64,000 nucleotides of DNA from the NCBI RefSeq assembly GCF_000021725.1, contig NC_012115.1:328501-392500 (forward strand). The letters run 5' to 3'. The position numbers and the translations under genes were made by a program. The notes under the pieces were generated by a model. The model had not been told where the DNA came from. It saw only the letters and a list, made by a program, of their open reading frames with translations, and made no database searches. The stretch comes from Nautilia profundicola AmH (GTDB lineage: Bacteria > Campylobacterota > Campylobacteria > Campylobacterales > Nautiliaceae). Below are positions 1-64,000 of the stretch, one piece after another; position 1 is the first letter of the stretch; each line of letters opens with the position of its first letter.

Positions 1-2054
1 TCTTCCAAAAAGGCGTTTATCAAATGTTCGTCTTTTGAGAAGTGTGCCAAGAGTCTGAGTTCAATCTGAGAATAATCCAAACTTACGAACTCTTTTTCAG
101 CTACAAATGCGTCACGTATGTTTATATCCGTTGAAGTCGGGATATTTTGAAGATTCGGGTTTTTGCTTGAAAGTCTGCCTGTAGCCGTTCCGGTTTGAAG
201 GAAGTTAGTGTATATTTTGTGATTCGGGTCTTTTTTGGCGTACTCCTGCAGAGGAATGATGTATGTGCTTAAAAGTTTGTCAAGTTTGCGGTATTCAAGC
301 AGTTTTTCAATAATCGGATGTGTTCCTTTTAGGGATGTCAGGACTTTTTCGTCTGTTGAGTAGCCTGTTTTTGTTTTTCTTTTTACAGGCAGTTTTAACA
401 CTTCAAAAAGAATATGAGCCAGCTGTTTTGTAGATTTGATATTGAATTCGCTGCCGGCGTATCTATATATTTCCTGCGTGAGGTTTTCAAGTTTTTCAGT
501 GGTTTCGGTTTGAAGTTTTTGCATATATTCTATGTCAAGCTTTATTCCTTGAGATTCTATATCGATTAAAAGATTTATAAAAGGCATTTCGATATTTTCT
601 ATATCCCACTTTACTTCTTCCCAGAGTTTTTCTTTTAGTATTTCATACAGTTTAAGAGAAATAAGTGCGTCTTCAGCCGCGTATTTTGCGGCTTCCTGGA
701 TGTCGACTTCCGAGAAGTTTTTTCTTTTTCCTATCACTTCTTTGAATTTTATATTTTGATGGTCAAGGTATCTTTTGGCTACACTGTCAAGTCCGACCGG
801 GCTGTCCGGGTCGAGTATCCATGCCAGTATCATCGTGTCTGCATGAGGGGTTGGAATTTCAAGGCCATATTTTTTAAGCATTTTGAAGTCAAATTTCAGG
901 TTATGTCCTATTACCTTTTTATCAAGAATTTTTTGTATTGCTTTTAGAGCCGTTTTTTCAGGAATTTGATCCGTTACCCCCAAATAAAAATGATTGATAG
1001 GTACATAATAGGCTTTGTTTTTTTCATAAGCAAAACTGAAACCAACAATATTCGGATTTTCAAGGCTGTCGGTTTCGGTATCGAATGCTACTATTTTATC
1101 TTCAATTTTATCAATTATTTCAAAAAGCTCTTTTTCGTTTTCTATAAGTACAGCATCAAATTTTACCTGATTATCCGGCATTTTGGTTTTGACGTAAAGA
1201 CCGTCTTTTTTTACTCTCTCAAGTATCGATGTTATATCCAAGTCTATCAATTTGTCGGCTACTTTGAGTATTGGGTTGATTTCCGGATATTTAAACTCTT
1301 CAAGGTTGATGTTATCAAACAGATCTGTTTTAAGGGTTACAAGCTCACGGCTTAAAAATGCGTTTTCTTTGTCTGCAAGGAGTTTTTTTTGAAGGGCGCC
1401 TTTTATTTCGTCGATATGGTCGTATAAATTTTCAAGAGTTTTATATTGGTTTATCAGTTTTGCGGCTGTTTTGACGCCTACGCCTTTTACACCCGGAATA
1501 TTATCGCTTGAATCTCCTACAAGCGCCTGAAAATTTATAAAATCTTTAGGGTGAACGCCGAATTTTTCTATACATTTGGCTTCGTTGATTTCCACTTTTT
1601 TAATTGGGTCGAATATAACTATTTTATCGTCGTCTATGAGTTGGTACATATCTTTGTCATGACTAACTATTTTTACTTTAATACCCTGACTTGCCGCTAA
1701 CTTAGCAAGGCTTGCTATTATGTCGTCACTTTCATATCCCGGGATTTCAAGCATTTTAAAGCCCATTTCATTAATTAGTTCAATTGCTACCGGAAGTTGA
1801 GTTTTCAAATCTTCCGGAGCTTCTGGGCGGTTTGCTTTATAGTCTTTGAAAATCTCTTTTCTGAATGTGTCTTTTTCTTTTGAATCTAAAGTAAAAACAA
1901 TATAATCCGTTTCAAAATCCCTCCCGAGTGACGCTACAAAATTTAAAAACCCTGTAATCATTCCCGTTGGGAATCCTTTTTTGCTTTTGAGAGGCGGCAG
2001 CGCGTAGAAATTTCTGAATAAAAATCCAAAAGTGTCGATAATAGTTAAAGTCAT
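1..2054 (-). CDS. polA: DNA polymerase I (3' end beyond window)
   Basis: This reading frame covers about 684 residues and runs off the left edge of the window. It starts ATG with an AAAAAGG ribosome site upstream and opens MTLTIIDTFGFLFRNFYALP, the usual start of the 5' nuclease domain. A 3'-5' exonuclease domain follows, with DTETDSL (Exo I), GHNLKFDFKML (Exo II) and YAAEDALISLKLYE (Exo III), so proofreading residues are kept. The polymerase domain begins near residue 500, and DYSQIELRLLAHFSKDEHL (motif A) is visible just before the edge. Motifs B and C lie outside. It fills gaps and removes primers in replication and repair. The call is secure. Confidence 0.96.
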   Translation of the reverse strand, partial: MTLTIIDTFGFLFRNFYALPPLKSKKGFPTGMITGFLNFVASLGRDFETDYIVFTLDSKEKDTFRKEIFKDYKANRPEAPEDLKTQLPVAIELINEMGFKMLEIPGYESDDIIASLAKLAASQGIKVKIVSHDKDMYQLIDDDKIVIFDPIKKVEINEAKCIEKFGVHPKDFINFQALVGDSSDNIPGVKGVGVKTAAKLINQYKTLENLYDHIDEIKGALQKKLLADKENAFLSRELVTLKTDLFDNINLEEFKYPEINPILKVADKLIDLDITSILERVKKDGLYVKTKMPDNQVKFDAVLIENEKELFEIIDKIEDKIVAFDTETDSLENPNIVGFSFAYEKNKAYYVPINHFYLGVTDQIPEKTALKAIQKILDKKVIGHNLKFDFKMLKKYGLEIPTPHADTMILAWILDPDSPVGLDSVAKRYLDHQNIKFKEVIGKRKNFSEVDIQEAAKYAAEDALISLKLYEILKEKLWEEVKWDIENIEMPFINLLIDIESQGIKLDIEYMQKLQTETTEKLENLTQEIYRYAGSEFNIKSTKQLAHILFEVLKLPVKRKTKTGYSTDEKVLTSLKGTHPIIEKLLEYRKLDKLLSTYIIPLQEYAKKDPNHKIYTNFLQTGTATGRLSSKNPNLQNIPTSTDINIRDAFVAEKEFVSLDYSQIELRLLAHFSKDEHLINAFLE

Positions 2055-2104
2055 AAAAAAACCTTTTTTGATAAAATGTTAACATATTTTTAAAAGGAGA
2101 ATTT

Positions 2105-4246
2105 TTGCAGCCAAAGAAAATATTGAATGTAAAAAGGGCGGTTAGTAAAATAAGATATATTGGGGATGGACATATATGTGTAGTTGATGAAACAAATACC
2201 GTTAGAATTTACGATATAAATAATTATAAGTTATTAGACGGTTTTAAAATCAAACTTCCTAAAAATAATCCGAAAGAAAACAGTGTTGATATTTCTAATA
2301 ACGGTAAATATTTGGCTATTGGAATAAGAGGGAAGCATAAAACTACGGTGTGGTCTTTAAAAGAAAAAAAACTTATTTATACTTTAGGATGGCATAAAGG
2401 GGATGTGTTAAGTGTAAGTTTTGACAGTGAAGAGAAATATTTAATGACGGGAGGAGAAGACGGGAGAACATACATATGGTCAATGGCTACCGGTAAAATG
2501 GTTACATCTCTTCCCCCTCATGCTGATTATGTAACTTCTGTGGCTTTTTCGAAAAACTGTTTGTGGGGTGCTATGGGAAGTTATGATAAATTCGTCACAA
2601 TTACCAACATATCATCAATGGATATAAGTTATAGAAAAAAAGTTCATAAAGGAGCTGTTAGCATTGTCAGGTTTATGAATAATCAAAGACTTATAAGCGG
2701 CGATAAAACAGGAGAGCTTGTTGTATGGAATTACGCAAAAGGTAAAATTTTAAAGAGACTTCCTTCAATGGTTGACATGATTTTAGATGTCGCTTTTAAC
2801 AGTGACGAAAGTTTTATGTTTGCTATTTCCGATACCAATAAAAAAGTATATCTTTATTCTATGGAAAATTATGAATTAATAAGTGATGAGTTTATTAAGA
2901 TACTTGAACTGCCTAATGTAATCGAATATGTACCTGAATATGACTGTTTAATTATAGGAACGTTGGATGGGAGTATATATTTTTATAATTTATATGAAGA
3001 TGAAAAGAAACTTGCTGAGCTCATTGAAAATAATGAGTTTGAAAAAGCTTATGAGCTCGTAAGTCAAAATCCATTTTTAAAAATGACAAAAACATATGAT
3101 GCGTTGGAAGAAAAATGGAATAAACTTTTACTTTTGGCTCAGAAAAAATTTGAAAAAGGTGAAGTCGAGCTTGCTAAACAGATTTTGGCACAATTTCTTA
3201 AAATACCGTCAAAAAGAAGTCTTGTACAGTCGCTGTTTAATGATTTCAGTGAGTTTGAAAAATTTAAAAAAGCTGTTTTGAACTTGAAATACCCTTTGGC
3301 TTATTCTTTGGCAACAAAATATCCTTATTTAAAAAATACGGTTTATTATAAAAAAATGGAAGATGACTGGAAAAAAGTTTTTAATAAAGCAAAAGAAATG
3401 ATCTTCCAAAAAGATAAAGAGGATGAAGTAAGGGAGGTATTGAAACCTTTTAGGGGAGTTACGGAAAAAACTCCTTTTATTCAGACACTGTTTAATGAGA
3501 AGCAGTTATATTATCTTTTGTCTCAAAAACTTCAAAAAAAAGAATTTTCAGATTTTTTTTCTTTGGTAAACAGATTTCCGTTTTTAAGTGATTCGGATGA
3601 GTATGAAAAAGCTATAAAATACGGGGAAAACCTTATAAACAGGGCAAGAGAACTGTTAAAACAAGGAGAGTACAAAAAAGTTATTAATATAGCAGAAATA
3701 TTGGAACAGTTCCCTATGTTTAAAGAAGAGGTGGAAGATTTAAAAGAAAAAGCCAATATTTTACTTGAGTTTCATAGAGTTTTGGCAACACATGACCTAA
3801 ATTTAATTGAAAAATTCGTTAAAGAGCATCCGTTTTTAGAAGATGTTGAAGATTATCAGGAACTTGAAAGAGAATGGAGAGATAAACTTCAAAAATCAGA
3901 GATTTTTGCTGCAAAAGGGGATGTGAAAGAAATTTTGAACGAATTGAAAAACTATATGAAAATAGAAGATAAAAGAATAAAAATAGGGCAGGTTGTAAAG
4001 AGTGCGTATCTTCAGCAAATTATTTCTTTACTTGCTAAAGCGTTAAAAGGGCAGAATGTTGCTGAATACTTTGAAAAAGCTGTCAGAAATTACATTAAAC
4101 TGTTTGGATTTGATATGGAAATAAGTGATTTAATAGAAAAAGCAAAAAAATTGAACATTGAGATTGATTTAAGTGACATAGAAGAGGGGGATCTTTCTAA
4201 ATGGCATCTTTATAAACACCCTGAGAGGATTTGGGAGGATTTATAG
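2105..4246 (+). CDS. WD40 repeat protein with C-terminal helical repeats
   Basis: The 713-residue protein starts at TTG behind AAAAGGAGA. Residues 1-300 hold WD40 blades, with lines such as WHKGDVLSVSFDSEEKYLMT, PHADYVTSVAFSK and VHKGAVSIVRFMNNQRLISG, each closing with a W-containing strand (YIWSM, VVWNY). Residues 305-640 are helical and contain four copies of an about 84-residue unit marked by P-(F/Y)-L, a Tyr and an acidic patch, near residues 316, 399, 484 and 567. There is no signal peptide or membrane segment, so it is probably a cytoplasmic scaffold. The tail is not a TPR I recognise. It converges on mobA and their 3' ends overlap by 6 nt. Function unknown. Confidence 0.85.
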   Translation: MQPKKILNVKRAVSKIRYIGDGHICVVDETNTVRIYDINNYKLLDGFKIKLPKNNPKENSVDISNNGKYLAIGIRGKHKTTVWSLKEKKLIYTLGWHKGDVLSVSFDSEEKYLMTGGEDGRTYIWSMATGKMVTSLPPHADYVTSVAFSKNCLWGAMGSYDKFVTITNISSMDISYRKKVHKGAVSIVRFMNNQRLISGDKTGELVVWNYAKGKILKRLPSMVDMILDVAFNSDESFMFAISDTNKKVYLYSMENYELISDEFIKILELPNVIEYVPEYDCLIIGTLDGSIYFYNLYEDEKKLAELIENNEFEKAYELVSQNPFLKMTKTYDALEEKWNKLLLLAQKKFEKGEVELAKQILAQFLKIPSKRSLVQSLFNDFSEFEKFKKAVLNLKYPLAYSLATKYPYLKNTVYYKKMEDDWKKVFNKAKEMIFQKDKEDEVREVLKPFRGVTEKTPFIQTLFNEKQLYYLLSQKLQKKEFSDFFSLVNRFPFLSDSDEYEKAIKYGENLINRARELLKQGEYKKVINIAEILEQFPMFKEEVEDLKEKANILLEFHRVLATHDLNLIEKFVKEHPFLEDVEDYQELEREWRDKLQKSEIFAAKGDVKEILNELKNYMKIEDKRIKIGQVVKSAYLQQIISLLAKALKGQNVAEYFEKAVRNYIKLFGFDMEISDLIEKAKKLNIEIDLSDIEEGDLSKWHLYKHPERIWEDL

Positions 4247-4783
4247 TTTTTTTAAATCGTTGAGTGTATTTATATTCAACACCTCTTTTTCTTTGATTTT
4301 TATTTTGTTGGAGTTTATATCGAAAATTCTCATTTTTCCTTTTAGGTTTTTTCTGATTTTAGCAAGCATTGTGTAATCGTAATAGCCTATTAACGGATTA
4401 TCGGAAGCTACAGCTTTTTTATGAAGCAGTTTAATAATCGATTGTGGTGTAATGTTTGGTGTGTCGACGCTTAGGATGAAGATCTTTTTGTGTTTTTTTA
4501 CAATCTCCTCAAGAGCCGGAAGCGGGGCGTATATTTTTGATTTTTCGATGAAAAACGGATAGTTTTTAAACTTTTTGTACTTTGCCACAAAATAGACGTT
4601 TTTGAAAATTTGCCTGCATTTGTCGTACTGCTGCCTGTAAAAAAGCAGGGCTTTGTCGTCTTTTTCGCTTCCGAAGCGGCTTGATCTGCCGCCTACGAGT
4701 ATGAAGCAGGGAAGGTTAAAGTGAAAAGTGTAAAGTGAAGAGTGTAAAGTTGATGATTTATATTTAAATTTTTCACTTTTCAT
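4241..4783 (-). CDS. mobA: Molybdenum cofactor guanylyltransferase (MobA-like)
   Basis: MobA transfers GMP from GTP to molybdopterin to make the guanine dinucleotide cofactor. The nucleotide-binding signature FILVGGRSSRFGSEKDDKAL lies near residues 28-47, and SVDTPNI fits the metal-binding LxxDxP region. The protein is 180 residues, close to the family size. It follows moaC on the same strand after 9 nt. The first 25 or so residues (MKSEKFKYKS and on) are not MobA-like: they are translated from a heptanucleotide repeat array (4714-4797). I see no alternative start codon nearer the motif, so either the repeat was absorbed into the protein or the original start was displaced. Confidence 0.85.
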   Translation of the reverse strand: MKSEKFKYKSSTLHSSLYTFHFNLPCFILVGGRSSRFGSEKDDKALLFYRQQYDKCRQIFKNVYFVAKYKKFKNYPFFIEKSKIYAPLPALEEIVKKHKKIFILSVDTPNITPQSIIKLLHKKAVASDNPLIGYYDYTMLAKIRKNLKGKMRIFDINSNKIKIKEKEVLNINTLNDLKKL

Positions 4784-4797
4784 TTTTAACTGTTAAC
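4714..4797. repeat. Heptanucleotide repeat array spanning the moaC/mobA junction
   Basis: This tract can be cut into twelve 7-nt registers without a break, including GTGAAAA, GTGTAAA, GTGAAGA, GTGTAAA, then TTTTCAC, TTTTCAT and TTTTAAC in reverse sense. The left half and the right half are on opposite strands, so GTTAAAGTGAAAAGTG can pair with the right arm as an imperfect hairpin of about 16 bp. It overlaps the 5' end of mobA and the stop of moaC. Related units occur at seven or more other gene junctions in the window. Confidence 0.75.
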
Positions 4798-5260
4798 TTC
4801 TTTTGAATGTTCCGCTTTTTCCGCCGGATTTGTATTCGAGTCTGATGTCGCTTATCACCATTTCTCTGTCAATTGCCTTTGCCATGTCGTATATCGTAAG
4901 AAGTCCTACACTCACAGCCGTAAGTGCTTCCATTTCGATACCGGTTTTTGATGTGGTTTTGGCGGTTGCTATGATTTTAAATCCGTCTTCAATTTCTTCT
5001 ATGTCAATATCAACTCCGTCTATGAGGATATTGTGGCACATAGGGATAAGTTCGCTTGTTTTTTTACTTCCCATAATCGCTGCAATAATTGCAGTCTGAA
5101 GTACGGCTCCCTTTTTTGTTTTTTCTTTTAAGATAGCCTCTTTTGTGGCTTTTTGCATATGAATTACACCGCTTGCAGTCGCTACTCTTTTTGTAATTTC
5201 CTTATCTCCGACATCCACCATTTTAGGGTTGTGTTTTTCATTGATGTGAGTTAAATCCAT
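4793..5260 (-). CDS. moaC: Cyclic pyranopterin monophosphate synthase MoaC
   Basis: MoaC turns the product of MoaA into cyclic pyranopterin monophosphate in the first stage of molybdopterin synthesis. The 155-residue length is normal. Family signatures are [20 protein letters not shown] near the N-terminus, [18 protein letters not shown] in the middle, [20 protein letters not shown], and the C-terminal KSGGKSGTF. It is transcribed ahead of mobA, consistent with a small molybdenum cofactor operon; moaA is 10 kb away with a ModE-like box. Confidence 0.96.
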
Positions 5261-5341
5261 ACTGAGCCTTTTTTTGAAGTATTATAGCCTATTTGAATTG
5301 GAAATAAATAAAATATCTACAAATTAGTAAATTACAAAAAT

Positions 5342-5488
5342 TCAAAGTCTTTTTTTTAGATTAAAATGCAAAACACTCCAAAGTATTGAGCCAATAATAA
5401 AACCTGCAATTGGAGGAAGTTTTAAAATGTTAAGTATAATCATAGTAATAACAAGAGAGATTATGAGAGCTAAAATATCTTTTTTCAA
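5342..5488 (-). CDS. Small membrane protein, 48 residues
   Basis: This short frame was read directly from the sequence. It starts TTG, with AGAAGGAT just upstream, and lies 2 nt after the stop of the preceding small gene (5491-5634). The protein is nearly all hydrophobic, with two likely membrane helices (LALIISLVITMIILNI and AGFIIGSILWSVL) and a basic end (LKKRL). The spacing, ribosome site and topology argue for a translated gene in the TauE-rhodanese operon. I do not recognise the family. It could be a small subunit accompanying the neighbouring small membrane protein. Confidence 0.55.
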   Translation of the reverse strand: MKKDILALIISLVITMIILNILKLPPIAGFIIGSILWSVLHFNLKKRL

Positions 5489-5490
5489 TT

Positions 5491-5634
5491 TTATCCTTCT
5501 AAAAATTTATTTAAATAATATAATGTTAAATACCAAACCAAAATACTTGCAACAAAATTAAAAACTAAGTTTTTTATCCATAAAGTTGCACCGTATGATA
5601 TTAATGCTGCAATGCTCCATTTAGCAATTTTCAT
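5491..5634 (-). CDS. Small membrane protein, 47 residues
   Basis: The ATG lies inside the last codons of the rhodanese gene (14-nt overlap), so translation is probably coupled to it. The product begins MKIAKWSIAALISYGATLW and continues with a second hydrophobic stretch (FNFVASILVWYLTLYYL), ending in NKFLEG. Two membrane helices and no signal peptide are expected. It is followed 2 nt later by another two-helix microprotein. Family not recognised; the overlap with a real gene and the strong hydrophobic pattern support it as a gene. Confidence 0.55.
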   Translation of the reverse strand: MKIAKWSIAALISYGATLWIKNLVFNFVASILVWYLTLYYLNKFLEG

Positions 5635-5974
5635 ATTTAATTACATCCTTTTGAAACTCTTTTTCGAGCTCTTTTATGCCTTTTTCGATATATTTTGCAT
5701 CGTATCCTTTTTCCCTTAAATATAGTGCCGCAAAAGGAGAACGGTTTTGGGTGTTGCAGACGACAAGGATGGTTTTGTCTTTCGGGAGATGAATATGGTG
5801 TTCTTCAAGTTTTAAAGGATCAAGCCTTAAGACGAAATCGTGTTTTAGTACGTCTTCCTCGTCCGGCATTCGTATATCTAAAATTACCGCCTTGTTGTTT
5901 TCAAGCAGTTTTCTTGCTTCTTGCGTTGATATTTTTATCTGTTTGTTGTATTCCGGAAGTGCGTATTTAAGCAT
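5621..5974 (-). CDS. Rhodanese-like sulfurtransferase (single domain)
   Basis: This 117-residue protein has the single-domain rhodanese layout: AVILDIRMPDEED near residue 35 and the active loop VCNTQNRSPFAALYLREKGY with Cys as the likely persulfide carrier. It has no export signal, so it acts in the cytoplasm, presumably handing sulfane sulfur to an acceptor. It overlaps the TauE gene upstream by 8 nt and a microprotein downstream by 14 nt. A paralogue of identical length lies on the other side of tauE. The physiological acceptor is not visible. Confidence 0.85.
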   Translation of the reverse strand: MLKYALPEYNKQIKISTQEARKLLENNKAVILDIRMPDEEDVLKHDFVLRLDPLKLEEHHIHLPKDKTILVVCNTQNRSPFAALYLREKGYDAKYIEKGIKELEKEFQKDVIKYENC

Positions 5975-6704
5975 TTACAAGACTCCAAATCATTTTTATT
6001 GCAATTATATACAAAAGAATTCCGATTATTTTTTTAATCTGCTGCTGGTTTAGTTTGAAATGCATAAAGTAGTTTCCTATATATCCACCGAGTATCGCTC
6101 CCGCTGCTGCTACAGTTAGTATTACCCAGTCGAATTTTACAAAACTCATATAGGTCAAAAACGCCGCAAACGTAGAAAACGGAATAACGAAACTCATCGT
6201 TACGGCCAGTTTTTTGGCGTCAAATCCGAGCAGAATCATTATTGGCATTAAAAGAGCACCGCCACCGATCCCGAGAAGTCCGCTTATGAATCCCACAATC
6301 GCACCTATTAGAACCATTACCCACTGTTTGTCGTAGTGGAATTTTTGCTCTTTTTTCCCAAACAGTATCATACTTGCACTGAAAAATAAAAATATGGCAA
6401 AAAGCCATTTTACCTCATGAACGGGAATGTGCTTTGAGTACATTGCTCCAAATGGAGCGAATGCTGCGAGTGATATTGCAAGGGGCAGGGCGAATTTGAT
6501 ATCGAGTACTTTTCTTTTTATGTTCATAAACGTGGCTGTAAGGGTGGTGGTTGTGTTTACGAAAAGGCCGATTGCCTTTGCGAAGTTAAAATCGATCCCC
6601 ATCCAGTGCATTACGGGAACCATAGCGGTTGCGCTTCCGACTCCCCCGAGTGCGAAAAATGCGCTTAAAACGGTGGCGATTATGAAGATTTCAAAATAAA
6701 ACAT
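5967..6704 (-). CDS. TauE/SafE family sulfite or sulfonate exporter
   Basis: The 245-residue membrane protein has about eight hydrophobic helices and the family pattern of glycine-rich segments: FALGGVGSATAMVPVMHWMG at the N-terminus and the internal repeat GFISGLLGIGGGALLMPIMI in the second half. TauE/SafE proteins are thought to export sulfite, sulfoacetate or related anions. Flanking rhodanese genes on the same strand suggest a sulfur-oxyanion or sulfane-sulfur role here. The substrate is inference. Confidence 0.85.
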   Translation of the reverse strand: MFYFEIFIIATVLSAFFALGGVGSATAMVPVMHWMGIDFNFAKAIGLFVNTTTTLTATFMNIKRKVLDIKFALPLAISLAAFAPFGAMYSKHIPVHEVKWLFAIFLFFSASMILFGKKEQKFHYDKQWVMVLIGAIVGFISGLLGIGGGALLMPIMILLGFDAKKLAVTMSFVIPFSTFAAFLTYMSFVKFDWVILTVAAAGAILGGYIGNYFMHFKLNQQQIKKIIGILLYIIAIKMIWSLVNA

Positions 6705-6724
6705 TGTCTTCCTTCAAAAAAAGA

Positions 6725-7078
6725 TTAAGAAAGGAAGTTTTTAGCTTCCGCTCCTTTTAATTTTTTCATAAGTTCGATTAAACCTTCTTCAAGATATTTA
6801 GCATTAAATCCTTTTTCTTTAAGGTAAATTGCTGCATAAGGAGAGCGTCCGTTTCCAGGGCATGCTGTAACGATCAGTTTGTCTTTAGGAAGTTTATCAA
6901 GGTTTGCTTCAAGCTCTTCAGGTGAGAGTTCGATAGTAAATTTCAGTCCCCATACTTTTTTCTCAAAAGGCATTCTTATATCGATTAGTACGGCTTTATC
7001 CTCTTTGTAAAGTTTTAGGAATTCATCAATATTGGTTCTTATTTCTTTAAGTCCGGCAGGTGTTGCATATTTGAGCAT
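6725..7078 (-). CDS. Rhodanese-like sulfurtransferase (single domain)
   Basis: This 117-residue rhodanese is a paralogue of the one at 5621-5974 (both begin MLKYA and share the LREKGY/LKEKGF helix). It shows AVLIDIRMPFEKKVWG and the active loop TACPGNGRSPYAAIYLKEKG with Cys. It is first in the rhodanese-tauE-rhodanese-microprotein series, with ATG preceded by AGGAGAAC. The loop composition differs from its sister (CPGNGR versus CNTQNR), which may give a different acceptor preference. Confidence 0.85.
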   Translation of the reverse strand: MLKYATPAGLKEIRTNIDEFLKLYKEDKAVLIDIRMPFEKKVWGLKFTIELSPEELEANLDKLPKDKLIVTACPGNGRSPYAAIYLKEKGFNAKYLEEGLIELMKKLKGAEAKNFLS

Positions 7079-7138
7079 ATGTTCTCCTTTTTTGTGAAAT
7101 TATAGTTTTTAATAGTTAACGGAATGTGAAGAAAAGAA

Positions 7139-10100
7139 TTAATTTTCTTTTTCTTCTTTTCTTCTCGGGTCTGTAGAGTATGCGAACATCGGTACATATA
7201 CAAGTGTTAAGAACGTACCGATAAAGAGTCCGCCGATAGCCACGTCCGCAATAGGCGAGAGTCTTTCAAGTCCGATAGCCTGTTCAAGAGCGATAGGAAT
7301 CATTCCGGCAATCGTACCGAACGCCGTCATCATAACAGGTCTGAATCTGATCTTAATAGCCGCAATCGCACTTTCAAACGGAGGAATTCCCTGATGTTCG
7401 TACTCTTTATAGAAGTCTATTAAAAGTACCGCGTTTTTGATGATGATACCGAAAAGCAGCAGCAGTCCCACCATACTCGGCATACATGAAGGTTTGTTTG
7501 CAATCAGAAGTCCCCACATACCGCCGATCATTGAAAGCGGAAGTACTACAATCATAATGAGTGAGAGTCTGAGTGACTGGTAAACAACCATAAGTGTAAG
7601 AATCAGTACAATTACACCGATTACCACGGCTTTGATTAATCTGCCGAAAGAGTCGTTAAGCTCTTTCATATCACCTGATTGATAATAATTAGTAATACCG
7701 TGTTCGTGCAGAAGTTTGTCCGCATCGTCCGTGATTTTACTGATGGCTCTTTTTTCCCTGTAACCCTGTGCTTCGATTGAATACTCAAGGTCGTTTCTTT
7801 CGATTTTGCTGTAAGTGAAATGCGTTTTGATATCCGCAAGTTCGCTTAAAGGAACCGTTCCGGTTTTGGTTGTGATAGGAAGCATTTTAAGCGTTTGCAG
7901 GTTTTTAGAATAATCTCCCAAGAATCTCACCCTTACAAACTGTACGTTCATAGATGCAAGCGAGCTTGAAATTGACGCCACCTGGTCTTTTATCGCAATC
8001 TGTGAAACGATAGCGGCAGGTGTCAGTCCGTAACTTAGGGCTTTGTTTTTGTCTATTACGATTTCGGCTTCAAGGAAGTCTTTATCCCAGCTGATCATCG
8101 TAGTCGTAAGACCTTTGATGTCTTTGATAATATCTTCTGCTTCTTTTGCTTTTTGAGGCAGACTTTCATAGTTGTCGCTTCTAAACTCAATCGCCAAAGG
8201 AGCGTTGATTGTCGAAAGTGCAGTCGCACCGTAGTCAAATACCGCAAGGTTTTTGATTCCTTCTATTTTGGCAAGTTCTTCCCTTACTTCTTTTTCAAGT
8301 TGCCAGATTGTTCTTTTTCTGTGGAATCTGTCAACGGCGATGATTGTCATTCCGACACTGTTTCCGCCACCGTTACCGCTGATAGAAAGAACTCCCTGCT
8401 CGGTTCCTATGGCAATTGAACTTTTTTCAAGCCAAGGCTGTTTATTTAGCCATGTTAAGAACGGTTTAAGTCTTTTAGCGCTTTCGTCCGCGTTAAGGTT
8501 TGATGAAAATTCGATTTTTGCTTTCATAATCCCCGTATCCATCGGAGGCATTACGTCTCTTCCGATAGTAGGGACGATGTTTTTCATAGTCATTGCAAGT
8601 ACGAATACCGCACCGGCAATGAGTAAGAATCTTCTGAATACTTTAAATTTACCGTTTGAGAATTTAAGAATTCCCACATAAGGGGTAATAAGTTTCGCAA
8701 TTGTTTTTTGATATAGCGCTTCAAAGAATTTTTCGAATTTGGTTTTGTTCGTACCGTTTTTATACAGGTATTCCGAAAGTTTCGGGATAAACGTAACAGA
8801 TAAAAACCAGCTGATAAGGAGCGCCACGATTAATGTTTCAATCAAAGGACGGAAGATCTTTTCAGGGTATCCGCCTACAAACATTAACGGGAAAATAATC
8901 GCAATTGTCGATATCGTACCCGCAAATACCGGCATAAGCACTTCTTTTGTACCGTTGTAAATGGCGGCTTTTAACTCTTCGCCTTCTTCGAGGTGACGCT
9001 CTATGTTTTCAAGTACGACGACGGCGTCGTCCGTTAGCATCCCGAGGGCTAAGATGATAGCCGTGTAAATAATTACGTTAAGCTCCCCGCCTGTTAGGTA
9101 TAGAAAAGCAAGAACACCGAAAAACACCATCGGAATCGAAATTGCCGCAGCCGCAAGCGCCCTTAGGTTCGCAAGGAAGATTAAAAGCACCATAAGTGTG
9201 AATATAATCGCATCTCTTAGTGCTTCTATCATATTGATGTTTGCGGTTTCTACGATGTTTCTTTGTGTATCCGAAACGGTTACTTTGATATTTGGATACT
9301 CTTTTTGAATTTTTTTCATCATATCCCTTGCCGCGTCGCTTGTGGCAAGAAGGTTTCCTCCAGGAGCCCTCTGGACTGATACGGCGATTGAAGGGGTGTT
9401 GTTTCCTACATATGCGCTGTTGTTTGTTTTATAGCTCCATTTTACTTCGGCAATGTCCGAGAGCTTTAGGTTCGGTTTTACAAAAAGGTTTTTGAGTTTT
9501 TTGATATCGCTTTCATTTCCGTAAAACGTAAGTGTCAAGAACGAGTCTTTGCTTTTAATAAACCCGATAGGAAGGTCGATGTTTGATGTTTTTAATACTT
9601 TTATAAAGTTATCAAGTGTGAGACCGTATTTTTCCATTTTACGAGGGTCTATTTTGATCATGATTGAACTTTGGTATCCCCCGAAGATTTCCACGTTTCC
9701 TATATCTTTGTTGCTTAGAAGTTTAGGTTTTATAAAACTGTCGGCAATTTTTCTGATTTCAGGCAGTGTGATTGAATCGTTTTTAGGACTTAGTGAAAAC
9801 ACATCCACAGGAGCCGTAAACGCACCTACTATATAAATTGCCGGGGTAGAACCTTCAGGCAGTTTTCCTTTGATTCTGTTAAGCGCGTTTGATACGTCAA
9901 CCGCGGCTGACTGGAGTGTTTTTTTGTAATTGAATATCACATGCACGATCGAGAAGTTCGCAACGTTTGTGGATTTGATCTCGTATACGTTGCTAAGTGT
10001 CGCCATCTCTTCTTCGATTGGTTTGGATACCGTGGTGGCTACAACGTTGGCAGGGGCACCCGGAACCTGTGTAAAGATTACGACTTCCGGTCTGTTTGAA

Positions 10101-10210
10101 TCCGGAAAGAGGTTTTTTGGCATTTTTATAAGTCCGATAATTCCGAATACGAACATACCGAGTATGATCGCAAACAGAAAATGCGTCCTTTTATGAAAAA
10201 ACTCAAACAT
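7139..10210 (-). CDS. RND family efflux permease (inner-membrane pump)
   Basis: This 1023-residue protein is an AcrB/MexB-type proton-driven exporter. It has the expected twelve membrane helices in two six-helix halves, each followed by a large periplasmic loop. The TM4 motif ALGMLTDDAVVVLENIERHL carries the paired Asp residues of the proton relay, and GLLLLFGIIIKNAVLLIDFY marks the second half. It is the last gene of the tetR-tolC-adaptor-pump operon, 43 nt after the adaptor gene. Sequence alone does not give the substrate; the absence of His/Met-rich motifs makes a heavy-metal pump less likely than a drug or solvent pump. Confidence 0.93.
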   Translation of the reverse strand: MFEFFHKRTHFLFAIILGMFVFGIIGLIKMPKNLFPDSNRPEVVIFTQVPGAPANVVATTVSKPIEEEMATLSNVYEIKSTNVANFSIVHVIFNYKKTLQSAAVDVSNALNRIKGKLPEGSTPAIYIVGAFTAPVDVFSLSPKNDSITLPEIRKIADSFIKPKLLSNKDIGNVEIFGGYQSSIMIKIDPRKMEKYGLTLDNFIKVLKTSNIDLPIGFIKSKDSFLTLTFYGNESDIKKLKNLFVKPNLKLSDIAEVKWSYKTNNSAYVGNNTPSIAVSVQRAPGGNLLATSDAARDMMKKIQKEYPNIKVTVSDTQRNIVETANINMIEALRDAIIFTLMVLLIFLANLRALAAAAISIPMVFFGVLAFLYLTGGELNVIIYTAIILALGMLTDDAVVVLENIERHLEEGEELKAAIYNGTKEVLMPVFAGTISTIAIIFPLMFVGGYPEKIFRPLIETLIVALLISWFLSVTFIPKLSEYLYKNGTNKTKFEKFFEALYQKTIAKLITPYVGILKFSNGKFKVFRRFLLIAGAVFVLAMTMKNIVPTIGRDVMPPMDTGIMKAKIEFSSNLNADESAKRLKPFLTWLNKQPWLEKSSIAIGTEQGVLSISGNGGGNSVGMTIIAVDRFHRKRTIWQLEKEVREELAKIEGIKNLAVFDYGATALSTINAPLAIEFRSDNYESLPQKAKEAEDIIKDIKGLTTTMISWDKDFLEAEIVIDKNKALSYGLTPAAIVSQIAIKDQVASISSSLASMNVQFVRVRFLGDYSKNLQTLKMLPITTKTGTVPLSELADIKTHFTYSKIERNDLEYSIEAQGYREKRAISKITDDADKLLHEHGITNYYQSGDMKELNDSFGRLIKAVVIGVIVLILTLMVVYQSLRLSLIMIVVLPLSMIGGMWGLLIANKPSCMPSMVGLLLLFGIIIKNAVLLIDFYKEYEHQGIPPFESAIAAIKIRFRPVMMTAFGTIAGMIPIALEQAIGLERLSPIADVAIGGLFIGTFLTLVYVPMFAYSTDPRRKEEKEN

Positions 10211-10253
10211 TTTTATCCTTTGGTATATTGGTTATTTGTATATTTGTCATTGT

Positions 10254-11333
10254 TTAATTTTCCACTTTTATCGGGTATCCCGCTTTTATTCTAAGAAGAA
10301 TATCCGGTTTGGCGTAAACTACCGGGCTTGTGATGTTTTGATCTATCAGGGCGTATTTTTCACCCTGTGCGAGTATTTTTACCTCTTTGATGTCGGTTTT
10401 GTTTCCGTTTACCACAAACACGTAGTTTTTGCCGTTAACGGTCAGGATCGCATCGTATGGTAAAAACATACCTTTGCCGCTGAATTCAACCACTTTGATG
10501 TTTACTTTTTCACCGTTTAGAAGTGTAGGGTCGTTAACTTCCGCTTTGAATGTTTTTAGTGAATTGAATGTGTTGTTTAAGGCTTTTAAGTCGTAAACTT
10601 TACCTTTGTATACTATCTGTTTGTAATCTTTTGGCAGTGTGATAAACAGGTAGTTTCCGTTTTTAGGCGTAATTTTAAGTATAGGTTTGCCCATAAACGC
10701 TATGTCGTCTTTGTTTAACATTTTTGCGCTTATCACACCGTTTATAGGTGATTTTAGCGTTGTGTATGTGAGGTTGTTTAATACGGCCTGTTTGTTTGCA
10801 TACAGTGCGTTAAGGGAGTTTTTATCGGCTTTGATCTGGGCTTTTAGAGTCGCTATTTTGCTCTCTTCAGTCTGGTACTGCTCTATTGAAGCCATTTTTA
10901 CATCAAGAAGCTGTTTGGTTCTTGCGTGTGTGGCAAGAAGGTTTTTAAGGTTGATCTCTTCTGCTGAGAGTTTGTTTTTAACAGAAGCGATTTGTGAGTT
11001 TATCTCTTTTAGTTTCGCATTAAGGTCGCTGCTATCTATTTTTGCTACAACTTCACCTTTTTTTACATCATCACCAAGGTTTTTGATGTATAAAATCTTA
11101 CCTGCGAATTTTGTGTTTACAAGCACTTCATTATCGTTTTTAACTGTAGCAACATATGGTAGTGTAATAGTTTTGTTTTCAATCTTTGGAGTGATGGTTT
11201 TTACAACTATTGCTATTTGTTCCGCTGGAGGGAGTTTTTCATCAACAGCCTGTCTTTTTTTAATAAGTCTCATGCCGCTTACGGCAAGAATTACGGCTAA
11301 AAGTACCGGGATTACTATTTTTAATATTTTCAT
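10254..11333 (-). CDS. RND periplasmic adaptor (membrane fusion protein)
   Basis: The 359-residue protein begins with an N-terminal membrane anchor (ILKIVIPVLLAVILAVSGM) and contains the lipoyl half (VLVNTKFAGKILYIKNLGDD, VKKGEVVAKIDSSDLNAKL), a coiled-coil hairpin of about 100 residues, then the second lipoyl half (LKSPINGVISAKMLNKDD) and a beta-barrel. It links the RND pump to the TolC channel. Its start overlaps the tolC stop by 4 nt, showing translational coupling. Confidence 0.92.
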   Translation of the reverse strand: MKILKIVIPVLLAVILAVSGMRLIKKRQAVDEKLPPAEQIAIVVKTITPKIENKTITLPYVATVKNDNEVLVNTKFAGKILYIKNLGDDVKKGEVVAKIDSSDLNAKLKEINSQIASVKNKLSAEEINLKNLLATHARTKQLLDVKMASIEQYQTEESKIATLKAQIKADKNSLNALYANKQAVLNNLTYTTLKSPINGVISAKMLNKDDIAFMGKPILKITPKNGNYLFITLPKDYKQIVYKGKVYDLKALNNTFNSLKTFKAEVNDPTLLNGEKVNIKVVEFSGKGMFLPYDAILTVNGKNYVFVVNGNKTDIKEVKILAQGEKYALIDQNITSPVVYAKPDILLRIKAGYPIKVEN

Positions 11334-12595
11334 TTGAACACCTTTTTAAGATTTTTTCCGTAAATTAACGCTTTTTGTGCGATTAGGGTATTTTTTAATG
11401 CGATCAGGTTTGCAAGATCGGCTTTTGCTTTTGCGAGGTCATCTTCGTATTTCAGATACTCGTCAACCGTCATAGTGTTTAGTTTAAACGCCACTTTCGC
11501 ACCTTTTAAAAGCTCTTCTTTTAATGCAATAGATTCCTTTGTTGATAAGAGCTGTTTTTTTATTTCTGATAAAGATGAGTTGATATAATTAATTTGTGCA
11601 GTTAAATCTTTAACGGTTTTTTGAATTTCCAGAGATGTTTTAGATTCTTCTATTTTTGCTTTTTGAATTTCGGAGTTGTTTTTTTTGTTGAATATATCCC
11701 ATGTTACGTATATTCCAGCACTTGCGAAATCTTCCACAATTCCTTCATTAGTATTATAGGCTTTTGCAAAAGATCTGTTTCCTTGGATTTTAAGCATTAC
11801 TTTCGGATAATTGGCAGCTTTTTTTGCCTTTATGTCGTAATAACTTGATTTTAGTTTTTCTTGTAAGGGTTTAATTGCGAAAAATTCGCTTTTTTCCACT
11901 CTGTAAGATACGAAATTAATTGGTTCCGAAACTTCCGTATTTGTAAGGGTGTAAATTTTAGATTGAATATCCGCTATTTTGGTGTTTATTTCTGAAATTT
12001 TATTTTGTATGGTAATTAATGAATCTTTGAGTCTTAAAAGTTTAAATTCAGGAACTCTTCCGACTTCAACACCTTTTTTTAGCCCCTCATATGTTGTCTG
12101 AATTGATTGTTGTTGCGAAATTAGAGCATTTTTTAATGCATACAAATAATTCAAATTACTAACATAAATAATTAAAGTGCTTTGTCTTTTTATTAGATTT
12201 ATTTTAGCTTGGTATTTAGTTGCATTTAGTAAGAATTCCATTTTGTTTTTGTTTTCGTAAATTTCTTTTATAAAGATTGGCATTGATACCGAAAATCCTA
12301 AGCGGTAAATATTTTGTGAAAAAGGGAGGCTTCCTCCGCTCATTATAATTTTAGTACTTTCCGTTGGAGGCAATGGAACCAAACTGTTAGGTCGTGAAAA
12401 ATGCTCGGCCGATGCTGTGAGTGTAATTTTCGGATATAAAGAGTTTACAACACTTTTTTTGTTTGTTTTCATCTCTTTAATCATTAAATTATCTATTTTA
12501 GTATCAGGGATTTGTTCTATTTTATTGAGTAAATCCCCAATTGATTCGGCATTAAGCAGTAAAGCCGATACTAAGATAATCGAATATTTTTTCAT
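11330..12595 (-). CDS. TolC-family outer-membrane efflux channel
   Basis: The protein has 421 residues and an N-terminal signal peptide (MKKYSIILVSALLLNAESIG). Long amphipathic helices with periodic Lys/Glu follow, in the duplicated pattern of TolC-type trimeric channels; one example is LNTMTVDEYLKYEDDLAKAK near the C-terminus. It overlaps the tetR stop and the adaptor start by 4 nt each. It would complete a tripartite exporter with the two downstream products. Confidence 0.9.
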   Translation of the reverse strand: MKKYSIILVSALLLNAESIGDLLNKIEQIPDTKIDNLMIKEMKTNKKSVVNSLYPKITLTASAEHFSRPNSLVPLPPTESTKIIMSGGSLPFSQNIYRLGFSVSMPIFIKEIYENKNKMEFLLNATKYQAKINLIKRQSTLIIYVSNLNYLYALKNALISQQQSIQTTYEGLKKGVEVGRVPEFKLLRLKDSLITIQNKISEINTKIADIQSKIYTLTNTEVSEPINFVSYRVEKSEFFAIKPLQEKLKSSYYDIKAKKAANYPKVMLKIQGNRSFAKAYNTNEGIVEDFASAGIYVTWDIFNKKNNSEIQKAKIEESKTSLEIQKTVKDLTAQINYINSSLSEIKKQLLSTKESIALKEELLKGAKVAFKLNTMTVDEYLKYEDDLAKAKADLANLIALKNTLIAQKALIYGKNLKKVFK

Positions 12596-13152
12596 TTGTG
12601 CGCCTTTATATAATGTAATATTGTCTGATATATTTCTTTTGTAATATCGAAATCTTTTGTAAGTTTGTCATCTTTTAATATACCTGTTATTCTTTCTCTA
12701 ACTTTTAGTGTATTTGCATATGTTGTAAAAGTAGATACCACCATTGTTTGAATAAAAAACGGGTTTAGGTTTGTTTTTTCAAGTATTTTTGTAAGGTGTT
12801 TTAATGTTTTTGATATAACTTTTAGGGTGTCTACTTCCAAATGCATAGCCTCAGAAGTAATTTCTTTTGAAAAAAGTTTTGCAATACAAGGGTTTTTTAT
12901 GAAAAAATCACCTAATTTATAGATGTATTCTTTTAAATTTTCTTCCAAAGAATCTTTTAATTCAAATTCAAGCTTTGAAAATTTTTCAATAAAAATTTCA
13001 TTGTAAAGAGCTTTTTTATTTTTGAAATAATAATAAATTGCCGGTTTGGTTATTCCAATTTTATTTGCCACTTCTTCTAAAGAAGTGTTTTCATAACCTC
13101 TGTTGGCAAATAGTTTTAACGCTGTTTTTAAAATATCTTCTTTTGTTGCCAT
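12592..13152 (-). CDS. TetR family transcriptional regulator
   Basis: This 186-residue regulator has the classical N-terminal helix-turn-helix: ILKTALKLFANRGYENTSLE and VANKIGITKPAIYYYFKNK. The C-terminal ligand-binding half is divergent, as usual. It is the first gene of the efflux operon, and a near-palindrome (13162-13181) lies 10 nt upstream of its start. The simplest reading is a repressor of its own operon, released by a pump substrate. Confidence 0.92.
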   Translation of the reverse strand: MATKEDILKTALKLFANRGYENTSLEEVANKIGITKPAIYYYFKNKKALYNEIFIEKFSKLEFELKDSLEENLKEYIYKLGDFFIKNPCIAKLFSKEITSEAMHLEVDTLKVISKTLKHLTKILEKTNLNPFFIQTMVVSTFTTYANTLKVRERITGILKDDKLTKDFDITKEIYQTILHYIKAHK

Positions 13153-13161
13153 TATTCTCCT

Positions 13162-13181
13162 TACTTACTGGTCGGTAAGTA
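13162..13181. promoter_or_regulatory. Likely TetR operator
   Basis: The 20-bp near-palindrome TACTTACTGGTCGGTAAGTA has 7-bp arms (TACTTAC/GTAAGTA) and a 6-bp centre. It closely resembles operators of TetR-type efflux repressors and sits between the tetR start and the divergent gene at 13230. Binding here would repress the efflux operon and could also affect the divergent promoter. Confidence 0.75.
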
Positions 13182-13229
13182 GAATTGTAATACTTTTTTG
13201 ATAAAATAGCAAGAAAAAAAAGGCAAAGA

Positions 13230-13817
13230 ATGAAAAAATTAGCTATTTTGGGTCTTGGGGCTGCTTTACTTTTCGGTGCAAGCAGTGATGATATTAATAA
13301 AAAACTCGATTTACTTCTTCAAAAAATAGAACAGCTTGAAAAAAAAGTAGATAAAAAAGATGCTGAAATTGAAGAACTTAAAAAAGAGATCAAAGTTCAG
13401 CAAAAAGAGATTAAAAAAAGCAATGAAGAAGTTAAAAAAGAAGTAAAAACACAACTTGCTGTAAAAAGCTGTAAAAAAATCAAAGTTGTAAATATGAAAT
13501 ACAAATATCACGATGAAGTTATTCCTTATTATGATATTACAGTTACTTTAAAAAACGAATACCCTAAAAAAATTACATATCTTTCAGGTAATCTGTATGT
13601 TGAGGATAAAGATAAAGTTAAAATTTTTAAAGATTTTATACAAAGAGATGTGGATTTGCCTGTTGGAGGAGAAATTACAATTAAAAAAACTCATCAGTTA
13701 AATTCAGATTTAGAGCAGTATTTAAAAGACGAAAAACCAGAAAATTTACATATTTATTTTGAAGTTATCAGAGCCGATTTTGCAGACGGAACAAATATTG
13801 AGTGCGGAATATTTTAA
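13230..13817 (+). CDS. Exported coiled-coil protein, unrecognised family
   Basis: The 195-residue protein has a signal peptide (MKKLAILGLGAALLFGAS), a charged coiled coil at about residues 20-75 (repeats of Lys and Glu), then a C-terminal domain of beta character from about residue 80 (YYDITVTLKNEYPKKITYLS; LPVGGEITIKKTHQL) with two cysteines. The last domain resembles a small immunoglobulin-like or FxLYD-like fold, which is inference. It stands divergently from tetR and ends convergently with the DUF455 gene (4-nt overlap). Function unknown. Confidence 0.7.
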   Translation: MKKLAILGLGAALLFGASSDDINKKLDLLLQKIEQLEKKVDKKDAEIEELKKEIKVQQKEIKKSNEEVKKEVKTQLAVKSCKKIKVVNMKYKYHDEVIPYYDITVTLKNEYPKKITYLSGNLYVEDKDKVKIFKDFIQRDVDLPVGGEITIKKTHQLNSDLEQYLKDEKPENLHIYFEVIRADFADGTNIECGIF

Positions 13818-14617
13818 CACTCTATTTTTTCGTTTAAAATTTTCAGTTCCTTACACGTAAAGCCGGCTTTGAGTCTGGCAGCTACGTTTAAATCTTTTTT
13901 CTTCCAATCCTTGAAAAAATTATCCACTATTTTGAAATATGTTTCAATTGGTTCAAGATTTTGGCGCTTACATTCGAATTTGAACCATTTATCACCTTTT
14001 TGTACGTGAGGGATCTCTTCTTTTAATATTATCATCAGTGCATCTATTACTTCCTGTGCGAAAGGATCTTTTGTTTTTTGGAGTTTTTTTATAATTTTCT
14101 CATTTGCATCAAGTCCTCCGGCTTCGTACCATCTCGGGATTATCGCCATTCGGCTTAAAAGATCCTGGGTTTTCTGGCTTGCTTCAAATAATGAATTATG
14201 AACGGGAAAATCACCGTATTTATAGCCTGTTTTTTCAAGAAGGGTGTTTATCATTTTAAAATGTCTTATCTCGTCTTCCGCAACTTCAAGCCAATCATAA
14301 TAATATTCATCAGGCAGATTTGGGAATCTGTAGCATGCATCAAGTGCCAAATCGATTGCGCTGAATTCGATGTGTACTATCGCATGTAATAAGACGGCTT
14401 TTTTTTCATTCGTATCAAATCCTCTCCTTCTCGGAACTCTTGAAGGATGAACAATTTCACAAAAGTCTGCATAACTCGGCTTTTCAAAAAGTTTGGGTTT
14501 TTTATCGGTTTTGAAGTTTAGGCTTTCTTTGTTGTTCCATATTTCGTAAAACATATCGAATTTTTTGTTTATATCGCCGCATTCTATAATTTTTTCTAAA
14601 TTTTGATAAAAAGACAT
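13814..14617 (-). CDS. DUF455 ferritin-like protein
   Basis: The product of about 267 residues matches the DUF455 (COG2833) ferritin-like family. Candidate di-iron ligands are in HAIVHIEFSAIDLALDAC, WLEVAEDEIRHFKMINTLLE and ILKEEIPHVQKGDKWF, spaced as in four-helix di-iron proteins. Family signatures PSRVPRRRGFDTNEKKAVLL and RWYEAGGLDANE are also clear. I prefer the ATG at 14617 to the in-frame TTG one codon earlier. It is divergent from moaA. The enzyme activity of DUF455 is unknown; an oxidase or iron-handling role is inference. Confidence 0.88.
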   Translation of the reverse strand: MSFYQNLEKIIECGDINKKFDMFYEIWNNKESLNFKTDKKPKLFEKPSYADFCEIVHPSRVPRRRGFDTNEKKAVLLHAIVHIEFSAIDLALDACYRFPNLPDEYYYDWLEVAEDEIRHFKMINTLLEKTGYKYGDFPVHNSLFEASQKTQDLLSRMAIIPRWYEAGGLDANEKIIKKLQKTKDPFAQEVIDALMIILKEEIPHVQKGDKWFKFECKRQNLEPIETYFKIVDNFFKDWKKKDLNVAARLKAGFTCKELKILNEKIEC

Positions 14618-14651
14618 CAATTCAACCTTTTTTGTGATACAATTTTTAAAG

Positions 14652-14675
14652 CGTTATATTTGGTAATATATAACC
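14652..14675. promoter_or_regulatory. ModE-like molybdate-responsive operator
   Basis: CGTTATAT, then 8 nt, then ATATAACC forms a 24-bp inverted repeat between the DUF455 gene and moaA. The half-sites and 8-nt spacer are close to the known E. coli ModE site in front of modA (CGTTATAT-N8-ACATAACG). A molybdate-sensing regulator controlling moaA would make physiological sense. No modE gene is in the window, so this is by resemblance only. Confidence 0.6.
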
Positions 14676-14710
14676 AAAAAGTTATTTTATTATAACATTA
14701 AAGGTTAAAA

Positions 14711-15667
14711 ATGTTAATTGATAAATTTGAAAGAAAAATAGATTACATCAGAGTGTCGGTTACCAGCAGGTGTAATTTCAGATGTCTTTACTGTATGCCT
14801 AACACTCCTTTTGAATGGGAACCTCATGAGAATATTTTAAGATATGAGGAGATGTTTGAATTTTTGCGTCTTGCAATTGACGAAGGAATAAATAAAATTC
14901 GTTTAACAGGAGGAGAGCCGCTTTTAAGAAAAGATCTTGATGTGTTTGTAAAAATGCTACATGATTACAGACCTGACCTTGATTTAGCACTTACTACAAA
15001 CGGTTATTATTTAAAAGAATATGCCAAAAAACTTAAAGATGCCGGACTGAAAAGGGTAAATATGTCCCTTGACTCTCTAAAGCCTGAAGTTGCTGCAAAA
15101 ATAGCACAAAAAGATGTGTTAAACAGAGTAATACAAGGACTTGACGAAGCGTTAAAAGTCGGATTAAAGGTAAAACTAAATACTGTAGTAATGCAGGGTA
15201 TTAATGATACTGAAATATTAGATTTATTAGAGTTTGCCAAAAATAAGGGAGTAACTATAAGATTTATAGAATTTATGGAAAACGAAAGGGCATATCCCGG
15301 AGTAAAAAGAGTTGATTCTAAAGTAATACTTGATAAAATAGCGAAAAAATACAAATTTAAAGAGCTCCCGAAAGACAACAGTGCCAGCAGATATTTCGAA
15401 ACGGAAGACGGGTATGTATTCGGTATAATCGAACCTCACAATGAAGATTTTTGCAAAAGCTGCAATAGGATACGTTTAACCGCCGAAGGTTATTTGATTC
15501 CGTGTCTTTTCTTTACGGAGAGTTATAATATCAAAGAAGCCCTAAGAGAAGGAAATATTCAAAAAGCATCTGAAATTTTAAGAGAAGTCGTTGCCAATAA
15601 ACCTGAAAAAAACGATTGGCAGGATGAGGAAGTTTCAACACGTGCGTTTTGGGAAACAGGAGGGTAA
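14711..15667 (+). CDS. moaA: GTP 3',8-cyclase MoaA
   Basis: This radical SAM enzyme of 318 residues starts molybdopterin synthesis by rearranging GTP. The N-terminal cluster motif is [10 protein letters not shown]; the second cluster is held by [20 protein letters not shown] near the C-terminus. [15 protein letters not shown] is the SAM-binding GGEP region. The C-terminal Gly-Gly tail (FWETGG) is present. A ModE-like inverted repeat lies 36 nt upstream, and a heptanucleotide repeat fills the spacer to the next gene. Confidence 0.97.
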
Positions 15668-15674
15668 AATATAA

Positions 15675-15751
15675 GTGAAAAGTGTACAGTGAAAAATGTA
15701 AATAATATAAATACTAATACACTAATAACAAATAACCAATATACCAATATT
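15675..15751. repeat. Heptanucleotide repeat array between moaA and the sirtuin gene
   Basis: The tract parses as eleven consecutive 7-nt units: GTGAAAA, GTGTACA, GTGAAAA, ATGTAAA, TAATATA, AATACTA, ATACACT, AATAACA, AATAACC, AATATAC, CAATATT. It occupies nearly the whole 97-nt spacer, ending just before the ribosome site AAAAGGAGG. Confidence 0.7.
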
Positions 15752-15764
15752 CAAAAGGAGGGGA

Positions 15765-16559
15765 ATGAGTGAAATAAGAAAAGCCGCAAAGGCTATAAAA
15801 GAAGCTAAATATCTTTTAATTACGGCGGGAGCCGGAATGGGAGTAGACAGTGGGCTTCCTGATTTCAGGGGAAATGAAGGTTTTTGGAAAGCGTATCCGA
15901 TAGCTAAAAGGTTGGGACTGAGTTTTCAGGCTCTTGCAAATCCGAGATGGTTTGATATAAATCCGCGCCTTGCTTGGGCGTTTTACGGACACAGACTAAA
16001 TATGTACAGAAACACCACCCCTCATGAAGGATTTAACATCTTATTTAATATGCCGCATGAAAAATTTATTTTTACTTCAAATGTAGACGGTCATTTTCAA
16101 AAAGCGGGATTTAGTGAAATGAAAATAGTGGAAATTCACGGCAGTATTCATTACCTTCAGTGCAGTGAGCCATGCAGTGATAGTATATGGGAAAACAATG
16201 AGCATATAGAAATTGACGAAGAAAAGTTTGAAGCACTGAATTATCCGCTTTGCAAAAACTGTAAAACAATAGCAAGACCGAATATTTTGATGTTTAGTGA
16301 CCTTAGGTTTGTGGATAAAAGGGTGAATCTTCAGCTTGCAAGATTTGAGTATTGGCTTTCTCAAATTAACGATAAACTTGTTATAATTGAGATTGGAGCG
16401 GGAAAAGCGGTACCGACAGTTAGAATGATGAGCGAAAGAGTTAGAAGAAGTTTCGATTCTACGCTAATCAGAATAAATCCCCTTGAAGCCGACGGCGCCG
16501 ATATACAGATAAAAAAAGGGGCTCTTGAAGCATTGAGGGAAATTAGAAAATTTATGTAA
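15765..16559 (+). CDS. Sir2 family NAD-dependent protein deacylase
   Basis: The 264-residue protein has the sirtuin NAD-binding signature ITAGAGMGVDSGLPDFRG at about residues 19-36, FTSNVDGHFQKAGF, and the catalytic His region IVEIHGSIHYLQC. Cysteines in LQCSEPCSD and YPLCKNCKT could form the zinc site. IEIGAGKAVPTVR closes the NAD pocket. The ATG follows a strong ribosome site (AAAAGGAGGGG). It would remove acyl groups from lysines using NAD; targets unknown. Confidence 0.88.
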   Translation: MSEIRKAAKAIKEAKYLLITAGAGMGVDSGLPDFRGNEGFWKAYPIAKRLGLSFQALANPRWFDINPRLAWAFYGHRLNMYRNTTPHEGFNILFNMPHEKFIFTSNVDGHFQKAGFSEMKIVEIHGSIHYLQCSEPCSDSIWENNEHIEIDEEKFEALNYPLCKNCKTIARPNILMFSDLRFVDKRVNLQLARFEYWLSQINDKLVIIEIGAGKAVPTVRMMSERVRRSFDSTLIRINPLEADGADIQIKKGALEALREIRKFM

Positions 16560-16568
16560 AGGAAAAAT

Positions 16569-16955
16569 ATGAAAAAAATATTCAGTTTGAGTATATTAGT
16601 AATCTTCGCATTTGCATTTAATGTAAATCAGACATACACATGCGAAACTTTGGGATTAAGTTTTAAAGAAAACAACAAAACTTACAATATTCCTAATAAT
16701 GAAAAAACAAAAGCACAGCTTCAAAAAACATTGAAAGCTTTATATGCGGTAAAAATTAAACCGCAGGATAAATCACTTGTTATTTATGTGGACAACAAAA
16801 GCGATACACTTGATTTTGTGAAAATGGTAGATAACAAAGTGCCTTTGTATAAAACTAAAGCATCAGATTTATTTATATTGACAGATCCTAAATCATCACA
16901 AATAGGTATCAGTATTCCTGCGCAAAAAATGATAATTTATTATCAATGTAAATGA
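16569..16955 (+). CDS. Exported protein of unknown function
   Basis: The 128-residue protein has a clear signal peptide (MKKIFSLSILVIFAFAFNV) and a small mature domain with two cysteines, CETLGLSF near the start and YYQCK at the very end, which could form a disulfide in the periplasm. No family recognised. It lies 9 nt after the sirtuin gene, and its stop overlaps the next start (ATGA), so it is in one operon with both. Confidence 0.6.
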   Translation: MKKIFSLSILVIFAFAFNVNQTYTCETLGLSFKENNKTYNIPNNEKTKAQLQKTLKALYAVKIKPQDKSLVIYVDNKSDTLDFVKMVDNKVPLYKTKASDLFILTDPKSSQIGISIPAQKMIIYYQCK

Positions 16956-17308
16956 AAATATTTGTTTACGGAAGTTTGAAACAAAATAAAAAATTACATA
17001 GCTATCTCGAAAACGCAAAGTTTTTGGGATACGCCGTGACTTCAAAAAAATATCCTTTAATCCTTAGCAAAAGCGGATGGTATCCGTATCTTTTAGATCT
17101 TCCTGGTATTGGTTTTTATATAAAAGGCGAAGTGTATGATGTAAACTACAGCTTGTTAAAACGTCTCGACAGGCTTGAAGAGGTGCCTCATTATTATAAA
17201 AGAAAAAAAATAACAGCAATATTAAACGGTAAAAAGATAAAAGCCTATACGTATTTTTACGCCAAAAAGAAAAAATTTCTTAAAAAAGATCTTTTGGAGG
17301 AGTTTTAG
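16952..17308 (+). CDS. Gamma-glutamylcyclotransferase-like (AIG2/GGCT fold) protein
   Basis: The 118-residue protein starts with the family hallmark FVYGSLKQNKKLHSYL, followed by the conserved Gly-containing strand GEVYDVNYSLLKRLDRLEEV, where the Glu is the expected acid/base, and Y-HYYKRKKI. Members cyclise or cleave gamma-glutamyl groups. It overlaps the preceding exported-protein gene by 4 nt. The exact substrate is not evident. Confidence 0.78.
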   Translation: MKIFVYGSLKQNKKLHSYLENAKFLGYAVTSKKYPLILSKSGWYPYLLDLPGIGFYIKGEVYDVNYSLLKRLDRLEEVPHYYKRKKITAILNGKKIKAYTYFYAKKKKFLKKDLLEEF

Positions 17309-17358
17309 TTTAGATTCGGTTTAGTTTTGTAAAATAATATAAAACAAAAAAGGCTAAA

Positions 17359-18018
17359 ATGAAAAGAAAAATCCTTATAGTTGAAGACGACGTTTCATTA
17401 AATGAAACGGTTAAAGAATTTTTGGAGCTTAACGGGTTTGAGAGTGTCAGCGTATACGACGGCGACAGCGCTTTAAGCAGGGCGTATGAGGAGAGCTTCG
17501 ATATTATTTTGCTTGATGTGAAACTTCCCGGTATGAACGGCTTTGATGTTGCTAAAGAAATCAGAAAATTCAGCGATACTCCTATAATTTTCATTACTTC
17601 CCTTGACAGTGAAAAGGATATCGAAAAAGGTTTCTTAAGCGGCGGAGACGATTATATAAGAAAGCCGTTTTCACTTAAAGAGCTCAAACTCAGAATCGAT
17701 GCGATACTCAGAAGAATGTACGGAAACAGTGAAAAAGTTGATTTGGGTGAGGGGTTTGAGTTTGATGTTAAAAGTATGGAGCTTTTAAAAAACGGCGAAC
17801 CCGTGCATTTAAAAACAAAAGTCGCTAAACTTTTAAATCTTTTTATAAAACACAGAGGAGAAGTGCTTGATAAAGAGAAAATTTTCAGTGAAATATATGA
17901 TTATGAAGAAACCCCGAATGAAGCTTCTTTAAGAACGTTTGTAAAAACACTCAGAAGCATACTCGGAAATGATAAAATAGAAACAATAAAAGATGTAGGA
18001 TATAAATTTGTTGGCTGA
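17359..18018 (+). CDS. OmpR-type response regulator
   Basis: The 219-residue regulator has a receiver domain (ILIVEDDVSLNE; DIILLDVKLPGMNG with phosphoacceptor Asp53; IIFITS; RKPF with Lys) and a C-terminal winged helix (VKSMELLKNGEPVHLKTKVA; VFVKTLRSILGNDKIETIKD-type end). Its last codons overlap the histidine kinase gene by 11 nt, so the pair is coupled. The target genes are unknown. Confidence 0.93.
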   Translation: MKRKILIVEDDVSLNETVKEFLELNGFESVSVYDGDSALSRAYEESFDIILLDVKLPGMNGFDVAKEIRKFSDTPIIFITSLDSEKDIEKGFLSGGDDYIRKPFSLKELKLRIDAILRRMYGNSEKVDLGEGFEFDVKSMELLKNGEPVHLKTKVAKLLNLFIKHRGEVLDKEKIFSEIYDYEETPNEASLRTFVKTLRSILGNDKIETIKDVGYKFVG

Positions 18019-19135
18019 AAAAAAAAGTTTAAGAAGATTTTTATTGATTTATGTTATTTCTACACTTCTACTTGTTGGAATTGGGGAGTGGTTTTATTAT
18101 AAAGCAAAATACCACAGTGAAATAGATTCACAAATATCTCAGCTTAGTAATGAGCTTAAATTATATCTTGCCGAAAACAAAGGGATGTTAAGAAGTTTAA
18201 GATTTTCAAAAAATTATAATATTGGTGATAATATAAAAATAGCCGTTTATAAAGACGGAACATATATGTTCGGAAATTTTAAACCTATGAATATAAAGTG
18301 GAATAGAGAGTTTTGGATTAATGGAAAAAACATTTATTATCTTTATACTATGCCCAAACGATGGGGTAAAGTGGATATTATTGTTACAAAATCTATTAAT
18401 GAAGAAAAAATAAGTGAACTTAAAAAACAACTTATAATATTTAATGTATTTGTTGTGTTTATTGTAATAATAACGGCCTTTATTCTCGGTAAAATATTTC
18501 TAAAACCTCTTAAAAGTAGTATTGAAATGCTTGAAGACTTTATCCGTGATGCAACTCATGAAATGAATACTCCTATCAGTGTGATCCTTACAAACATTGA
18601 AATGTTGAAAATGAAAGATATTGAATCAAAAGAGCTACAAAGAATTGAATTTTCGGCAAAAAGACTTGAAAAGATCTTTAAAGACCTTGCGTTTGTAAGA
18701 CTTAATCATAAACAAAAAAAAGAAATAATATCTATTAATATAAAAGATTTAATTAGAAAGAGAATTGAAATATTCCAAACCCTGCTTGAAAACAAAAAAA
18801 TATCTTTTGACAAATCGTGTGAAGATTTTTATGTAAACGCCGACAGGGAAGATATGATAAGGCTTATCGACAATCTTCTCTCAAACGCTATTAAATATTC
18901 GCCTCAAAATGAAACAATCCACCTTTCTCTTAAAAACGGAATATTTTGTATCGCCAATAAAGGAAAAATAAAAAATTTGGAAAAAATTACAAAGAAATTC
19001 TACAGGGAAAACCAAAACGAAGGAGGTTTTGGCCTTGGGCTTTATATTGTCAAAAAGATCTGCGATTATTACGGCTTTGAGTTTAATATCAAAAACGAAA
19101 ACAGCTTTGTTAAAACTTTTGTCAAATTTAAATAG
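18008..19135 (+). CDS. Sensor histidine kinase
   Basis: The 375-residue kinase starts at TTG within the end of the response regulator gene; a second TTG is the next codon. TM1 is at about residues 10-30 and TM2 at about 141-162, enclosing a periplasmic sensor of about 110 residues. The dimerisation helix is DATHEMNTPISVILTNIEML with His184; N-box MIRLIDNLLSNAIKYSP and G-box NEGGFGLGLYIVKKICDYYG follow. No HAMP domain is obvious, the H-box following TM2 closely. The ligand is unknown. Confidence 0.92.
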   Translation: MLAEKKSLRRFLLIYVISTLLLVGIGEWFYYKAKYHSEIDSQISQLSNELKLYLAENKGMLRSLRFSKNYNIGDNIKIAVYKDGTYMFGNFKPMNIKWNREFWINGKNIYYLYTMPKRWGKVDIIVTKSINEEKISELKKQLIIFNVFVVFIVIITAFILGKIFLKPLKSSIEMLEDFIRDATHEMNTPISVILTNIEMLKMKDIESKELQRIEFSAKRLEKIFKDLAFVRLNHKQKKEIISINIKDLIRKRIEIFQTLLENKKISFDKSCEDFYVNADREDMIRLIDNLLSNAIKYSPQNETIHLSLKNGIFCIANKGKIKNLEKITKKFYRENQNEGGFGLGLYIVKKICDYYGFEFNIKNENSFVKTFVKFK

Positions 19136-19430
19136 AACATTCTTTAAGATTAGGTAAATTTATTTTCATATTTTCAATTTCTTCTAAAGCGGCTTTTTTG
19201 AATCCTGTAACAGGTTTGATTGAATAAAGGACTTTTTTCCCATCTCTTTTTGAGTTTAAAAAGCCGGCATCTTTAAGAATTTTAAGATGTCTTGAAAGAC
19301 GGGACTGAAGCATGTTAAAACTTGCTTCAAGCTCACATACGCAAAGTTCATTATGTTTTAACAGAAATTTTAATATTTTGATCCTTGTTTCATCTTTGAG
19401 TGCGGATACGGCTTTTAAAAAGTCTTCCAT
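19128..19430 (-). CDS. ArsR/SmtB family metalloregulator
   Basis: This 100-residue winged-helix repressor contains HNELCVCELEASFNMLQSRL: the CVCEL site in the recognition-helix region is the arsenic/antimony-type alpha-3 site of ArsR proteins. LSRHLKILKDAGFLNSKRDG is the DNA-reading helix and wing. It lies 2 nt after a TDT-family transporter gene, and a palindrome typical of ArsR targets lies ahead of that operon. Autoregulation is therefore likely. Confidence 0.9.
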   Translation of the reverse strand: MEDFLKAVSALKDETRIKILKFLLKHNELCVCELEASFNMLQSRLSRHLKILKDAGFLNSKRDGKKVLYSIKPVTGFKKAALEEIENMKINLPNLKECSI

Positions 19431-19432
19431 TT

Positions 19433-20443
19433 TTAGCCTTTGAATATTTTTTTTATATTTGTAAATGTTTTAAAAAAAGTAATACACCATATAAAAAATA
19501 ATAACCAAAAAATAAAAAATCCCAAAATACTTATAATTTTAAGATGAAGGATTTTTCCTATTAAATAGGTAGAGGCCGTATAAGCACCTAAAGGGAATAT
19601 AAACGCCCACCATGACATGGTGTAATTGAGCTCGGCTCTTTTAATATATCTTATTGTCATTATAATTGACATTACAAGCCACCACAATCCGAATCCCCAG
19701 AAAATAAGTGAGAATATATAAAAAGGTTCTTTAACCGAAATAAAAGACGTTTTTGAGATAATATTTATGAGTGCAATATTGCCTGCTCCTATAGGTCCTA
19801 AATTAATCCACAAGGTAGGAGCAATGGTTCCAGGCAGTGGAGAATGTAGTATTAGACGGTAAACAATAATTGCCAAAAGCGCAATATATAGGAAAAATCC
19901 TGCACCGTACCCTAAAAAATTGGTGATTGTAATAAGTTCTTTATAAACACCTGTGCTTAAAGGCTCAAAAAAAGCTCCTGCTATGGGAATAACAATAAGA
20001 CCTACAGGAGGAATGTACCATCCGGGATTTATATGACTGATTTCTATTTTTTCATGTGAAAACATAATAAAAGGAATTAAAAAGGCAAAAGCAATCATTA
20101 ATAGTGTTCCAAGAAACCAAAAAATTTCTGCAAGTTGCGTATTATGTAGAATTATTATATAACCTCCTGCTATTACCAGGAAAGCAACGGCTATTGTCGG
20201 ATAAAATGAAGAAATAATCGGATGAAAAAGATCGTCTTTTGCTTTTTCATAAAATAAGAGCCATCTTAAAATCCATAAAACCAAAAACAAAAAAAATATA
20301 AAAAGATTGAACCAAAAAAGAAATATTGACACAGGCAACAAAACAGAAAAATATTCACTGAATAGTTTGCAGCTGATTGCAAGTATGCCTGTTCCCATAA
20401 TACTTGCAAACCAGGAAGGTGCAAAGTTTTTAATATAATCCAT
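19433..20443 (-). CDS. TDT family (TehA/SLAC1-like) anion transporter
   Basis: A 336-residue, ten-helix membrane protein. The start chosen is the ATG directly after AAAGGAGATCAT; the longer frame to 20461 would run through that ribosome site. APSWFASIMGTGILAIS is the typical first helix of the tellurite-resistance/dicarboxylate transporter family. Members include TehA, SLAC1 and the sulfite pump SSU1. Being co-transcribed with an arsenic-type ArsR, it may export a toxic oxyanion; that is inference. Confidence 0.87.
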   Translation of the reverse strand: MDYIKNFAPSWFASIMGTGILAISCKLFSEYFSVLLPVSIFLFWFNLFIFFLFLVLWILRWLLFYEKAKDDLFHPIISSFYPTIAVAFLVIAGGYIIILHNTQLAEIFWFLGTLLMIAFAFLIPFIMFSHEKIEISHINPGWYIPPVGLIVIPIAGAFFEPLSTGVYKELITITNFLGYGAGFFLYIALLAIIVYRLILHSPLPGTIAPTLWINLGPIGAGNIALINIISKTSFISVKEPFYIFSLIFWGFGLWWLVMSIIMTIRYIKRAELNYTMSWWAFIFPLGAYTASTYLIGKILHLKIISILGFFIFWLLFFIWCITFFKTFTNIKKIFKG

Positions 20444-20490
20444 ATGATCTCCTTTTTTCATTTTGCATATTATACATCTAAATTATATAC

Positions 20491-20510
20491 ATATCAAGAT
20501 ATTTTGATAT
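20491..20510. promoter_or_regulatory. Likely ArsR operator
   Basis: ATATCAA-GATATT-TTGATAT is a perfect 7-bp inverted repeat with a 6-bp centre, 48 nt upstream of the TDT transporter start. It fits the ATCAA-N6-TTGAT form seen at many ArsR targets. It may also lie in the promoter of the divergent DUF2202 gene at 20579. Confidence 0.7.
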
Positions 20511-20578
20511 ATAATATGAGTTTACATTCAGTTTATCTGCAGGATTTATAATTTCTAAAACCTTTTAAGGAGGGTGAA

Positions 20579-21508
20579 ATGAAAAGAGTAATTATTCCTG
20601 TAATGGCTGCTTTTTTAAGTATGCCGTTATTTGCAAACACACCGGTTTCTCCGGTAGAAAGAGCGGTTCTTGATATACAAAAATCGGTTCTTAGCATAAG
20701 GGAGAAAAAAGATCTTTTACATATGAGAGAAGAAGAAAAACTTGCACGAGATGTATATCTTACACTGTATAAAAAATGGAAACTGCCGGTATTTAAAAAT
20801 ATAGCAAAAAGCGAAAGCTGGCATATGCATATGATAAAAATAGTGCTTGATAAATACAACCTGCCTGATCCAGTAGCTGAGACGGGCGACAGGGTAGGTG
20901 TGTTTAAAGACGTTAAACTTCAAAAACTTTACAATCAGCTTGTATCACAGGGAGAGAGAAGTCTGATAGACGCTTTGAAAGTCGGAGCGAAAATCGAGGA
21001 TGTAGATATTTACGATTTGCAAAAAGCTCTGGAAAATACCGACAATAAAGACATCTCAATCGTATATCAAAACCTTGAAAAAGGAAGCCGCAACCATATG
21101 AGGGCGTTTGTGGGAATCTTAAGAAGATACGGAAGTGATTATACGCCACAGTTTATCACACTGCAGGAATTTAACGCGATACTCGCAAAAAAACACGAAG
21201 CCGGGATGGTAAACTTTGCTAATTCATCTTCAAATGTAATAGAAGGAGAGGTTGTGAAAGTTTATAAACTTCCAGGGATTGTTAATAAAAAAATCAATTG
21301 GTGGATGATAGACGTAAAAACGAATAATGGAATAGTAAAAGTTGCTGTAACTACGGACTTTTTATATAAAAGCTTGAATATAAAACCGGGAGATACCGTA
21401 ACCGTAAAAGGTTACAGCGGTATTTACAGTTTCGTAACATGTGAAATTGAAGATAAAACAAGCGGATTTAAACTCCAAAACAGATTTAAAAGGTGCAAAA
21501 TTCAGTGA
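20579..21508 (+). CDS. Exported DUF2202 ferritin-like protein with C-terminal extension
   Basis: The 309-residue protein has a signal peptide ending near MPLFANT, then a DUF2202 domain: MREEEKLARDVYLTLYKKW, SESWHMHMIKIVLDKY, TGDRVGVFKDVKLQKLYNQL and GSRNHMRAFVGILRRYG, a likely four-helix ferritin-like bundle. Residues from about 215 form an additional beta-rich domain (IEGEVVKVYKLPG, KPGDTVTVKGYSG) with cysteines, possibly OB-like. A second, shorter DUF2202 gene follows two genes on. The function of DUF2202 is unknown; periplasmic metal handling is possible. Confidence 0.82.
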   Translation: MKRVIIPVMAAFLSMPLFANTPVSPVERAVLDIQKSVLSIREKKDLLHMREEEKLARDVYLTLYKKWKLPVFKNIAKSESWHMHMIKIVLDKYNLPDPVAETGDRVGVFKDVKLQKLYNQLVSQGERSLIDALKVGAKIEDVDIYDLQKALENTDNKDISIVYQNLEKGSRNHMRAFVGILRRYGSDYTPQFITLQEFNAILAKKHEAGMVNFANSSSNVIEGEVVKVYKLPGIVNKKINWWMIDVKTNNGIVKVAVTTDFLYKSLNIKPGDTVTVKGYSGIYSFVTCEIEDKTSGFKLQNRFKRCKIQ

Positions 21509-21597
21509 AAAATGAAAAAGATAGGGTTTAGGATCAATTTTATAGTTGAAGAATTAGAAAATAAACCCCGAATAAAGATTAAAAGGAGACGATTATA

Positions 21598-22362
21598 ATG
21601 AAAAGAAAATGGATAGATCTTTTACTCTTTTACGCAACGGTTATGATAATCATAAGCGGTATAGTTTTGTACATTATGCCGCACGGCCGTGTTGCGTATT
21701 TTACGGGATGGAAGTTTTTGGGCGTTGATAAAGACGGCTGGGATAACATACACGTAATTTTCGGATTTTTAATGGTAATAGTAGCCGTGTGGCATATTGT
21801 AATTAACTGGAAGGTTATGAAAAAATACCTGCTTCAAAAAGAGTCTGTCTTTGCTCTTTTGATTACGGCGGTTGTTACCGTGGGTACTGTTGCAAACATA
21901 CAGCCGTTTAAGAGTGTGAGCGATCTTGAAGAGATGATAAAAGACTCTTGGGATGTGAATAACAAGGCTATTCCTATCTCACACGGTGAGCTTATGAGTC
22001 TTAAAGAGTTTTGCGAAAGACTGAATATCAACCTTGATGTGGCGGTTAAAAAATTAAAAAGTAAAAATTTCACATTCAGCGTAAATGATACGCTTAAAAC
22101 AATCGCCAAAAACAACAACACCACACCTGCGGATATTTACGAAATTATCAAAAACGCCAAAACCGTAACCGCAATGCCCGGCAGCGGATACGGTAAAATG
22201 ACACTCGAAGAAGTGTGTAAAAAAGAGGGAATCAATGTGAACGAATGCCTGAACAAACTGCAAAATAAAGGCATTAAGGCAGGTCCTAAAGAGACGTTAA
22301 GAGAAATAGCGTTTCCTAACGGAGTGACACCGGTTGATATTATCGATATGATTAAAAAATAG
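21598..22362 (+). CDS. DUF4405-type membrane protein with repeated tail
   Basis: The 254-residue protein has an N-terminal DUF4405-like membrane part (about residues 8-98): LLLFYATVMIIISGIVLYIM, GWDNIHVIFGFLMVIVAVWH, then a third helix. His52 and His66 are placed as possible heme ligands, which is inference. The C-terminal part has two copies of an about 50-residue unit (134-187 and 202-253), each with L-K/E-E-x-C and a TPxDI-(Y/I)-x-(I/M)-IK end. It sits between two DUF2202 genes with its own AAAAGGAGA site. Confidence 0.72.
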   Translation: MKRKWIDLLLFYATVMIIISGIVLYIMPHGRVAYFTGWKFLGVDKDGWDNIHVIFGFLMVIVAVWHIVINWKVMKKYLLQKESVFALLITAVVTVGTVANIQPFKSVSDLEEMIKDSWDVNNKAIPISHGELMSLKEFCERLNINLDVAVKKLKSKNFTFSVNDTLKTIAKNNNTTPADIYEIIKNAKTVTAMPGSGYGKMTLEEVCKKEGINVNECLNKLQNKGIKAGPKETLREIAFPNGVTPVDIIDMIKK

Positions 22363-22413
22363 TTTATATTAGGTTTAGGGTGATTAAATAATATTTTGAA
22401 AAAAGGAGATATA

Positions 22414-23025
22414 GTGAAAATGAAATTTTTGGCGTTTATTCTTTTGGCGGTTAATCTTTTCGCACTTACACCGCAGGAGAAAAATGCACTTGAATATATG
22501 TATCAGGAAGAAAAACTGGCACGTGACGTTTATTACGAGCTTGGAAAATTATATCCGAATGTGAGGGTTTTTAATATCTATCGCTCAGAAATAATGCACG
22601 AAAACAGCGTTGCAAACGTACTGAAGCATTACAGAGTGCCTCTTCCTGTAAGAGGGGACAGAGTTGGTGAATTTGCAAACCCGGAGCTTCAAAAACTGTA
22701 TAACGTACTGATGGCAAAAGGTAAAAAATCACTGAAAGACGCACTCGAAGTGGGTATTATGGTTGAGGTTACGGATGTGGAGGATTTGGATAAATATTTA
22801 AATTCCGTTACTTCACCTGACGTAATTGCTTTGTTTAAATTTTTAAGAGCCGGAAGCTATAATCATTACAACGGATTCAACAGAACTCTTATGGCAATTA
22901 CCGGTAAGGGCGCTTGTCAGCTGATGGATAGCAGATGGTGTAAAAATTATCCGTTTCAAAGAGGTATCGGAAGATATTACAGAAATTACTACTGGTTTGC
23001 AGGCAGTGGAATTATGAGAAGATAA
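22414..23025 (+). CDS. Exported DUF2202 ferritin-like protein
   Basis: I take the GTG right after AAAAGGAGATATA as start, giving about 203 residues; an ATG two codons on is also possible. A signal peptide (FLAFILLAVNLFALTP) precedes a DUF2202 domain: YQEEKLARDVYYELGK, SEIMHENSVANVLKHY, RGDRVGEFANPELQKLYNVL and GSYNHYNGFNRTLMAITGKG. The end is rich in Tyr and Arg. It lacks the extra domain of the paralogue at 20579. Role unknown. Confidence 0.82.
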   Translation: MKMKFLAFILLAVNLFALTPQEKNALEYMYQEEKLARDVYYELGKLYPNVRVFNIYRSEIMHENSVANVLKHYRVPLPVRGDRVGEFANPELQKLYNVLMAKGKKSLKDALEVGIMVEVTDVEDLDKYLNSVTSPDVIALFKFLRAGSYNHYNGFNRTLMAITGKGACQLMDSRWCKNYPFQRGIGRYYRNYYWFAGSGIMRR

Positions 23026-23033
23026 GGGCTAAA

Positions 23034-24206
23034 TTAAATAGCCCTTTTAAATTCAGGATAACTTTCAATCCCGCATTCGCTAACGTCAAGTCCTTCAACT
23101 TCGTTGTCTTCATCGGTTCTGAATTTAGTGATTTTGTTAATTACAAAAATAATAATATATGATGCAACAAATGCAAATACAGCCACAACCACAACACCTT
23201 TGATTTGAGCCGCCAAACTAACGCCGCTTCCCCAGATACCTGTTGCAATAGTACCCCAGATACCGTTTACAAGGTGAACTGAAAGAGCACCTACAGGATC
23301 GTCGATTTTTAGTTTGTCAAAGAAAGGAACCGCATAAAATACAAGAGCTCCGCCTATTGCACCGATAATAAGCGCTGCATAAGGACTAACCACATCAGCA
23401 CCTGCTGTAATTGCCACAAGTCCTCCAAGAGCACCGTTTAAAATCATAGTAATATCGAATTTTCTGTATTTAAGATATCCCAAAATCATTACAACAAGTC
23501 CGCCTATCAGACCAGCATTGTTTGTATTCATTACAACTAACGCAACAGTATCGGCATTTTCTTTACTTGAAATGCTACCTACACTTCCACCGTTAAATCC
23601 GAACCATCCGATCCATAACAGTAAAGCACCAAGTACAACAAGAGGAATATTACTTGCAGGAATAACTCTTACTTTTCCGTCTTTTGTGTATCTTCCTTTT
23701 CTCGGTCCGATAATTAAAATAGCCGCAAGAAGCGCCCACGCACCTGTTGAGTGGATTACTGTACTTCCCGCTAAATCATGCATACTTGAAATATCAAGGA
23801 TTGAGCCGCTAAGCATATTAGCACCCCATGTCCAGTTAACTACAAGCGGATAAATCAATCCCGCCATAAACAGTGTGAATATTGCAAGAGGCACTATTCT
23901 TGTTCTCTCACTTACACCGCCGCTCATGATGTTTACGGTTTTACCAACGAATGCCATTTGGAAAAGAAACGCCGCATACATGCTCATGCTGCTACCGTCC
24001 CATCCACCAAAAGCCAATGTATATCCCCATAGGAAAAACACAAGGCTTGCCACGATATAAATCATTGTGTTTACTGTAAGCACCGCAGTTACGTTTTTTG
24101 TTCTTACAAGTCCGGCTTCAAGCATTGCAAAGCCGGGAACCATTAGAATAATAAGAGTAAACGCAAATAGTGCGAAAAAGGTATCAATTACCCATGCAAA
24201 GTCCAT
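23034..24206 (-). CDS. amtB: Ammonium transporter
   Basis: A 390-residue Amt protein with about eleven membrane helices. The family signature appears as MHDLAGSTVIHSTGAWALLA, and the twin pore histidines are in VIHST and LSVHLVNGIWGTI. It lies directly after the PII gene on the same strand, the classical glnK-amtB arrangement, in which PII docks on the transporter when nitrogen is abundant. No sigma-54 site was found upstream. Confidence 0.95.
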   Translation of the reverse strand: MDFAWVIDTFFALFAFTLIILMVPGFAMLEAGLVRTKNVTAVLTVNTMIYIVASLVFFLWGYTLAFGGWDGSSMSMYAAFLFQMAFVGKTVNIMSGGVSERTRIVPLAIFTLFMAGLIYPLVVNWTWGANMLSGSILDISSMHDLAGSTVIHSTGAWALLAAILIIGPRKGRYTKDGKVRVIPASNIPLVVLGALLLWIGWFGFNGGSVGSISSKENADTVALVVMNTNNAGLIGGLVVMILGYLKYRKFDITMILNGALGGLVAITAGADVVSPYAALIIGAIGGALVFYAVPFFDKLKIDDPVGALSVHLVNGIWGTIATGIWGSGVSLAAQIKGVVVVAVFAFVASYIIIFVINKITKFRTDEDNEVEGLDVSECGIESYPEFKRAI

Positions 24207-24246
24207 ATTTTCTCCTTTTAATTTTTCTTATCTACTTAACTACTTA

Positions 24247-24660
<414 letters not shown>

Positions 24661-24679
24661 TTATACAAAAAGGCGAAGG

Positions 24680-24952
24680 ATGAAACACAGTAAGGCTTTT
24701 AAGGAATATTTTTATGAAGTTAAACAGATTGTTGATTATGTTGATCCAGTTAAAATAGGTTATATCAGCGAAGATGAATATGATAACGAATCATACGCAA
24801 TAGCTCATAAAACATATAATAAAAAACTTTCTAAAAGTCAGATTAGTGAAATTGTCAAAGAAGTATTCGTTTATTTTTTTTCGGAAGATTACATCAGTGA
24901 TGAAGAGAGTGAAAAAATAGGGGAGGAGATTTATAAAATCTTAACTTTTTGA
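24680..24952 (+). CDS. Small acidic protein of unknown function
   Basis: I place the start at the ATG after AAAAAGGCGAAGG, giving 90 residues; the frame is open for ten codons more upstream. The protein is helical and charged, [20 protein letters not shown], with a C-terminal half rich in Ser, Glu and Ile ([16 protein letters not shown]). There is no signal or membrane segment. It resembles small helical proteins of the DUF1871 kind only vaguely. Its end overlaps the purT end by 22 nt, convergently. Confidence 0.6.
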
Positions 24953-26100
24953 ATTAAAAGTTCGGCCTGTTTAAGGGCTTCTTTCGCCTCTTTGTCGCTT
25001 ACCAAAAGCACTCCCATTCTTCTTCCCGGATGTGCCTCCGGTTTTCCGAATACGATGAATCTTGAATTAACCCTAAACACCGCAGGATCTATTTCAAATT
25101 CCGGCGTGTATGAATCTTTGTCAGCCTTAAACGCCGCGCTGGCACCAGGAGTTAAAAATTCAAATCCTAAAGGCAGGTTAAGAACGGCTCTTATATGAAG
25201 GGCAAATTCACTTTGAGACTGCGTAATTAAAGTTACAAGTCCCGTATCGTGCGGACGAGGGGAAACTTCGCTGAAATAAACCTCATCTCCTTTTACGAAA
25301 AGTTCAACTCCGAATATTCCTCTGCCTCCAAGACCCTCTACGATTTTACGTGCGATTTCTTTGGCTTTATTTAGAGCCGTTTCGCTCATTTCCATTTCCT
25401 GCCATGAGAAGATATAATCCCCGCCGCTTTGTATGTGTCCGATAGGTGGACAGAAAACTATTTCATTATCGTTTTTGGCTGTAAGAAGTGTAATTTCATA
25501 ATCAAAGTGGATAAATTCTTCAACTATCAATTCATCCGCGCTTCCTCTGGCATCCTCTTTTGCGAATTCCCATGCCGTAATTACTTCTTCAGGACTTTTT
25601 ACGATGCTCTGACCATGACCCGATGAACTCATAATAGGCTTTACAACCACAGGATATCCGAGTCTGTCGCATGCCTCTTTAAGGTCTTCATAGGTTGATA
25701 CGAATTCATATTTTGAAGTTTTAAGCCCAAGCTCTTCGGCTGCGAATACCCTTATGTTTTTTCTGTTCATTGTTTTATTTACGGCTTCGGCGTTTGGGAT
25801 TACGTGTATTCCTTCTTTTTCCGCTGTAAAAAGCGCGTCAATATTTATAGCTTCTATTTCCGGCAGTACGTAATCTGGCTTTTCGCGTCTTATGACGTCA
25901 AGAACCTGCTCTTTGTTTTTCATATCGATTACGTATGATTTTTGAGCTACAAGCATTGCAGGTGCGTTTGGATATCTGTCTACGGCGATTACTTCACATC
26001 CGAGGCGGTTTGCCTCAATCGCCACTTCTTTTCCAAGCTCGCCGCTTCCAAGAAGCATTATCTTAACAGAGTTTGATTTAAGAGGTGTGGATAATCTCAT
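24931..26100 (-). CDS. purT: Formate-dependent phosphoribosylglycinamide formyltransferase
   Basis: This ATP-grasp enzyme (389 residues) makes formyl-GAR from formate and ATP in purine synthesis. Features are [72 protein letters not shown] and [17 protein letters not shown], all typical of PurT. The divergent feoA region carries a palindrome. Using formate directly fits an organism with formate metabolism. Confidence 0.96.
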
Positions 26101-26133
26101 AACCTTCCTTTTTTTTAAATGATTATACCATTT

Positions 26134-26147
26134 TTGATATTTATCAA
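26134..26147. promoter_or_regulatory. Palindrome in the purT/feoA divergent region
   Basis: TTGATA-TT-TATCAA is a perfect 14-bp inverted repeat in AT-rich DNA, 57 nt before the feoA start. Its half-site is like that in Fur boxes of Campylobacter, so iron control of feoAB is a reasonable guess. No regulator is nearby. Confidence 0.4.
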
Positions 26148-26204
26148 GAAATAAAACCGAAACAATTGATATTATACGGACAAATATTTTATAAAAGGGC
26201 TTAT

Positions 26205-26423
26205 ATGAGACTTAACGAATTAAAAATAGGTGATGAAGCCGTTGTTAAAAAAGTATATGCGAAAGAACCTTTAAAAAGCCGTCTGTTTGCATTCGGAATT
26301 GCAAAAGGGCAGAAAGTAAAAGTTCTTAAACACACACTTGCAAAAAACACTTTTGAAATAGAAATAGGCAATACCAAAGTCGCCCTTCGCGATGAAGAGG
26401 CGGCTGAAGTGGAAGTGGAATAA
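26205..26423 (+). CDS. feoA: FeoA family ferrous-iron transport protein
   Basis: The chosen ATG (after AAAAGGGCTTAT) gives 72 residues, the normal FeoA size; upstream codons are open but unlike the family. The SH3-like domain shows [37 protein letters not shown] and [16 protein letters not shown]. FeoA is a cytoplasmic partner of FeoB. A heptanucleotide repeat separates it from feoB. Confidence 0.92.
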
Positions 26424-26424
26424 A

Positions 26425-26465
26425 GTGAACAGTGAAAAGTTGAAAATGAAAAGTTTGGAGGAGAA
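26425..26465. repeat. Heptanucleotide repeat in the feoA-feoB spacer
   Basis: The whole spacer divides into GTGAACA, GTGAAAA, GTTGAAA, ATGAAAA, GTTTGGA, GGAGAA. The last units contain the feoB ribosome site (GGAGGAG), so the repeat carries or was fused to a functional signal. Confidence 0.65.
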
Positions 26466-28526
26466 ATGAAAGAAATAGTTGTAGCGCTGGTAGGACAGCC
26501 GAACGTCGGAAAGAGCCATCTTATCAATTCGATTTCGGGAGCTCAGCTTCATGTGGGAAATTTCAGTGGTGTAACCGTTGAGAAAAAAGAAGTCGAATTT
26601 GTAAGAGGAGATTATAAACTCAAATTCATAGACCTGCCGGGTACATATTCTCTTCATACATACACACCCGAAGAAGAAGTTACGAAGAAGTTTTTATTTA
26701 ACGAAAAATATGATTTAATTTTGAATGTTCTTGATTCAAACCAGCTTGAAAAGAATCTGACTCTTACATGGCAGCTTAGTGATCTTCAAAAACCGATGGT
26801 TGTGGCTTTTAACATGTATGATGAATTTGCCAGGGAAGGCGGAGAAATTGATACCGATAAATTTAGCAGACTTACAAACATCCTGGCTCAAAACGTCTCG
26901 GCAAAAGAAAACTTCGGACTTGAGGAGCTTTTTGAAAAGGTAATAAAAACATACGAAGAAAAAAACATCCCGAAAGTCTACTATAGTGAAATAGTCGAAG
27001 AAGAAATTGAAAATTTAAAAAGAAAAATAAAATCATGCGAATTTTCAAAGCGTTTTGTTGCCGTAAGGCTTCTTGAAGATGATGAGGATATGTATAAATT
27101 CGTGCATGAAAAGCCATGGTTTGTTGATATTATGAACACCCTTAAAAATGCAAAAGAAAGACTGAGGGTGGAATTTGACGAAGACGATACCAAAACAGTG
27201 CTTTTTGAAGAGAGGCTGGCACTTGCAAAAGGTATAGTGACTCAGGTTGCCAAAAAGGCTAAAAAAGAAACACTTACCGAAAAAGTGGATAAGATTTTAA
27301 TACATCCGATTTTGGGACTGCCTCTGTTTTTGTTTATTATGTGGGCGATATTTCAGGCCACGTTTTCAATCGGTGCGATTCCGATGGAGTATATCGACAA
27401 GGCGTTCAGTGCGTTTGGGATGAGTCTATCACATGTGCTTCCTAAAGGCATAGTCAGTGAAGCGATTATAAACGGGGTTATTCCGGCTGTTGGTGCTGTT
27501 GTAATGTTTTTACCGAATATCCTTATACTCTTTTTAGGTATCAACCTGTTAGAACAGACCGGTTACATGGCAAGAGCTGCATATATAATGGACGGCGTGC
27601 TTAAAAGATTCGGACTTCAGGGAAGGGCGTTTATCCCGCTGGTTTCCGGATTTGGATGTTCGGTGCCTGCGTATATGGCGGCAAGAACGCTTAAAAACCC
27701 GAAAGACAGACTCATTACAATGCTTGTGATCGGATTTATGAGCTGCGGGGCGAGGCTTCCTGTTTATGTGCTTTTGGTAAGTGCGTTTTTCAGACCCGAA
27801 ATTCAGGGTAACGTGCTTTTTGCAATCTATATCGGCGGAGCTCTTACCGGGCTTGTTGTAGCTAAGATTTTAAGAGAGGTTTTATTCAAAGGCGAGCCTG
27901 AACCGTTTGTAATGGAGCTTCCTAAATACAGGTTTCCGAAACTTAAAGGTATTCTTTTTGATTTATGGATAAAAAGCAAACTTTATCTTAAAAAAGCGGG
28001 TACGTTTATTGCGACAGCAAGTTTGATTGTTTGGATTTTGAGTTCGTTCCCGAGAGCCGGAATTGAACAAAAATACGAAGAGCTTATTGCGAAAAACCCG
28101 TCACAGAAAACAGAACTTGTAGAAAAAATGAACAGAGAAATACTGCAAAACTCATATCTTGCGGATATAGGTAAATTTATCGAGCCCGTATTTAAACCTT
28201 TGGGGCTTACATGGAGAGAAGATGTGTCATTAATTGCCGGGCTGGCGGCAAAAGAGGTTGTGGTTTCGACATTAAGCGTCCTGTACGGAGGCAAAAGCGA
28301 TTCGTCAAAAGAGACGGTTGAGGTTATAAGGGCGAACATGACTTTCACCGCTGCGGTTGCTATGATTATAATTATTATGTTTTATTCACCGTGCCTTGCG
28401 GCAATGGGGACGTTCTGGGCTGAGGTGCCGCAGTGGCAGTGGAGGATATTTTATACAATTTATCCGAATGTATTTGCTTATATAGCCGCATTTATCGGGG
28501 TTAGCTTAATCAAAGTCTTCTCCTGA
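26466..28526 (+). CDS. feoB: Ferrous iron transporter FeoB
   Basis: The 686-residue protein combines an N-terminal G domain (VGQPNVGKSHLINSISGAQL; GVTVEKKE; FIDLPGTYSL; NMYD) with a helical guanine-dissociation-inhibitor-like region and a polytopic membrane part with two Gate motifs (GYMARAAYIMDGVLKRFGLQ; PLVSGFGCSVPAYMAARTL). It imports Fe2+ across the inner membrane. The feoA-feoB order and spacing are normal. Confidence 0.97.
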   Translation: MKEIVVALVGQPNVGKSHLINSISGAQLHVGNFSGVTVEKKEVEFVRGDYKLKFIDLPGTYSLHTYTPEEEVTKKFLFNEKYDLILNVLDSNQLEKNLTLTWQLSDLQKPMVVAFNMYDEFAREGGEIDTDKFSRLTNILAQNVSAKENFGLEELFEKVIKTYEEKNIPKVYYSEIVEEEIENLKRKIKSCEFSKRFVAVRLLEDDEDMYKFVHEKPWFVDIMNTLKNAKERLRVEFDEDDTKTVLFEERLALAKGIVTQVAKKAKKETLTEKVDKILIHPILGLPLFLFIMWAIFQATFSIGAIPMEYIDKAFSAFGMSLSHVLPKGIVSEAIINGVIPAVGAVVMFLPNILILFLGINLLEQTGYMARAAYIMDGVLKRFGLQGRAFIPLVSGFGCSVPAYMAARTLKNPKDRLITMLVIGFMSCGARLPVYVLLVSAFFRPEIQGNVLFAIYIGGALTGLVVAKILREVLFKGEPEPFVMELPKYRFPKLKGILFDLWIKSKLYLKKAGTFIATASLIVWILSSFPRAGIEQKYEELIAKNPSQKTELVEKMNREILQNSYLADIGKFIEPVFKPLGLTWREDVSLIAGLAAKEVVVSTLSVLYGGKSDSSKETVEVIRANMTFTAAVAMIIIIMFYSPCLAAMGTFWAEVPQWQWRIFYTIYPNVFAYIAAFIGVSLIKVFS

Positions 28527-28605
28527 ACCTTCTTTTATCATTTTTAGTTATGTTTTATTAAACTTTAAATTTATTGTGCTATTATTACAATAATTTTCAA
28601 TTTCA

Positions 28606-28619
28606 TAGACGCTTGTCTA
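28606..28619. promoter_or_regulatory. Palindrome upstream of nrdA
   Basis: TAGAC-GCTT-GTCTA is a perfect 5-bp inverted repeat in the 132-nt gap between feoB and nrdA, 39 nt before the start. It could be an operator or the remains of a hairpin for feoB termination. It is not an NrdR box as I know it. Confidence 0.3.
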
Positions 28620-28658
28620 ACAATCAACATTTATTTCGTGTATATATAAAGGAGAATA

Positions 28659-31097
28659 ATGTATCCGGGGATTACTGTTATCAAAAGAAACGGAAGAAGA
28701 GAACCGCTTGATATTTCTAAAATCAGAAAGTATACAAAAGCGGCCTGTGAAGGTTTAGAGGGGGTGGATTATACTGAGCTGGAACTTGATGCGAAACTTC
28801 AGTTCAGAGATGGAATTACAACTGCCGAAATTCAAGATACGCTTATCAAAACGGCGGTTGACAAGATAGATATAGACAGACCGAACTGGAATTATGTTGC
28901 GGCAAGGCTGTTTTTGTATGATTTGTATCACAGGGTTACCGGCTTTACCGGATATAATCATTTAAAAGAGTATTTTCAAAAAGGCGAAGAAGCGGGAAGA
29001 ATCCTGCTTGGTTTAAAAGAAAAATTCGACCTTGACGATTTGAATGCATACTTAAAACCTGAAAGGGATCTTCAGTTTACGTATCTCGGTATTAAAACGC
29101 TTTACGACAGATATATTATAAAAGACAGAAACGGCGAGCCTATTGAGCTGCCTCAGCAGCTTTTTATGGGTGTTGCGATGTTTCTTGCACAGAATGAAAC
29201 AAATTATGAGTCTATTCCTGAAGAAGAAAGAGCAAATATCCCTAATGACCCTAAGGCGATCAGGGGATACTGGGCTAAGAAGTTTTATGATGTGATTTCG
29301 AAATTCGAAGTAATGGTAGCGACTCCTACGCTTAGTAACGCCAGAACCACAAGACATCAGCTCAGCAGCTGTTATGTAGGAAGTATGAACGATAATATCG
29401 AAGGTATTTTCGATGACTTTAAAGAAATGGCCCTTTTATCTAAATTCGGAGGCGGTATCGGATGGGATGTCAGCAGAATCAGGGCTCTTGGTAGTTTTAT
29501 AGACAATCACAAAAATGCGGCAGGAGGTGTTATTCCTTGGCTTAAAATCACAAACGACATTGCAATTGCCGTTGATCAGCTGGGAACCAGAAAAGGTGCG
29601 ATTGCCGTATATCTTGAGCCTTGGCATATGGATGTTTTGGACTTTTTGGATCTTAAGAAAAACAGTGGGGAAGAAAGAAGAAGAGCGCATGATCTTTTTC
29701 CTGCTTTATGGATTAGCGATTTATTTATGAAAAGAGTACAGGAAGATGCTTTATGGACTTTGTTTGATCCATATGAGGTAAAAGATCTGACCGATCTTTA
29801 CGGGGAAGAATTTGAAAAAAGATATATCGAATACGAAAACGACCCGAATATCGCAAAAGAAACTATAAAAGCAAAAGAGTTATGGAAAAAAATCCTTCTT
29901 GAATATTATGAAACGGGAAATCCGTTCCTTTGTTTCAAAGACAACGCCAACAGAAGAAACCAAAACGACCATGCCGGAATTATCAGAAGCTCAAACCTAT
30001 GTACGGAAATTTTCCAAAACACCGAGCCTAACCACTATAAAGTAAAAGTTACGTTTGAAGACGGAAGTTTTAACATGTATGATGAAGAAGAAGACGTAAC
30101 TGTAGAACACGGCGATGTAAAACTTACGAAAAAAGCGAAAAAAATCACGTCAATCGACGCAATCAACGGCAAACAGGTATATATCGTGGAAAAAGTGCCG
30201 GTTAATGGTAAAACGGCTGTTTGTAACCTTGCAAGCGTGAATTTAAGCAAAGTAAACACACCTGAAAAAATCAAAGAGGTTGTGCCTGTTGCCATTAGAA
30301 TGCTTGATAACGTAATTGACCTTAACTATTATCCGGTTAGAAAAACGAAAGATACGAACCTTAAAAACAGAGCCATAGGACTCGGTGCCATGGGTGAAGC
30401 CCAGATGCTCGCCGAAAAGCAGATTTTCTGGGGGAGTGAAGAGCATCTTAAACTGATTGACGAAGTGTTTGAGGGAATAAGTTATTATGCCATCAAAACA
30501 AGTGCCGAACTTTCTGAAGAAAAAGGAATATATCCTGAATTTGAGGGAAGCAGATGGTCTAAAGGAATACTCCCTATAGACAGCGCAAACGAAGAAGCCA
30601 AAAGACTTGTTGAGAGAGATCTTTTCAGTGCAATGCAATATGACTGGGAAGGGCTCAGAGAGAAAGTTAAAAAAGGAATGAGAAACGGATACCTTATGGC
30701 AATAGCACCTACGAGTTCTATTTCAATTCTTACGGGAACGACTCAGACAATCGAGCCTGTTTACAAAAGAAAATGGTATGAAGAAAACTTAAGCGGACTT
30801 ATCCCTGTGGTTGTACCAAATTTAAGTGCTGAGACATATATGTTCTATACGCCGGCGTACGAGCTTGATCAGACCGTACTTGTAAAAGCCGCCGCAATCA
30901 GACAGAAATGGGTGGACCAGGGGCAAAGCCTTAATATTTTCATAACAACCGATAAAGCCAGCGGAAGATACCTCAATGAAATCTATACGCTCGGATGGAA
31001 ACTCGGTCTAAAGAGCTTCTATTATTTAAGAAGCCAGTCTCCGGAAGTTCAGGAAGAGGTGATGGACAGAAGTATCGAGTGCTTCGGATGTCAGTGA
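28659..31097 (+). CDS. nrdA: Ribonucleoside-diphosphate reductase alpha subunit (class I)
   Basis: An 812-residue catalytic subunit. It starts with an ATP-cone allosteric domain (IKRNGRREPLDISKIRKYTK). Active-site regions are HQLSSCYVGSMNDN, SSNLCTEIFQNTEP and NLASVNLSKVN; the barrel part includes APTSSISILTGTTQTIEPVY. The C-terminal redox pair is CFGC at the very end. It reduces ribonucleotides with NrdB, encoded 64 nt downstream. Class I requires oxygen for its radical, fitting a microaerobe. Confidence 0.97.
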   Translation: MYPGITVIKRNGRREPLDISKIRKYTKAACEGLEGVDYTELELDAKLQFRDGITTAEIQDTLIKTAVDKIDIDRPNWNYVAARLFLYDLYHRVTGFTGYNHLKEYFQKGEEAGRILLGLKEKFDLDDLNAYLKPERDLQFTYLGIKTLYDRYIIKDRNGEPIELPQQLFMGVAMFLAQNETNYESIPEEERANIPNDPKAIRGYWAKKFYDVISKFEVMVATPTLSNARTTRHQLSSCYVGSMNDNIEGIFDDFKEMALLSKFGGGIGWDVSRIRALGSFIDNHKNAAGGVIPWLKITNDIAIAVDQLGTRKGAIAVYLEPWHMDVLDFLDLKKNSGEERRRAHDLFPALWISDLFMKRVQEDALWTLFDPYEVKDLTDLYGEEFEKRYIEYENDPNIAKETIKAKELWKKILLEYYETGNPFLCFKDNANRRNQNDHAGIIRSSNLCTEIFQNTEPNHYKVKVTFEDGSFNMYDEEEDVTVEHGDVKLTKKAKKITSIDAINGKQVYIVEKVPVNGKTAVCNLASVNLSKVNTPEKIKEVVPVAIRMLDNVIDLNYYPVRKTKDTNLKNRAIGLGAMGEAQMLAEKQIFWGSEEHLKLIDEVFEGISYYAIKTSAELSEEKGIYPEFEGSRWSKGILPIDSANEEAKRLVERDLFSAMQYDWEGLREKVKKGMRNGYLMAIAPTSSISILTGTTQTIEPVYKRKWYEENLSGLIPVVVPNLSAETYMFYTPAYELDQTVLVKAAAIRQKWVDQGQSLNIFITTDKASGRYLNEIYTLGWKLGLKSFYYLRSQSPEVQEEVMDRSIECFGCQ

Positions 31098-31100
31098 TTA

Positions 31101-31142
31101 ATGGAGAATTGAAAATGGAAAATGGAAAATTAAAATTAGCAA
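31101..31142. repeat. Heptanucleotide repeat between nrdA and nrdB
   Basis: Six registers follow the nrdA stop: ATGGAGA, ATTGAAA, ATGGAAA, ATGGAAA, ATTAAAA, TTAGCAA. This is the ATGGAAA variant, also seen at 35520-35560. Confidence 0.65.
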
Positions 31143-31161
31143 TTCCTCAAAAGGAGAATAA

Positions 31162-32202
31162 ATGCAAATAAAAAAACTTTTCAATTACGACTGCCCTTTA
31201 CATAAAGGTTCTACCACATCCATCATCAACGGATGTACCGAAGGGATTATCAACTTAAATAAACTTTCATATCCTTGGGCGTACAACCTATGGGAAATGA
31301 TGCTTGCAAACACATGGTTTCCGAGAGAAGTGGACCTCACGGAAGATGCAAGACAGTACAGACAGCTGCTTCCTGCTGAAAAAAGAATGTACGACAAAGC
31401 GTTAAGCCAGCTGATTTTTATGGATTCGATCCAGACAAACAACACGCCTGACCATGTAAACCCTTGGATTACCGCTCCTGAAGTGAATATGTGTATAGTA
31501 AGACAGGCGTATGAAGAGGCTCTTCATTCACAAAGCTATGCCGTAATGGTGGACAGTATTTCGCTTAATACGGATGAAATTTATGAAATGTGGAGAGTCG
31601 ATGCTAATCTTAGAAAGAAAAACGAATTTATTGGAAACGTATATGAAGAGTGGGGTACAAAAGCTTTAAACGGAGACGATGAAGCAAAAATTTATATGAT
31701 TGTTGCGAACCAGTGTCTTGAAGGTATCTATTTTTACAACGGATTTGCTTCGTTTTACGTACTTGCACGTGCGGGTAAAATGCTCGGAAGTGCGCAGATG
31801 ATCAGATTTATCCAAAGGGATGAGGTAACTCATACGCTTTTATTTGCAAACATCTTTAAAGAGATTAAAAAAGAGTTTCCGGATCTTTTCACACCTGAAG
31901 TTATTAAAAATATCAAAGATATGCTTTATGCGGCATATGAGCTTGAAAGAGACTGGGGGTGGTATATTACAAATGATGAAATTCTTGGTATGAGCAAAGA
32001 GTTAATCGACAGATTTACACAATACCTTGCCAACAAAAGAGCTCAGGCTATGGGACTTGACCTGCTATTCCCTGAAGTAGGACTTAAAAACCCTATCAGC
32101 TGGTTTGACGGATTTAGCAGCTTTAATGAGCAAAAAACAAACTTCTTCGAAGGTAATGTGGTTAACTACTCCAAAGGAAGCCTTAACCTTGATGATTTTT
32201 AA
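31162..32202 (+). CDS. nrdB: Ribonucleoside-diphosphate reductase beta subunit (class I)
   Basis: A 346-residue radical-generating subunit. Metal ligand regions are DSIQTNNTPDHV, VRQAYEEALHSQSYAVMVDS (with the Glu, His and the likely radical Tyr), VANQCLEGIYFYNGF and IQRDEVTHTLLFANIF. It starts behind AAAAGGAGAATAA. Its end overlaps the next gene by 11 nt. Confidence 0.96.
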   Translation: MQIKKLFNYDCPLHKGSTTSIINGCTEGIINLNKLSYPWAYNLWEMMLANTWFPREVDLTEDARQYRQLLPAEKRMYDKALSQLIFMDSIQTNNTPDHVNPWITAPEVNMCIVRQAYEEALHSQSYAVMVDSISLNTDEIYEMWRVDANLRKKNEFIGNVYEEWGTKALNGDDEAKIYMIVANQCLEGIYFYNGFASFYVLARAGKMLGSAQMIRFIQRDEVTHTLLFANIFKEIKKEFPDLFTPEVIKNIKDMLYAAYELERDWGWYITNDEILGMSKELIDRFTQYLANKRAQAMGLDLLFPEVGLKNPISWFDGFSSFNEQKTNFFEGNVVNYSKGSLNLDDF

Positions 32203-32608
32203 GCAAAAAGAGATTACTGTAAAAGCTCCTAAAAGGGGCTTTTTCGTAATTACGGACGAAATCCTCTCTTCAATCGATATTTCGGATATAAACGTCGGAA
32301 TGATGAATCTTTTTTTAAAACACACTTCAGCTTCTCTTACAATAAATGAAAACGTCTCACCCGATGTCAGGGTGGATATGGAAAACATATCCAATAATTT
32401 AATCCCTGACGGATACATTTACGAACACTCCCTTGAGGGCAAAGACGATATGCCTGCACACTTTAAATCTTCAATGTTTGGAGTCAGTCTAAATATTCCT
32501 ATTACAAACGGCAGACTGAATCTCGGAACGTGGCAGGGAATTTATCTTAACGAACACAGGGATTATCCTACAGGTAGAAATATTGTGATTACGGTATACG
32601 GTCAATAA
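32192..32608 (+). CDS. YjbQ family (UPF0047) protein
   Basis: With start at the ATG inside the nrdB end the product is 138 residues, the normal size; the longer open frame only shadows nrdB. Signatures are FLKHTSASLTINENVSPDVR, HFKSSMFGVSLNIPI and GTWQGIYLNEHRDYP. This family is a conserved metal-binding fold with reported weak thiamine-phosphate-synthase-like activity in E. coli; its true role is unclear. Confidence 0.9.
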   Translation: MIFKQKEITVKAPKRGFFVITDEILSSIDISDINVGMMNLFLKHTSASLTINENVSPDVRVDMENISNNLIPDGYIYEHSLEGKDDMPAHFKSSMFGVSLNIPITNGRLNLGTWQGIYLNEHRDYPTGRNIVITVYGQ

Positions 32609-33222
32609 CATTCTATTTTATAATCGGTTTTAATTAATAAACTTTTTTCTTGTTTAGGTATTGGCATAGAAGCAAATGATTTTGTCATATATGATCTTTT
32701 CTGTGTTGTATATGGTGTGTAGATATTGATATTTGTTGCAAAACATTTTTTGTCTAATTTTTTTGAAAGGATTGCAGCTTCTGTTAATATATCATTATAT
32801 GCTTTTGTTTTTAAGTTATTTATTACTGCTGTTTTTTCTTTTTTACTAATTGTCAAATTCAGTGAATTTAGTTTGACTTTTGCGTTTTGTAATTTATTTA
32901 TAATATTGGAAAACTTTTTAATTTCGGAAGATTTAAATGTACATGTTGCATTAATATAAGCTTTATAATTTTCAAAAACTTCTTTTTTGTTAATGTATCT
33001 GTATACCGGTATGAATGAATATGTAGCGTTTTGACATACGGTTTTTAATTTGTTCATATTTGTATTTAATAACTCAATTAAATTATTTAGCTCTTTTTGT
33101 GTAATTGTAACTTGAATAGTGGCTTTTAATAAATTAGGTTCTATTTTTTGAGTGTATGTTTTAGTGTTTGTGAGTGTATATGCGAACAGTATACCACTTA
33201 TGAAAATTATCAGCTTTTTCAT
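32602..33222 (-). CDS. Exported SIMPL-like (DUF541) protein
   Basis: The 206-residue protein has a signal peptide (MKKLIIFISGILFAYTLT) and a SIMPL/DUF541-like pattern: an initial beta strand with ATIQVTITQKELNNL, a central region, then TISKKEKTAVINNLKTKAYN and DILTEAAILSKKLDKKC, matching the A-x-x-A-x-x-A helices of that family. The match is weak but the fold plan agrees. Function unknown. It converges on yjbQ (7-nt overlap). Confidence 0.55.
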   Translation of the reverse strand: MKKLIIFISGILFAYTLTNTKTYTQKIEPNLLKATIQVTITQKELNNLIELLNTNMNKLKTVCQNATYSFIPVYRYINKKEVFENYKAYINATCTFKSSEIKKFSNIINKLQNAKVKLNSLNLTISKKEKTAVINNLKTKAYNDILTEAAILSKKLDKKCFATNINIYTPYTTQKRSYMTKSFASMPIPKQEKSLLIKTDYKIECY

Positions 33223-33273
33223 TTTAAGCCTTTTTTTATTAATTATAATATAATTTCACAAAAAAGGTCTGAA

Positions 33274-33831
33274 ATGCTTTTAAATTTTAACGAGGTTGAG
33301 AGTAAAGAAATATATAAGCTGATGGCCGGAAATATCATCCCAAGACCGGTTGCGTGGATTGTAACTGAGAATGAGGGTAAAATTAACGTGGCGCCTTTTA
33401 GTTATTTTACGGGAATTTCAAGTAAACCACCTCTACTGATGGTAAGTATCGGAAGGAAAAAACCTACTATTGACGAGCCGAAAGATACGTTTAAAAACAT
33501 AAAAGAAACAAAAAAAGCAACCGTTTGTCTGACGCCATTAGATCTTTACGAAAAGATGGATAAAACAGGCGAAGTCCTGCCTTTTGGTGTAAACGAGGCG
33601 GAGAAATTCGGAATTGAGCTTGAAAAAATCGATGAAAATTTCCCTCCGATTGTAAAGGGATGTAAGAGGGCATTTTTGACAGAGCTTTACGGTACGTTTG
33701 AAAATGAAGAAATGGCTACGATTCCATTCTTTTTAAAAATTCATAAAATGTACATTGACGGTGATTTCGAACCGGTTGCGAGAGTCGGAAAAGGGTATGC
33801 GAAACTAACAGAAATTAAAAGTGAAAAATGA
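33274..33831 (+). CDS. Flavin reductase-like (FMN-binding split barrel) protein
   Basis: The ATG behind AAAAAGG is the start (185 residues); the frame is open further upstream across the divergent promoter. MAGNIIPRPVAWIVTENEG, VAPFSYFTGISSKPPLLMVS and DTFKNIKETKKATVCLTP are flavoredoxin-type signatures for FMN binding. The last residues (IKSEK) are encoded by a heptanucleotide repeat. Physiological substrate unknown. Confidence 0.85.
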   Translation: MLLNFNEVESKEIYKLMAGNIIPRPVAWIVTENEGKINVAPFSYFTGISSKPPLLMVSIGRKKPTIDEPKDTFKNIKETKKATVCLTPLDLYEKMDKTGEVLPFGVNEAEKFGIELEKIDENFPPIVKGCKRAFLTELYGTFENEEMATIPFFLKIHKMYIDGDFEPVARVGKGYAKLTEIKSEK

Positions 33832-33848
33832 AAAGTGTAAAGTTAAAT
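33821..33848. repeat. Heptanucleotide repeat at the flavoprotein/FAH junction
   Basis: GTGAAAA, ATGAAAA, GTGTAAA, GTTAAAT. The first two units encode the C-terminal SEK and stop of the flavoprotein. The next gene starts 11 nt after the array. Confidence 0.65.
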
Positions 33849-33858
33849 GGAGTATATA

Positions 33859-34428
33859 ATGAATAATAAAATCGTATGTGTCGGAAGAAATTACGTAGAA
33901 CATGTGAAAGAACTCAATAACAAAATGCCGAGTGAACCCGTATATTTTATGAAACCGTTTAGCAGTATCAGTGATGATATTAAACTTCCCGGGTATTCGC
34001 CTATGCATTATGAGGGTGAAATATGTTTTTTAATTGGCGAAACGCTTAAAGTCGGATTCGGTTTTGACTTTACCCTTCGTGAAGTGCAGAGTGAGCTTAA
34101 GAAAAAAGGTCTTCCGTGGGAGAGGGCTAAGGCGTTTAAAGGTGCTGCAGTTTTCAGTGATTTTGTATATTTTGAAAATATAGATGATTTAGGGCTTGAA
34201 GTGTATAAAAACGGAGAACTTATACAAAAGGCCGGTGTGGAGCTTATGATATACAAGCCGGAATTTCTGTTTGAGGATATTGAGAGAATTTTCGGATTAA
34301 ACGATGGAGATATCGTAATGACCGGAACTCCTAAAGGAGTAGGCGTTGTAAACAGAGGCGATGAGTTTGAGGGCAGGATTTTGGAAGGCGATAAAGTGCT
34401 TGTTTCTAAAAAATGGACAGCACATTAA
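33859..34428 (+). CDS. Fumarylacetoacetate hydrolase family protein
   Basis: I use the ATG after GGAGTATATA (189 residues); an in-frame ATG four codons earlier would place the ribosome site inside the gene. IVCVGRNYVEHVKELNN, MKPFSSI, MHYEGEICFLIGE (metal-binding Glu pair) and VMTGTPKGVGVVNRGDEFEG are the family signatures. Members act as hydrolases, isomerases or decarboxylases on acylpyruvates. The substrate cannot be deduced here. Confidence 0.88.
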   Translation: MNNKIVCVGRNYVEHVKELNNKMPSEPVYFMKPFSSISDDIKLPGYSPMHYEGEICFLIGETLKVGFGFDFTLREVQSELKKKGLPWERAKAFKGAAVFSDFVYFENIDDLGLEVYKNGELIQKAGVELMIYKPEFLFEDIERIFGLNDGDIVMTGTPKGVGVVNRGDEFEGRILEGDKVLVSKKWTAH

Positions 34429-34456
34429 GTGAAAAGTGAAAAATGAAAAGTGAAAA
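34429..34456. repeat. Heptanucleotide repeat at the FAH/queE junction
   Basis: Four perfect registers: GTGAAAA, GTGAAAA, ATGAAAA, GTGAAAA, starting right after the stop codon of the preceding gene. The third unit contains the queE start codon, so the array encodes its first residues MKSEK. Confidence 0.75.
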
Positions 34457-35144
34457 ATTAATACCCGTAAGTGAAATATTCTATTCCATTCAGGGAGAAG
34501 GTAAATACGCAGGGCATCCGAGTGTATTCGTAAGAGTCGGGGGATGTAACCTCAAGTGTCCCGGATTTGGAGAAAAAGGGTGTGACAGTTACTACGCCGT
34601 TGATAAATCGTACAAAAGCGAATGGAAACTTATGAGTGTGGAAGAGATAAAATCGGAAGTTTCCAAATATATAAGAAAAGATACACACCTTGTAATAACC
34701 GGAGGAGAACCTACATTGTTTTATAAACAGCTGTATCCTTTGGTTGTGTGGTTTGAGGGACAGATTACGGTTGAGACGAATACTACGGTTGATATAGATT
34801 TTGAAAAATATCCGGCATATAAAGATGTGGCTTTTGCAATGAGTGTAAAACTTTCAAACAGCGCAGAAGAATATGGTAAAAGAGTTAAAAAACATGTAAT
34901 TAAATCATATGTTAAAAACGCTCCGAAAAGTTTTTTTAAATTTGTGATTGATAAAGATTTGAATAACGAAATAAAAGATATTACAGCGGGTATAAATGCA
35001 CCGGTTTACTGTATGCCGCTTGGTGCCGACAAGGAAGAGCTTGAAAAAAATGCGCCTTTTGTGTTCGGTTTCTGCCTAAAACACGGATACTGTTACAGCG
35101 ACAGAATACATATAAGGCTCTTTGGCAAAAAAAAGGGTGTATAA
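34443..35144 (+). CDS. queE: 7-carboxy-7-deazaguanine synthase
   Basis: This 233-residue radical SAM enzyme makes the deazaguanine core for queuosine. FYSIQGEGKYAGHPSVFVRV and VGGCNLKCPGFGEKGCDSYY give the cluster cysteines in a longer spacing than the usual CX3CX2C, as in other Campylobacterota-type QueE. HLVITGGEPTLFYKQLYPLV is the GGEP region. The first five residues come from a repeat unit. queD follows after a 537-nt non-coding gap. Confidence 0.93.
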   Translation: MKSEKLIPVSEIFYSIQGEGKYAGHPSVFVRVGGCNLKCPGFGEKGCDSYYAVDKSYKSEWKLMSVEEIKSEVSKYIRKDTHLVITGGEPTLFYKQLYPLVVWFEGQITVETNTTVDIDFEKYPAYKDVAFAMSVKLSNSAEEYGKRVKKHVIKSYVKNAPKSFFKFVIDKDLNNEIKDITAGINAPVYCMPLGADKEELEKNAPFVFGFCLKHGYCYSDRIHIRLFGKKKGV

Positions 35145-35325
35145 ATAAATTTCAATGATAAGAGGAGATAAGAGAAGGGAACAATGGAAAATTAAAGATT
35201 TTAAGAATAGATTTTTTGGGTTGGAAATAACGAAGTAAAAAAAAAATAAAAGGAAGATTGAGATTGATTTATTCAATTTATGCAATTTAAAATCAATGTT
35301 TTATTATCGCCAACCACATTTAGAT

Positions 35326-35338
35326 GGTGACAAACACC
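35326..35338. repeat. REP-like core GGTGACAAACACC
   Basis: A 13-mer nearly symmetric about its centre (GGTG...CACC), differing by two bases from the GGTGACAGACACT form seen elsewhere. It is the first of three copies in the queE-queD gap. Confidence 0.6.
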
Positions 35339-35431
35339 GTTATATAATCAATATAGATTAGTTAATGTTTGAATCAGACATTATTGCATTACATTAGATT
35401 AACATTAGTCGTCAATAAATCAATAATCAAT

Positions 35432-35596
35432 AGTGTCAGGCACCAAATAAGAGTGTGGAGAGGAGGGAAAGATGAAGGGAGATAAGGAAAAGAGATGGTT
35501 AGGAAAGGAAGAGAGGAGGAAATGGAAAATATAAAGATGGAAAATGGAAAATAAAGTATGGGAAGAAAAGATCTAATGAAAAGAGTACCAGACACT
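35432..35596. repeat. Pair of inverted REP-like cores around a purine-rich tract
   Basis: AGTGTCAGGCACC at the left end and AGTACCAGACACT at the right end are in opposite sense and bound a 165-bp unit whose interior is almost all A and G. The arrangement matches a bipartite REP element or a small non-autonomous relative of the RAYT at 59507. Confidence 0.6.
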
Positions 35597-35681
35597 ATAT
35601 ATAATATTACTGTTTTTAATTAATGTTGCAAATATTCGCAATTTGGTAAAATTATGATATAAAAGAGAAAAAAGGAATTGT

Positions 35682-36266
35682 GTGATTATTAGAAAACTTT
35701 TCAAATTTGAAAACGCACATATTGTCAGAAACTGTACAAGCAGAAGATGTAGCCGTTCAATTCACGGGCACAGTTACAAAGTAGAAGTAAAACTCAGCTC
35801 AAATTATCTCGATAACGGAGAAATGGTATATGATTTCGGGCTTATGAAGGTTACGATAAAAGATCTTATCGACAGTTTTGACCATGCGATTACACTTTGG
35901 GCTAAAGATGATGACGAATATATTGAATATGCCAAGAAATTTAGCGAAAGATGGATTGTACTGCCTGTAAACCCGTCTGCCGAGCAGTTTAGCAGGGTGT
36001 TTTTTATAATGATTGACAGGGTTTTAAATTTAATGGAGTTTAATAACGGCGAAAAGGAAGTTAAACTTCATTCAATTGTGGTACATGAAACAGATACGGG
36101 ATATGCCGAATGTTTCAGGGAAGATGCGTATAATTTTAAAGGAATGGGTGAAATAAAACTTGAAGATATTGTTTTTAGTGACAGAATAAAAGAAGAATGG
36201 AACGACTCGAGGTTATGGGATAAACTTTTAAGAGAAGAAAAACTTACTCCTCCAAAAGAAATTTAA
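35682..36266 (+). CDS. queD: 6-carboxytetrahydropterin synthase QueD-like
   Basis: The 194-residue protein starts GTG behind [32 protein letters not shown] followed by [10 protein letters not shown] gives the three zinc histidines and active-site Cys; [20 protein letters not shown] and [11 protein letters not shown] (Glu of the pterin pocket) complete the family pattern. It makes carboxytetrahydropterin, the substrate of the step before QueE. It is longer than typical QueD (about 120-140), with an insertion around residues 70-100 and a C-terminal tail. Confidence 0.9.
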
Positions 36267-36372
36267 TCAAAACACCCTTTTGTTTTTTAAATCATCAATA
36301 AGGTGTTTTATGTCTAAACTTGACAGAAAACGACTAAAGTATTATAATTATAAAAAACTAAAGGAGATTAAA

Positions 36373-37056
36373 TTGATTACTGAACTTAGAATGAGCCAAT
36401 TATTAAACACATTGGTATTTGAAACATTGGGACAACCAGAAAAAGAAAGAGAATTTAAGATAAAATCGCTTAAAAAATGGGGATTTGATTTGGTGTTTGG
36501 AAAAAAAGACGGAGTTGAGACATATTTCGCCGCGTCTGAAAAACAGGCGGGGGATAAATATACCGAAAACGATGTAGAACATGAAGTAATTGAAGTGTTA
36601 AAAGAACTTCCTAAAAACAAAAAAATGTTTGCAAAAATTGAAATGATTGAAGGTAGGGCATATTTATACGTATATTTAAGAGAAGACGATATTGATACGC
36701 CTGTACTTCATGTACCGGCAGGAGAGCTTTTAATTGCGTTTTTGAAAAAACACAAATTCGTTCATATCATTGAAGCTATCAGAAATATCGGAAGTGCTGC
36801 AAGTCTTGTTAAAAAGCACGGGGATGAAGGTAAACCGCTTCCGTTTGAAGAACTGCCTCCGGTACCGAGAAGATTTTTAAGAGATGCTAAGAAAATTGAA
36901 AAAGAGATGGGGTTCGGAAGGGTTGCTCTTGCGTATTTCGGTGAGAATAAAAGCGGTGATGCGAGATACTGGATGGAATGGATGGTTCCGACAATTGCAT
37001 TATTTGATGAGAAAATCAGTGAAAAAATAGACAAAGCCCTGGCTGAATTCAAATAA
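36373..37056 (+). CDS. Unrecognised protein, first gene of the NifX-like operon
   Basis: The likely start is the TTG six bases after AAGGAG, giving 227 residues beginning (M)[19 protein letters not shown]; the frame stays open upstream but without a ribosome site. It looks cytosolic, alpha/beta, with [40 protein letters not shown] and a Pro-rich linker [19 protein letters not shown]. No catalytic motif recognised. It is 9 nt ahead of the next gene and clearly co-transcribed. Confidence 0.7.
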
Positions 37057-37065
37057 GGAGTCGGT

Positions 37066-37779
37066 ATGCTAATATTCTGGAGCGGTACGTCTTTTGAAAA
37101 AAACGGATTTTTAGAAGACGATAACGGTAAGTTTTTACCGAGAAACGCAATACTTGAAGCACTTGAGAGTGCTGCTCTTTTTTATTACATTAAAAAAGAC
37201 AAAGAAATTGAAAATCTTGTTAAAAAATACTTGACAGATAAGCCTAAAATAAAAGAAATAAGCAAGGAAATTAAAAAAATAGTATTTAAAAAATACCCTG
37301 TTTTAGAGGGAATTGAAATTCCTGAAAAGATTTATTTGCCTAAAGAGAATATTTCAAAAGAACTTGTTAAGGTTTTCGATCTTGAAAAAAAAGAGTTTAC
37401 TGAGAGCTTTAAAATGGAAATATTCAAAGGTGTGCTTGAAGATGTGCATCTAAAAAGCGAAAATATTGAAAAAATTAAAACGGCTTGTAAATCATACGCA
37501 AGGGCACTTGCTGAATATGAACACAAAGAGCTTAAAGGCAGCGAATTTGAAGATTTGATTGTAGAGATTCAAAACAGTATCGCAAACGAATGGGAAATCC
37601 CAATCAGGGTAGGGCACTGGACGAATACGCCTTATAAAGGGGATTTGCTCTTTTTCTGGAGAATTAAGGAAGTGAGAGAATATCTGATTAAAGAGCTTGA
37701 TATTGACATAAGACCAAAAGATGTGCTATATTTACCGCGTACAAATGAATTCCTCGGATGGGGAGAAATAAAGGATTAA
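37066..37779 (+). CDS. Unrecognised protein with weak likeness to Csm5-type RAMP proteins
   Basis: A 237-residue cytosolic protein. The opening LIFWSGTSFEKNGFLEDDNG followed by KFLPRNAILEALESAALFYY, and the ending IPIRVGHWTNTPYKGDLLFF with LPRTNEFLGWGEI, have the placement of conserved blocks in Csm5/RAMP proteins (a PGSSIKGALR-like helix near the start and an R-x-G...P-R-T...L-G-W end). There is no CRISPR array or other cas gene in the window, so this is a weak pattern match, not an identification. It lies 1 nt before a NifX-like gene. Confidence 0.6.
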   Translation: MLIFWSGTSFEKNGFLEDDNGKFLPRNAILEALESAALFYYIKKDKEIENLVKKYLTDKPKIKEISKEIKKIVFKKYPVLEGIEIPEKIYLPKENISKELVKVFDLEKKEFTESFKMEIFKGVLEDVHLKSENIEKIKTACKSYARALAEYEHKELKGSEFEDLIVEIQNSIANEWEIPIRVGHWTNTPYKGDLLFFWRIKEVREYLIKELDIDIRPKDVLYLPRTNEFLGWGEIKD

Positions 37780-37780
37780 T

Positions 37781-38167
37781 ATGAGTATAAAAGTAGCGGT
37801 ACCTGTTGAGGGTGAAAATTTGGTAATAGTAACAAGAACGGGGAGGGCTCCGTATTTTGCAATATATGAATTTGACGGAAATGAGTTTAAACTTTTAGGA
37901 TTTAACGAAAACACTCATGCGGGAGAGCATGAGCATGAACACGGGCATGATCATCAGGAAGATCATACTGCGGATGAGGTTGAACATCATCATAAGCACG
38001 TTAAAGCCAGCAAAGTTGACGACTGTGATTACATCGTGGTAAGAGCGGTGGGACCAAATATGAAAGACGCACTTGAAATGGCTGGTGTGAAAATTATAAA
38101 AGTAAGTAAAAAAGATGGTGAGACGGCACCTGAAGTGCTTGAAAAAATCAAGGAGCAGCTCAAATGA
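37781..38167 (+). CDS. NifX/NifB-like (dinitrogenase iron-molybdenum cofactor) domain protein with His-rich insert
   Basis: The 128-residue protein has the DiNase Fe-Mo cofactor fold: IKVAVPVEGENLVIVTRTGR, APYFAIYEFDGNEFKLLGF, then CDYIVVRAVGPNMKDALEMA and VKIIKVSKKDGETAPEVLEK. Between the strands, about residues 47-75, is a His/Glu-rich insert (HEHEHGHDHQED, HHHKH) likely to bind metal. It overlaps the next NifX-like gene by 4 nt. Such proteins carry or store metal clusters; the client is unknown. Confidence 0.8.
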   Translation: MSIKVAVPVEGENLVIVTRTGRAPYFAIYEFDGNEFKLLGFNENTHAGEHEHEHGHDHQEDHTADEVEHHHKHVKASKVDDCDYIVVRAVGPNMKDALEMAGVKIIKVSKKDGETAPEVLEKIKEQLK

Positions 38168-38529
38168 GAGTGGTAATTCCAACTTCGACACCTGATGGGC
38201 TTTTGGCTAAAAGGGGTGCGCATTTCGGAAAAGCTCCTTTTTATATTGTTGTGGATATTGAAGACGGAGAAGTTAAAGAAGTAAATGCCGTACAAAACCC
38301 AGGACACGCCGGAGGTGCGTGCGGTAATGCGGTTAGCAATATACAAAGTCTCGGTACAGATGCTTTGATTGTTGCAGGAATTGGAGGTAGACCTCTTGAA
38401 GGGTTTAAACAGGTTGGTATTAAAGTATATTTTGATAATGTATCTCCAACTGTGGAAGAAGCAATTGATAAGTTTATAAAAGGCGAAATTGAAGAGATCA
38501 GACCTGAAAATGCGTGCGGAGTGCACTAA
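38164..38529 (+). CDS. NifX/NifB-like (dinitrogenase iron-molybdenum cofactor) domain protein
   Basis: The 121-residue protein shows VVIPTSTPDGLLAKRGAHFG, APFYIVVDIEDGEVKEVNAV, GGACGNAVSNIQSLGTDALI and VAGIGGRPLEGFKQVGIKVY, the MTH1175-like small cofactor-binding fold with conserved cysteine. It is the last gene of a four-gene operon; its 3' end overlaps arsC by 32 nt on the opposite strand. No nitrogenase gene is present, so a general iron-sulfur or metal-carrier role is more likely. Confidence 0.85.
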   Translation: MRVVIPTSTPDGLLAKRGAHFGKAPFYIVVDIEDGEVKEVNAVQNPGHAGGACGNAVSNIQSLGTDALIVAGIGGRPLEGFKQVGIKVYFDNVSPTVEEAIDKFIKGEIEEIRPENACGVH

Positions 38530-38899
38530 AGAGTCTGTCTTTAATCTCTTCTTTTGTTTTTACAAACTCTTCGTATTTTTTACCGTCCGGATCAACAAAG
38601 GGAATATGTATAGTTTTGGTTCCCGGAATTATAGGGCATTCTTTTGCGGCATTGTCACATACCGTGACTGCCAGATCAAAAGGAGCCTCATTCAAAACTT
38701 CTTCAATCGTTTTTGAATGATATTTATCTTTCCATGCGTTTTCTTCAATTAATACTTTTTTTGCATTCGGATTAACCCTGCCGCTTGGTTTGCTTCCAGC
38801 ACTATAGGCTTTAATACTTGGAAAGTATTTGTTTATAAGCCCTTCTGCCATGATTGAACGGCAGCTGTTTCCTGTGCATAATATTAAAACTTTTTTCAT
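38498..38899 (-). CDS. arsC: Thioredoxin-coupled arsenate reductase (low-molecular-weight phosphatase fold)
   Basis: The 133-residue protein has the P-loop LCTGNSCRSIMAEGL and the extra redox cysteines in VTVCDNAAKECPIIPG, matching Staphylococcus pI258 ArsC rather than a protein tyrosine phosphatase. It reduces arsenate to arsenite. No arsenite exporter adjoins it; the ArsR at 19128 is 19 kb away. Its 3' end overlaps the NifX-like gene. Confidence 0.92.
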   Translation of the reverse strand: MKKVLILCTGNSCRSIMAEGLINKYFPSIKAYSAGSKPSGRVNPNAKKVLIEENAWKDKYHSKTIEEVLNEAPFDLAVTVCDNAAKECPIIPGTKTIHIPFVDPDGKKYEEFVKTKEEIKDRLFSALRTHFQV

Positions 38900-38974
38900 A
38901 ATTATCCTTCAGACAGTTTTAAAAGAATAATATAAAAAATTATGAAAAATTCACAGTGGAATATGTTTTTTTTC

Positions 38975-39002
38975 TTGAAATATAAAATAAATTTGGTATA
39001 AT
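38975..39002 (+). promoter_or_regulatory. Sigma-70 promoter of tRNA-Ser
   Basis: TTGAAA and TATAAT are separated by 16 nt, with the tRNA beginning 16 nt after the -10 box. Confidence 0.7.
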
Positions 39003-39018
39003 TTCAGTCCACTCATAT

Positions 39019-39109
<91 letters not shown>

Positions 39110-39127
39110 TTTAAATTCCTTTATTTT

Positions 39128-39140
39128 AGTGTCTGTCACC
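39128..39140. repeat. REP-like core AGTGTCTGTCACC
   Basis: A 13-mer 18 nt after the 3' end of tRNA-Ser, read in the direction of transcription. Identical to the cores after the 4.5S RNA gene and after tRNA-Asp. Confidence 0.65.
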
Positions 39141-39224
39141 AATAAAGTATATTTGTCTCATTCTTCTCACACTGTGTTTTTATAAAAAAATTATATGTTA
39201 TAGTTATATAAAAAAAGGCAGGTA

Positions 39225-39839
39225 ATGTTCAGAGAAATTTTGTTTGATACTATATCTTTACTTACTATTTTAAATCCGATTGCTGCAGCTGCCATAATGC
39301 TTTCATTAGTTAGATATTCTGAAATAAAAACTGTTTCATTAAAGACGTCTTTTGCGGTGTTCATTGCTTCTGTGGTAACAATGGTTGCAGGCGGTATGAT
39401 ACTTAAATTTTTTGGAATCAATATACCGTCTATTAAAGCTATCGGTGGAGTTGTATTGCTTATAATTGCACTTAATATGATACAAGGTAAAGAAATTGCA
39501 CCTACAAATACGACTAAAGATGAACATAACGCAGCTGAAGAAAAAGATGACGTTGCTATTATTCCTTTGGCAATTCCGATTTTATTCGGTCCGGGTGTAA
39601 TAACTACAATCATTGTCTTAAGTGAAAAACATACTACTTTTAAAGGAAAAATAGTTCTGTTAATTGCGATTATGCTATCTTCTTTCTTAACATATCTTAC
39701 ATTACGAAACGGAGCAATTATTTCTAAATATTTGGGAATTAACGGTCTAAAAATCGTCACCAGGATAATGGGTCTTATTATAGGTGCCATATCGTTTTTA
39801 TTTTTAATAGGAGGGATAAAAGCTCTTTGGTATTCATGA
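39225..39839 (+). CDS. MarC family membrane protein
   Basis: A 204-residue protein with six predicted helices. LTILNPIAAAAIMLSL and VAIIPLAIPILFGPGVITTI are the hallmark segments of the MarC/UPF0056 family, named after a multiple-antibiotic-resistance locus although its transport role is not established. Start ATG follows AAAAAGGCAGGTA. It stands alone between tRNA-Ser and an OmpA gene. Confidence 0.9.
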   Translation: MFREILFDTISLLTILNPIAAAAIMLSLVRYSEIKTVSLKTSFAVFIASVVTMVAGGMILKFFGINIPSIKAIGGVVLLIIALNMIQGKEIAPTNTTKDEHNAAEEKDDVAIIPLAIPILFGPGVITTIIVLSEKHTTFKGKIVLLIAIMLSSFLTYLTLRNGAIISKYLGINGLKIVTRIMGLIIGAISFLFLIGGIKALWYS

Positions 39840-39901
39840 ATTTGAAGTATGTTATAATATTAAAGAATGCGCTGTTACCGCATAAATAAAAAGGAGAATG
39901 A

Positions 39902-41023
39902 ATGAAAAAGGTTTTTATAGGATTATCATTTGCAGTTGCATCTTTGATTGCTGCAAATCAATACGAAGCAGGAATAGGGGTGGGGAGAAATTATGTTGAT
40001 AATTCTCAGATAGAAAATTATAATTTTTTGAATTTAAGAATAGGAAAATATTTACCAAAAAATCATATTTTAAGGATTGAACTTGAAAGAAGTGAAAAAA
40101 TTTTAGACAACAAAGAAAATTTAACCAGAGTATTGTTAAATGTGGAACATTATTTTTCAATTGAAAACAGTAAATTAACCCCATATGCATTTATTGGTGC
40201 TGGATATCAATGGATAAGCGGAAATTACGATGATAATATAGTCGCAGATTTAGGGGTGGGAGTCAAATATGATATTAATGAAAAATTTAATGCATTTGCA
40301 GAGTTTAGAGGATTAAGGGATTTTGGTAATAATGATAACCACTATGGTGTTTTATTTGGAATTGCTTATAATTTTGGTGCTGAAAAAAAGATTGTGCAAA
40401 AAAATGTAGAAAAAGTGCTTGATAGTGATAATGACGGAATTATTGATGCTATGGATAAATGTCCGAACACTCCTATGGGGGTGAAAGTTGACAAAAACGG
40501 TTGTCAATTTGATAGTGATAAAGACGGTGTATATGATAGTCTTGACAAATGTCCGAATACTCTGGCAGGTGTCAGTGTCGATGTAAACGGATGTCCTCTT
40601 GATGATGACCAAGACGGCGTACCAAATTATTTAGATAAATGTTCAAATACCCCTAAGGGTGTTGTAGTTGATGAGCACGGATGTGCTATGACATATGATT
40701 TTGGTATTACATTTGATAATGATAGTGCTGATATAAAACCTCAGTTTATGAAAAAAATAGAAGAATTTGCTGAGTTTTTAAAACAAAATCCTGCATATAA
40801 AGCTGAAATTCAGGGGTATACTGATTCTAAAGGTTCTGCAGAATATAATCAAAAACTATCGGAAAGAAGAGCTAAAGCAGTATACGAAGTACTTATTAAG
40901 CAAGGGATAAGTAAAGATCGATTATCATATAAAGGGTATGGAGAAGCAAATCCCGTAGCTTCAAACGATACTCCTGACGGAAAAGCTCAAAACAGAAGAG
41001 TAGTGGCAAAAATCTACTTCTAA
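39902..41023 (+). CDS. OmpA-type outer-membrane protein with thrombospondin-3-like repeats
   Basis: The 373-residue protein has a signal peptide (KVFIGLSFAVASLIAANQ), an N-terminal eight-stranded barrel (to about residue 160), three calcium-type repeats (DSDNDGIIDAMDKCPNTP, DSDKDGVYDSLDKCPNTL, DDDQDGVPNYLDKCSNTP) and a C-terminal OmpA peptidoglycan-binding domain (IQGYTDSKGSAEYNQKLSER; NRRVVAKIYF). It ties the outer membrane to the wall. The layout is that of OprF-like proteins. Confidence 0.94.
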   Translation: MKKVFIGLSFAVASLIAANQYEAGIGVGRNYVDNSQIENYNFLNLRIGKYLPKNHILRIELERSEKILDNKENLTRVLLNVEHYFSIENSKLTPYAFIGAGYQWISGNYDDNIVADLGVGVKYDINEKFNAFAEFRGLRDFGNNDNHYGVLFGIAYNFGAEKKIVQKNVEKVLDSDNDGIIDAMDKCPNTPMGVKVDKNGCQFDSDKDGVYDSLDKCPNTLAGVSVDVNGCPLDDDQDGVPNYLDKCSNTPKGVVVDEHGCAMTYDFGITFDNDSADIKPQFMKKIEEFAEFLKQNPAYKAEIQGYTDSKGSAEYNQKLSERRAKAVYEVLIKQGISKDRLSYKGYGEANPVASNDTPDGKAQNRRVVAKIYF

Positions 41024-41097
41024 TCTTCTTTTTTTATCTAATTTTTTAATTTAAAAGAGTTATAATAATACATAATTAATTTATAAAAAGGTTTAAA

Positions 41098-41994
41098 ATG
41101 GAGTTTTTATATTCGATAATTGAATCTTTTAAAGATCTAACTAAAAAAGAAATCAGTAGACTATCTTTAATAAACGGTATATTTTGGGCTGTTGTATGGA
41201 TGGTTCTTGGAATGTTTTTATGGGATTATATGATAAATTTTACTAATTTTATGATTAATTTATTACCGTTTAAGTTTGTTCAAAATGCCGGGGCTGAGTT
41301 TATTTTTATGATTTTATGGCTACAGGCCGTATTGATCTCTATTGGTGTTTTTTTTACATTATTTAATAATTTTTTATCTAAGAAGATTTTTTCTATAGTC
41401 GTTGCTTTTTTATTTGCAATTTTTTGGTTGGTTATTTTTATGTATTATAAAGAAGAGATATTAGGGTATTTAGAAAAATTAATTAAAATATTTCCTTTTG
41501 AAAGTATAGAAGAGGCTGTTTCTACTGTGTTGGCGGTTTTTATATTTTATTCTTTTTATATTGTAAGTATGTATCTTAGCTTTTTGTTATTAAGCGAAAA
41601 AGTGATTTTAAAATTAATAGAAGAAGAATATCCTTTTATTGAAATTTCAAGTAATTTTTCTAAAATAAAAATTTTATATATACTTTTAAGAGATTTTGTT
41701 TTATTTTTAATTGCTCTTGTGATTTTATATCCATTGTTATTTGTACCTTTTTTAAATATTTTTATTATTGTTGGATTATGGGCTTTTATTATTAAAAATG
41801 CTTTATTTGAAACTGTTTTTTCTATAATAGGTGAAAAAATAACTATCAATAATAAATTTATATGGGGTTTTTCGATTATAAGTGTTTTTTTAAATTTTAT
41901 TCCATTAGTAAATCTTTTTGCACCGGCTTTGGGCTTGCTGAGTGTATATCATTATATTATGGAAAAAAAGATTGATTTATTGGAAAAAGAATGA
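41098..41994 (+). CDS. EI24/CysZ-like membrane protein
   Basis: The 298-residue protein has about six helices. The first part, FKDLTKKEISRLSLINGIFW, and the segment around residues 215-240, VILYPLLFVPFLNIFIIVGL, resemble the EI24 domain family that includes CysZ. The helix pattern is right but no substrate-binding motif stands out. It is followed immediately by the 4.5S RNA promoter, whose -35 box overlaps the gene end. Confidence 0.7.
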   Translation: MEFLYSIIESFKDLTKKEISRLSLINGIFWAVVWMVLGMFLWDYMINFTNFMINLLPFKFVQNAGAEFIFMILWLQAVLISIGVFFTLFNNFLSKKIFSIVVAFLFAIFWLVIFMYYKEEILGYLEKLIKIFPFESIEEAVSTVLAVFIFYSFYIVSMYLSFLLLSEKVILKLIEEEYPFIEISSNFSKIKILYILLRDFVLFLIALVILYPLLFVPFLNIFIIVGLWAFIIKNALFETVFSIIGEKITINNKFIWGFSIISVFLNFIPLVNLFAPALGLLSVYHYIMEKKIDLLEKE

Positions 41995-42008
41995 ATTTTT
42001 GATATAAT
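41980..42008 (+). promoter_or_regulatory. Promoter of 4.5S RNA
   Basis: TTGGAA and TATAAT separated by 17 nt; the -35 box lies within the last codons of the EI24-like gene. Confidence 0.6.
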
Positions 42009-42015
42009 TTCGCAT

Positions 42016-42110
42016 CCTCAGCCCTGTGCAAGGGTGGTAAGAGGCAACGCTTCAGGCCCGGAAGGGAGCAGAGCACCTCTTATCATCCTGTGCCGCAGGT
42101 GTCTGGGGAC
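42016..42110 (+). ncRNA. ffs: Signal recognition particle RNA, bacterial small (4.5S) type
   Basis: The conserved domain IV is plain: TTCAGGCCCGGAAGGGAGCA with the GGAA tetraloop and the asymmetric bulge, flanked by GTGGTAAGAGG pairing with CCTCTTATCAT. Outer arms CCTCAG and CTGGGG close the hairpin. The ends are placed by pairing and by distance from the promoter, within a few bases. It acts with Ffh in membrane-protein targeting. Confidence 0.93.
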
Positions 42111-42128
42111 CTTGAAGATCTCTAATAA

Positions 42129-42275
42129 AGTGTCTGTCACCTTTTGCTCCACTATTTCGGAATTTTTTTACTTGGAACAAATATTATATAACAATAATGA
42201 AATATGTTTAAAAATCGCTTAAACATAAAAATTCTAAGAAATAAATCCAACCCAATTTATATGGTGACAGGCACT
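42129..42275. repeat. 147-bp unit bounded by inverted REP-like cores
   Basis: AGTGTCTGTCACC at the left, about 18 nt after the 4.5S RNA, and GGTGACAGGCACT at the right are inverted copies. The AT-rich interior encodes nothing recognisable. Such pairs resemble bipartite REP elements mobilised by RAYT enzymes. Confidence 0.65.
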
Positions 42276-42293
42276 ATATTATTTGATTTATAA

Positions 42294-42323
42294 TAATCCC
42301 CAAAAAGGGAAAATATGGGATTA
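42294..42323 (-). terminator. Possible terminator after rplT
   Basis: TAATCCC and GGGATTA form a 7-bp stem around a 16-nt loop at the rplT stop codon. The following T-tract is short, so termination strength is uncertain. Confidence 0.4.
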
Positions 42324-42671
42324 TAAAGCCGCTTTTGCTTTTTCTACGATTTGTGCGAAAACTTCAGGTTCATTCATTGCTAAATCAGCAAGAATTTTTC
42401 TATCTAAATCAATATTTGCTTTTTTAAGACCATTGATAAATCTTGAATAACTGATATCGTTTAATCTACAAGCCGCATTAATTCTAATAATCCATAATTT
42501 TCTGAAATCTCTTTTTTTCTGTTTTCTGTCTCTAAAAGCGTATACTAAACTTCTTTCAACTTGTTCTTTAGCTTTTCTAAAGTGTTTTCTTCTACCACTG
42601 TAGAAGCCTTTTGCCATTTTTAATATTTTTTTATGTCTTTTTCTTCTAACTGTTCCTGTTTTTACTCTCAT
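42321..42671 (-). CDS. rplT: 50S ribosomal protein L20
   Basis: The 116-residue protein is typical L20: [40 protein letters not shown] and [20 protein letters not shown]. It binds 23S rRNA early in assembly and in many bacteria represses its own operon. rpmI lies 92 nt upstream. The usual infC is missing from this locus. Confidence 0.98.
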
Positions 42672-42763
42672 TTTATCTCCTTGTCAATTTGGCGTGCAAC
42701 TTTGCAACTTGACGCTACAATAGCGTGAGGCTTTTTGCCTACTTTGCCGCTTCTTCACTTAAA

Positions 42764-42958
42764 TTAGATAGCCAGTAGTTCTCTTACTGCTTTGATGTTT
42801 GTGCTATCTACGTATTTAGGGGCTCTTAAGTTTCTTTTTCTTTTTTGTGATTTTTTAGTTAGGATATGGCTTCTGTATGCCGCACCTCTTTTAATTTTAC
42901 CACTTTTTTTAACTTTGAATCTTTTAGCTGCCCCTCTGTTTGTTTTCATTTTAGGCAT
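42764..42958 (-). CDS. rpmI: 50S ribosomal protein L35
   Basis: A 64-residue L35: [20 protein letters not shown] and [20 protein letters not shown] are diagnostic. It is first in the rpmI-rplT pair and divergent from the gene at 43051. A GGAGAAGC ribosome site precedes it. Confidence 0.97.
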
Positions 42959-43050
42959 AGCTTCTCCTTTTACGAATTGAGATGAAATTATAGCATAAAG
43001 TTTAAAACTATGCTACAATAAAATATTGCAAAATGTATAAAGGCAAAAAA

Positions 43051-43863
43051 ATGACGCTTAAAAATTATCTTGAAAAGGTTTGTTACAAAGATATAGAAGA
43101 TTTAAAAGAAAAAACTCTTGCGGATTTGATTGCTTATATGTATAAGTGTGATTCATCAACATTTTATGTCGTAAGGAATAAAAAGCCTATATATATTTTT
43201 ACAAGTACAGATATGTTAGAGATATTTATGAAAAATTTACTCTCAATGAGTATAGAAGAATATATTAATAAAAACCCGAAACAGCTTAAAAAGTTATCTA
43301 TAAAAACAAATATTTTGGATGCATATTATTTTATGAGAAGTCATAAATTAAAACATATACCAATAGTTAATGAAAATGAGGAGTTGTTAGGAGAAATTTC
43401 TTTTAAAACATTAAGTTTAAAAATAGCCGATATTGTAATAAAAGATCCGTTAACAGGGCTTTTTAATCAAAAATATTTTGATGTTTTGTTAGAAGAATAT
43501 AATGAATTTAATAAACCTTTGGGCATAATTTTTGTCGAACTTAAAAATATGAATATTCTTGAAGGATTTTATGGAGCGGAAAAAATAAATGAAATAATTA
43601 AAACTTATGCCGATGCAATTAAAGAGTGTGTCAGAGAAATTGATTTTGTATTTCGTATGGGCTATAGGTTTAAAATTTTAACGTTTAATAATTTAGAAAT
43701 TACTGATAAAATAGTTAGAAGAATAAGAGAAAAATTAGAAAATACCGATTATGAAGGAATAAAAGTTTCTTTTGAAATTGCTTTTTCACATGTGCCTGAA
43801 CTTGAAGACAATGTATTAACGGCTATTGAAAGCTGTGAAAAAAAATTAATTGAAAGGGACTAA
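43051..43863 (+). CDS. CBS-type domain plus degenerate GGDEF protein
   Basis: With ATG at 43051 (after AAAGGC) the protein has 270 residues; an ATG six codons earlier is possible. Residues 20-135 resemble a CBS pair (IKTNILDAYYFMRSHKLKHI, PIVNENEELLGEISFKTLSL). From about 138 a GGDEF fold begins with DPLTGLFNQKYFDVLLEEYN, but the catalytic GGDEF loop reads FRMGYRFKILTF, lacking Gly-Gly and acid residues. It should not make cyclic-di-GMP and may be a sensor or binder. It overlaps fabH's end by 18 nt. Confidence 0.75.
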   Translation: MTLKNYLEKVCYKDIEDLKEKTLADLIAYMYKCDSSTFYVVRNKKPIYIFTSTDMLEIFMKNLLSMSIEEYINKNPKQLKKLSIKTNILDAYYFMRSHKLKHIPIVNENEELLGEISFKTLSLKIADIVIKDPLTGLFNQKYFDVLLEEYNEFNKPLGIIFVELKNMNILEGFYGAEKINEIIKTYADAIKECVREIDFVFRMGYRFKILTFNNLEITDKIVRRIREKLENTDYEGIKVSFEIAFSHVPELEDNVLTAIESCEKKLIERD

Positions 43864-44811
43864 AGCACTTCCCCAGGTAAAGCCTCCGCCAAATGCGTCG
43901 AGAAGCATAATATCGCCTTTTTTTAGTTTACCTACTTTATACATATCATTTATTGCCATCGGAATAGAAGCCGAAGATGTGTTTCCGTATTTATGAACAG
44001 TTAACACAGATTTTTCTTCAGGCATTTTAATTGCTCTTGCAACAGCGTCTATGATCCTGTAGTTTGCCTGATGAGGAATAAACCAGTCAATATCATCACT
44101 TGTCATATTGTTTCTGTTTAATATATCTCTGACTGATTGTGAAAGTGTTTTAACCGCTACTTTAAATGTTTCGTTACCTTTCATTTCAAGCCAAATTCTG
44201 TCGGTATCGCATCCAAGTTTAACACCTCTTCCAGGAGTGATTAAAAAGTCTTGAAATTTTCCGTCAGCATTTATATCTATATCAATAATAGCTTCTTCTT
44301 TGTTATCGGTTGCACTAATAATAGCAGCGCCTGCACCGTCACCGAATAATACGCATGTTGTTCTATCTTTCCAGTTTACAATTTTGCTGAGTGTCTCGGC
44401 CCCTATAATAAGTACGTTTTTATACATACCGCTTTCTATAAAAGCTTTAGCATGTGCAAGAGCATATATAAATCCTGTACATGCCGCACTGATATCAACA
44501 GCCGGCCTTACGATACCAAGTTTTTCAGCTACTACGCAGGCGGTTGAAGGCATAGTGAAATAATCGGGAGTAATAGTCGCAACTATGATCATATCAATAT
44601 CTTCAGGTTTCATATCTGCATTTTTAAGTGCGTCAAGAGCAGCTTTATATGCAAGATCACTTGTTACTTCTTCTTCAGCAATATGTCTTGTTTTGATACC
44701 TGTTCTTTTTGTAATCCATTCATCGTTTGTATCTACTATTTTTTCCAAATCTTTGTTTGTTAAAATTTTTTCAGGGACATATGCACCTATACTTGTGAAT
44801 TTAGCAAACAT
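43846..44811 (-). CDS. fabH: 3-oxoacyl-ACP synthase III
   Basis: The 321-residue enzyme starts fatty-acid synthesis by condensing acetyl-CoA with malonyl-ACP. Catalytic residues: Cys in AVDISAACTGFIYALAHAKA, His in FIPHQANYRIIDAVARAIKM and Asn in YGNTSSASIPMAIND. GGGFTWGSALV closes the protein. Its ATG overlaps the plsX stop (TAATG), continuing the rpmF-plsX-fabH operon. Confidence 0.97.
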   Translation of the reverse strand: MFAKFTSIGAYVPEKILTNKDLEKIVDTNDEWITKRTGIKTRHIAEEEVTSDLAYKAALDALKNADMKPEDIDMIIVATITPDYFTMPSTACVVAEKLGIVRPAVDISAACTGFIYALAHAKAFIESGMYKNVLIIGAETLSKIVNWKDRTTCVLFGDGAGAAIISATDNKEEAIIDIDINADGKFQDFLITPGRGVKLGCDTDRIWLEMKGNETFKVAVKTLSQSVRDILNRNNMTSDDIDWFIPHQANYRIIDAVARAIKMPEEKSVLTVHKYGNTSSASIPMAINDMYKVGKLKKGDIMLLDAFGGGFTWGSALVPFN

Positions 44812-45793
44812 TAATGAACCTTTAATGACTCTTGTATTTTATTAGTAACATCATTCTCGATATATTTCATGGCTTGAAATATTGCATTTTTTATTGCTTT
44901 TGAGTTACTTTTTCCGTGACTAATTATAACACATCCGTTTACTCCGAGTAACGGAGCACCTCCGTACTCAGCATAATCAGTTGCTTTTTTAAGACCTTTG
45001 AATACAGGTTTTAAAAGAAGAGCGCCTATTTTTTGTAATATACCTGAATTTCTTATTTCTTCTTTAATAGTTTTCCGATGGTGTCTGCTACACCTTCACT
45101 GGTTTTCAGTACAATATTACCTATAAAACCGTCTGTTACGATAACATCAACATCACCTTTGAAAATATCACCGCCTTCTACATTTCCTATAAAGTTGTCA
45201 AAATTTTCCATAAGCGTATATGCTTCTTTTGTAACAGAGTTACCTTTACTTTTTTCTTCACCGTTACTTAAAAGACCGATTTTAGGGTTTGGAGTGTTTA
45301 AAACCACTTTAGCGTATACTTCACCCATTAAAGCGAATTGATATAAATTATAAGCATCACAGTCAACATTTGCTCCTACATCAAGAACAAGAGAATATTT
45401 TTTCTTTATTGTAGGCATAAATGTAACGATTGCAGGTCTTTTGATACCTTTGATTCTTCCGAGTCTGAGAGTAGCTAAGCTCATACTTGCACCACTATGA
45501 CCCGCAGAAACAACCCCTTCTACTTCCCCTGATTTTAAAAGTTCGATAGACTTATAAATAGTGGATTCTTTTCTTTTTAATGCTTCTGTTGCACTTTCAT
45601 GCATTCCTATAACGTCGTCACTATTTATAAATCTAACACGTGAGTGGTATTTTTTAGGTAATAATTCTTTTATTATCTCTTCTTTACCTACTAAATAAGG
45701 TGTGAAATCTTTTTTTTCAAGTGCTCTTGCAACACCTTCAATAATTGGCGCAGGACCGAAGTCCCCACCCATCGCATCAATTGCTATTCTCAT
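44811..45793 (-). CDS. plsX: Phosphate acyltransferase PlsX, frameshifted in this sequence
   Basis: PlsX makes acyl-phosphate for phospholipid synthesis. The 5' part (246 residues, from [20 protein letters not shown] to [12 protein letters not shown]) stops at 45053. The rest of the family sequence continues one frame away: [40 protein letters not shown] and KIQESLKVH, ending at 44811 at the fabH start. One missing A in the A4 run at 45071-45074 restores a 327-residue protein. As the gene is normally needed, a sequence error is the simplest cause. Confidence 0.88.
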
Positions 45794-45942
45794 TAATACT
45801 CACCGCAGCTTGGGCATACTCTGTGAGGTCTTTTGTAAGCACCACAGTTTGAACATTTAATTACAGAACTTAGTTTGATTTTGTAATGTGTTCTTCTCTT
45901 CGCTCCTCTTGTTTTAGAGTTTCTTCTCTTTGGAACTGCCAT
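45793..45942 (-). CDS. rpmF: 50S ribosomal protein L32
   Basis: This 49-residue gene was read directly. [20 protein letters not shown] is the L32 start, and [20 protein letters not shown] holds the four zinc-ribbon cysteines. Its stop overlaps the plsX start (TAATG). The rpmF-plsX-fabH order is widely conserved. Confidence 0.96.
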
Positions 45943-45951
45943 TGTTTCTCC

Positions 45952-46281
45952 TTAAAATTCTTTGTTAAATTCTTCAGTTTTACATTCATTACATATATTA
46001 TAATCGTTTTTTATTGATTCAACTTCGCTTTTTAACAGCTCTGTCGGATCAAATTTTTCCATTTCGATTATATCATACTCTTCATCAAAGCCTTTGTAAG
46101 GCGGTTTGACAATTTTAAATTTAACATCTTCATTCACTTCTCTATTAAACGTTTTTAAACATTTAATACACTCAACTTCAACATTTCCCTGAAGTTTTCC
46201 TTCAATAATAAATGTACCGTCTTTTAACTTATTGCTTTTGGCTTTTAACTCCAGCCCTTGGAAACTTTTATTAATTTCCAA
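45952..46281 (-). CDS. YceD family (DUF177) protein
   Basis: The 109-residue protein has the DUF177 pattern: GKLQGNVEVECIKCLKTFNR with CxxC in the middle and a C-terminal CNECK. It sits directly before rpmF, its usual place, and in other bacteria affects 23S rRNA precursor levels. It starts 1 nt after ndk. Confidence 0.85.
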   Translation of the reverse strand: MEINKSFQGLELKAKSNKLKDGTFIIEGKLQGNVEVECIKCLKTFNREVNEDVKFKIVKPPYKGFDEEYDIIEMEKFDPTELLKSEVESIKNDYNICNECKTEEFNKEF

Positions 46282-46696
46282 TTATACAATCTCCCTCTCA
46301 GCAAAGAAAAATGCGATTTCTTTTTTTGCATTTTCAAGTGAATCACTTCCGTGAACAGCATTTGCTTCAATACTTTCTGCAAAATCCGCTCTGATTGTAC
46401 CAGGTGCTGCTTCTTTAGGGTTTGTAGCTCCCATTAACTCTCTGTTTTTAGCTACAGCGTTTTCACCTTCAAGAACCATAACTACAACAGGACCACTGCT
46501 CATATATTCGCATAAATCATTGTAAAATGGTCTTTCTTTGTGAACTTCGTAAAACTTACCTGCATCTTCTTTTGTTAATTTAATTTTTTTTCATTGCAGC
46601 TATTCTAAGCCCGTTGCTTTCGAATCTGTCAATAATTTTACCAATAACATTTTTAGCTACAGCATCCGGTTTAATAATTGAAAGAGTTTTTTCCAT
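46282..46696 (-). CDS. ndk: Nucleoside diphosphate kinase, frameshifted at a poly-A tract
   Basis: The 5' part reads [20 protein letters not shown] to RIAAMKKN and stops after an A8 run (46584-46591). Dropping one A gives [20 protein letters not shown], then [40 protein letters not shown] and the catalytic His in [20 protein letters not shown], a normal 137-residue enzyme. It balances NTP pools. The extra A may be a sequencing error, a real mutation, or tolerated by polymerase slippage on A8. Confidence 0.88.
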
Positions 46697-46766
46697 ATTT
46701 TCTCTCCTTGAGTTTTTAGAGAGGAATTATATCAAAATTTGAAGAAAAAAGAAGAGGGTGAAAGGA

Positions 46767-47039
46767 TTATTCGATTACAGGTTCTCCTGGTTCACCTCTA
46801 TTTTCTGCACAAGTTTGTCCTTCTTTACACTCATCCCATACAATACATCCCTCAGTTGGACATGCAGCTGCACATGCAGGTTCGTCATAATATCCTACAC
46901 ATTCAACACATTTATCAGGATATACGTAGTAAATTTCTTCACCAGTTGGGTTTTCGCTATCATCTACGATTGCTTCTACTGGACATTCGTCAAGACATGC
47001 CCCACAGTTAATACAAGTATCAGTAATTTTTACTGCCAT
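46767..47039 (-). CDS. 2[4Fe-4S] ferredoxin
   Basis: The 90-residue electron carrier has CINCGACLDECPVEAI for one cluster and CVECVGYYDEPACAAACP for the second, the latter with the longer spacing found in Chromatium-type and Campylobacterota ferredoxins. Extra cysteines follow (GCIVWDEC, TCAENR). It precedes ndk by about 70 nt on the same strand and probably serves pyruvate or 2-oxoglutarate oxidoreductases. Confidence 0.94.
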   Translation of the reverse strand: MAVKITDTCINCGACLDECPVEAIVDDSENPTGEEIYYVYPDKCVECVGYYDEPACAAACPTEGCIVWDECKEGQTCAENRGEPGEPVIE

Positions 47040-47281
47040 ACTAGCTCCTTTTTAATTAGTATTTGTAATTAGAAATATATCATTTATTTCTTAAACATTG
47101 CTTAAATTAGGAGTAATTATGTAAGTTATAAAAATCATTTATAAATCCTGTTACGAATATACATAAAAACAACAGTTTCAGTAGTTTGTGTATGAAAAAA
47201 CAACATATTAAAAGAGATATAAAGTACGGCAGAAATCATACTATTGTGTTAAGGATTGGAAAGTTAATAATTCAAGAAAAT

Positions 47282-47294
47282 GGTGACAGACACT
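47282..47294. repeat. REP-like core GGTGACAGACACT
   Basis: On the minus strand it reads AGTGTCTGTCACC and begins 18 nt after the 3' end of tRNA-Asp, the same distance and sense as after tRNA-Ser. The remaining 240 nt to the ferredoxin gene hold only a 34-codon frame (47191-47298) with little support. Confidence 0.65.
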
Positions 47295-47312
47295 GAAGTG
47301 TGTAAAATTAAA

Positions 47313-47389
<77 letters not shown>

Positions 47390-47397
47390 ACATTTAA

Positions 47398-47473
47398 TGG
47401 TGGTCGCTGCAGGGCTCGAACCTGCGACCCCCAGCTTGTAAGGCTGGTGCTCTCCCAACTGAGCTAAGCGACC
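47398..47473 (-). tRNA. tRNA-Val (TAC anticodon)
   Basis: A 76-nt cloverleaf; acceptor GGTCGCT/AGCGACC and anticodon loop CTTACAA. CCA encoded. Confidence 0.97.
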
Positions 47474-47490
47474 ATGGTCTAAGACTTTAA

Positions 47491-47566
47491 TGGCGTCCCC
47501 TAGGGGATTTGAACCCCTGTCGCCGCCGTGAAAGGGCGGTGTCCTAGACCCCTAGACGAAGGGGAC
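47491..47566 (-). tRNA. tRNA-Glu (TTC anticodon)
   Basis: A 76-nt cloverleaf; acceptor GTCCCCT/AGGGGAC and anticodon loop CTTTCAC. CCA encoded. Confidence 0.97.
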
Positions 47567-47569
47567 AGA

Positions 47570-47645
47570 TGGTGACCCGTGTTGGATTCGAACCAACGGC
47601 CCTCTGCTTAAAAGGCAGATGCTCTACCGACTGAGCTAACGGGTC
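47570..47645 (-). tRNA. tRNA-Lys (TTT anticodon)
   Basis: A 76-nt cloverleaf; acceptor GACCCGT/ACGGGTC and anticodon loop CTTTTAA. CCA encoded. First in the array; only 3 nt separate it from tRNA-Glu. Confidence 0.97.
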
Positions 47646-47680
47646 AGCTTTTCTTTCACAACTTGTCGTTGTGGACTGAA

Positions 47681-47709
47681 ATTATAGGTAAAAAATTATT
47701 TCATGTCAA
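47681..47709 (-). promoter_or_regulatory. Consensus sigma-70 promoter of the tRNA array
   Basis: On the minus strand TTGACA and TATAAT stand exactly 17 nt apart, a full consensus promoter. The leader before tRNA-Lys contains a 6-bp hairpin (CACAAC/GTTGTG, 47657-47673) that may guide 5' processing. Confidence 0.85.
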
Positions 47710-47737
47710 GAGAAAAGAGGCCAAAAAATGGGAAAAA

Positions 47738-49156
47738 TTATTTTTTTATTATTCTTTTGATTATTTTAATTATTTCTTTTTTATTAATTTTATTTTGTTT
47801 GTTGTTGTAAATGTTTTCTTCTAAATCTTTTAAGATTTTTTCTATTTCAGGATTATAAGAGTATTCCAACAGAATATTAAACAGTTCTTTTTCGTTTGCT
47901 TTTTTGATTTTTCTAATCAAATCGTCGTTTCCGGGTAATTTCAGCTTAATTAGATAGGTAAACAATATTCCTACAATTATTCCTATAACAAAAATAAGAA
48001 TCATCATAATATAATTTGTTTTAGTTTTATAAATTATTTTTTGTTTAATTTCTTTTTGAACGATATTTTTTTTAATGTTTTTGTTATGTACAGTAATAAA
48101 AAGTTTATTTGTTTTTACATCATATAATTTTCCGTCAAATGCTTTAAATTCAATCGGAGATATGACTATGTCATTATTTGAAACTACAGTGAATTCTTTT
48201 GTGTATGTACCGCAAAGTTTGCCGTTTTTTATATAAGTTTTTATGTTCGGGGAATTTTCATATATAGTTGCTTTTGGAATGTTGAGTTTAAAATCCGGTA
48301 AGTCATAAAAGTCTCCGCAACCTTTTATTGTAAGCGTTATTTTTACCGGTTCGTTGGCCTGAACTTCCGTTGTATCAGCACTGAATTTTGCTTTAAATTT
48401 TCCATATACACTATTTTGAGGTATTGCCGATACATTAATGTCGACTTCGTTTGAAAATATGTTTGTATACTTTAACGATGCCGTTACAAGATTAAAAAAC
48501 GGATCGTTAAAAGGTGTTTCTTTACTTAAATATCCCACTTTCGCCAATATAGGTCCTATTTTATAATTTCCGGCTTTTTGTGGAATAAGTAAAAAAGAAT
48601 ATTGTGTTACGTTAAATCCGTCTTTGGCGTATTCTTTTTTTGAAATCTGTTTTGTAATAAAATCATTAAAGTTCGGTTTTTGTATTTCTATACTTTGCGG
48701 AGATGTGCCTTCTTTTTGGAAAAACTGAATATTGAATATTACCGGCTCTCCTATGTAAACCTTTGTTTTATTTACCGATAATTTTAGTTTAAAATCTCCG
48801 TTTTTACTCTCTTTAGGTTTTGTAACGGTTATTTTTACGGGTTTTGTTTTGTATGTTTTACCGTCAACTTCTACATCAAACGAAGGAATCGTTACACTTT
48901 TTGTCGGAAAAAATATATAGCTTTTTGAAACGCTTTTTTGCATATTTCCGTTAAGAATCATAATGTTTTGAGTTACTGCGGTTCCTTGTACACGGAATCC
49001 TTCAATATCTTTAATGGAAGGGAATTTTATATCGTTACCGGCAGCTTCGATAGTAAAAACAACTTCTTCACCCGGATATACGGTTTTTTTATTAACATGT
49101 ACATTTACAAAAGCCAGTATAAATATTGGTATTAAAAGTAAAAATAATTTTTTCAT
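47738..49156 (-). CDS. BatD-like protein
   Basis: The 472-residue protein has a signal peptide, several immunoglobulin-like beta domains (VNKKTVYPGEEVVFTIEAAG; NKTKVYIGEPVIFNIQFFQK; TTEVQANEPVKITLTIKGCG, which includes the DLP-type region) and one membrane helix near residue 395 (IMMILIFVIGIIVGILFTYL). BatD proteins belong to the aerotolerance operon. It is last in this seven-gene operon and overlaps its neighbour by 4 nt. Confidence 0.87.
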   Translation of the reverse strand: MKKLFLLLIPIFILAFVNVHVNKKTVYPGEEVVFTIEAAGNDIKFPSIKDIEGFRVQGTAVTQNIMILNGNMQKSVSKSYIFFPTKSVTIPSFDVEVDGKTYKTKPVKITVTKPKESKNGDFKLKLSVNKTKVYIGEPVIFNIQFFQKEGTSPQSIEIQKPNFNDFITKQISKKEYAKDGFNVTQYSFLLIPQKAGNYKIGPILAKVGYLSKETPFNDPFFNLVTASLKYTNIFSNEVDINVSAIPQNSVYGKFKAKFSADTTEVQANEPVKITLTIKGCGDFYDLPDFKLNIPKATIYENSPNIKTYIKNGKLCGTYTKEFTVVSNNDIVISPIEFKAFDGKLYDVKTNKLFITVHNKNIKKNIVQKEIKQKIIYKTKTNYIMMILIFVIGIIVGILFTYLIKLKLPGNDDLIRKIKKANEKELFNILLEYSYNPEIEKILKDLEENIYNNKQNKINKKEIIKIIKRIIKK

Positions 49157-49893
49157 TCGTTTCCTTTAAGTGGTATTAGCAATGTATTGAATTTAAGAGA
49201 TTTTATCTGTTTTTCGTAAAATTTCATTCTGATATCGCTTGTGTTTGTTTCTTTTGTTTTTACGAATTCTTTTTTTTCTATTTTTTTATTGAAAGGTTTT
49301 TTGTTTTTATTCGCTTTTTCATCTTTGCTGTTGTTTTGTTTTTTATCTGTTTTTTTGTTTTGCTTGTTTTGATTTTTGTTTTGGTTATTCTGTTTGTTGT
49401 TTTGCTGTTTATTTTTTTTGTTCTGTTTTTTGTTGTTTTGTTTTTTATTGCCGTTTTTGGTGTTCTTTTTATTTTGTTTGTTGTTTTTGTTTTGTTTGTT
49501 TTTATTTTTTTGCTTTTTCAATAATTTTTCAATAACTTTTAAGTTATATTCGGCATCTTTGTCTTTTTTTATTTTAAGCGCTTTTTTATATGATTCGATT
49601 GCTTTTATATATTCTCCGCTAAGTGCATAAGCGTTTCCGAGATTATAATATTTTTGAAATTGTAAATCTTTTTTGTTAATTTTATTGTAAAGAGCGATGG
49701 CCTTTTTGTATCTTCCGGCTTTATAGTATGCGTTTGCGGCATTGTAAAGGGCTTTTTGTGAATTTAGTTTCAAATATTCTTCGGCTGCGAGGAGATATTG
49801 TTTGTTTTTATAAAATTCATCCGCTTTTTTAATCGTAAAATAATCAAAAGCAAACAGATTTACAACAAATAAAAATATCAAAAGTTTTTTCAT
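49153..49893 (-). CDS. TPR protein of the Bat operon with a Lys/Asn/Gln tract
   Basis: The 246-residue protein has a signal peptide, two to three TPR motifs at residues 20-125 (LYNAANAYYKAGRYKKAIAL; YYNLGNAYALSGEYIKAIES), then a tract of about 60 residues (126-188) made almost only of Lys, Asn and Gln, and a short conserved end. It corresponds to BatC/BatE. The tract is coded by AAA/AAC/CAA codons and may be unstable in length. Confidence 0.85.
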   Translation of the reverse strand: MKKLLIFLFVVNLFAFDYFTIKKADEFYKNKQYLLAAEEYLKLNSQKALYNAANAYYKAGRYKKAIALYNKINKKDLQFQKYYNLGNAYALSGEYIKAIESYKKALKIKKDKDAEYNLKVIEKLLKKQKNKNKQNKNNKQNKKNTKNGNKKQNNKKQNKKNKQQNNKQNNQNKNQNKQNKKTDKKQNNSKDEKANKNKKPFNKKIEKKEFVKTKETNTSDIRMKFYEKQIKSLKFNTLLIPLKGNE

Positions 49894-50687
49894 TTGATTC
49901 TCCTAATTGGAAAGAATATCACAAAAAATAAAATCAGGATACCCATTGCCAAAGGATAATAGAAAAGTTCGGTTTTGTCTTTGATTTTGATTTCTTTACT
50001 TTTGCTGGCGTTTAACAATTTGGCTAACTGTTTAAGATTTTCGTTTGAATAACTTGCATTAAATATATTTTCACCCTCTAAAGGCTGTTTTGAACAGAAA
50101 TATACGAAAATATTGTTACTTTTAGGTATATACGGATTGGAAGTAAAAATAACGATTTTCGGATTTTTAACCAAATTTTTAGCAGACGCTATCATGTTTT
50201 CGATATCGCTTGTGGGCGTTCTTTTTAAATCTTTTACGTCTGTATGGTCAAGAAGATACGCAAGAGAAGAGTAATCTTTGGTCGGAGGCGATATCAGGTA
50301 TGAGTTTTTATCAAATAAAATCAAAGCCGTGTTTTGTGCGTTTAAAAGTTTAAGAAGTGTTTTGATTTTTGTTTTGGCGAATTCAAGTCTGTTCGGGTAC
50401 AAGTCTTTTTTATCCATTTCAAGACTTATATCCAGTGATATTACAAGATTTTGCACAGGGGCTTTGATGGTAATGTATCCGTTGTTTATAATAGGTCTTG
50501 CCAGAGCCAAAACGAATAAAACATAGCCTGCAATCAATAAATAAAATTTAATTTTTTTGGATATTTTACCTTTTAGGACAATTTTTTTTGCCACTTCTTT
50601 TGAAAAAGGAAGGTTTTTACTTTTTACCAAAAAGAAAACAGGTATTGCCAAAAATGCTAAAAACGCATATAAATTTAGAAATTCCAT
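49890..50687 (-). CDS. BatB-like von Willebrand A-type membrane protein
   Basis: A 265-residue protein with membrane helices at both ends (LNLYAFLAFLAIPVFFLV; YLLIAGYVLFVLALARPI; near residue 245) and a von Willebrand A domain between. The metal site is degenerate: LVISLDISLEMDKKDLYPNR lacks the second Ser of DxSxS, and the TDG loop is VIFTSNPYI. It probably does not bind metal like its neighbour BatA. Confidence 0.8.
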   Translation of the reverse strand: MEFLNLYAFLAFLAIPVFFLVKSKNLPFSKEVAKKIVLKGKISKKIKFYLLIAGYVLFVLALARPIINNGYITIKAPVQNLVISLDISLEMDKKDLYPNRLEFAKTKIKTLLKLLNAQNTALILFDKNSYLISPPTKDYSSLAYLLDHTDVKDLKRTPTSDIENMIASAKNLVKNPKIVIFTSNPYIPKSNNIFVYFCSKQPLEGENIFNASYSNENLKQLAKLLNASKSKEIKIKDKTELFYYPLAMGILILFFVIFFPIRRIK

Positions 50688-51541
50688 ATGTTTTTCCTAT
50701 ATTGGTATAGATATATCAAAAACAGTATCAGTGCTAAAAACAGTGGATAGGAAAAATAGTATTCGTTTAATATCTGTATATTTGATTTTATATTGGATTT
50801 TGTCAGTTTATTGATATCGCTGTAAATTTTTTTCAAATCCTCAAGTGAAGATGCTATATAAAATTTACCGTTTGTTTCTTTCGATATTTTTTTAAGTACA
50901 CTCAAATCCGCATCTCCACCGATTGCTATTGAGTAAACCTTTATATGCTCTTTTTTTAGTTTTTTTATTACCACATCAAGAGGTGTAATACTCATATTGT
51001 CCATTCCGTCTGTAAGTAAAATTATTATTTTTTCACCGTTTGCGTTTTTAAAAAGGTTTGATGATAAAAAGAGCGCATCGTATATGGCGGTTTTTCCTCC
51101 GGCGATTGATACGTAAATTCTTTTTAATATATCTTCAAACGTTTTTTTATCAAATGTAAGGGGCGATGCTATGTATGCGATATTCCCGAAAACGACAAGT
51201 CCCAACGCGTCGTTTTTTCTTTTTTTGGCGAAATCCAAACTCACGGCTTTAGCCGCGTCGATTTTGTTAAATTCGGCCATAGATCCGCTTGTATCAAGGT
51301 CTATTACGATATTGTAACCTTTTTTATGGGTGTTTGTGATGATTTTACTTTTTACCGGAGATGCTAAAGCTACGGATAAAAAGAAAATAATAAAAAATTC
51401 CAAAAGAGAAAACCTGTTTTTGGATTTTTGAAAAATATGAGCGTTTGGAAAAATGATTCTGTCATCTTCGGAGCTGAAAAAATATTTTAATATTAAATAT
51501 AAAACAGGAATTATTAAAAACAGAGGATATTCGAAGCTCAT
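50675..51541 (-). CDS. BatA-like von Willebrand A-type membrane protein
   Basis: The 288-residue protein has membrane helices at both termini and a complete metal-ion site: NIVIDLDTSGSMAEFNKIDA (DxSxS), GGKTAIYDALFLSS (Thr) and IILLTDGMDNMSITP (Asp). It is the intact partner of BatB, whose start lies 13 nt inside this gene's 3' end. Bat proteins act together at the inner membrane in stress tolerance. Confidence 0.9.
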   Translation of the reverse strand: MSFEYPLFLIIPVLYLILKYFFSSEDDRIIFPNAHIFQKSKNRFSLLEFFIIFFLSVALASPVKSKIITNTHKKGYNIVIDLDTSGSMAEFNKIDAAKAVSLDFAKKRKNDALGLVVFGNIAYIASPLTFDKKTFEDILKRIYVSIAGGKTAIYDALFLSSNLFKNANGEKIIILLTDGMDNMSITPLDVVIKKLKKEHIKVYSIAIGGDADLSVLKKISKETNGKFYIASSLEDLKKIYSDINKLTKSNIKSNIQILNEYYFSYPLFLALILFLIYLYQYRKNIWNF

Positions 51542-51903
51542 TTTAAATCCCCGATAAATTTTTTTATTTTGTTGATTGTTTCACTCTCCAAGTTATCCAC
51601 TTTCGGTTTGTATTTGTATTTTTCAAGCTCTTTTACTATTTCTTCATAAAACTTTCTGTTTTCGTCGTTAAGGAAATATTTGGCGTATTCGGTAAATCCG
51701 TAGGCCGTTTTTTTAGAATCGGAAAAATCAAGGTTTTTTAATTTTATTAAATAAGGGTTTGGTCTTTTGTTTTTGAAAAATTTAAAAATTAAATAAATTA
51801 TCAAAACAAAAGCCAAAACCGCTAAAAAAATAAAAATATAAAACTGATAATCTATAATTTCCGCATTCGGTTTTATATCTTTTAGTTGTTTTAGAAGATC
51901 CAT
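51538..51903 (-). CDS. DUF4381-like membrane protein of the Bat operon
   Basis: A 121-residue protein with one N-terminal helix (FYIFIFLAVLAFVLIIYLIF) and a cytoplasmic tail (RKFYEEIVKELEKYKYKPKV). Size, topology and place between DUF58 and batA fit DUF4381, although similarity is low. It overlaps batA by 4 nt. Confidence 0.65.
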   Translation of the reverse strand: MDLLKQLKDIKPNAEIIDYQFYIFIFLAVLAFVLIIYLIFKFFKNKRPNPYLIKLKNLDFSDSKKTAYGFTEYAKYFLNDENRKFYEEIVKELEKYKYKPKVDNLESETINKIKKFIGDLK

Positions 51904-51905
51904 CT

Positions 51906-52709
51906 TTACCTCACGAGCTTTATTAGTTTATGAATAGGCTCTTCATCGGTATAAATTTTTGTATAAGGGATTTTATGTTTTTTACACTGTGTTATAAGAG
52001 CCTTATCTATTTTATTGATATGTTTTTTTAATTTTTTAACGGTTGAATTTGTAAAATTAACGTTTATGGAATTTAAATTGACAGGGTCGACTATTTCCGT
52101 ATATCCTTTGAATTTAGGGTCTTCTTCAAATCTGTCTCTTACGTTTATTATGTATGTTTCGTGTTTTAGCGTATTAATTTCAACAGGCTTTAAAAAATCC
52201 CCGATTATGAAAAGAAGGGACTTTTTAAAACTGTTTAAAAAATCGATATCTTTTTGTGTGTAGTCCTCTTCTAAATATTCGGTTTTTAATGTATATTCCA
52301 CGAAAGAATATACGCTTTTTTTGTTTTTGGTGGGTTTGAAAATTTTTTTGTTTTTTCCAAGAAAGAGGCATTCTATTTTATTGTCTTCTTCAAGTGCGGC
52401 TATTCCCAAAGTGGCGATGATTTCCGCAATCAGTTCTGTTTTTAGTTTTCTGCTTCCGAAATAGAGTGTTCCGCTTTTTAAAACGGCAATGATGATTCTA
52501 AGTTCCCTCTCTTCGTCGTATTCTTTTACAAGAGGTTTATTTATTTTAGCGGATACTTTCCAGTCGATTTTTTTAGAATCTTCTCCGTATACGTATTCCC
52601 TGAATTCTTTAAAATCAAGGCCGCTACCTTTGAATTTGGACAGGTTTCTCCCAAGCAGGTTTCCGAAAATTCTTTTTTTTGTTTTGATTATTATCGCGTT
52701 TGTTTTCAT
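51906..52709 (-). CDS. DUF58 protein (MoxR-associated)
   Basis: A 267-residue protein with the family signature GSGLDFKEFREYVYGEDSKK IDWKVSAKINKP in two parts around residues 28-60, YDEERELRIIIAVLKSG as the degenerate vWA strand, and LLFIIGDFLKP. DUF58 proteins pair with MoxR ATPases. It overlaps moxR by 4 nt. Confidence 0.9.
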   Translation of the reverse strand: MKTNAIIIKTKKRIFGNLLGRNLSKFKGSGLDFKEFREYVYGEDSKKIDWKVSAKINKPLVKEYDEERELRIIIAVLKSGTLYFGSRKLKTELIAEIIATLGIAALEEDNKIECLFLGKNKKIFKPTKNKKSVYSFVEYTLKTEYLEEDYTQKDIDFLNSFKKSLLFIIGDFLKPVEINTLKHETYIINVRDRFEEDPKFKGYTEIVDPVNLNSINVNFTNSTVKKLKKHINKIDKALITQCKKHKIPYTKIYTDEEPIHKLIKLVR

Positions 52710-53638
52710 GGTATGTCAATCGCCTTGATTACGTCGTTGATTACTTTATCTACTGTTACTTCGTCGATTTCCGCTTTATAATTTAAAATAATTCTGTGTC
52801 TTAAAACGTCTTTTGCCACTTTTATAATATCAAGCGGGGTTACATAGTCTTTATTTTGTATCATGGCGTATGCTTTGGAGCAGTTGTACATGGCTATCGT
52901 GGCTCTCGGACTTGCTCCGTATTCTATATATTCTGCGGTTTCTACACCGTATTTTTGAGGTTCTCTTGTTGCGTGAGTTATTTTGGCGATATATTTTAAA
53001 AGTTCTTCATCCATATGAATGTTGTTTAACTGTTTTTGCAGGTTTAAAATATCTTCTATCGTTGCGACTTGCTCCGGTTCTTGCGAGTTTTGCGCTTTTA
53101 CTATTAAAATTTCTTCTTCTAAAGTGTTATACGTTACGTTTATTTTCATAATAAACCTGTCAAGCTGTGCTTCGGGAAGAGGATAAGTACCTTCCTGTTC
53201 AATCGGATTTTGTGTGGCTATAACCAAAAAAGGAGGGGTCAGTTTAAATGTTTCGTTTGCGATAGTAACCTGCATCTCCTGCATGACTTCCAAAAGCGCA
53301 CTTTGGACTTTTGCCGGGGCTCTGTTGATTTCATCCGCTAAAAGCAGGTTTGTAAAAACGGGACCTTTTTTTATTTCAAATTCATTTGTTTTAGGATTGT
53401 AAATTTCAATTCCCGTAATATCGCTCGGAAGCAAATCCGGAGTAAACTGAACTCTTTTAAAATCAAGTCCTATCGTTTTTGCCAATGTTAAAACACTTTT
53501 TGTTTTCGCAATTCCCGGAACACCTTCAACCAATAAATGGCCGCCCGTTATTAATGAAATCAGCATGGAATCTATTAAATGCTCGTGGCCTATTATAACT
53601 TTTGATATTTCTTGTTTGATATTTTGAAGTACCTGCAT
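52706..53638 (-). CDS. MoxR family AAA ATPase
   Basis: From the ATG behind AGAGGTAAAT the protein has 310 residues; the frame is open ten codons further. Walker A is VEGVPGIAKTKSVLTLA, Walker B NLLLADEINRAPAKVQSALL, with the MoxR-specific IATQNPIEQEGTYPLPEAQL and LDRFIMKINV. It heads the Bat operon and likely remodels the vWA proteins. Confidence 0.93.
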   Translation of the reverse strand: MQVLQNIKQEISKVIIGHEHLIDSMLISLITGGHLLVEGVPGIAKTKSVLTLAKTIGLDFKRVQFTPDLLPSDITGIEIYNPKTNEFEIKKGPVFTNLLLADEINRAPAKVQSALLEVMQEMQVTIANETFKLTPPFLVIATQNPIEQEGTYPLPEAQLDRFIMKINVTYNTLEEEILIVKAQNSQEPEQVATIEDILNLQKQLNNIHMDEELLKYIAKITHATREPQKYGVETAEYIEYGASPRATIAMYNCSKAYAMIQNKDYVTPLDIIKVAKDVLRHRIILNYKAEIDEVTVDKVINDVIKAIDIP

Positions 53639-53790
53639 ATTTACCTCTTTTTTTATTTTATAATACATTAAATGGGTTAAAAATAAGTGAAAAATGAAAA
53701 AAATATTTTTATTGTGTAAAAAGGTGGAGATTTATATTTCAAATTTATTTAATATTCAATAATGTATAATACTAATAAAAAAGGTATGGT

Positions 53791-54225
53791 ATGAGAAAAA
53801 TTATATTGGCGATCGGACTTGGAGGATTACTTTTTACGGGGTGTACTCAAATGTACAATTCAAATGAAGTGGCTCTTAGTGATGTAAATGTTATGTATAC
53901 GTATAAAACCGGTAAAGTGGAAAGTGTAAAAAAAGTCATTATTAAAGACGATGGCAGCGGAGTTATGACGGGGGCAGTTGCGGGTACGGTACTTGGAAGT
54001 CTTTTCGGTAACGGAAAGGGTAACGTATTAACGACTCTTATAGGCGGATTGACCGGGGCATATGTAGGGTATCAGGCGGATAAAGCCAATGGAGAGGAAC
54101 TTTATATTAGACTTGATGACGGAAGAAATATCGTAGCTATAGTAAAAGGCGTGAATATTCAGCCTGGCGACAGGGTGAGAGTAGTGTTAGACGGCAACAG
54201 AATTATAAGAGTTGAGAGAATATGA
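53791..54225 (+). CDS. Outer-membrane lipoprotein with glycine-zipper (SlyB/17 kDa type)
   Basis: The 144-residue protein has a lipobox (GGLLFTGC, Cys18) and a glycine-zipper domain: GVMTGAVAGTVLGSLFGNGK and LIGGLTGAYVGYQADKANG, followed by a beta-rich end (VNIQPGDRVRVVLDGNRIIR). Such proteins lie on the periplasmic side of the outer membrane. Its stop overlaps the addB start by 4 nt. Confidence 0.88.
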   Translation: MRKIILAIGLGGLLFTGCTQMYNSNEVALSDVNVMYTYKTGKVESVKKVIIKDDGSGVMTGAVAGTVLGSLFGNGKGNVLTTLIGGLTGAYVGYQADKANGEELYIRLDDGRNIVAIVKGVNIQPGDRVRVVLDGNRIIRVERI

Positions 54226-56390
54226 TTTTAAAAGTTTTCAGCACCAAAAGAGAAATCAGAGAATTCGTAAAAAACCACAATAACCGGTTTTTACCGAAAT
54301 TAACAACAATAGGGGAATTTTTAGACAAATGTATAATAGTTAAAAACTCTTCTTTGATTGATAACGATTTAAAAAAGATTTATCTATATAAAGCGCTTGA
54401 AAAAATAAATATAGAAAAATTGGGACTTAAGAAAGACTTTTTGAATTTTTTTAAAAACAGCGAGTTTGTACTTTCTTTTTTTAACGAAATATTTTTGGAA
54501 AAAAGAAGAATTGAAGATATTGAGCTTGCCGATACGTATCTGGAATATGCAGAGCACTTGGAAGTTTTGAAAAATCTTTATTATGAATATAAATCGCTTC
54601 TTCAAAAGGATGGTTTGTATGATAAAACCACAATGGATGATTATGAAATAAACGAGAAATTTTTTAAAGATTTAAGCAGGGTTGAAATATTTTTAAGCGG
54701 GTATTTGCCCAAGCTTGATTTGGAGATTATAAAGAATATTCCTGTTGAGGTTGAAATAAATTTTAGGGTTACACCTTTTAATAAAACACTTATTTCAAAA
54801 ATGTTCGGTGATTTTAAAGAGGGTGAATACAGGTTTGATCTGCATAAAAACAATGTGATTGAATATAAACCTTTGAATACTCCGAAAAATATAGAAACAG
54901 AGCATTTTTCCAGCAGGATAAACGAAGCTTCTTTTGTGTTTGCGAGTATTGAAGAGATGATACAAGAGGGCATAAAACCTGAAAATATTGCGGTTATTTT
55001 GCCGGATGAGAGTTTTAGCGAATATTTGAGGGTTTTGGATATTCATAATAATCTCAATTTCGCTATGGGTGATAGCTTTGTCAAATCGGATATTTATATA
55101 TTGCTTGAGGCTATTTATAAGTATCTGAGTGAAAAAGACGAAGTTTCTTTTAAAAAAGCAAAAGAAAAAATAAAAGAATTTGAAAAAATTAACGACTTTA
55201 ATGAAATATTAAACTTCGTGCTTAAAAACTCAAATATGAAAGATAGAAAACTGTTAGACGAAGAAATATATAAAATCTCAAGGTTAAACGAGCTTAAAAA
55301 TTTTTCAAAAGAAGAGATACTCCATTTTCTGCTTGAAAGATTTAAAAATCTGACGTTTGACGACGTAGCTGGTGGAAAAGTTACCGTTATGGGTGTGCTT
55401 GAGAGCAGGGGAATGAAATACGAAGGTGCGGTTATTGTTGATTTTAACGACGAGTATGTTCCGAATGTAAGCGATAAAGATTACTTTTTAAATTCTATAA
55501 TCAGAAAAAACGCATTGCTTCCTACAAGAAAAGACAAAGAATCTTTGCAAAAAAACTATTATTACAATATTTTGCTAAACGCTAAAAAAGTAAAAATTGC
55601 GTATGTTAAAAACGAGGAAAAGGAACCGAGCAGGTTTTTATATGAACTGGGGCTAAGCTTCGGTGAGAACAGGGATGAATACTATAGCGAAGCCGTATAT
55701 AAAATATCAAAACCAAACTTTTACGAATATAATGAAAGATTTGAAAAGCCTGAAATTTTAACACCTACCAAATTAAAAACACTGCTTGAGTGTCCGATGA
55801 AATATTATTTTTCATATGTTTTGAATATTAAAAACGACGATGAAAAAGAGTATTTCGGAAGTAAGCTGCATAACGTATTGCAGGAAGTTTTAAAGCAAAA
55901 ACCGAGATCTCCCGAAGATTATTACAACCGAATAATGCAAAAACTACTCAGTAACGTTTCCAAAAAAGAGTATTTCGAAATAAAATCAAACTGGGATGAA
56001 AAAATTAAACAGTTTGCCTACAGGGATTTTGAAGAACTGAGTGATAAAGTTTATACGGAGGTTTCTCTGCCGAATAAGAAATACAAAAACTTCTTACTCC
56101 AAGCAAGGGCAGACAGAATTATAGGCAATAAAATATATGATTATAAAACATCATCAAAACAAGATTATTTAAAAGATTTAACTCAAGCCGAGTTTTATAA
56201 ATACCTGATGCCTGATGCCGAAATTTATTTTTGGGATATAAATACATCTCAGCTTATAAAAGTGGATCCCGCTATTAAAAAACTTGAAGAAAAAATAGAT
56301 TCGATTGAATATATTACAAAAAGAGCGGAAGAGAAAGATAAGTGTAAATATTGTGAATACAAGTTTGCGTGTTTACACTTTGAATCTTGA
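54222..56390 (+). CDS. addB: AddB-like PD-(D/E)XK nuclease/helicase-like subunit
   Basis: A 722-residue protein with a helicase-like body lacking Walker A (the inactive helicase of AddB), including [20 protein letters not shown]. The C-terminal nuclease shows [18 protein letters not shown] (D and D-Y-K). Four cysteines, one in [10 protein letters not shown] and three in [10 protein letters not shown], should hold an Fe-S cluster. With AddA, outside this window, it processes broken DNA ends. It follows the lipoprotein gene with 4-nt overlap. Confidence 0.88.
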
Positions 56391-57545
56391 AACTTCTTTT
56401 TGAAGTTTTTCGAAAGTGTCTTTGAGCATTTGTGTAATTTTAGTAATAGAATTGGCGATAGAGACATTCTTAGTTGATATATCGGTAAGTTTTTCCGTAT
56501 GTGTCATAAGCTGTTTTGCTTCAAAAGCCATAATAGTTACATTTTTGGTAGCGTCTTTGGCGAAAGAAATATTGTCTTTATTCATTTTTAAAATTTGTTC
56601 AAGCTGTTCTTTAATATTGTTTGTATGAGAAGCTAATATATTCATTTTTTCGGAATTTTTATTAATTTCATTGGATGTTAAATCTATTGTTTGGGTAATA
56701 TTTTTAATGATTGTTTCTATATTTACCAGTGAATTGGCACTTTCTTCCGCAAGCTTTCTAACTTCATCCGCAACTACGGCAAAACCTCTCCCATGTTCAC
56801 CTGCACGTGCCGCTTCAATTGCTGCGTTTAATGCTAAAAGTTCAGTTTGTTCTGTTATGCTTGAGATGATTTTTAAAACATTTTTAATTTCTTCAGTTTG
56901 TGAGTTTAGATTGTGTAGCAGCTCATTTAATTCTTTTTCTTTCGAGTTTATTTGAATGATTTCGTTTGTTGTTTCTATTAAAGAGTTACTAAAACTTTCT
57001 AAAAATTCCGCAGTTTTAATCAAAGTGTTTGTTGTTGATGCAACTGAAGCCTCGGTTTTGTCCAAATGTTTTGAAAGAGTATCAGATATTTTGGAAATTT
57101 CTCCGGCTTCAATATCTGTTTGATGAATTGTTTCTTTAAGGTTTTTAATAATTGTTTCAAGTTCTTTAGTGTTTTTCGAGACAATATTGCTTGATTTTTT
57201 AATATCAATTATAACTTCTCTTACATTATTGATAAATTTATTAATATAATCCGCAGCAAGTTTTATTTCATTTTGTTGTTTTATTTGTATTTGTTTTGTT
57301 AAATCCCCGTCACCTTCGCTTAATTCTTTTGAAATTGAAATGTACTCTTCGATTGGAGCAATTACATAATATTTTAATAGATAATAAGCTGCGGTTTGTA
57401 TTACTATTGCAATAATTAAATGTTCTGCAGCAGTTGATAAAAATTCATTTGGAGCCGTAAAATATGTATATAGTAATAATATAAAACTTGTTAATATATT
57501 TATGCCTAATAATTTGACATTAAAATCTTTTATGATCGAATGCAT
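56373..57545 (-). CDS. Methyl-accepting chemotaxis protein without periplasmic sensor
   Basis: The 390-residue protein has two adjacent membrane helices ([40 protein letters not shown]) with only about 15 residues between them, then HAMP ([20 protein letters not shown]) and a signalling domain with the conserved tip [20 protein letters not shown]. It should sense something in the membrane or cytoplasm, or receive input from the STAS protein encoded just upstream. The start overlaps the STAS stop by one base. Confidence 0.92.
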
Positions 57546-57823
57546 TAAACTTTCCTTATTTTAAATTTATTTGTTAATTTAAGCGCTTCGAGCAATTCAA
57601 AAAGTGTGCTGTCATACACATTAATCAGTACGGCTACACCTTTGTCATTAAGTCTTAAAAGCTCTCCGATAATACTTGACGGAAGTGAGAACGATTTTAT
57701 ATTTAAAATTATTTGGGGCTCAGTTTCTTTACTTCTTAAAATTTGAAGTAATTTTTCTACATCGGTTATAGTTACAACCGGAGAATTAATATTGATTACA
57801 TTTCCTTCAATTTCCAAATTCAT
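57545..57823 (-). CDS. STAS domain protein (anti-sigma factor antagonist type)
   Basis: The 92-residue protein has a STAS-like alternation of strands and helices: [37 protein letters not shown] (with Ser-Ser where the phospho-Ser motif is expected), then [20 protein letters not shown]. It lies between a phosphatase/kinase fusion and a chemoreceptor. The assignment rests on fold pattern and neighbours. Confidence 0.75.
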
Positions 57824-57825
57824 TG

Positions 57826-59361
57826 TTAAGCCTTTAAGAAAATTTTGATAGAAGTCCCTTTTTCATTAAAAAACAAACCATATGAGAGATGTTTTATTAT
57901 TTTGATACCTCTCCCATGGTATTTTTTGTAATAAGCGTCTTTTATTTTTTGAACATCAAAACCTTCCGAGTCGTCTTGATATTCAATTTTAAGCCATTTT
58001 TCATTTTTGCTTAATTTAATTTTAGCGAAAATTTTTCTTTTTTCATCAAATTTTTTTGAAAAGTCATTCGTCTCATTAATATTTTCTTTGTTACCCACTT
58101 CAAGTACGGCGTGTTCGTATGTATTGGTAAGAATTTCGTGTAAAATTAAATGTATTTGTTCTATGTTAGGAATGTTTTGAATATAAAGCTTTTGTAAAAA
58201 ATTATCTATTTGTTCTTTTTGAAGTAACAACTTGTCTTCAAAAATTGTTTGGAAGTTTTTGTTTTCTTTGGTAATGAACACAAGACATGTGTCATCTATT
58301 TGTTTTGATTTTGCATAAAAATCTTCCATTATTTCTTTTAGAAAGGTTATTTTTGGAAAAATTTCTTTTAACCTTTTAAAATAAATCGTTTCATCATAAG
58401 GGGATTCAAATATTCCGTCGCTCGATATTAAAATTTTATTTTCCATTTTTACGGTATCGATTTGAATATCTTCAGTTGAATATCTTATAGGGTAATTATT
58501 CGCTCCCAAAATTGCGGAGGATGTTAAAATGGGAGGGTTTCCAAAATTTGCATAATGCATTTTCCCGTTTTGAATATATACGAGTGTTGCTGATAAAATT
58601 TCGTTTTCCAATAAAATTGTTTTTACATAATTAATAAAATCCTTATTTAGTTTCTCAAAATTAAAATCATTGTATTCCACAGCTTTATTGATAGAATGTT
58701 TTAAAAATGACAGTGCGTTAAACGATGTGAGTGAAGCTCCCAAACCTTTGCCCATAGCGTCTATAAGTCCTATAAAATATTCGTTTTTCGATATCTTTTT
58801 AGTGTATACAGTATCTCCGGTTAGCAAGTCTTTTGGTTTAAAATATGTTTCAAATAAAAAATTTTCATCAAAAAACATTTCAAGTTCGTTTTTCATTATT
58901 TTGTTTTGTTTTTGGTGAATTATTTTTTCCTGATATTCTTTATAGCTTAGTATTTTTTTAAAAGCTTCTTTTTTTTCTATCTCTTTTTTTATATATTTAC
59001 GTAAGGTTTTTATCATGTTTATCAATGCCTGCAAATCGGCAAAAGCAATGTTTTTTTCTAAAAAAGTATCAAAACCTAAATTCAAAGCTTTTTCTTTTAA
59101 TTCCAAAGAAGAATCGGAGGTAATCATTATTTTATATGTGTTTGGAAGAGTTTGTTTGATATTTTCAAGCACGTCAAAGCCATCTGTTTCTTCTAAATGG
59201 TAATCAATAAAAACGGCATCTATGTTGGTGTTTTCAGAAATAAAATCATAAAAATCTTTAGATTTTGTGAAAGTATATATCTCATCTAAATCCAATTTTT
59301 TTAACATTTTACCGATATAACTTAAAAACGTTTTACTGTCGTCTAAGATGGCAATTTTCAT
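57826..59361 (-). CDS. Response regulator - PP2C phosphatase - HATPase fusion
   Basis: A 511-residue protein. Residues 1-125: receiver with ILDDSKTF and Asp53 in AVFIDYHLEETDGF. About 160-375: SpoIIE/RsbU-type Ser phosphatase, with KPKDLLTGDTVY, FIGLIDAMGKGLGASLTSFN, LISSDGIFES and QIDDTCLVF. About 390-511: RsbW-type kinase with LHEILTNTYEHAV and HGRGIKIIKHL. It thus unites both opposing enzymes of a partner switch. It is first in an operon with STAS and MCP genes. Confidence 0.9.
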   Translation of the reverse strand: MKIAILDDSKTFLSYIGKMLKKLDLDEIYTFTKSKDFYDFISENTNIDAVFIDYHLEETDGFDVLENIKQTLPNTYKIMITSDSSLELKEKALNLGFDTFLEKNIAFADLQALINMIKTLRKYIKKEIEKKEAFKKILSYKEYQEKIIHQKQNKIMKNELEMFFDENFLFETYFKPKDLLTGDTVYTKKISKNEYFIGLIDAMGKGLGASLTSFNALSFLKHSINKAVEYNDFNFEKLNKDFINYVKTILLENEILSATLVYIQNGKMHYANFGNPPILTSSAILGANNYPIRYSTEDIQIDTVKMENKILISSDGIFESPYDETIYFKRLKEIFPKITFLKEIMEDFYAKSKQIDDTCLVFITKENKNFQTIFEDKLLLQKEQIDNFLQKLYIQNIPNIEQIHLILHEILTNTYEHAVLEVGNKENINETNDFSKKFDEKRKIFAKIKLSKNEKWLKIEYQDDSEGFDVQKIKDAYYKKYHGRGIKIIKHLSYGLFFNEKGTSIKIFLKA

Positions 59362-59441
59362 ATGGCCTCCGTATTTCGTTTTCGGTTTTTATAATCCGCT
59401 ATTGTATCAAAGAAAAGCAATATGTTATAATTCGAATATCA

Positions 59442-59475
59442 AGTGTCTGGCACTCGAATTAAAATGGTGACAGTC
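59442..59475. repeat. REP-like cores flanking the RAYT start
   Basis: AGTGTCTGGCACT is followed after 11 nt by the inverted partial copy GGTGACAGTC. The right copy ends 31 nt before the transposase start codon. TTCGA and TCGAA repeats surround the left core. Location next to the RAYT gene is typical for REP families. Confidence 0.7.
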
Positions 59476-59506
59476 GATTTTTATTACATTTTATTAAGGA
59501 GAAAAT

Positions 59507-60253
59507 ATGGCAAGAAAACCAAGAGTAAACGATCCCGGGTTTTATCATATAGTAAACAGAGGTGTAAACGGAGCGGAAATTTTTAATGAAAAAGAGGATT
59601 TTTTCAAATTTATGGAGCTGATGCTTAAAACGAAATATGATTATAAAGTGATTTTTCACGCATTTACAATTCTTCCTAATCATTATCATATTCTGCTTGA
59701 GACGACACTTCCGAATCTTAGTGAAGCAATGAGGTTTTTAAATTCCGCATATGCTGCATGGTATAACTATAAAACGGGAAGAGTGGGGCATTTATGGAAA
59801 GGAAGATTTGAGAGTTATATGATGTTTGACGACAATCACAGCTGGAAAGTTATTAAATATATCGAAAGAAACGCTTTGGCTTTGGGGCTTGTGGATGATA
59901 TAAAAGATTATGATTATCAATCTCTTGCTCTCAGACTTAAAAAGAATAAATTTAACGACATTATACAGGGCAGTATGATTTTCCAAAAGCCACTTGAAGA
60001 GTATATAGAATGGCTTAATAAACCTCTTGAAAAGTTTGAACTTGAAGAGATATACAATGAACCGAGAATTATTAAAGTTGACGGCGAGCTTAAAGTAATA
60101 CGTAAAAAAATAAGTGACTTTTTTGAAGAGTACGATGAGAAAAAAGATGCTATCTTAGCCGCTAAGGAAGCAGGATACAAATATACTGAAATTGCAAGAT
60201 ATTTAGGTGTAAGCAGCGGATATATAAATAAAATATTAAAAAGTGAAAAATAA
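59507..60253 (+). CDS. REP-associated tyrosine transposase (RAYT)
   Basis: A 248-residue Y1-type protein. ARKPRVNDPGFYHIVNRGVN is the start of RAYTs; ILPNHYHILLETTL contains the HUH metal site; GHLWKGRFESYMM and KVIKYIERNALALGLVDD hold the catalytic Tyr. A C-terminal helix-turn-helix (YKYTEIARYLGVSSGYINKI) is present, as in longer RAYTs. Start ATG follows AAGGAGAAAAT. No flanking IS structure is seen; the last residues KSEK come from a heptamer repeat. A terminator follows. Confidence 0.9.
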   Translation: MARKPRVNDPGFYHIVNRGVNGAEIFNEKEDFFKFMELMLKTKYDYKVIFHAFTILPNHYHILLETTLPNLSEAMRFLNSAYAAWYNYKTGRVGHLWKGRFESYMMFDDNHSWKVIKYIERNALALGLVDDIKDYDYQSLALRLKKNKFNDIIQGSMIFQKPLEEYIEWLNKPLEKFELEEIYNEPRIIKVDGELKVIRKKISDFFEEYDEKKDAILAAKEAGYKYTEIARYLGVSSGYINKILKSEK

Positions 60254-60263
60254 GTAAAAGTCA

Positions 60264-60321
60264 GTTAAGGTCGGTTGAGGTTGTTTTAAACCTCACAGAT
60301 TTAAACCTTAACAACTTTTTT
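60264..60321. terminator. Nested-hairpin terminator between RAYT and gap
   Basis: An outer stem GTTAAGGT/ACCTTAAC (8 bp) encloses an inner stem TGAGGTT/AACCTCA (7 bp, loop GTTTTA). On the plus strand it is followed by TTTTTT. It should end transcription of the RAYT gene, and its 3' part overlaps the gap stop codon. Confidence 0.7.
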
Positions 60322-61339
60322 ATAGTTTTTCAGCTACCATTTGAGCAAGTTCTAAAACTCTTCTGGCATATCCGAATTCGTTATCATACCATGCAAGTAT
60401 TTTTGCTTTGTTACCGTCTACAACCATTGTTGAAAGACCGTCTATAATACTTGAATGAGGATTTCCTAAAATATCAGTTGATACTACTTCGTCGTATGTA
60501 ATTTCCAAAACGCCTTTTAATTGGTTGTTTGCGTAATCTTCAAATGCTTTGTTGATTTCTTCCGCACTTGCTTCTTTTTTAAGTACGACAGATATATCCG
60601 TAACCGCTCCGTCAGGTGTAGGGACTCTTAGAGCCATTGCGTTCATTTTACCTTTAAGTGCAGGTATTACTTCCGTAGTAGCTTTTGCCGCACCTGTTGT
60701 AGTCGGAATGATGTTAACCGCTGCAGCTCTTCCTCTTCTGTGTTTGCCAGGTTTTTTTCTGTCGATTGTAACCTGGCTTGAAGTATATGAATGAACTGTT
60801 GTAATTAGTGCGCTCTCAACTCCGAAAACTTCTTCAAGCACTTTCATTGCAGGTGCAAGTGAGTTTGTTGTACATGATGCATTTGAAATTACGTGATGGT
60901 TGGCAGGATCGTATTCGTCATGGTTTACACCAAGAACGATAGTTTTATCAACTTCTTTTCCGGGAGCCGTGATAATTACTTTTTTTGCTCCTGCTTCAAT
61001 GTGTTTCGCTGCATCGTCTCTTTTAGTAAATTTACCGGTAGCTTCAAGAACGATGTCTATATTCATCTCTTTCCATGGAAGTTTAGCAGGGTCTCTTTCG
61101 CTGACAATCGCTATTTCTTTACCGTCAACTATTAATGAGTTATCGGTATATTCCACACTTGCTGGAAATTTACCATGTACTGAGTCGAATTTTAGCATGT
61201 AAGCCAAATCTTCAGGGGTTCCGCTACCACCGTTTGCCACTACTATTTCGATGTTTTCAGGTTTAGTTTCTACATAATGCCATAAAACCATTTTACCGAT
61301 TCTACCAAGGCCGTTTATCGCAACTCTTTTTTTAGACAT
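60320..61339 (-). CDS. gap: Glyceraldehyde-3-phosphate dehydrogenase
   Basis: A 339-residue enzyme with NAD-binding start (RVAINGLGRIGKMVLWHY), the catalytic Cys in SNASCTTNSLAPAMKVLEE, and STMVVDGNKAKILAWYDNEF. It works in glycolysis/gluconeogenesis; in an autotroph chiefly the latter. It is monocistronic, divergent from the gene at 61436. Confidence 0.97.
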   Translation of the reverse strand: MSKKRVAINGLGRIGKMVLWHYVETKPENIEIVVANGGSGTPEDLAYMLKFDSVHGKFPASVEYTDNSLIVDGKEIAIVSERDPAKLPWKEMNIDIVLEATGKFTKRDDAAKHIEAGAKKVIITAPGKEVDKTIVLGVNHDEYDPANHHVISNASCTTNSLAPAMKVLEEVFGVESALITTVHSYTSSQVTIDRKKPGKHRRGRAAAVNIIPTTTGAAKATTEVIPALKGKMNAMALRVPTPDGAVTDISVVLKKEASAEEINKAFEDYANNQLKGVLEITYDEVVSTDILGNPHSSIIDGLSTMVVDGNKAKILAWYDNEFGYARRVLELAQMVAEKL

Positions 61340-61435
61340 AATGTATCCTTTTTTATTGAAATTATAGCATATAAGAAGGATTTGTTTTTATGTTAAAATT
61401 GGACAAAAATTATCTTTTATGTTATAAGGAAATAA

Positions 61436-63355
61436 ATGAAATTTATAATAGTTTTTTTATTAGGAGTATTAACAATGGCAAATCATTTGAAACTTAGCGA
61501 CAGTCCGTACCTTTTACAGCATGCCGACAATCCCGTAGACTGGTATCCGTGGGGTGATGAAGCGTTTGAAAAAGCGAAAAAAGAAAACAGGCTTATATTT
61601 TTATCTATTGGATATTCTACATGCCACTGGTGCCATGTAATGGAGAGGGAGAGTTTTGAAAATGAAGAAATTGCGGATATTCTAAACAAATATTTCGTAA
61701 GTATAAAAGTAGACAGGGAAGAACATCCCGACATTGACAAAAAATACCAAAAGATCTATCAGATTATGCACAATCGTGCCGGAGGCTGGCCTCTTACTAT
61801 TATAATGACTCCAAAAGGGGATGTGTTTTATTCGGCTACGTATATTCCTCCGCATTTTTCACAGTTGGGTCCGGGACTTAAAGAGATACTTGCTTCAATA
61901 GTAAACGATTGGCAAAACAATCCTCAAAAAATTGAAAATATTGCCGAAAATTTAAAAGAGTATTTAAAAAACTCAAAAAGTTTTGAAAAAGTAAAAATAT
62001 CTGACGACATACTCGAAAAAGTAATCTCAGAGGCGCTTAAAAGTTTTGATATGAAATACGGAGGTATGAAAGGAGCTCCGAAATTCCCTATGGAGAGCAG
62101 TCTGGATCTTTTGATCGACGTGTATGAATTAAGCGGTAATGCTCATGTTTTGGATCTTTTAAATATTACGTTTGAAAAAATGGCAAAAGGAGGGATTTTT
62201 GATCAGGTAGAAGGCGGATTTTACAGATATTCGACCGACGCAAAATGGGAAGTGCCTCATTTTGAAAAGATGCTTTACAACAACGCAAACCTTCCGTATG
62301 AGTATTTAAGAATGTATGAAATTACCGAAAATCCTCTTTACAGGGAAGCGGCTTTCAGAAGTCTTGATGAAATGATCAAAAGATACAGGGATGAAAATTT
62401 CCTTTTTTTCAGTGCGAGCAATGCGGAGAGTGAAGGAAAAGAGGGGGCGTATTTCGTCTATACGTACGAGGAGGTTAAAAATGCGTTTAAAAATCTTGAA
62501 AACGCCCAAGAGCTTATGGAATATTTCGGTATTAAAAAATACGGTAATTTCAATTCTAAAAACAACCCGACTTTAAACGGAGAAAAACCCGAAAATTACA
62601 AAAAAGCGTTAAAAATTCTGCGCGAAATCAGAAGCAAAAGGGAGTTTCCTTTTATAGACACCAAAAAAATAACGGCATGGAACGCAATGATGGTAAGCGC
62701 CCTTTTAAAAGCGGGGTGCTTGGATGAAAAGTATAAAACAGAAGGCTTTAAAACACTTGATGAGTTAATTGAAAAAATGTATATAAACAATACGCTTTAT
62801 CACTCCTACAACAAAAACGAAAACGCCAAAACAAAAGCTCTTCTTGAAGATTACGCATATCTTGTAAATGCTTTAATTGATGCATATGAGCAAAGCTTTG
62901 ATGAAAATTATCTGTATTTTGCAAAAGATCTGATTAATGATGCTAAAGAGAAGTTTTATAAAAACAGATGGTATATGAACTCGTCAAAAGATATAGAAGC
63001 GGATTTCAGTGACAGCGCTTATGCTTCATCGTTAAGTGTTTTGGCGGTTGATTATATCAGACTTGCAACGCTTACGTATGATATCGGTTTGTTTGAAAAG
63101 GGAAAAGAAATTATTGACTCGGGAAGTTATTTTATCCAGAAATATCCTCTTTATTATCCGACAATAACCAAGGCGTATTTTATGCAACATTACGGTACAT
63201 ATGTAATAAGTATGAGTGAACCTGAATGTGTAAATTGGGAATATCCGTATATTGAAATTAAAAAGGGTGAAAATTATGAGCTTTGCAGTGTTGAAAAATG
63301 CATTATAAAAACTGATAAATTAAATAAAATCAAAGATATTATCAAAAAAAGATAA
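61436..63355 (+). CDS. YyaL-like thioredoxin-domain protein (DUF255)
   Basis: The 639-residue protein has a N-terminal thioredoxin-like domain ([52 protein letters not shown]) and an alpha/alpha barrel domain with [46 protein letters not shown] and [21 protein letters not shown] short hydrophobic start may be a signal peptide; the better-conserved start is [14 protein letters not shown], twelve residues in. Function of the family is not settled. Confidence 0.9.
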
Positions 63356-63375
63356 TTTCTTTGATTATAGACTAA

Positions 63376-63388
63376 AGTGACAGACACT
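63376..63388. repeat. REP-like core AGTGACAGACACT
   Basis: One copy in the 65-nt gap between the YyaL-like gene and the convergent superoxide reductase gene, 20 nt after the former's stop. Confidence 0.6.
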
Positions 63389-63420
63389 ATTGTTGTTTTT
63401 AAAAAACAAAAGAGAGGGAA

Positions 63421-63885
63421 TTAAAGATTAATTGTATATTCCCAGATCCCATGTTTGTTACATCCTTCTCTTGCAGTCAATTTTTTAACACCGTCAAGTT
63501 TAACTTTGTATGCTACGTATCCCATAGCTTTGCCCGGTTCAAAAAGTGTTCTTGCCACAAGTTTAGCGTCCGCATCAAGTTCGATAAAATCAATCCAGTG
63601 AGCTTCGCTGCTTGGATGGATGATACCTTCCTGACCTATAGTGATTTCAACTAATGTGTATCCTTTTGCGTCTTTTTTGCCTATTTTAATTTCAGGTGTG
63701 TGTTTAAGTTCACCTTTTGTAGGGTTTTTTGCATCTTTTGTATATCTATTTCTATTATAGATTTTTTCTCTGTATTTTCCGTAAGGATTTACTTCATCAT
63801 TTTCATTTTTACTTGCCATTACCGGTGTAACAGCTGCAGCCATTAATCCTAACGCTCCGATTTTTAGTGCTTCTCTTCTTTTCAT
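63421..63885 (-). CDS. Exported superoxide reductase (desulfoferrodoxin-like)
   Basis: The 154-residue protein begins with a Tat-type signal (MKRREALKIGALGLMAAAVT), placing it in the periplasm. Ligands of the Fe(His)4Cys centre are in ELKHTPEI, GIIHPSSEAHWIDFIEL and CNKHGIWEYTI. The first motif reads L-K-H rather than the common E-K-H, but the Lys is kept. It reduces superoxide to peroxide without making oxygen. The downstream donor is unknown. Confidence 0.88.
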   Translation of the reverse strand: MKRREALKIGALGLMAAAVTPVMASKNENDEVNPYGKYREKIYNRNRYTKDAKNPTKGELKHTPEIKIGKKDAKGYTLVEITIGQEGIIHPSSEAHWIDFIELDADAKLVARTLFEPGKAMGYVAYKVKLDGVKKLTAREGCNKHGIWEYTINL

Positions 63886-64000
63886 GTTTAGTCCTTTAAG
63901 AGTCTTTTTATCGTATTTTAACGGAAAAAAATTATTAAGTCAAATAAATTTGTAAAAAATAACTAAAATTAATAGATAAGATAGAAAAAAATAAGGGATT

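Follow-up and report, generated by a model that had tools for sequence, protein, structure and literature searches.

Gene organization of the locus

Which output does a partner-switching module control if its genes are coupled to that of a chemoreceptor? The question is raised by three minus-strand genes in a 64,000-nucleotide stretch (the window, to which all positions refer) of the genome of Nautilia profundicola AmH, a bacterium of deep-sea vents. They encode (i) a 511-aa fusion of receiver (REC), PP2C phosphatase and HATPase domains (57826..59361), (ii) a 92-aa protein with predicted STAS fold (57545..57823), and (iii) a 390-aa methyl-accepting chemotaxis protein (MCP; 56373..57545). The first two genes are separated by 2 bp and the latter two overlap by 1 base (TAATG). 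The three genes are translationally coupled and, judged from this near-gapless layout, form one transcription unit, in agreement with the operon proposed in a first-pass annotation of this DNA. A scan of the region for sigma-70-type promoters was uninformative, yielding no more matches than shuffled sequence.

The REC-PP2C-HATPase fusion

All three domains that the earlier annotation had named for the fusion are recognised by Pfam, i.e., Response_reg (8.9e-18), SpoIIE/PP2C (2e-8) and HATPase_c_2 (2.4e-5), the last one below the cut-off in one Pfam search and above it (27.9 bits) in another. The REC domain (aa 3-114; 59020..59355, minus strand) contains the acidic pair D7/D8, the phospho-acceptor D53, an S/T position at about T81, and K103. 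The PP2C/SpoIIE domain (aa ~163-366; 58264..58875, minus strand) scores above the Pfam cut-off, its metal-binding and catalytic aspartates (D183, D201, D315, D356/D357) are invariant in nine homologues, and Foldseek matches it to the PP2C domains of RssB, SpoIIE and SiaA. The HATPase_c_2 domain (aa 382-511; 57829..58218, minus strand), supported by Pfam, alignment and AlphaFold2 (AF2), resembles the serine kinases RsbW and SpoIIAB and possesses the N-box and G2 box of GHKL serine kinases. Its residues include E409, N413, D463xSxG and HGRG, with E409, N413 and HGRG being conserved; in the G1 box, Ser replaces the first Gly.

The AF2 model of the fusion (pLDDT 86) finds its best Foldseek matches in RssB of Pseudomonas aeruginosa (REC-coiled-coil-PP2C) and in the RsbU-RsbW part of Rv1364c of Mycobacterium tuberculosis. 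The solved parts of these two proteins, however, never hold REC, PP2C and HATPase together, and neither has a receptor partner. The fusion is a putative bifunctional STAS phosphatase/kinase and response regulator. A separate anti-sigma kinase or a second STAS partner was also considered and rejected: the genome encodes no further HATPase_c_2 protein above the cut-off and no convincing second STAS protein of this kind, and thus no separate RsbW. Two further SpoIIE proteins of N. profundicola are closer in appearance to SiaA.

The STAS-fold protein

The 92-aa protein has no STAS match in Pfam or NCBIfam, and the STAS profile is weakly matched by three of its 16 homologues. A wrong STAS assignment, as this silence of the sequence profiles might indicate, is overturned by the AF2 model (pLDDT 90.5, pTM 0.78): nearly all of the closest PDB structures are STAS antagonists of anti-sigma factors, SpoIIAA and RsbV among them, and SiaC also occurs among the Foldseek matches. 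Structure prediction therefore upholds the STAS protein of the first-pass annotation as a probable single-domain protein of this fold. Ser49 (the first Ser of the motif PSSIIG; codon 57679-57677, minus strand) is invariant across the alignment of 16 homologues and is the predicted phospho-site, corresponding to the phosphorylatable Ser/Thr of STAS-fold antagonists.

The chemoreceptor and its array

The third gene product shows an MCPsignal domain (1.7e-30) and a weak HAMP match. Hydropathy predicts two transmembrane (TM) helices connected by a periplasmic loop of about 13 residues, so that the earlier description as a chemoreceptor with almost no external domain applies to the Nautilia protein; as a general rule it fails, since the Sulfurimonas-type receptors of related modules bear a NIT domain. 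The hairpin tip for contact with CheA/CheW is located at 56778..56840 (minus strand, 21 residues). From the tip to the C-terminus the receptor comprises 141 aa, the same as in six TM paralogues, with about 139 aa on the HAMP side. These lengths agree with a tip and signalling domain (20 + 20 heptads) without gaps relative to members of the 40H class. F3 is the only chemosensory class in Nautilia and has mainly 40H receptors (PMC9321776). Given its 40H-class length, the receptor probably shares this single F3 array. The residues flanking its tip differ (ITEQTE on the receptor's part in one place, a replacement of AERTQKSL in the other) and are largely conserved in the orthologues.

Recurrence of the receptor linkage

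Conservation of the operon had been named in the first-pass annotation as a check, and it is borne out, if patchily: the trio is retained in 7 of 21 Nautiliaceae genomes, in one of them at another genomic site, and the association of PP2C-kinase, STAS and MCP genes extends to further families. An MCP gene lies in the same-strand cluster of 50 of 84 related loci, as compared to 4 of 469 distant genes. Adjacency by chance is rejected by these counts (p 2e-43, a figure that ignores relatedness and is inflated by it). The better argument is thus provided by the five different gene orders and the differing sensor domains (NIT and dCache_3, for example) among the MCP-linked loci, which reach into the Deferribacterales. 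In the remaining 34 loci MCP adjacency is missing. Other neighbours of some modules are flhB (two loci) and a gene for a penicillin-binding protein (one locus). In a near-complete relative (G008) with three MCP loci, one is located inside this module. The recurrence of the pairing across many relatives suggests that the switch probably tunes the receptor rather than a gene-expression factor.

A receptor patch specific to the module

Comparison of receptors reveals a conserved patch in the cytoplasmic four-helix bundle. It consists of aa 161-166 (LDKTEA, with D162 and E165; 57048..57065, minus strand) on the descending helix and of aa 334-346 (including K344; 56508..56546, minus strand) on the ascending helix, the latter being the counterpart of YIATKTKxL in the Sulfurimonas-type module receptors. 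Relative to the tip, LDxxE is placed near tip-87 and K near tip+95. D162 and E165 are present in 38 and K344 in all of 42 module receptors, each occurring in 1 of 12 paralogues, i.e., the patch is absent from most non-module receptors. It is not a generic 40H feature, since a control family of orthologous receptors with equal mean conservation lacks the patch peaks. Across 399 genomes, the exact motif YIATKTK has 22 matches, 18 of them in MCPs. Each of these 18 MCP genes adjoins the gene for a STAS protein, the kinase or both, so that among these genomes the motif is confined, as far as MCPs are concerned, to receptors of such modules. These 18 matches are not independent, since most represent one orthologous Sulfurimonas-type receptor, and the Nautilia receptor possesses part of the signature only. 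Cytoplasmic MCPs of PAS type beside three modules lack the patch. Such sequence conservation fits the STAS protein acting on the receptor; it could instead reflect adaptation or receptor packing.

Proposed function and alternatives

The explanation favoured here, to which we assign about an even chance, is a partner-switching module with the chemoreceptor as output. The HATPase domain of the fusion would phosphorylate the STAS protein at Ser49 and the PP2C domain would remove the phosphate, with PP2C activity controlled by a histidine kinase phosphorylating REC. One form of the STAS protein, most likely the unphosphorylated one, would bind the membrane receptor encoded alongside, for which the patch, at a distance of some 85-95 residues from the tip, is the candidate docking site. 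Docking would shift the balance of the receptor between kinase-on and kinase-off states within the common F3 array and, via CheA, the swimming bias.

Conversely, the receptor may serve as input, signalling via CheA to REC or directly to the PP2C-kinase and thereby setting the phosphorylation state of a STAS protein that acts on another target. The CheA/CheW tip and 40H-type length kept in the receptor, the acceptor Asp in REC, and the sensor domains on receptors of other lineages are compatible with this reading, and direct contact between receptor and phosphatase is possible. However, REC is absent from no fewer than 15 untruncated modules with a linked receptor (those of G004 and G008, within the Nautiliaceae, occupy the same site) and 20 REC-bearing modules lack a linked receptor, so that phosphotransfer from CheA to REC is not the general reason for the pairing. 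In addition, the Nautilia receptor has hardly any external domain, and the patch that marks the module receptors lies well away from the tip. The receptor as input is consequently regarded as unlikely.

A sigma factor as target deserves consideration as well. The genome encodes two proteins with sigma-70 region 2, one RpoD-like and one FliA-like, and this search recognised neither a sigma-B-like nor an RpoS-like protein, consistent with the earlier statement that Campylobacterota lack sigma-B. The further step from missing sigma-B to a non-sigma target is not supported, since HsbR-HsbA of P. aeruginosa, with HsbR as the closest characterised three-domain fusion, acts via FlgM/FliA and RpoS (PMC6482189), and N. 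profundicola encodes FliA together with FlgM, the corresponding anti-sigma factor, though not adjacent to the module. In this case, unphosphorylated STAS would bind FlgM, or the kinase domain would bind FliA/RpoD, altering sigma availability and the expression of flagellar or receptor genes, with the receptor merely a co-expressed motility gene. FlgM/FliA represent a credible rival target, and flhB next to some modules would agree with it; however, reading by eye did not reveal FlgM/FliA in the conserved neighbourhood, where MCP recurs in 50 of 84 loci, and a purely transcriptional link would need no receptor patch tracking the module. This alternative appears slightly less probable still than the receptor as input.

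Finally, the STAS protein may control a partner other than the receptor, such as a c-di-GMP enzyme, with the MCP giving the complex a membrane or polar location. Precedents are SiaC-SiaD (PMC9239204) and HsbA-HsbD (PMC6482189), and N. profundicola is described as having many GGDEF/EAL proteins (PMC2628731). This reading is rather improbable in view of the full signalling tips kept in the receptors and of an unsystematic inspection recognising no GGDEF/EAL gene as conserved neighbour of MCP-linked modules.

Relation to known systems

The basic idea of a STAS protein acting on the receptor is not new and is to be credited to PMC9239204 (mBio, 2022), where, to judge from its text, the same REC-PP2C-kinase, STAS protein and chemoreceptor of N. 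profundicola AmH are presented and the STAS protein is proposed to affect receptor conformation. The passage concerned is short and accompanied by one panel of a figure. It presents the idea as lacking experimental verification and does not extend to the receptor class of the MCP, a docking patch, or REC-less and shuffled operons. New here are the MCP recurrence in 50 of 84 loci, the receptor-linked modules without REC, the 40H receptor length and the module-specific patch. An experimentally tested STAS-receptor contact was not found in the literature outside subscription papers.

With its REC-PP2C-kinase fusion and adjoining STAS gene, the Nautilia module shares domain order and a single STAS partner with HsbR-HsbA and with CrsR-CrsA of Shewanella oneidensis as these are described. 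HsbA is phosphorylated on Ser56. The known outputs of these two systems are FlgM/FliA, HsbD and RpoS, the last of which was not seen in N. profundicola, and a receptor is not part of the unit as described. SiaABCD (P. aeruginosa) also comprises a PP2C, a kinase and a STAS-fold protein that directly binds a non-sigma target; in contrast, the target is a diguanylate cyclase and the phosphatase a membrane sensor. SypE-SypA (Vibrio fischeri), HmpUVW (Nostoc punctiforme) and RbaV (Rhodobacter capsulatus) are likewise partner-switching STAS systems acting on motility or biofilm formation, but differ in architecture, and the relevant parts of PMC8256260 do not report a physically linked TM chemoreceptor for them.

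Implications

Chemoreceptors are tuned by ligand binding and methylation. If the favoured reading is true, docking of a serine-phosphorylated STAS protein on the helix bundle would represent an internal route to receptor bias, by which stress or metabolic state could override chemotaxis. A receptor would then be added to the few targets other than sigma factors that have been demonstrated for partner switches (c-di-GMP enzymes such as SiaD and HsbD). This claim is directly testable by means of the patch and of the operons that are naturally REC-less or shuffled. One may speculate, with slightly less than even confidence, that the modules form a partner-switching class widespread in the Campylobacterota and reaching the Deferribacterota, in which the STAS protein would bind a dedicated patch on the helical bundle of a TM chemoreceptor and the serine-phosphorylation switch would gate the array directly, without a sigma factor and with REC being dispensable.

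Operon structure and conservation

Three closely spaced minus-strand genes on the single contig (1,676,444 bp) of N. profundicola AmH encode: (i) a fusion protein of 511 aa (59361..57826) with REC, PP2C (SpoIIE type) and HATPase_c_2 domains according to profile search, (ii) a STAS-fold protein of 92 aa (57823..57545), and (iii) an MCP of 390 aa (57545..56373). Their spacing (2-bp gap, then one-base overlap, TAATG) bears out the three-gene operon proposed in the first-pass annotation; an RBS-like GGAGG can be read upstream of the ATG of gene 1. The fusion protein retains D53 of REC, the metal-binding aspartates D183, D201, D315 and D356/D357 of PP2C, as well as E409, N413 and the HGRG box of the kinase, the activity of which is likely rather than certain, since Ser replaces the first glycine of the G1 box. 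Structures matched by its AF2 model are RssB of P. aeruginosa (REC-PP2C) and, in Rv1364c, the RsbU-RsbW part. STAS profile search with the gene 2 protein yielded no match; its designation as a STAS protein is upheld by an AF2 model (pLDDT 90.5) matching STAS antagonists, e.g., SpoIIAA and RsbV. Ser49, invariant in 16 homologues within the motif (P/T)-S-(S/A/N/T)-(I/V/L)-I-(G/S), occupies the alignment position of the Ser that is phosphorylated in DSSGLG, and is presumably the counterpart of the SpoIIAA phosphorylation site. In the MCP, two TM helices flank a loop of ~13 residues (F35, T38, A39, E41 and H42 invariant across seven orthologues), agreeing with the earlier description of a receptor nearly devoid of an external domain.

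The trio is kept in two sister genomes (gene 1 identity 71–72 %), at the same site in genomes G004 and G008 (gene 1 without REC), at a different site adjoining uvrA in G012, and at a contig end in G009. The module is present in 7 of 21 Nautiliaceae genomes (own included) and absent from the other near-complete ones, and is therefore patchy in the family. Another member, G011, harbours a Sulfurimonas-type version (locus L207 on G011:C7), in which a receptor with the motif YIATKTK adjoins STAS and the kinase gene is broken in two, which points to a transferred, decaying module.

Near the operon, the 13-bp REP-like sequence AGTGTCTGKCACY (59442-59454 and others) has 43 copies in the genome versus 0 for the reversed control, and 8 near-matches in the window versus 0.54 expected. 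One copy adjoins a REP-associated tyrosine transposase gene (59507-60253, plus strand), found 95–96 % identical at the same site in two sister species. A gene for a protein with GGDEF-like sequence (43033-43863) and a MoxR-ATPase/von Willebrand-type (Bat-like) gene cluster (47738-53668), both read from sequence, look like ordinary neighbours.

Linkage of partner-switch genes to chemoreceptors

PMC9239204 already predicts an effect of the STAS protein on the receptor, with N. profundicola AmH examples in Fig. 4B, and describes experimental verification as lacking; judging from its text, the examples probably include the locus at 56373-59361. Thus, the gene trio is no new find and its earlier interpretation a rediscovery.

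A scan of named genomes yielded 80 partner-switch loci (84 in the analysis). An MCP is located in the same-strand cluster at 50 of the 84, against 4 MCPs in 469 genes that lie beyond the third neighbouring position; the link recurs outside the family. The gene orders, with PSW denoting the phosphatase-kinase protein, are PSW-STAS-MCP (9 loci), STAS-MCP-PSW (28), MCP-STAS-PSW (3), MCP-PSW-STAS (5, one of them, in a Deferribacterales MAG, with two STAS genes) and MCP-PSW (5, some interrupted by contig ends). Since kinship inside Sulfurimonas inflates the p value for MCP adjacency, the argument rests on the count of gene orders and on the differing sensor regions of the linked receptors (short loop, NIT, dCache_3). 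Loci without MCP have different neighbours, e.g., a penicillin-binding protein at L071. In Nautiliales/Campylobacterota MAGs (L071, L073), the place of the MCP after STAS is taken by the gene of a bifunctional penicillin-binding protein, which was checked with Pfam for L071. At L049 and L059, each in a distant Campylobacterota genome, flhB directly adjoins other partner-switch genes, representing a second flagellar-gene link.

Receptor class and candidate docking patch

The genome encodes 11 MCPs, as also given for this strain in PMC2628731. The module receptor comprises 141 residues from the hairpin tip to the C-terminus, equal to six TM paralogues; the HAMP side of the hairpin measures about 139 residues, giving 20+20 heptads. 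As the full F3 class is the sole chemosensory class in Nautilia (PMC9321776), the receptor probably belongs to the common F3 array. Its tip-flanking residues (aa 230-275; gene 56373-57545) are unlike the paralogues' IADQTN and AERTQKSL, are largely kept across seven Nautiliaceae orthologues, and may alter coupling to CheA/CheW.

Phylogenetic analysis places module receptors on one side of the tree (SH-aLRT 73, weak), with the seven Nautiliaceae receptors forming a solid clade. Two stretches concentrate the positions that module lineages share and paralogues seldom have: tip-88 to tip-84 (L-D-x-x-E; D..E in 38/42 module receptors versus 1/12 paralogues) and tip+95 (K; 42/42 versus 1/12). From residue counts, both should sit at much the same level of the antiparallel hairpin. 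Mean conservation is alike in a control receptor family and the module family (0.647 versus 0.657); at the patch positions the module family reaches 0.82/0.78/0.74 versus 0.47/0.61/0.56, and 0.93 versus 0.50. The same patch occurs in module-adjacent receptors of Thiovulum and Deferribacterales, and is absent from the PAS-type cytoplasmic MCPs adjoining L060, L106 and L134. A degenerate DNA pattern for the exact peptide YIATKTK, run against 399 genomes, hit 22 sites, and its reversed counterpart 1; 18 of the 22 lie in MCP genes, mostly of one orthologous receptor, and all 18 have a STAS and/or kinase gene adjacent (at L206 and L217 the missing partner gene is beyond the contig). The Nautilia receptor carries TIMAFEAKQ at this place. 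Judged by these sequence comparisons, specificity of the patch to module receptors is evidence for a dedicated partner, which would be the STAS protein.

Input and output of the module

That the receptor instead serves as input of the module is unlikely: REC is absent in 16 of 49 untruncated receptor-linked modules (15 after removal of L116, a split gene), which rules out CheA-to-REC signalling as the general cause of pairing. In two of these 15, at L106 and L134, the N-terminus is far longer and may carry another input. In the own genome, two paralogous SiaA-like membrane PP2C proteins of 678 and 665 aa (L065 and L066; G000:C1 near 897872 and 1097548), whose genes each adjoin that of a ~262-aa periplasmic binding-like protein, represent a second kind of partner-switch input.

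An output via a sigma factor or FlgM appears unlikely yet credible: FliA and FlgM are both present, and unphosphorylated HsbA binds FlgM (PMC6482189). The lack of a sigma-B type factor asserted in the first-pass annotation stands insofar as only RpoD-like and FliA-like proteins contain sigma-70 region 2; the step from that lack to a receptor target is not supported, given FliA, FlgM and the HsbA precedent. The FliA gene adjoins FliM-like and FlhG-like genes, and the genome revealed neither a second kinase of the gene 1 type over the cut-off nor a convincing second STAS.

Partner switching is well known; a receptor as its output is so far a prediction. Action of the STAS protein on the receptor has, in our estimate, an even chance of being correct; this interpretation is plausible and is strengthened by the present comparisons.
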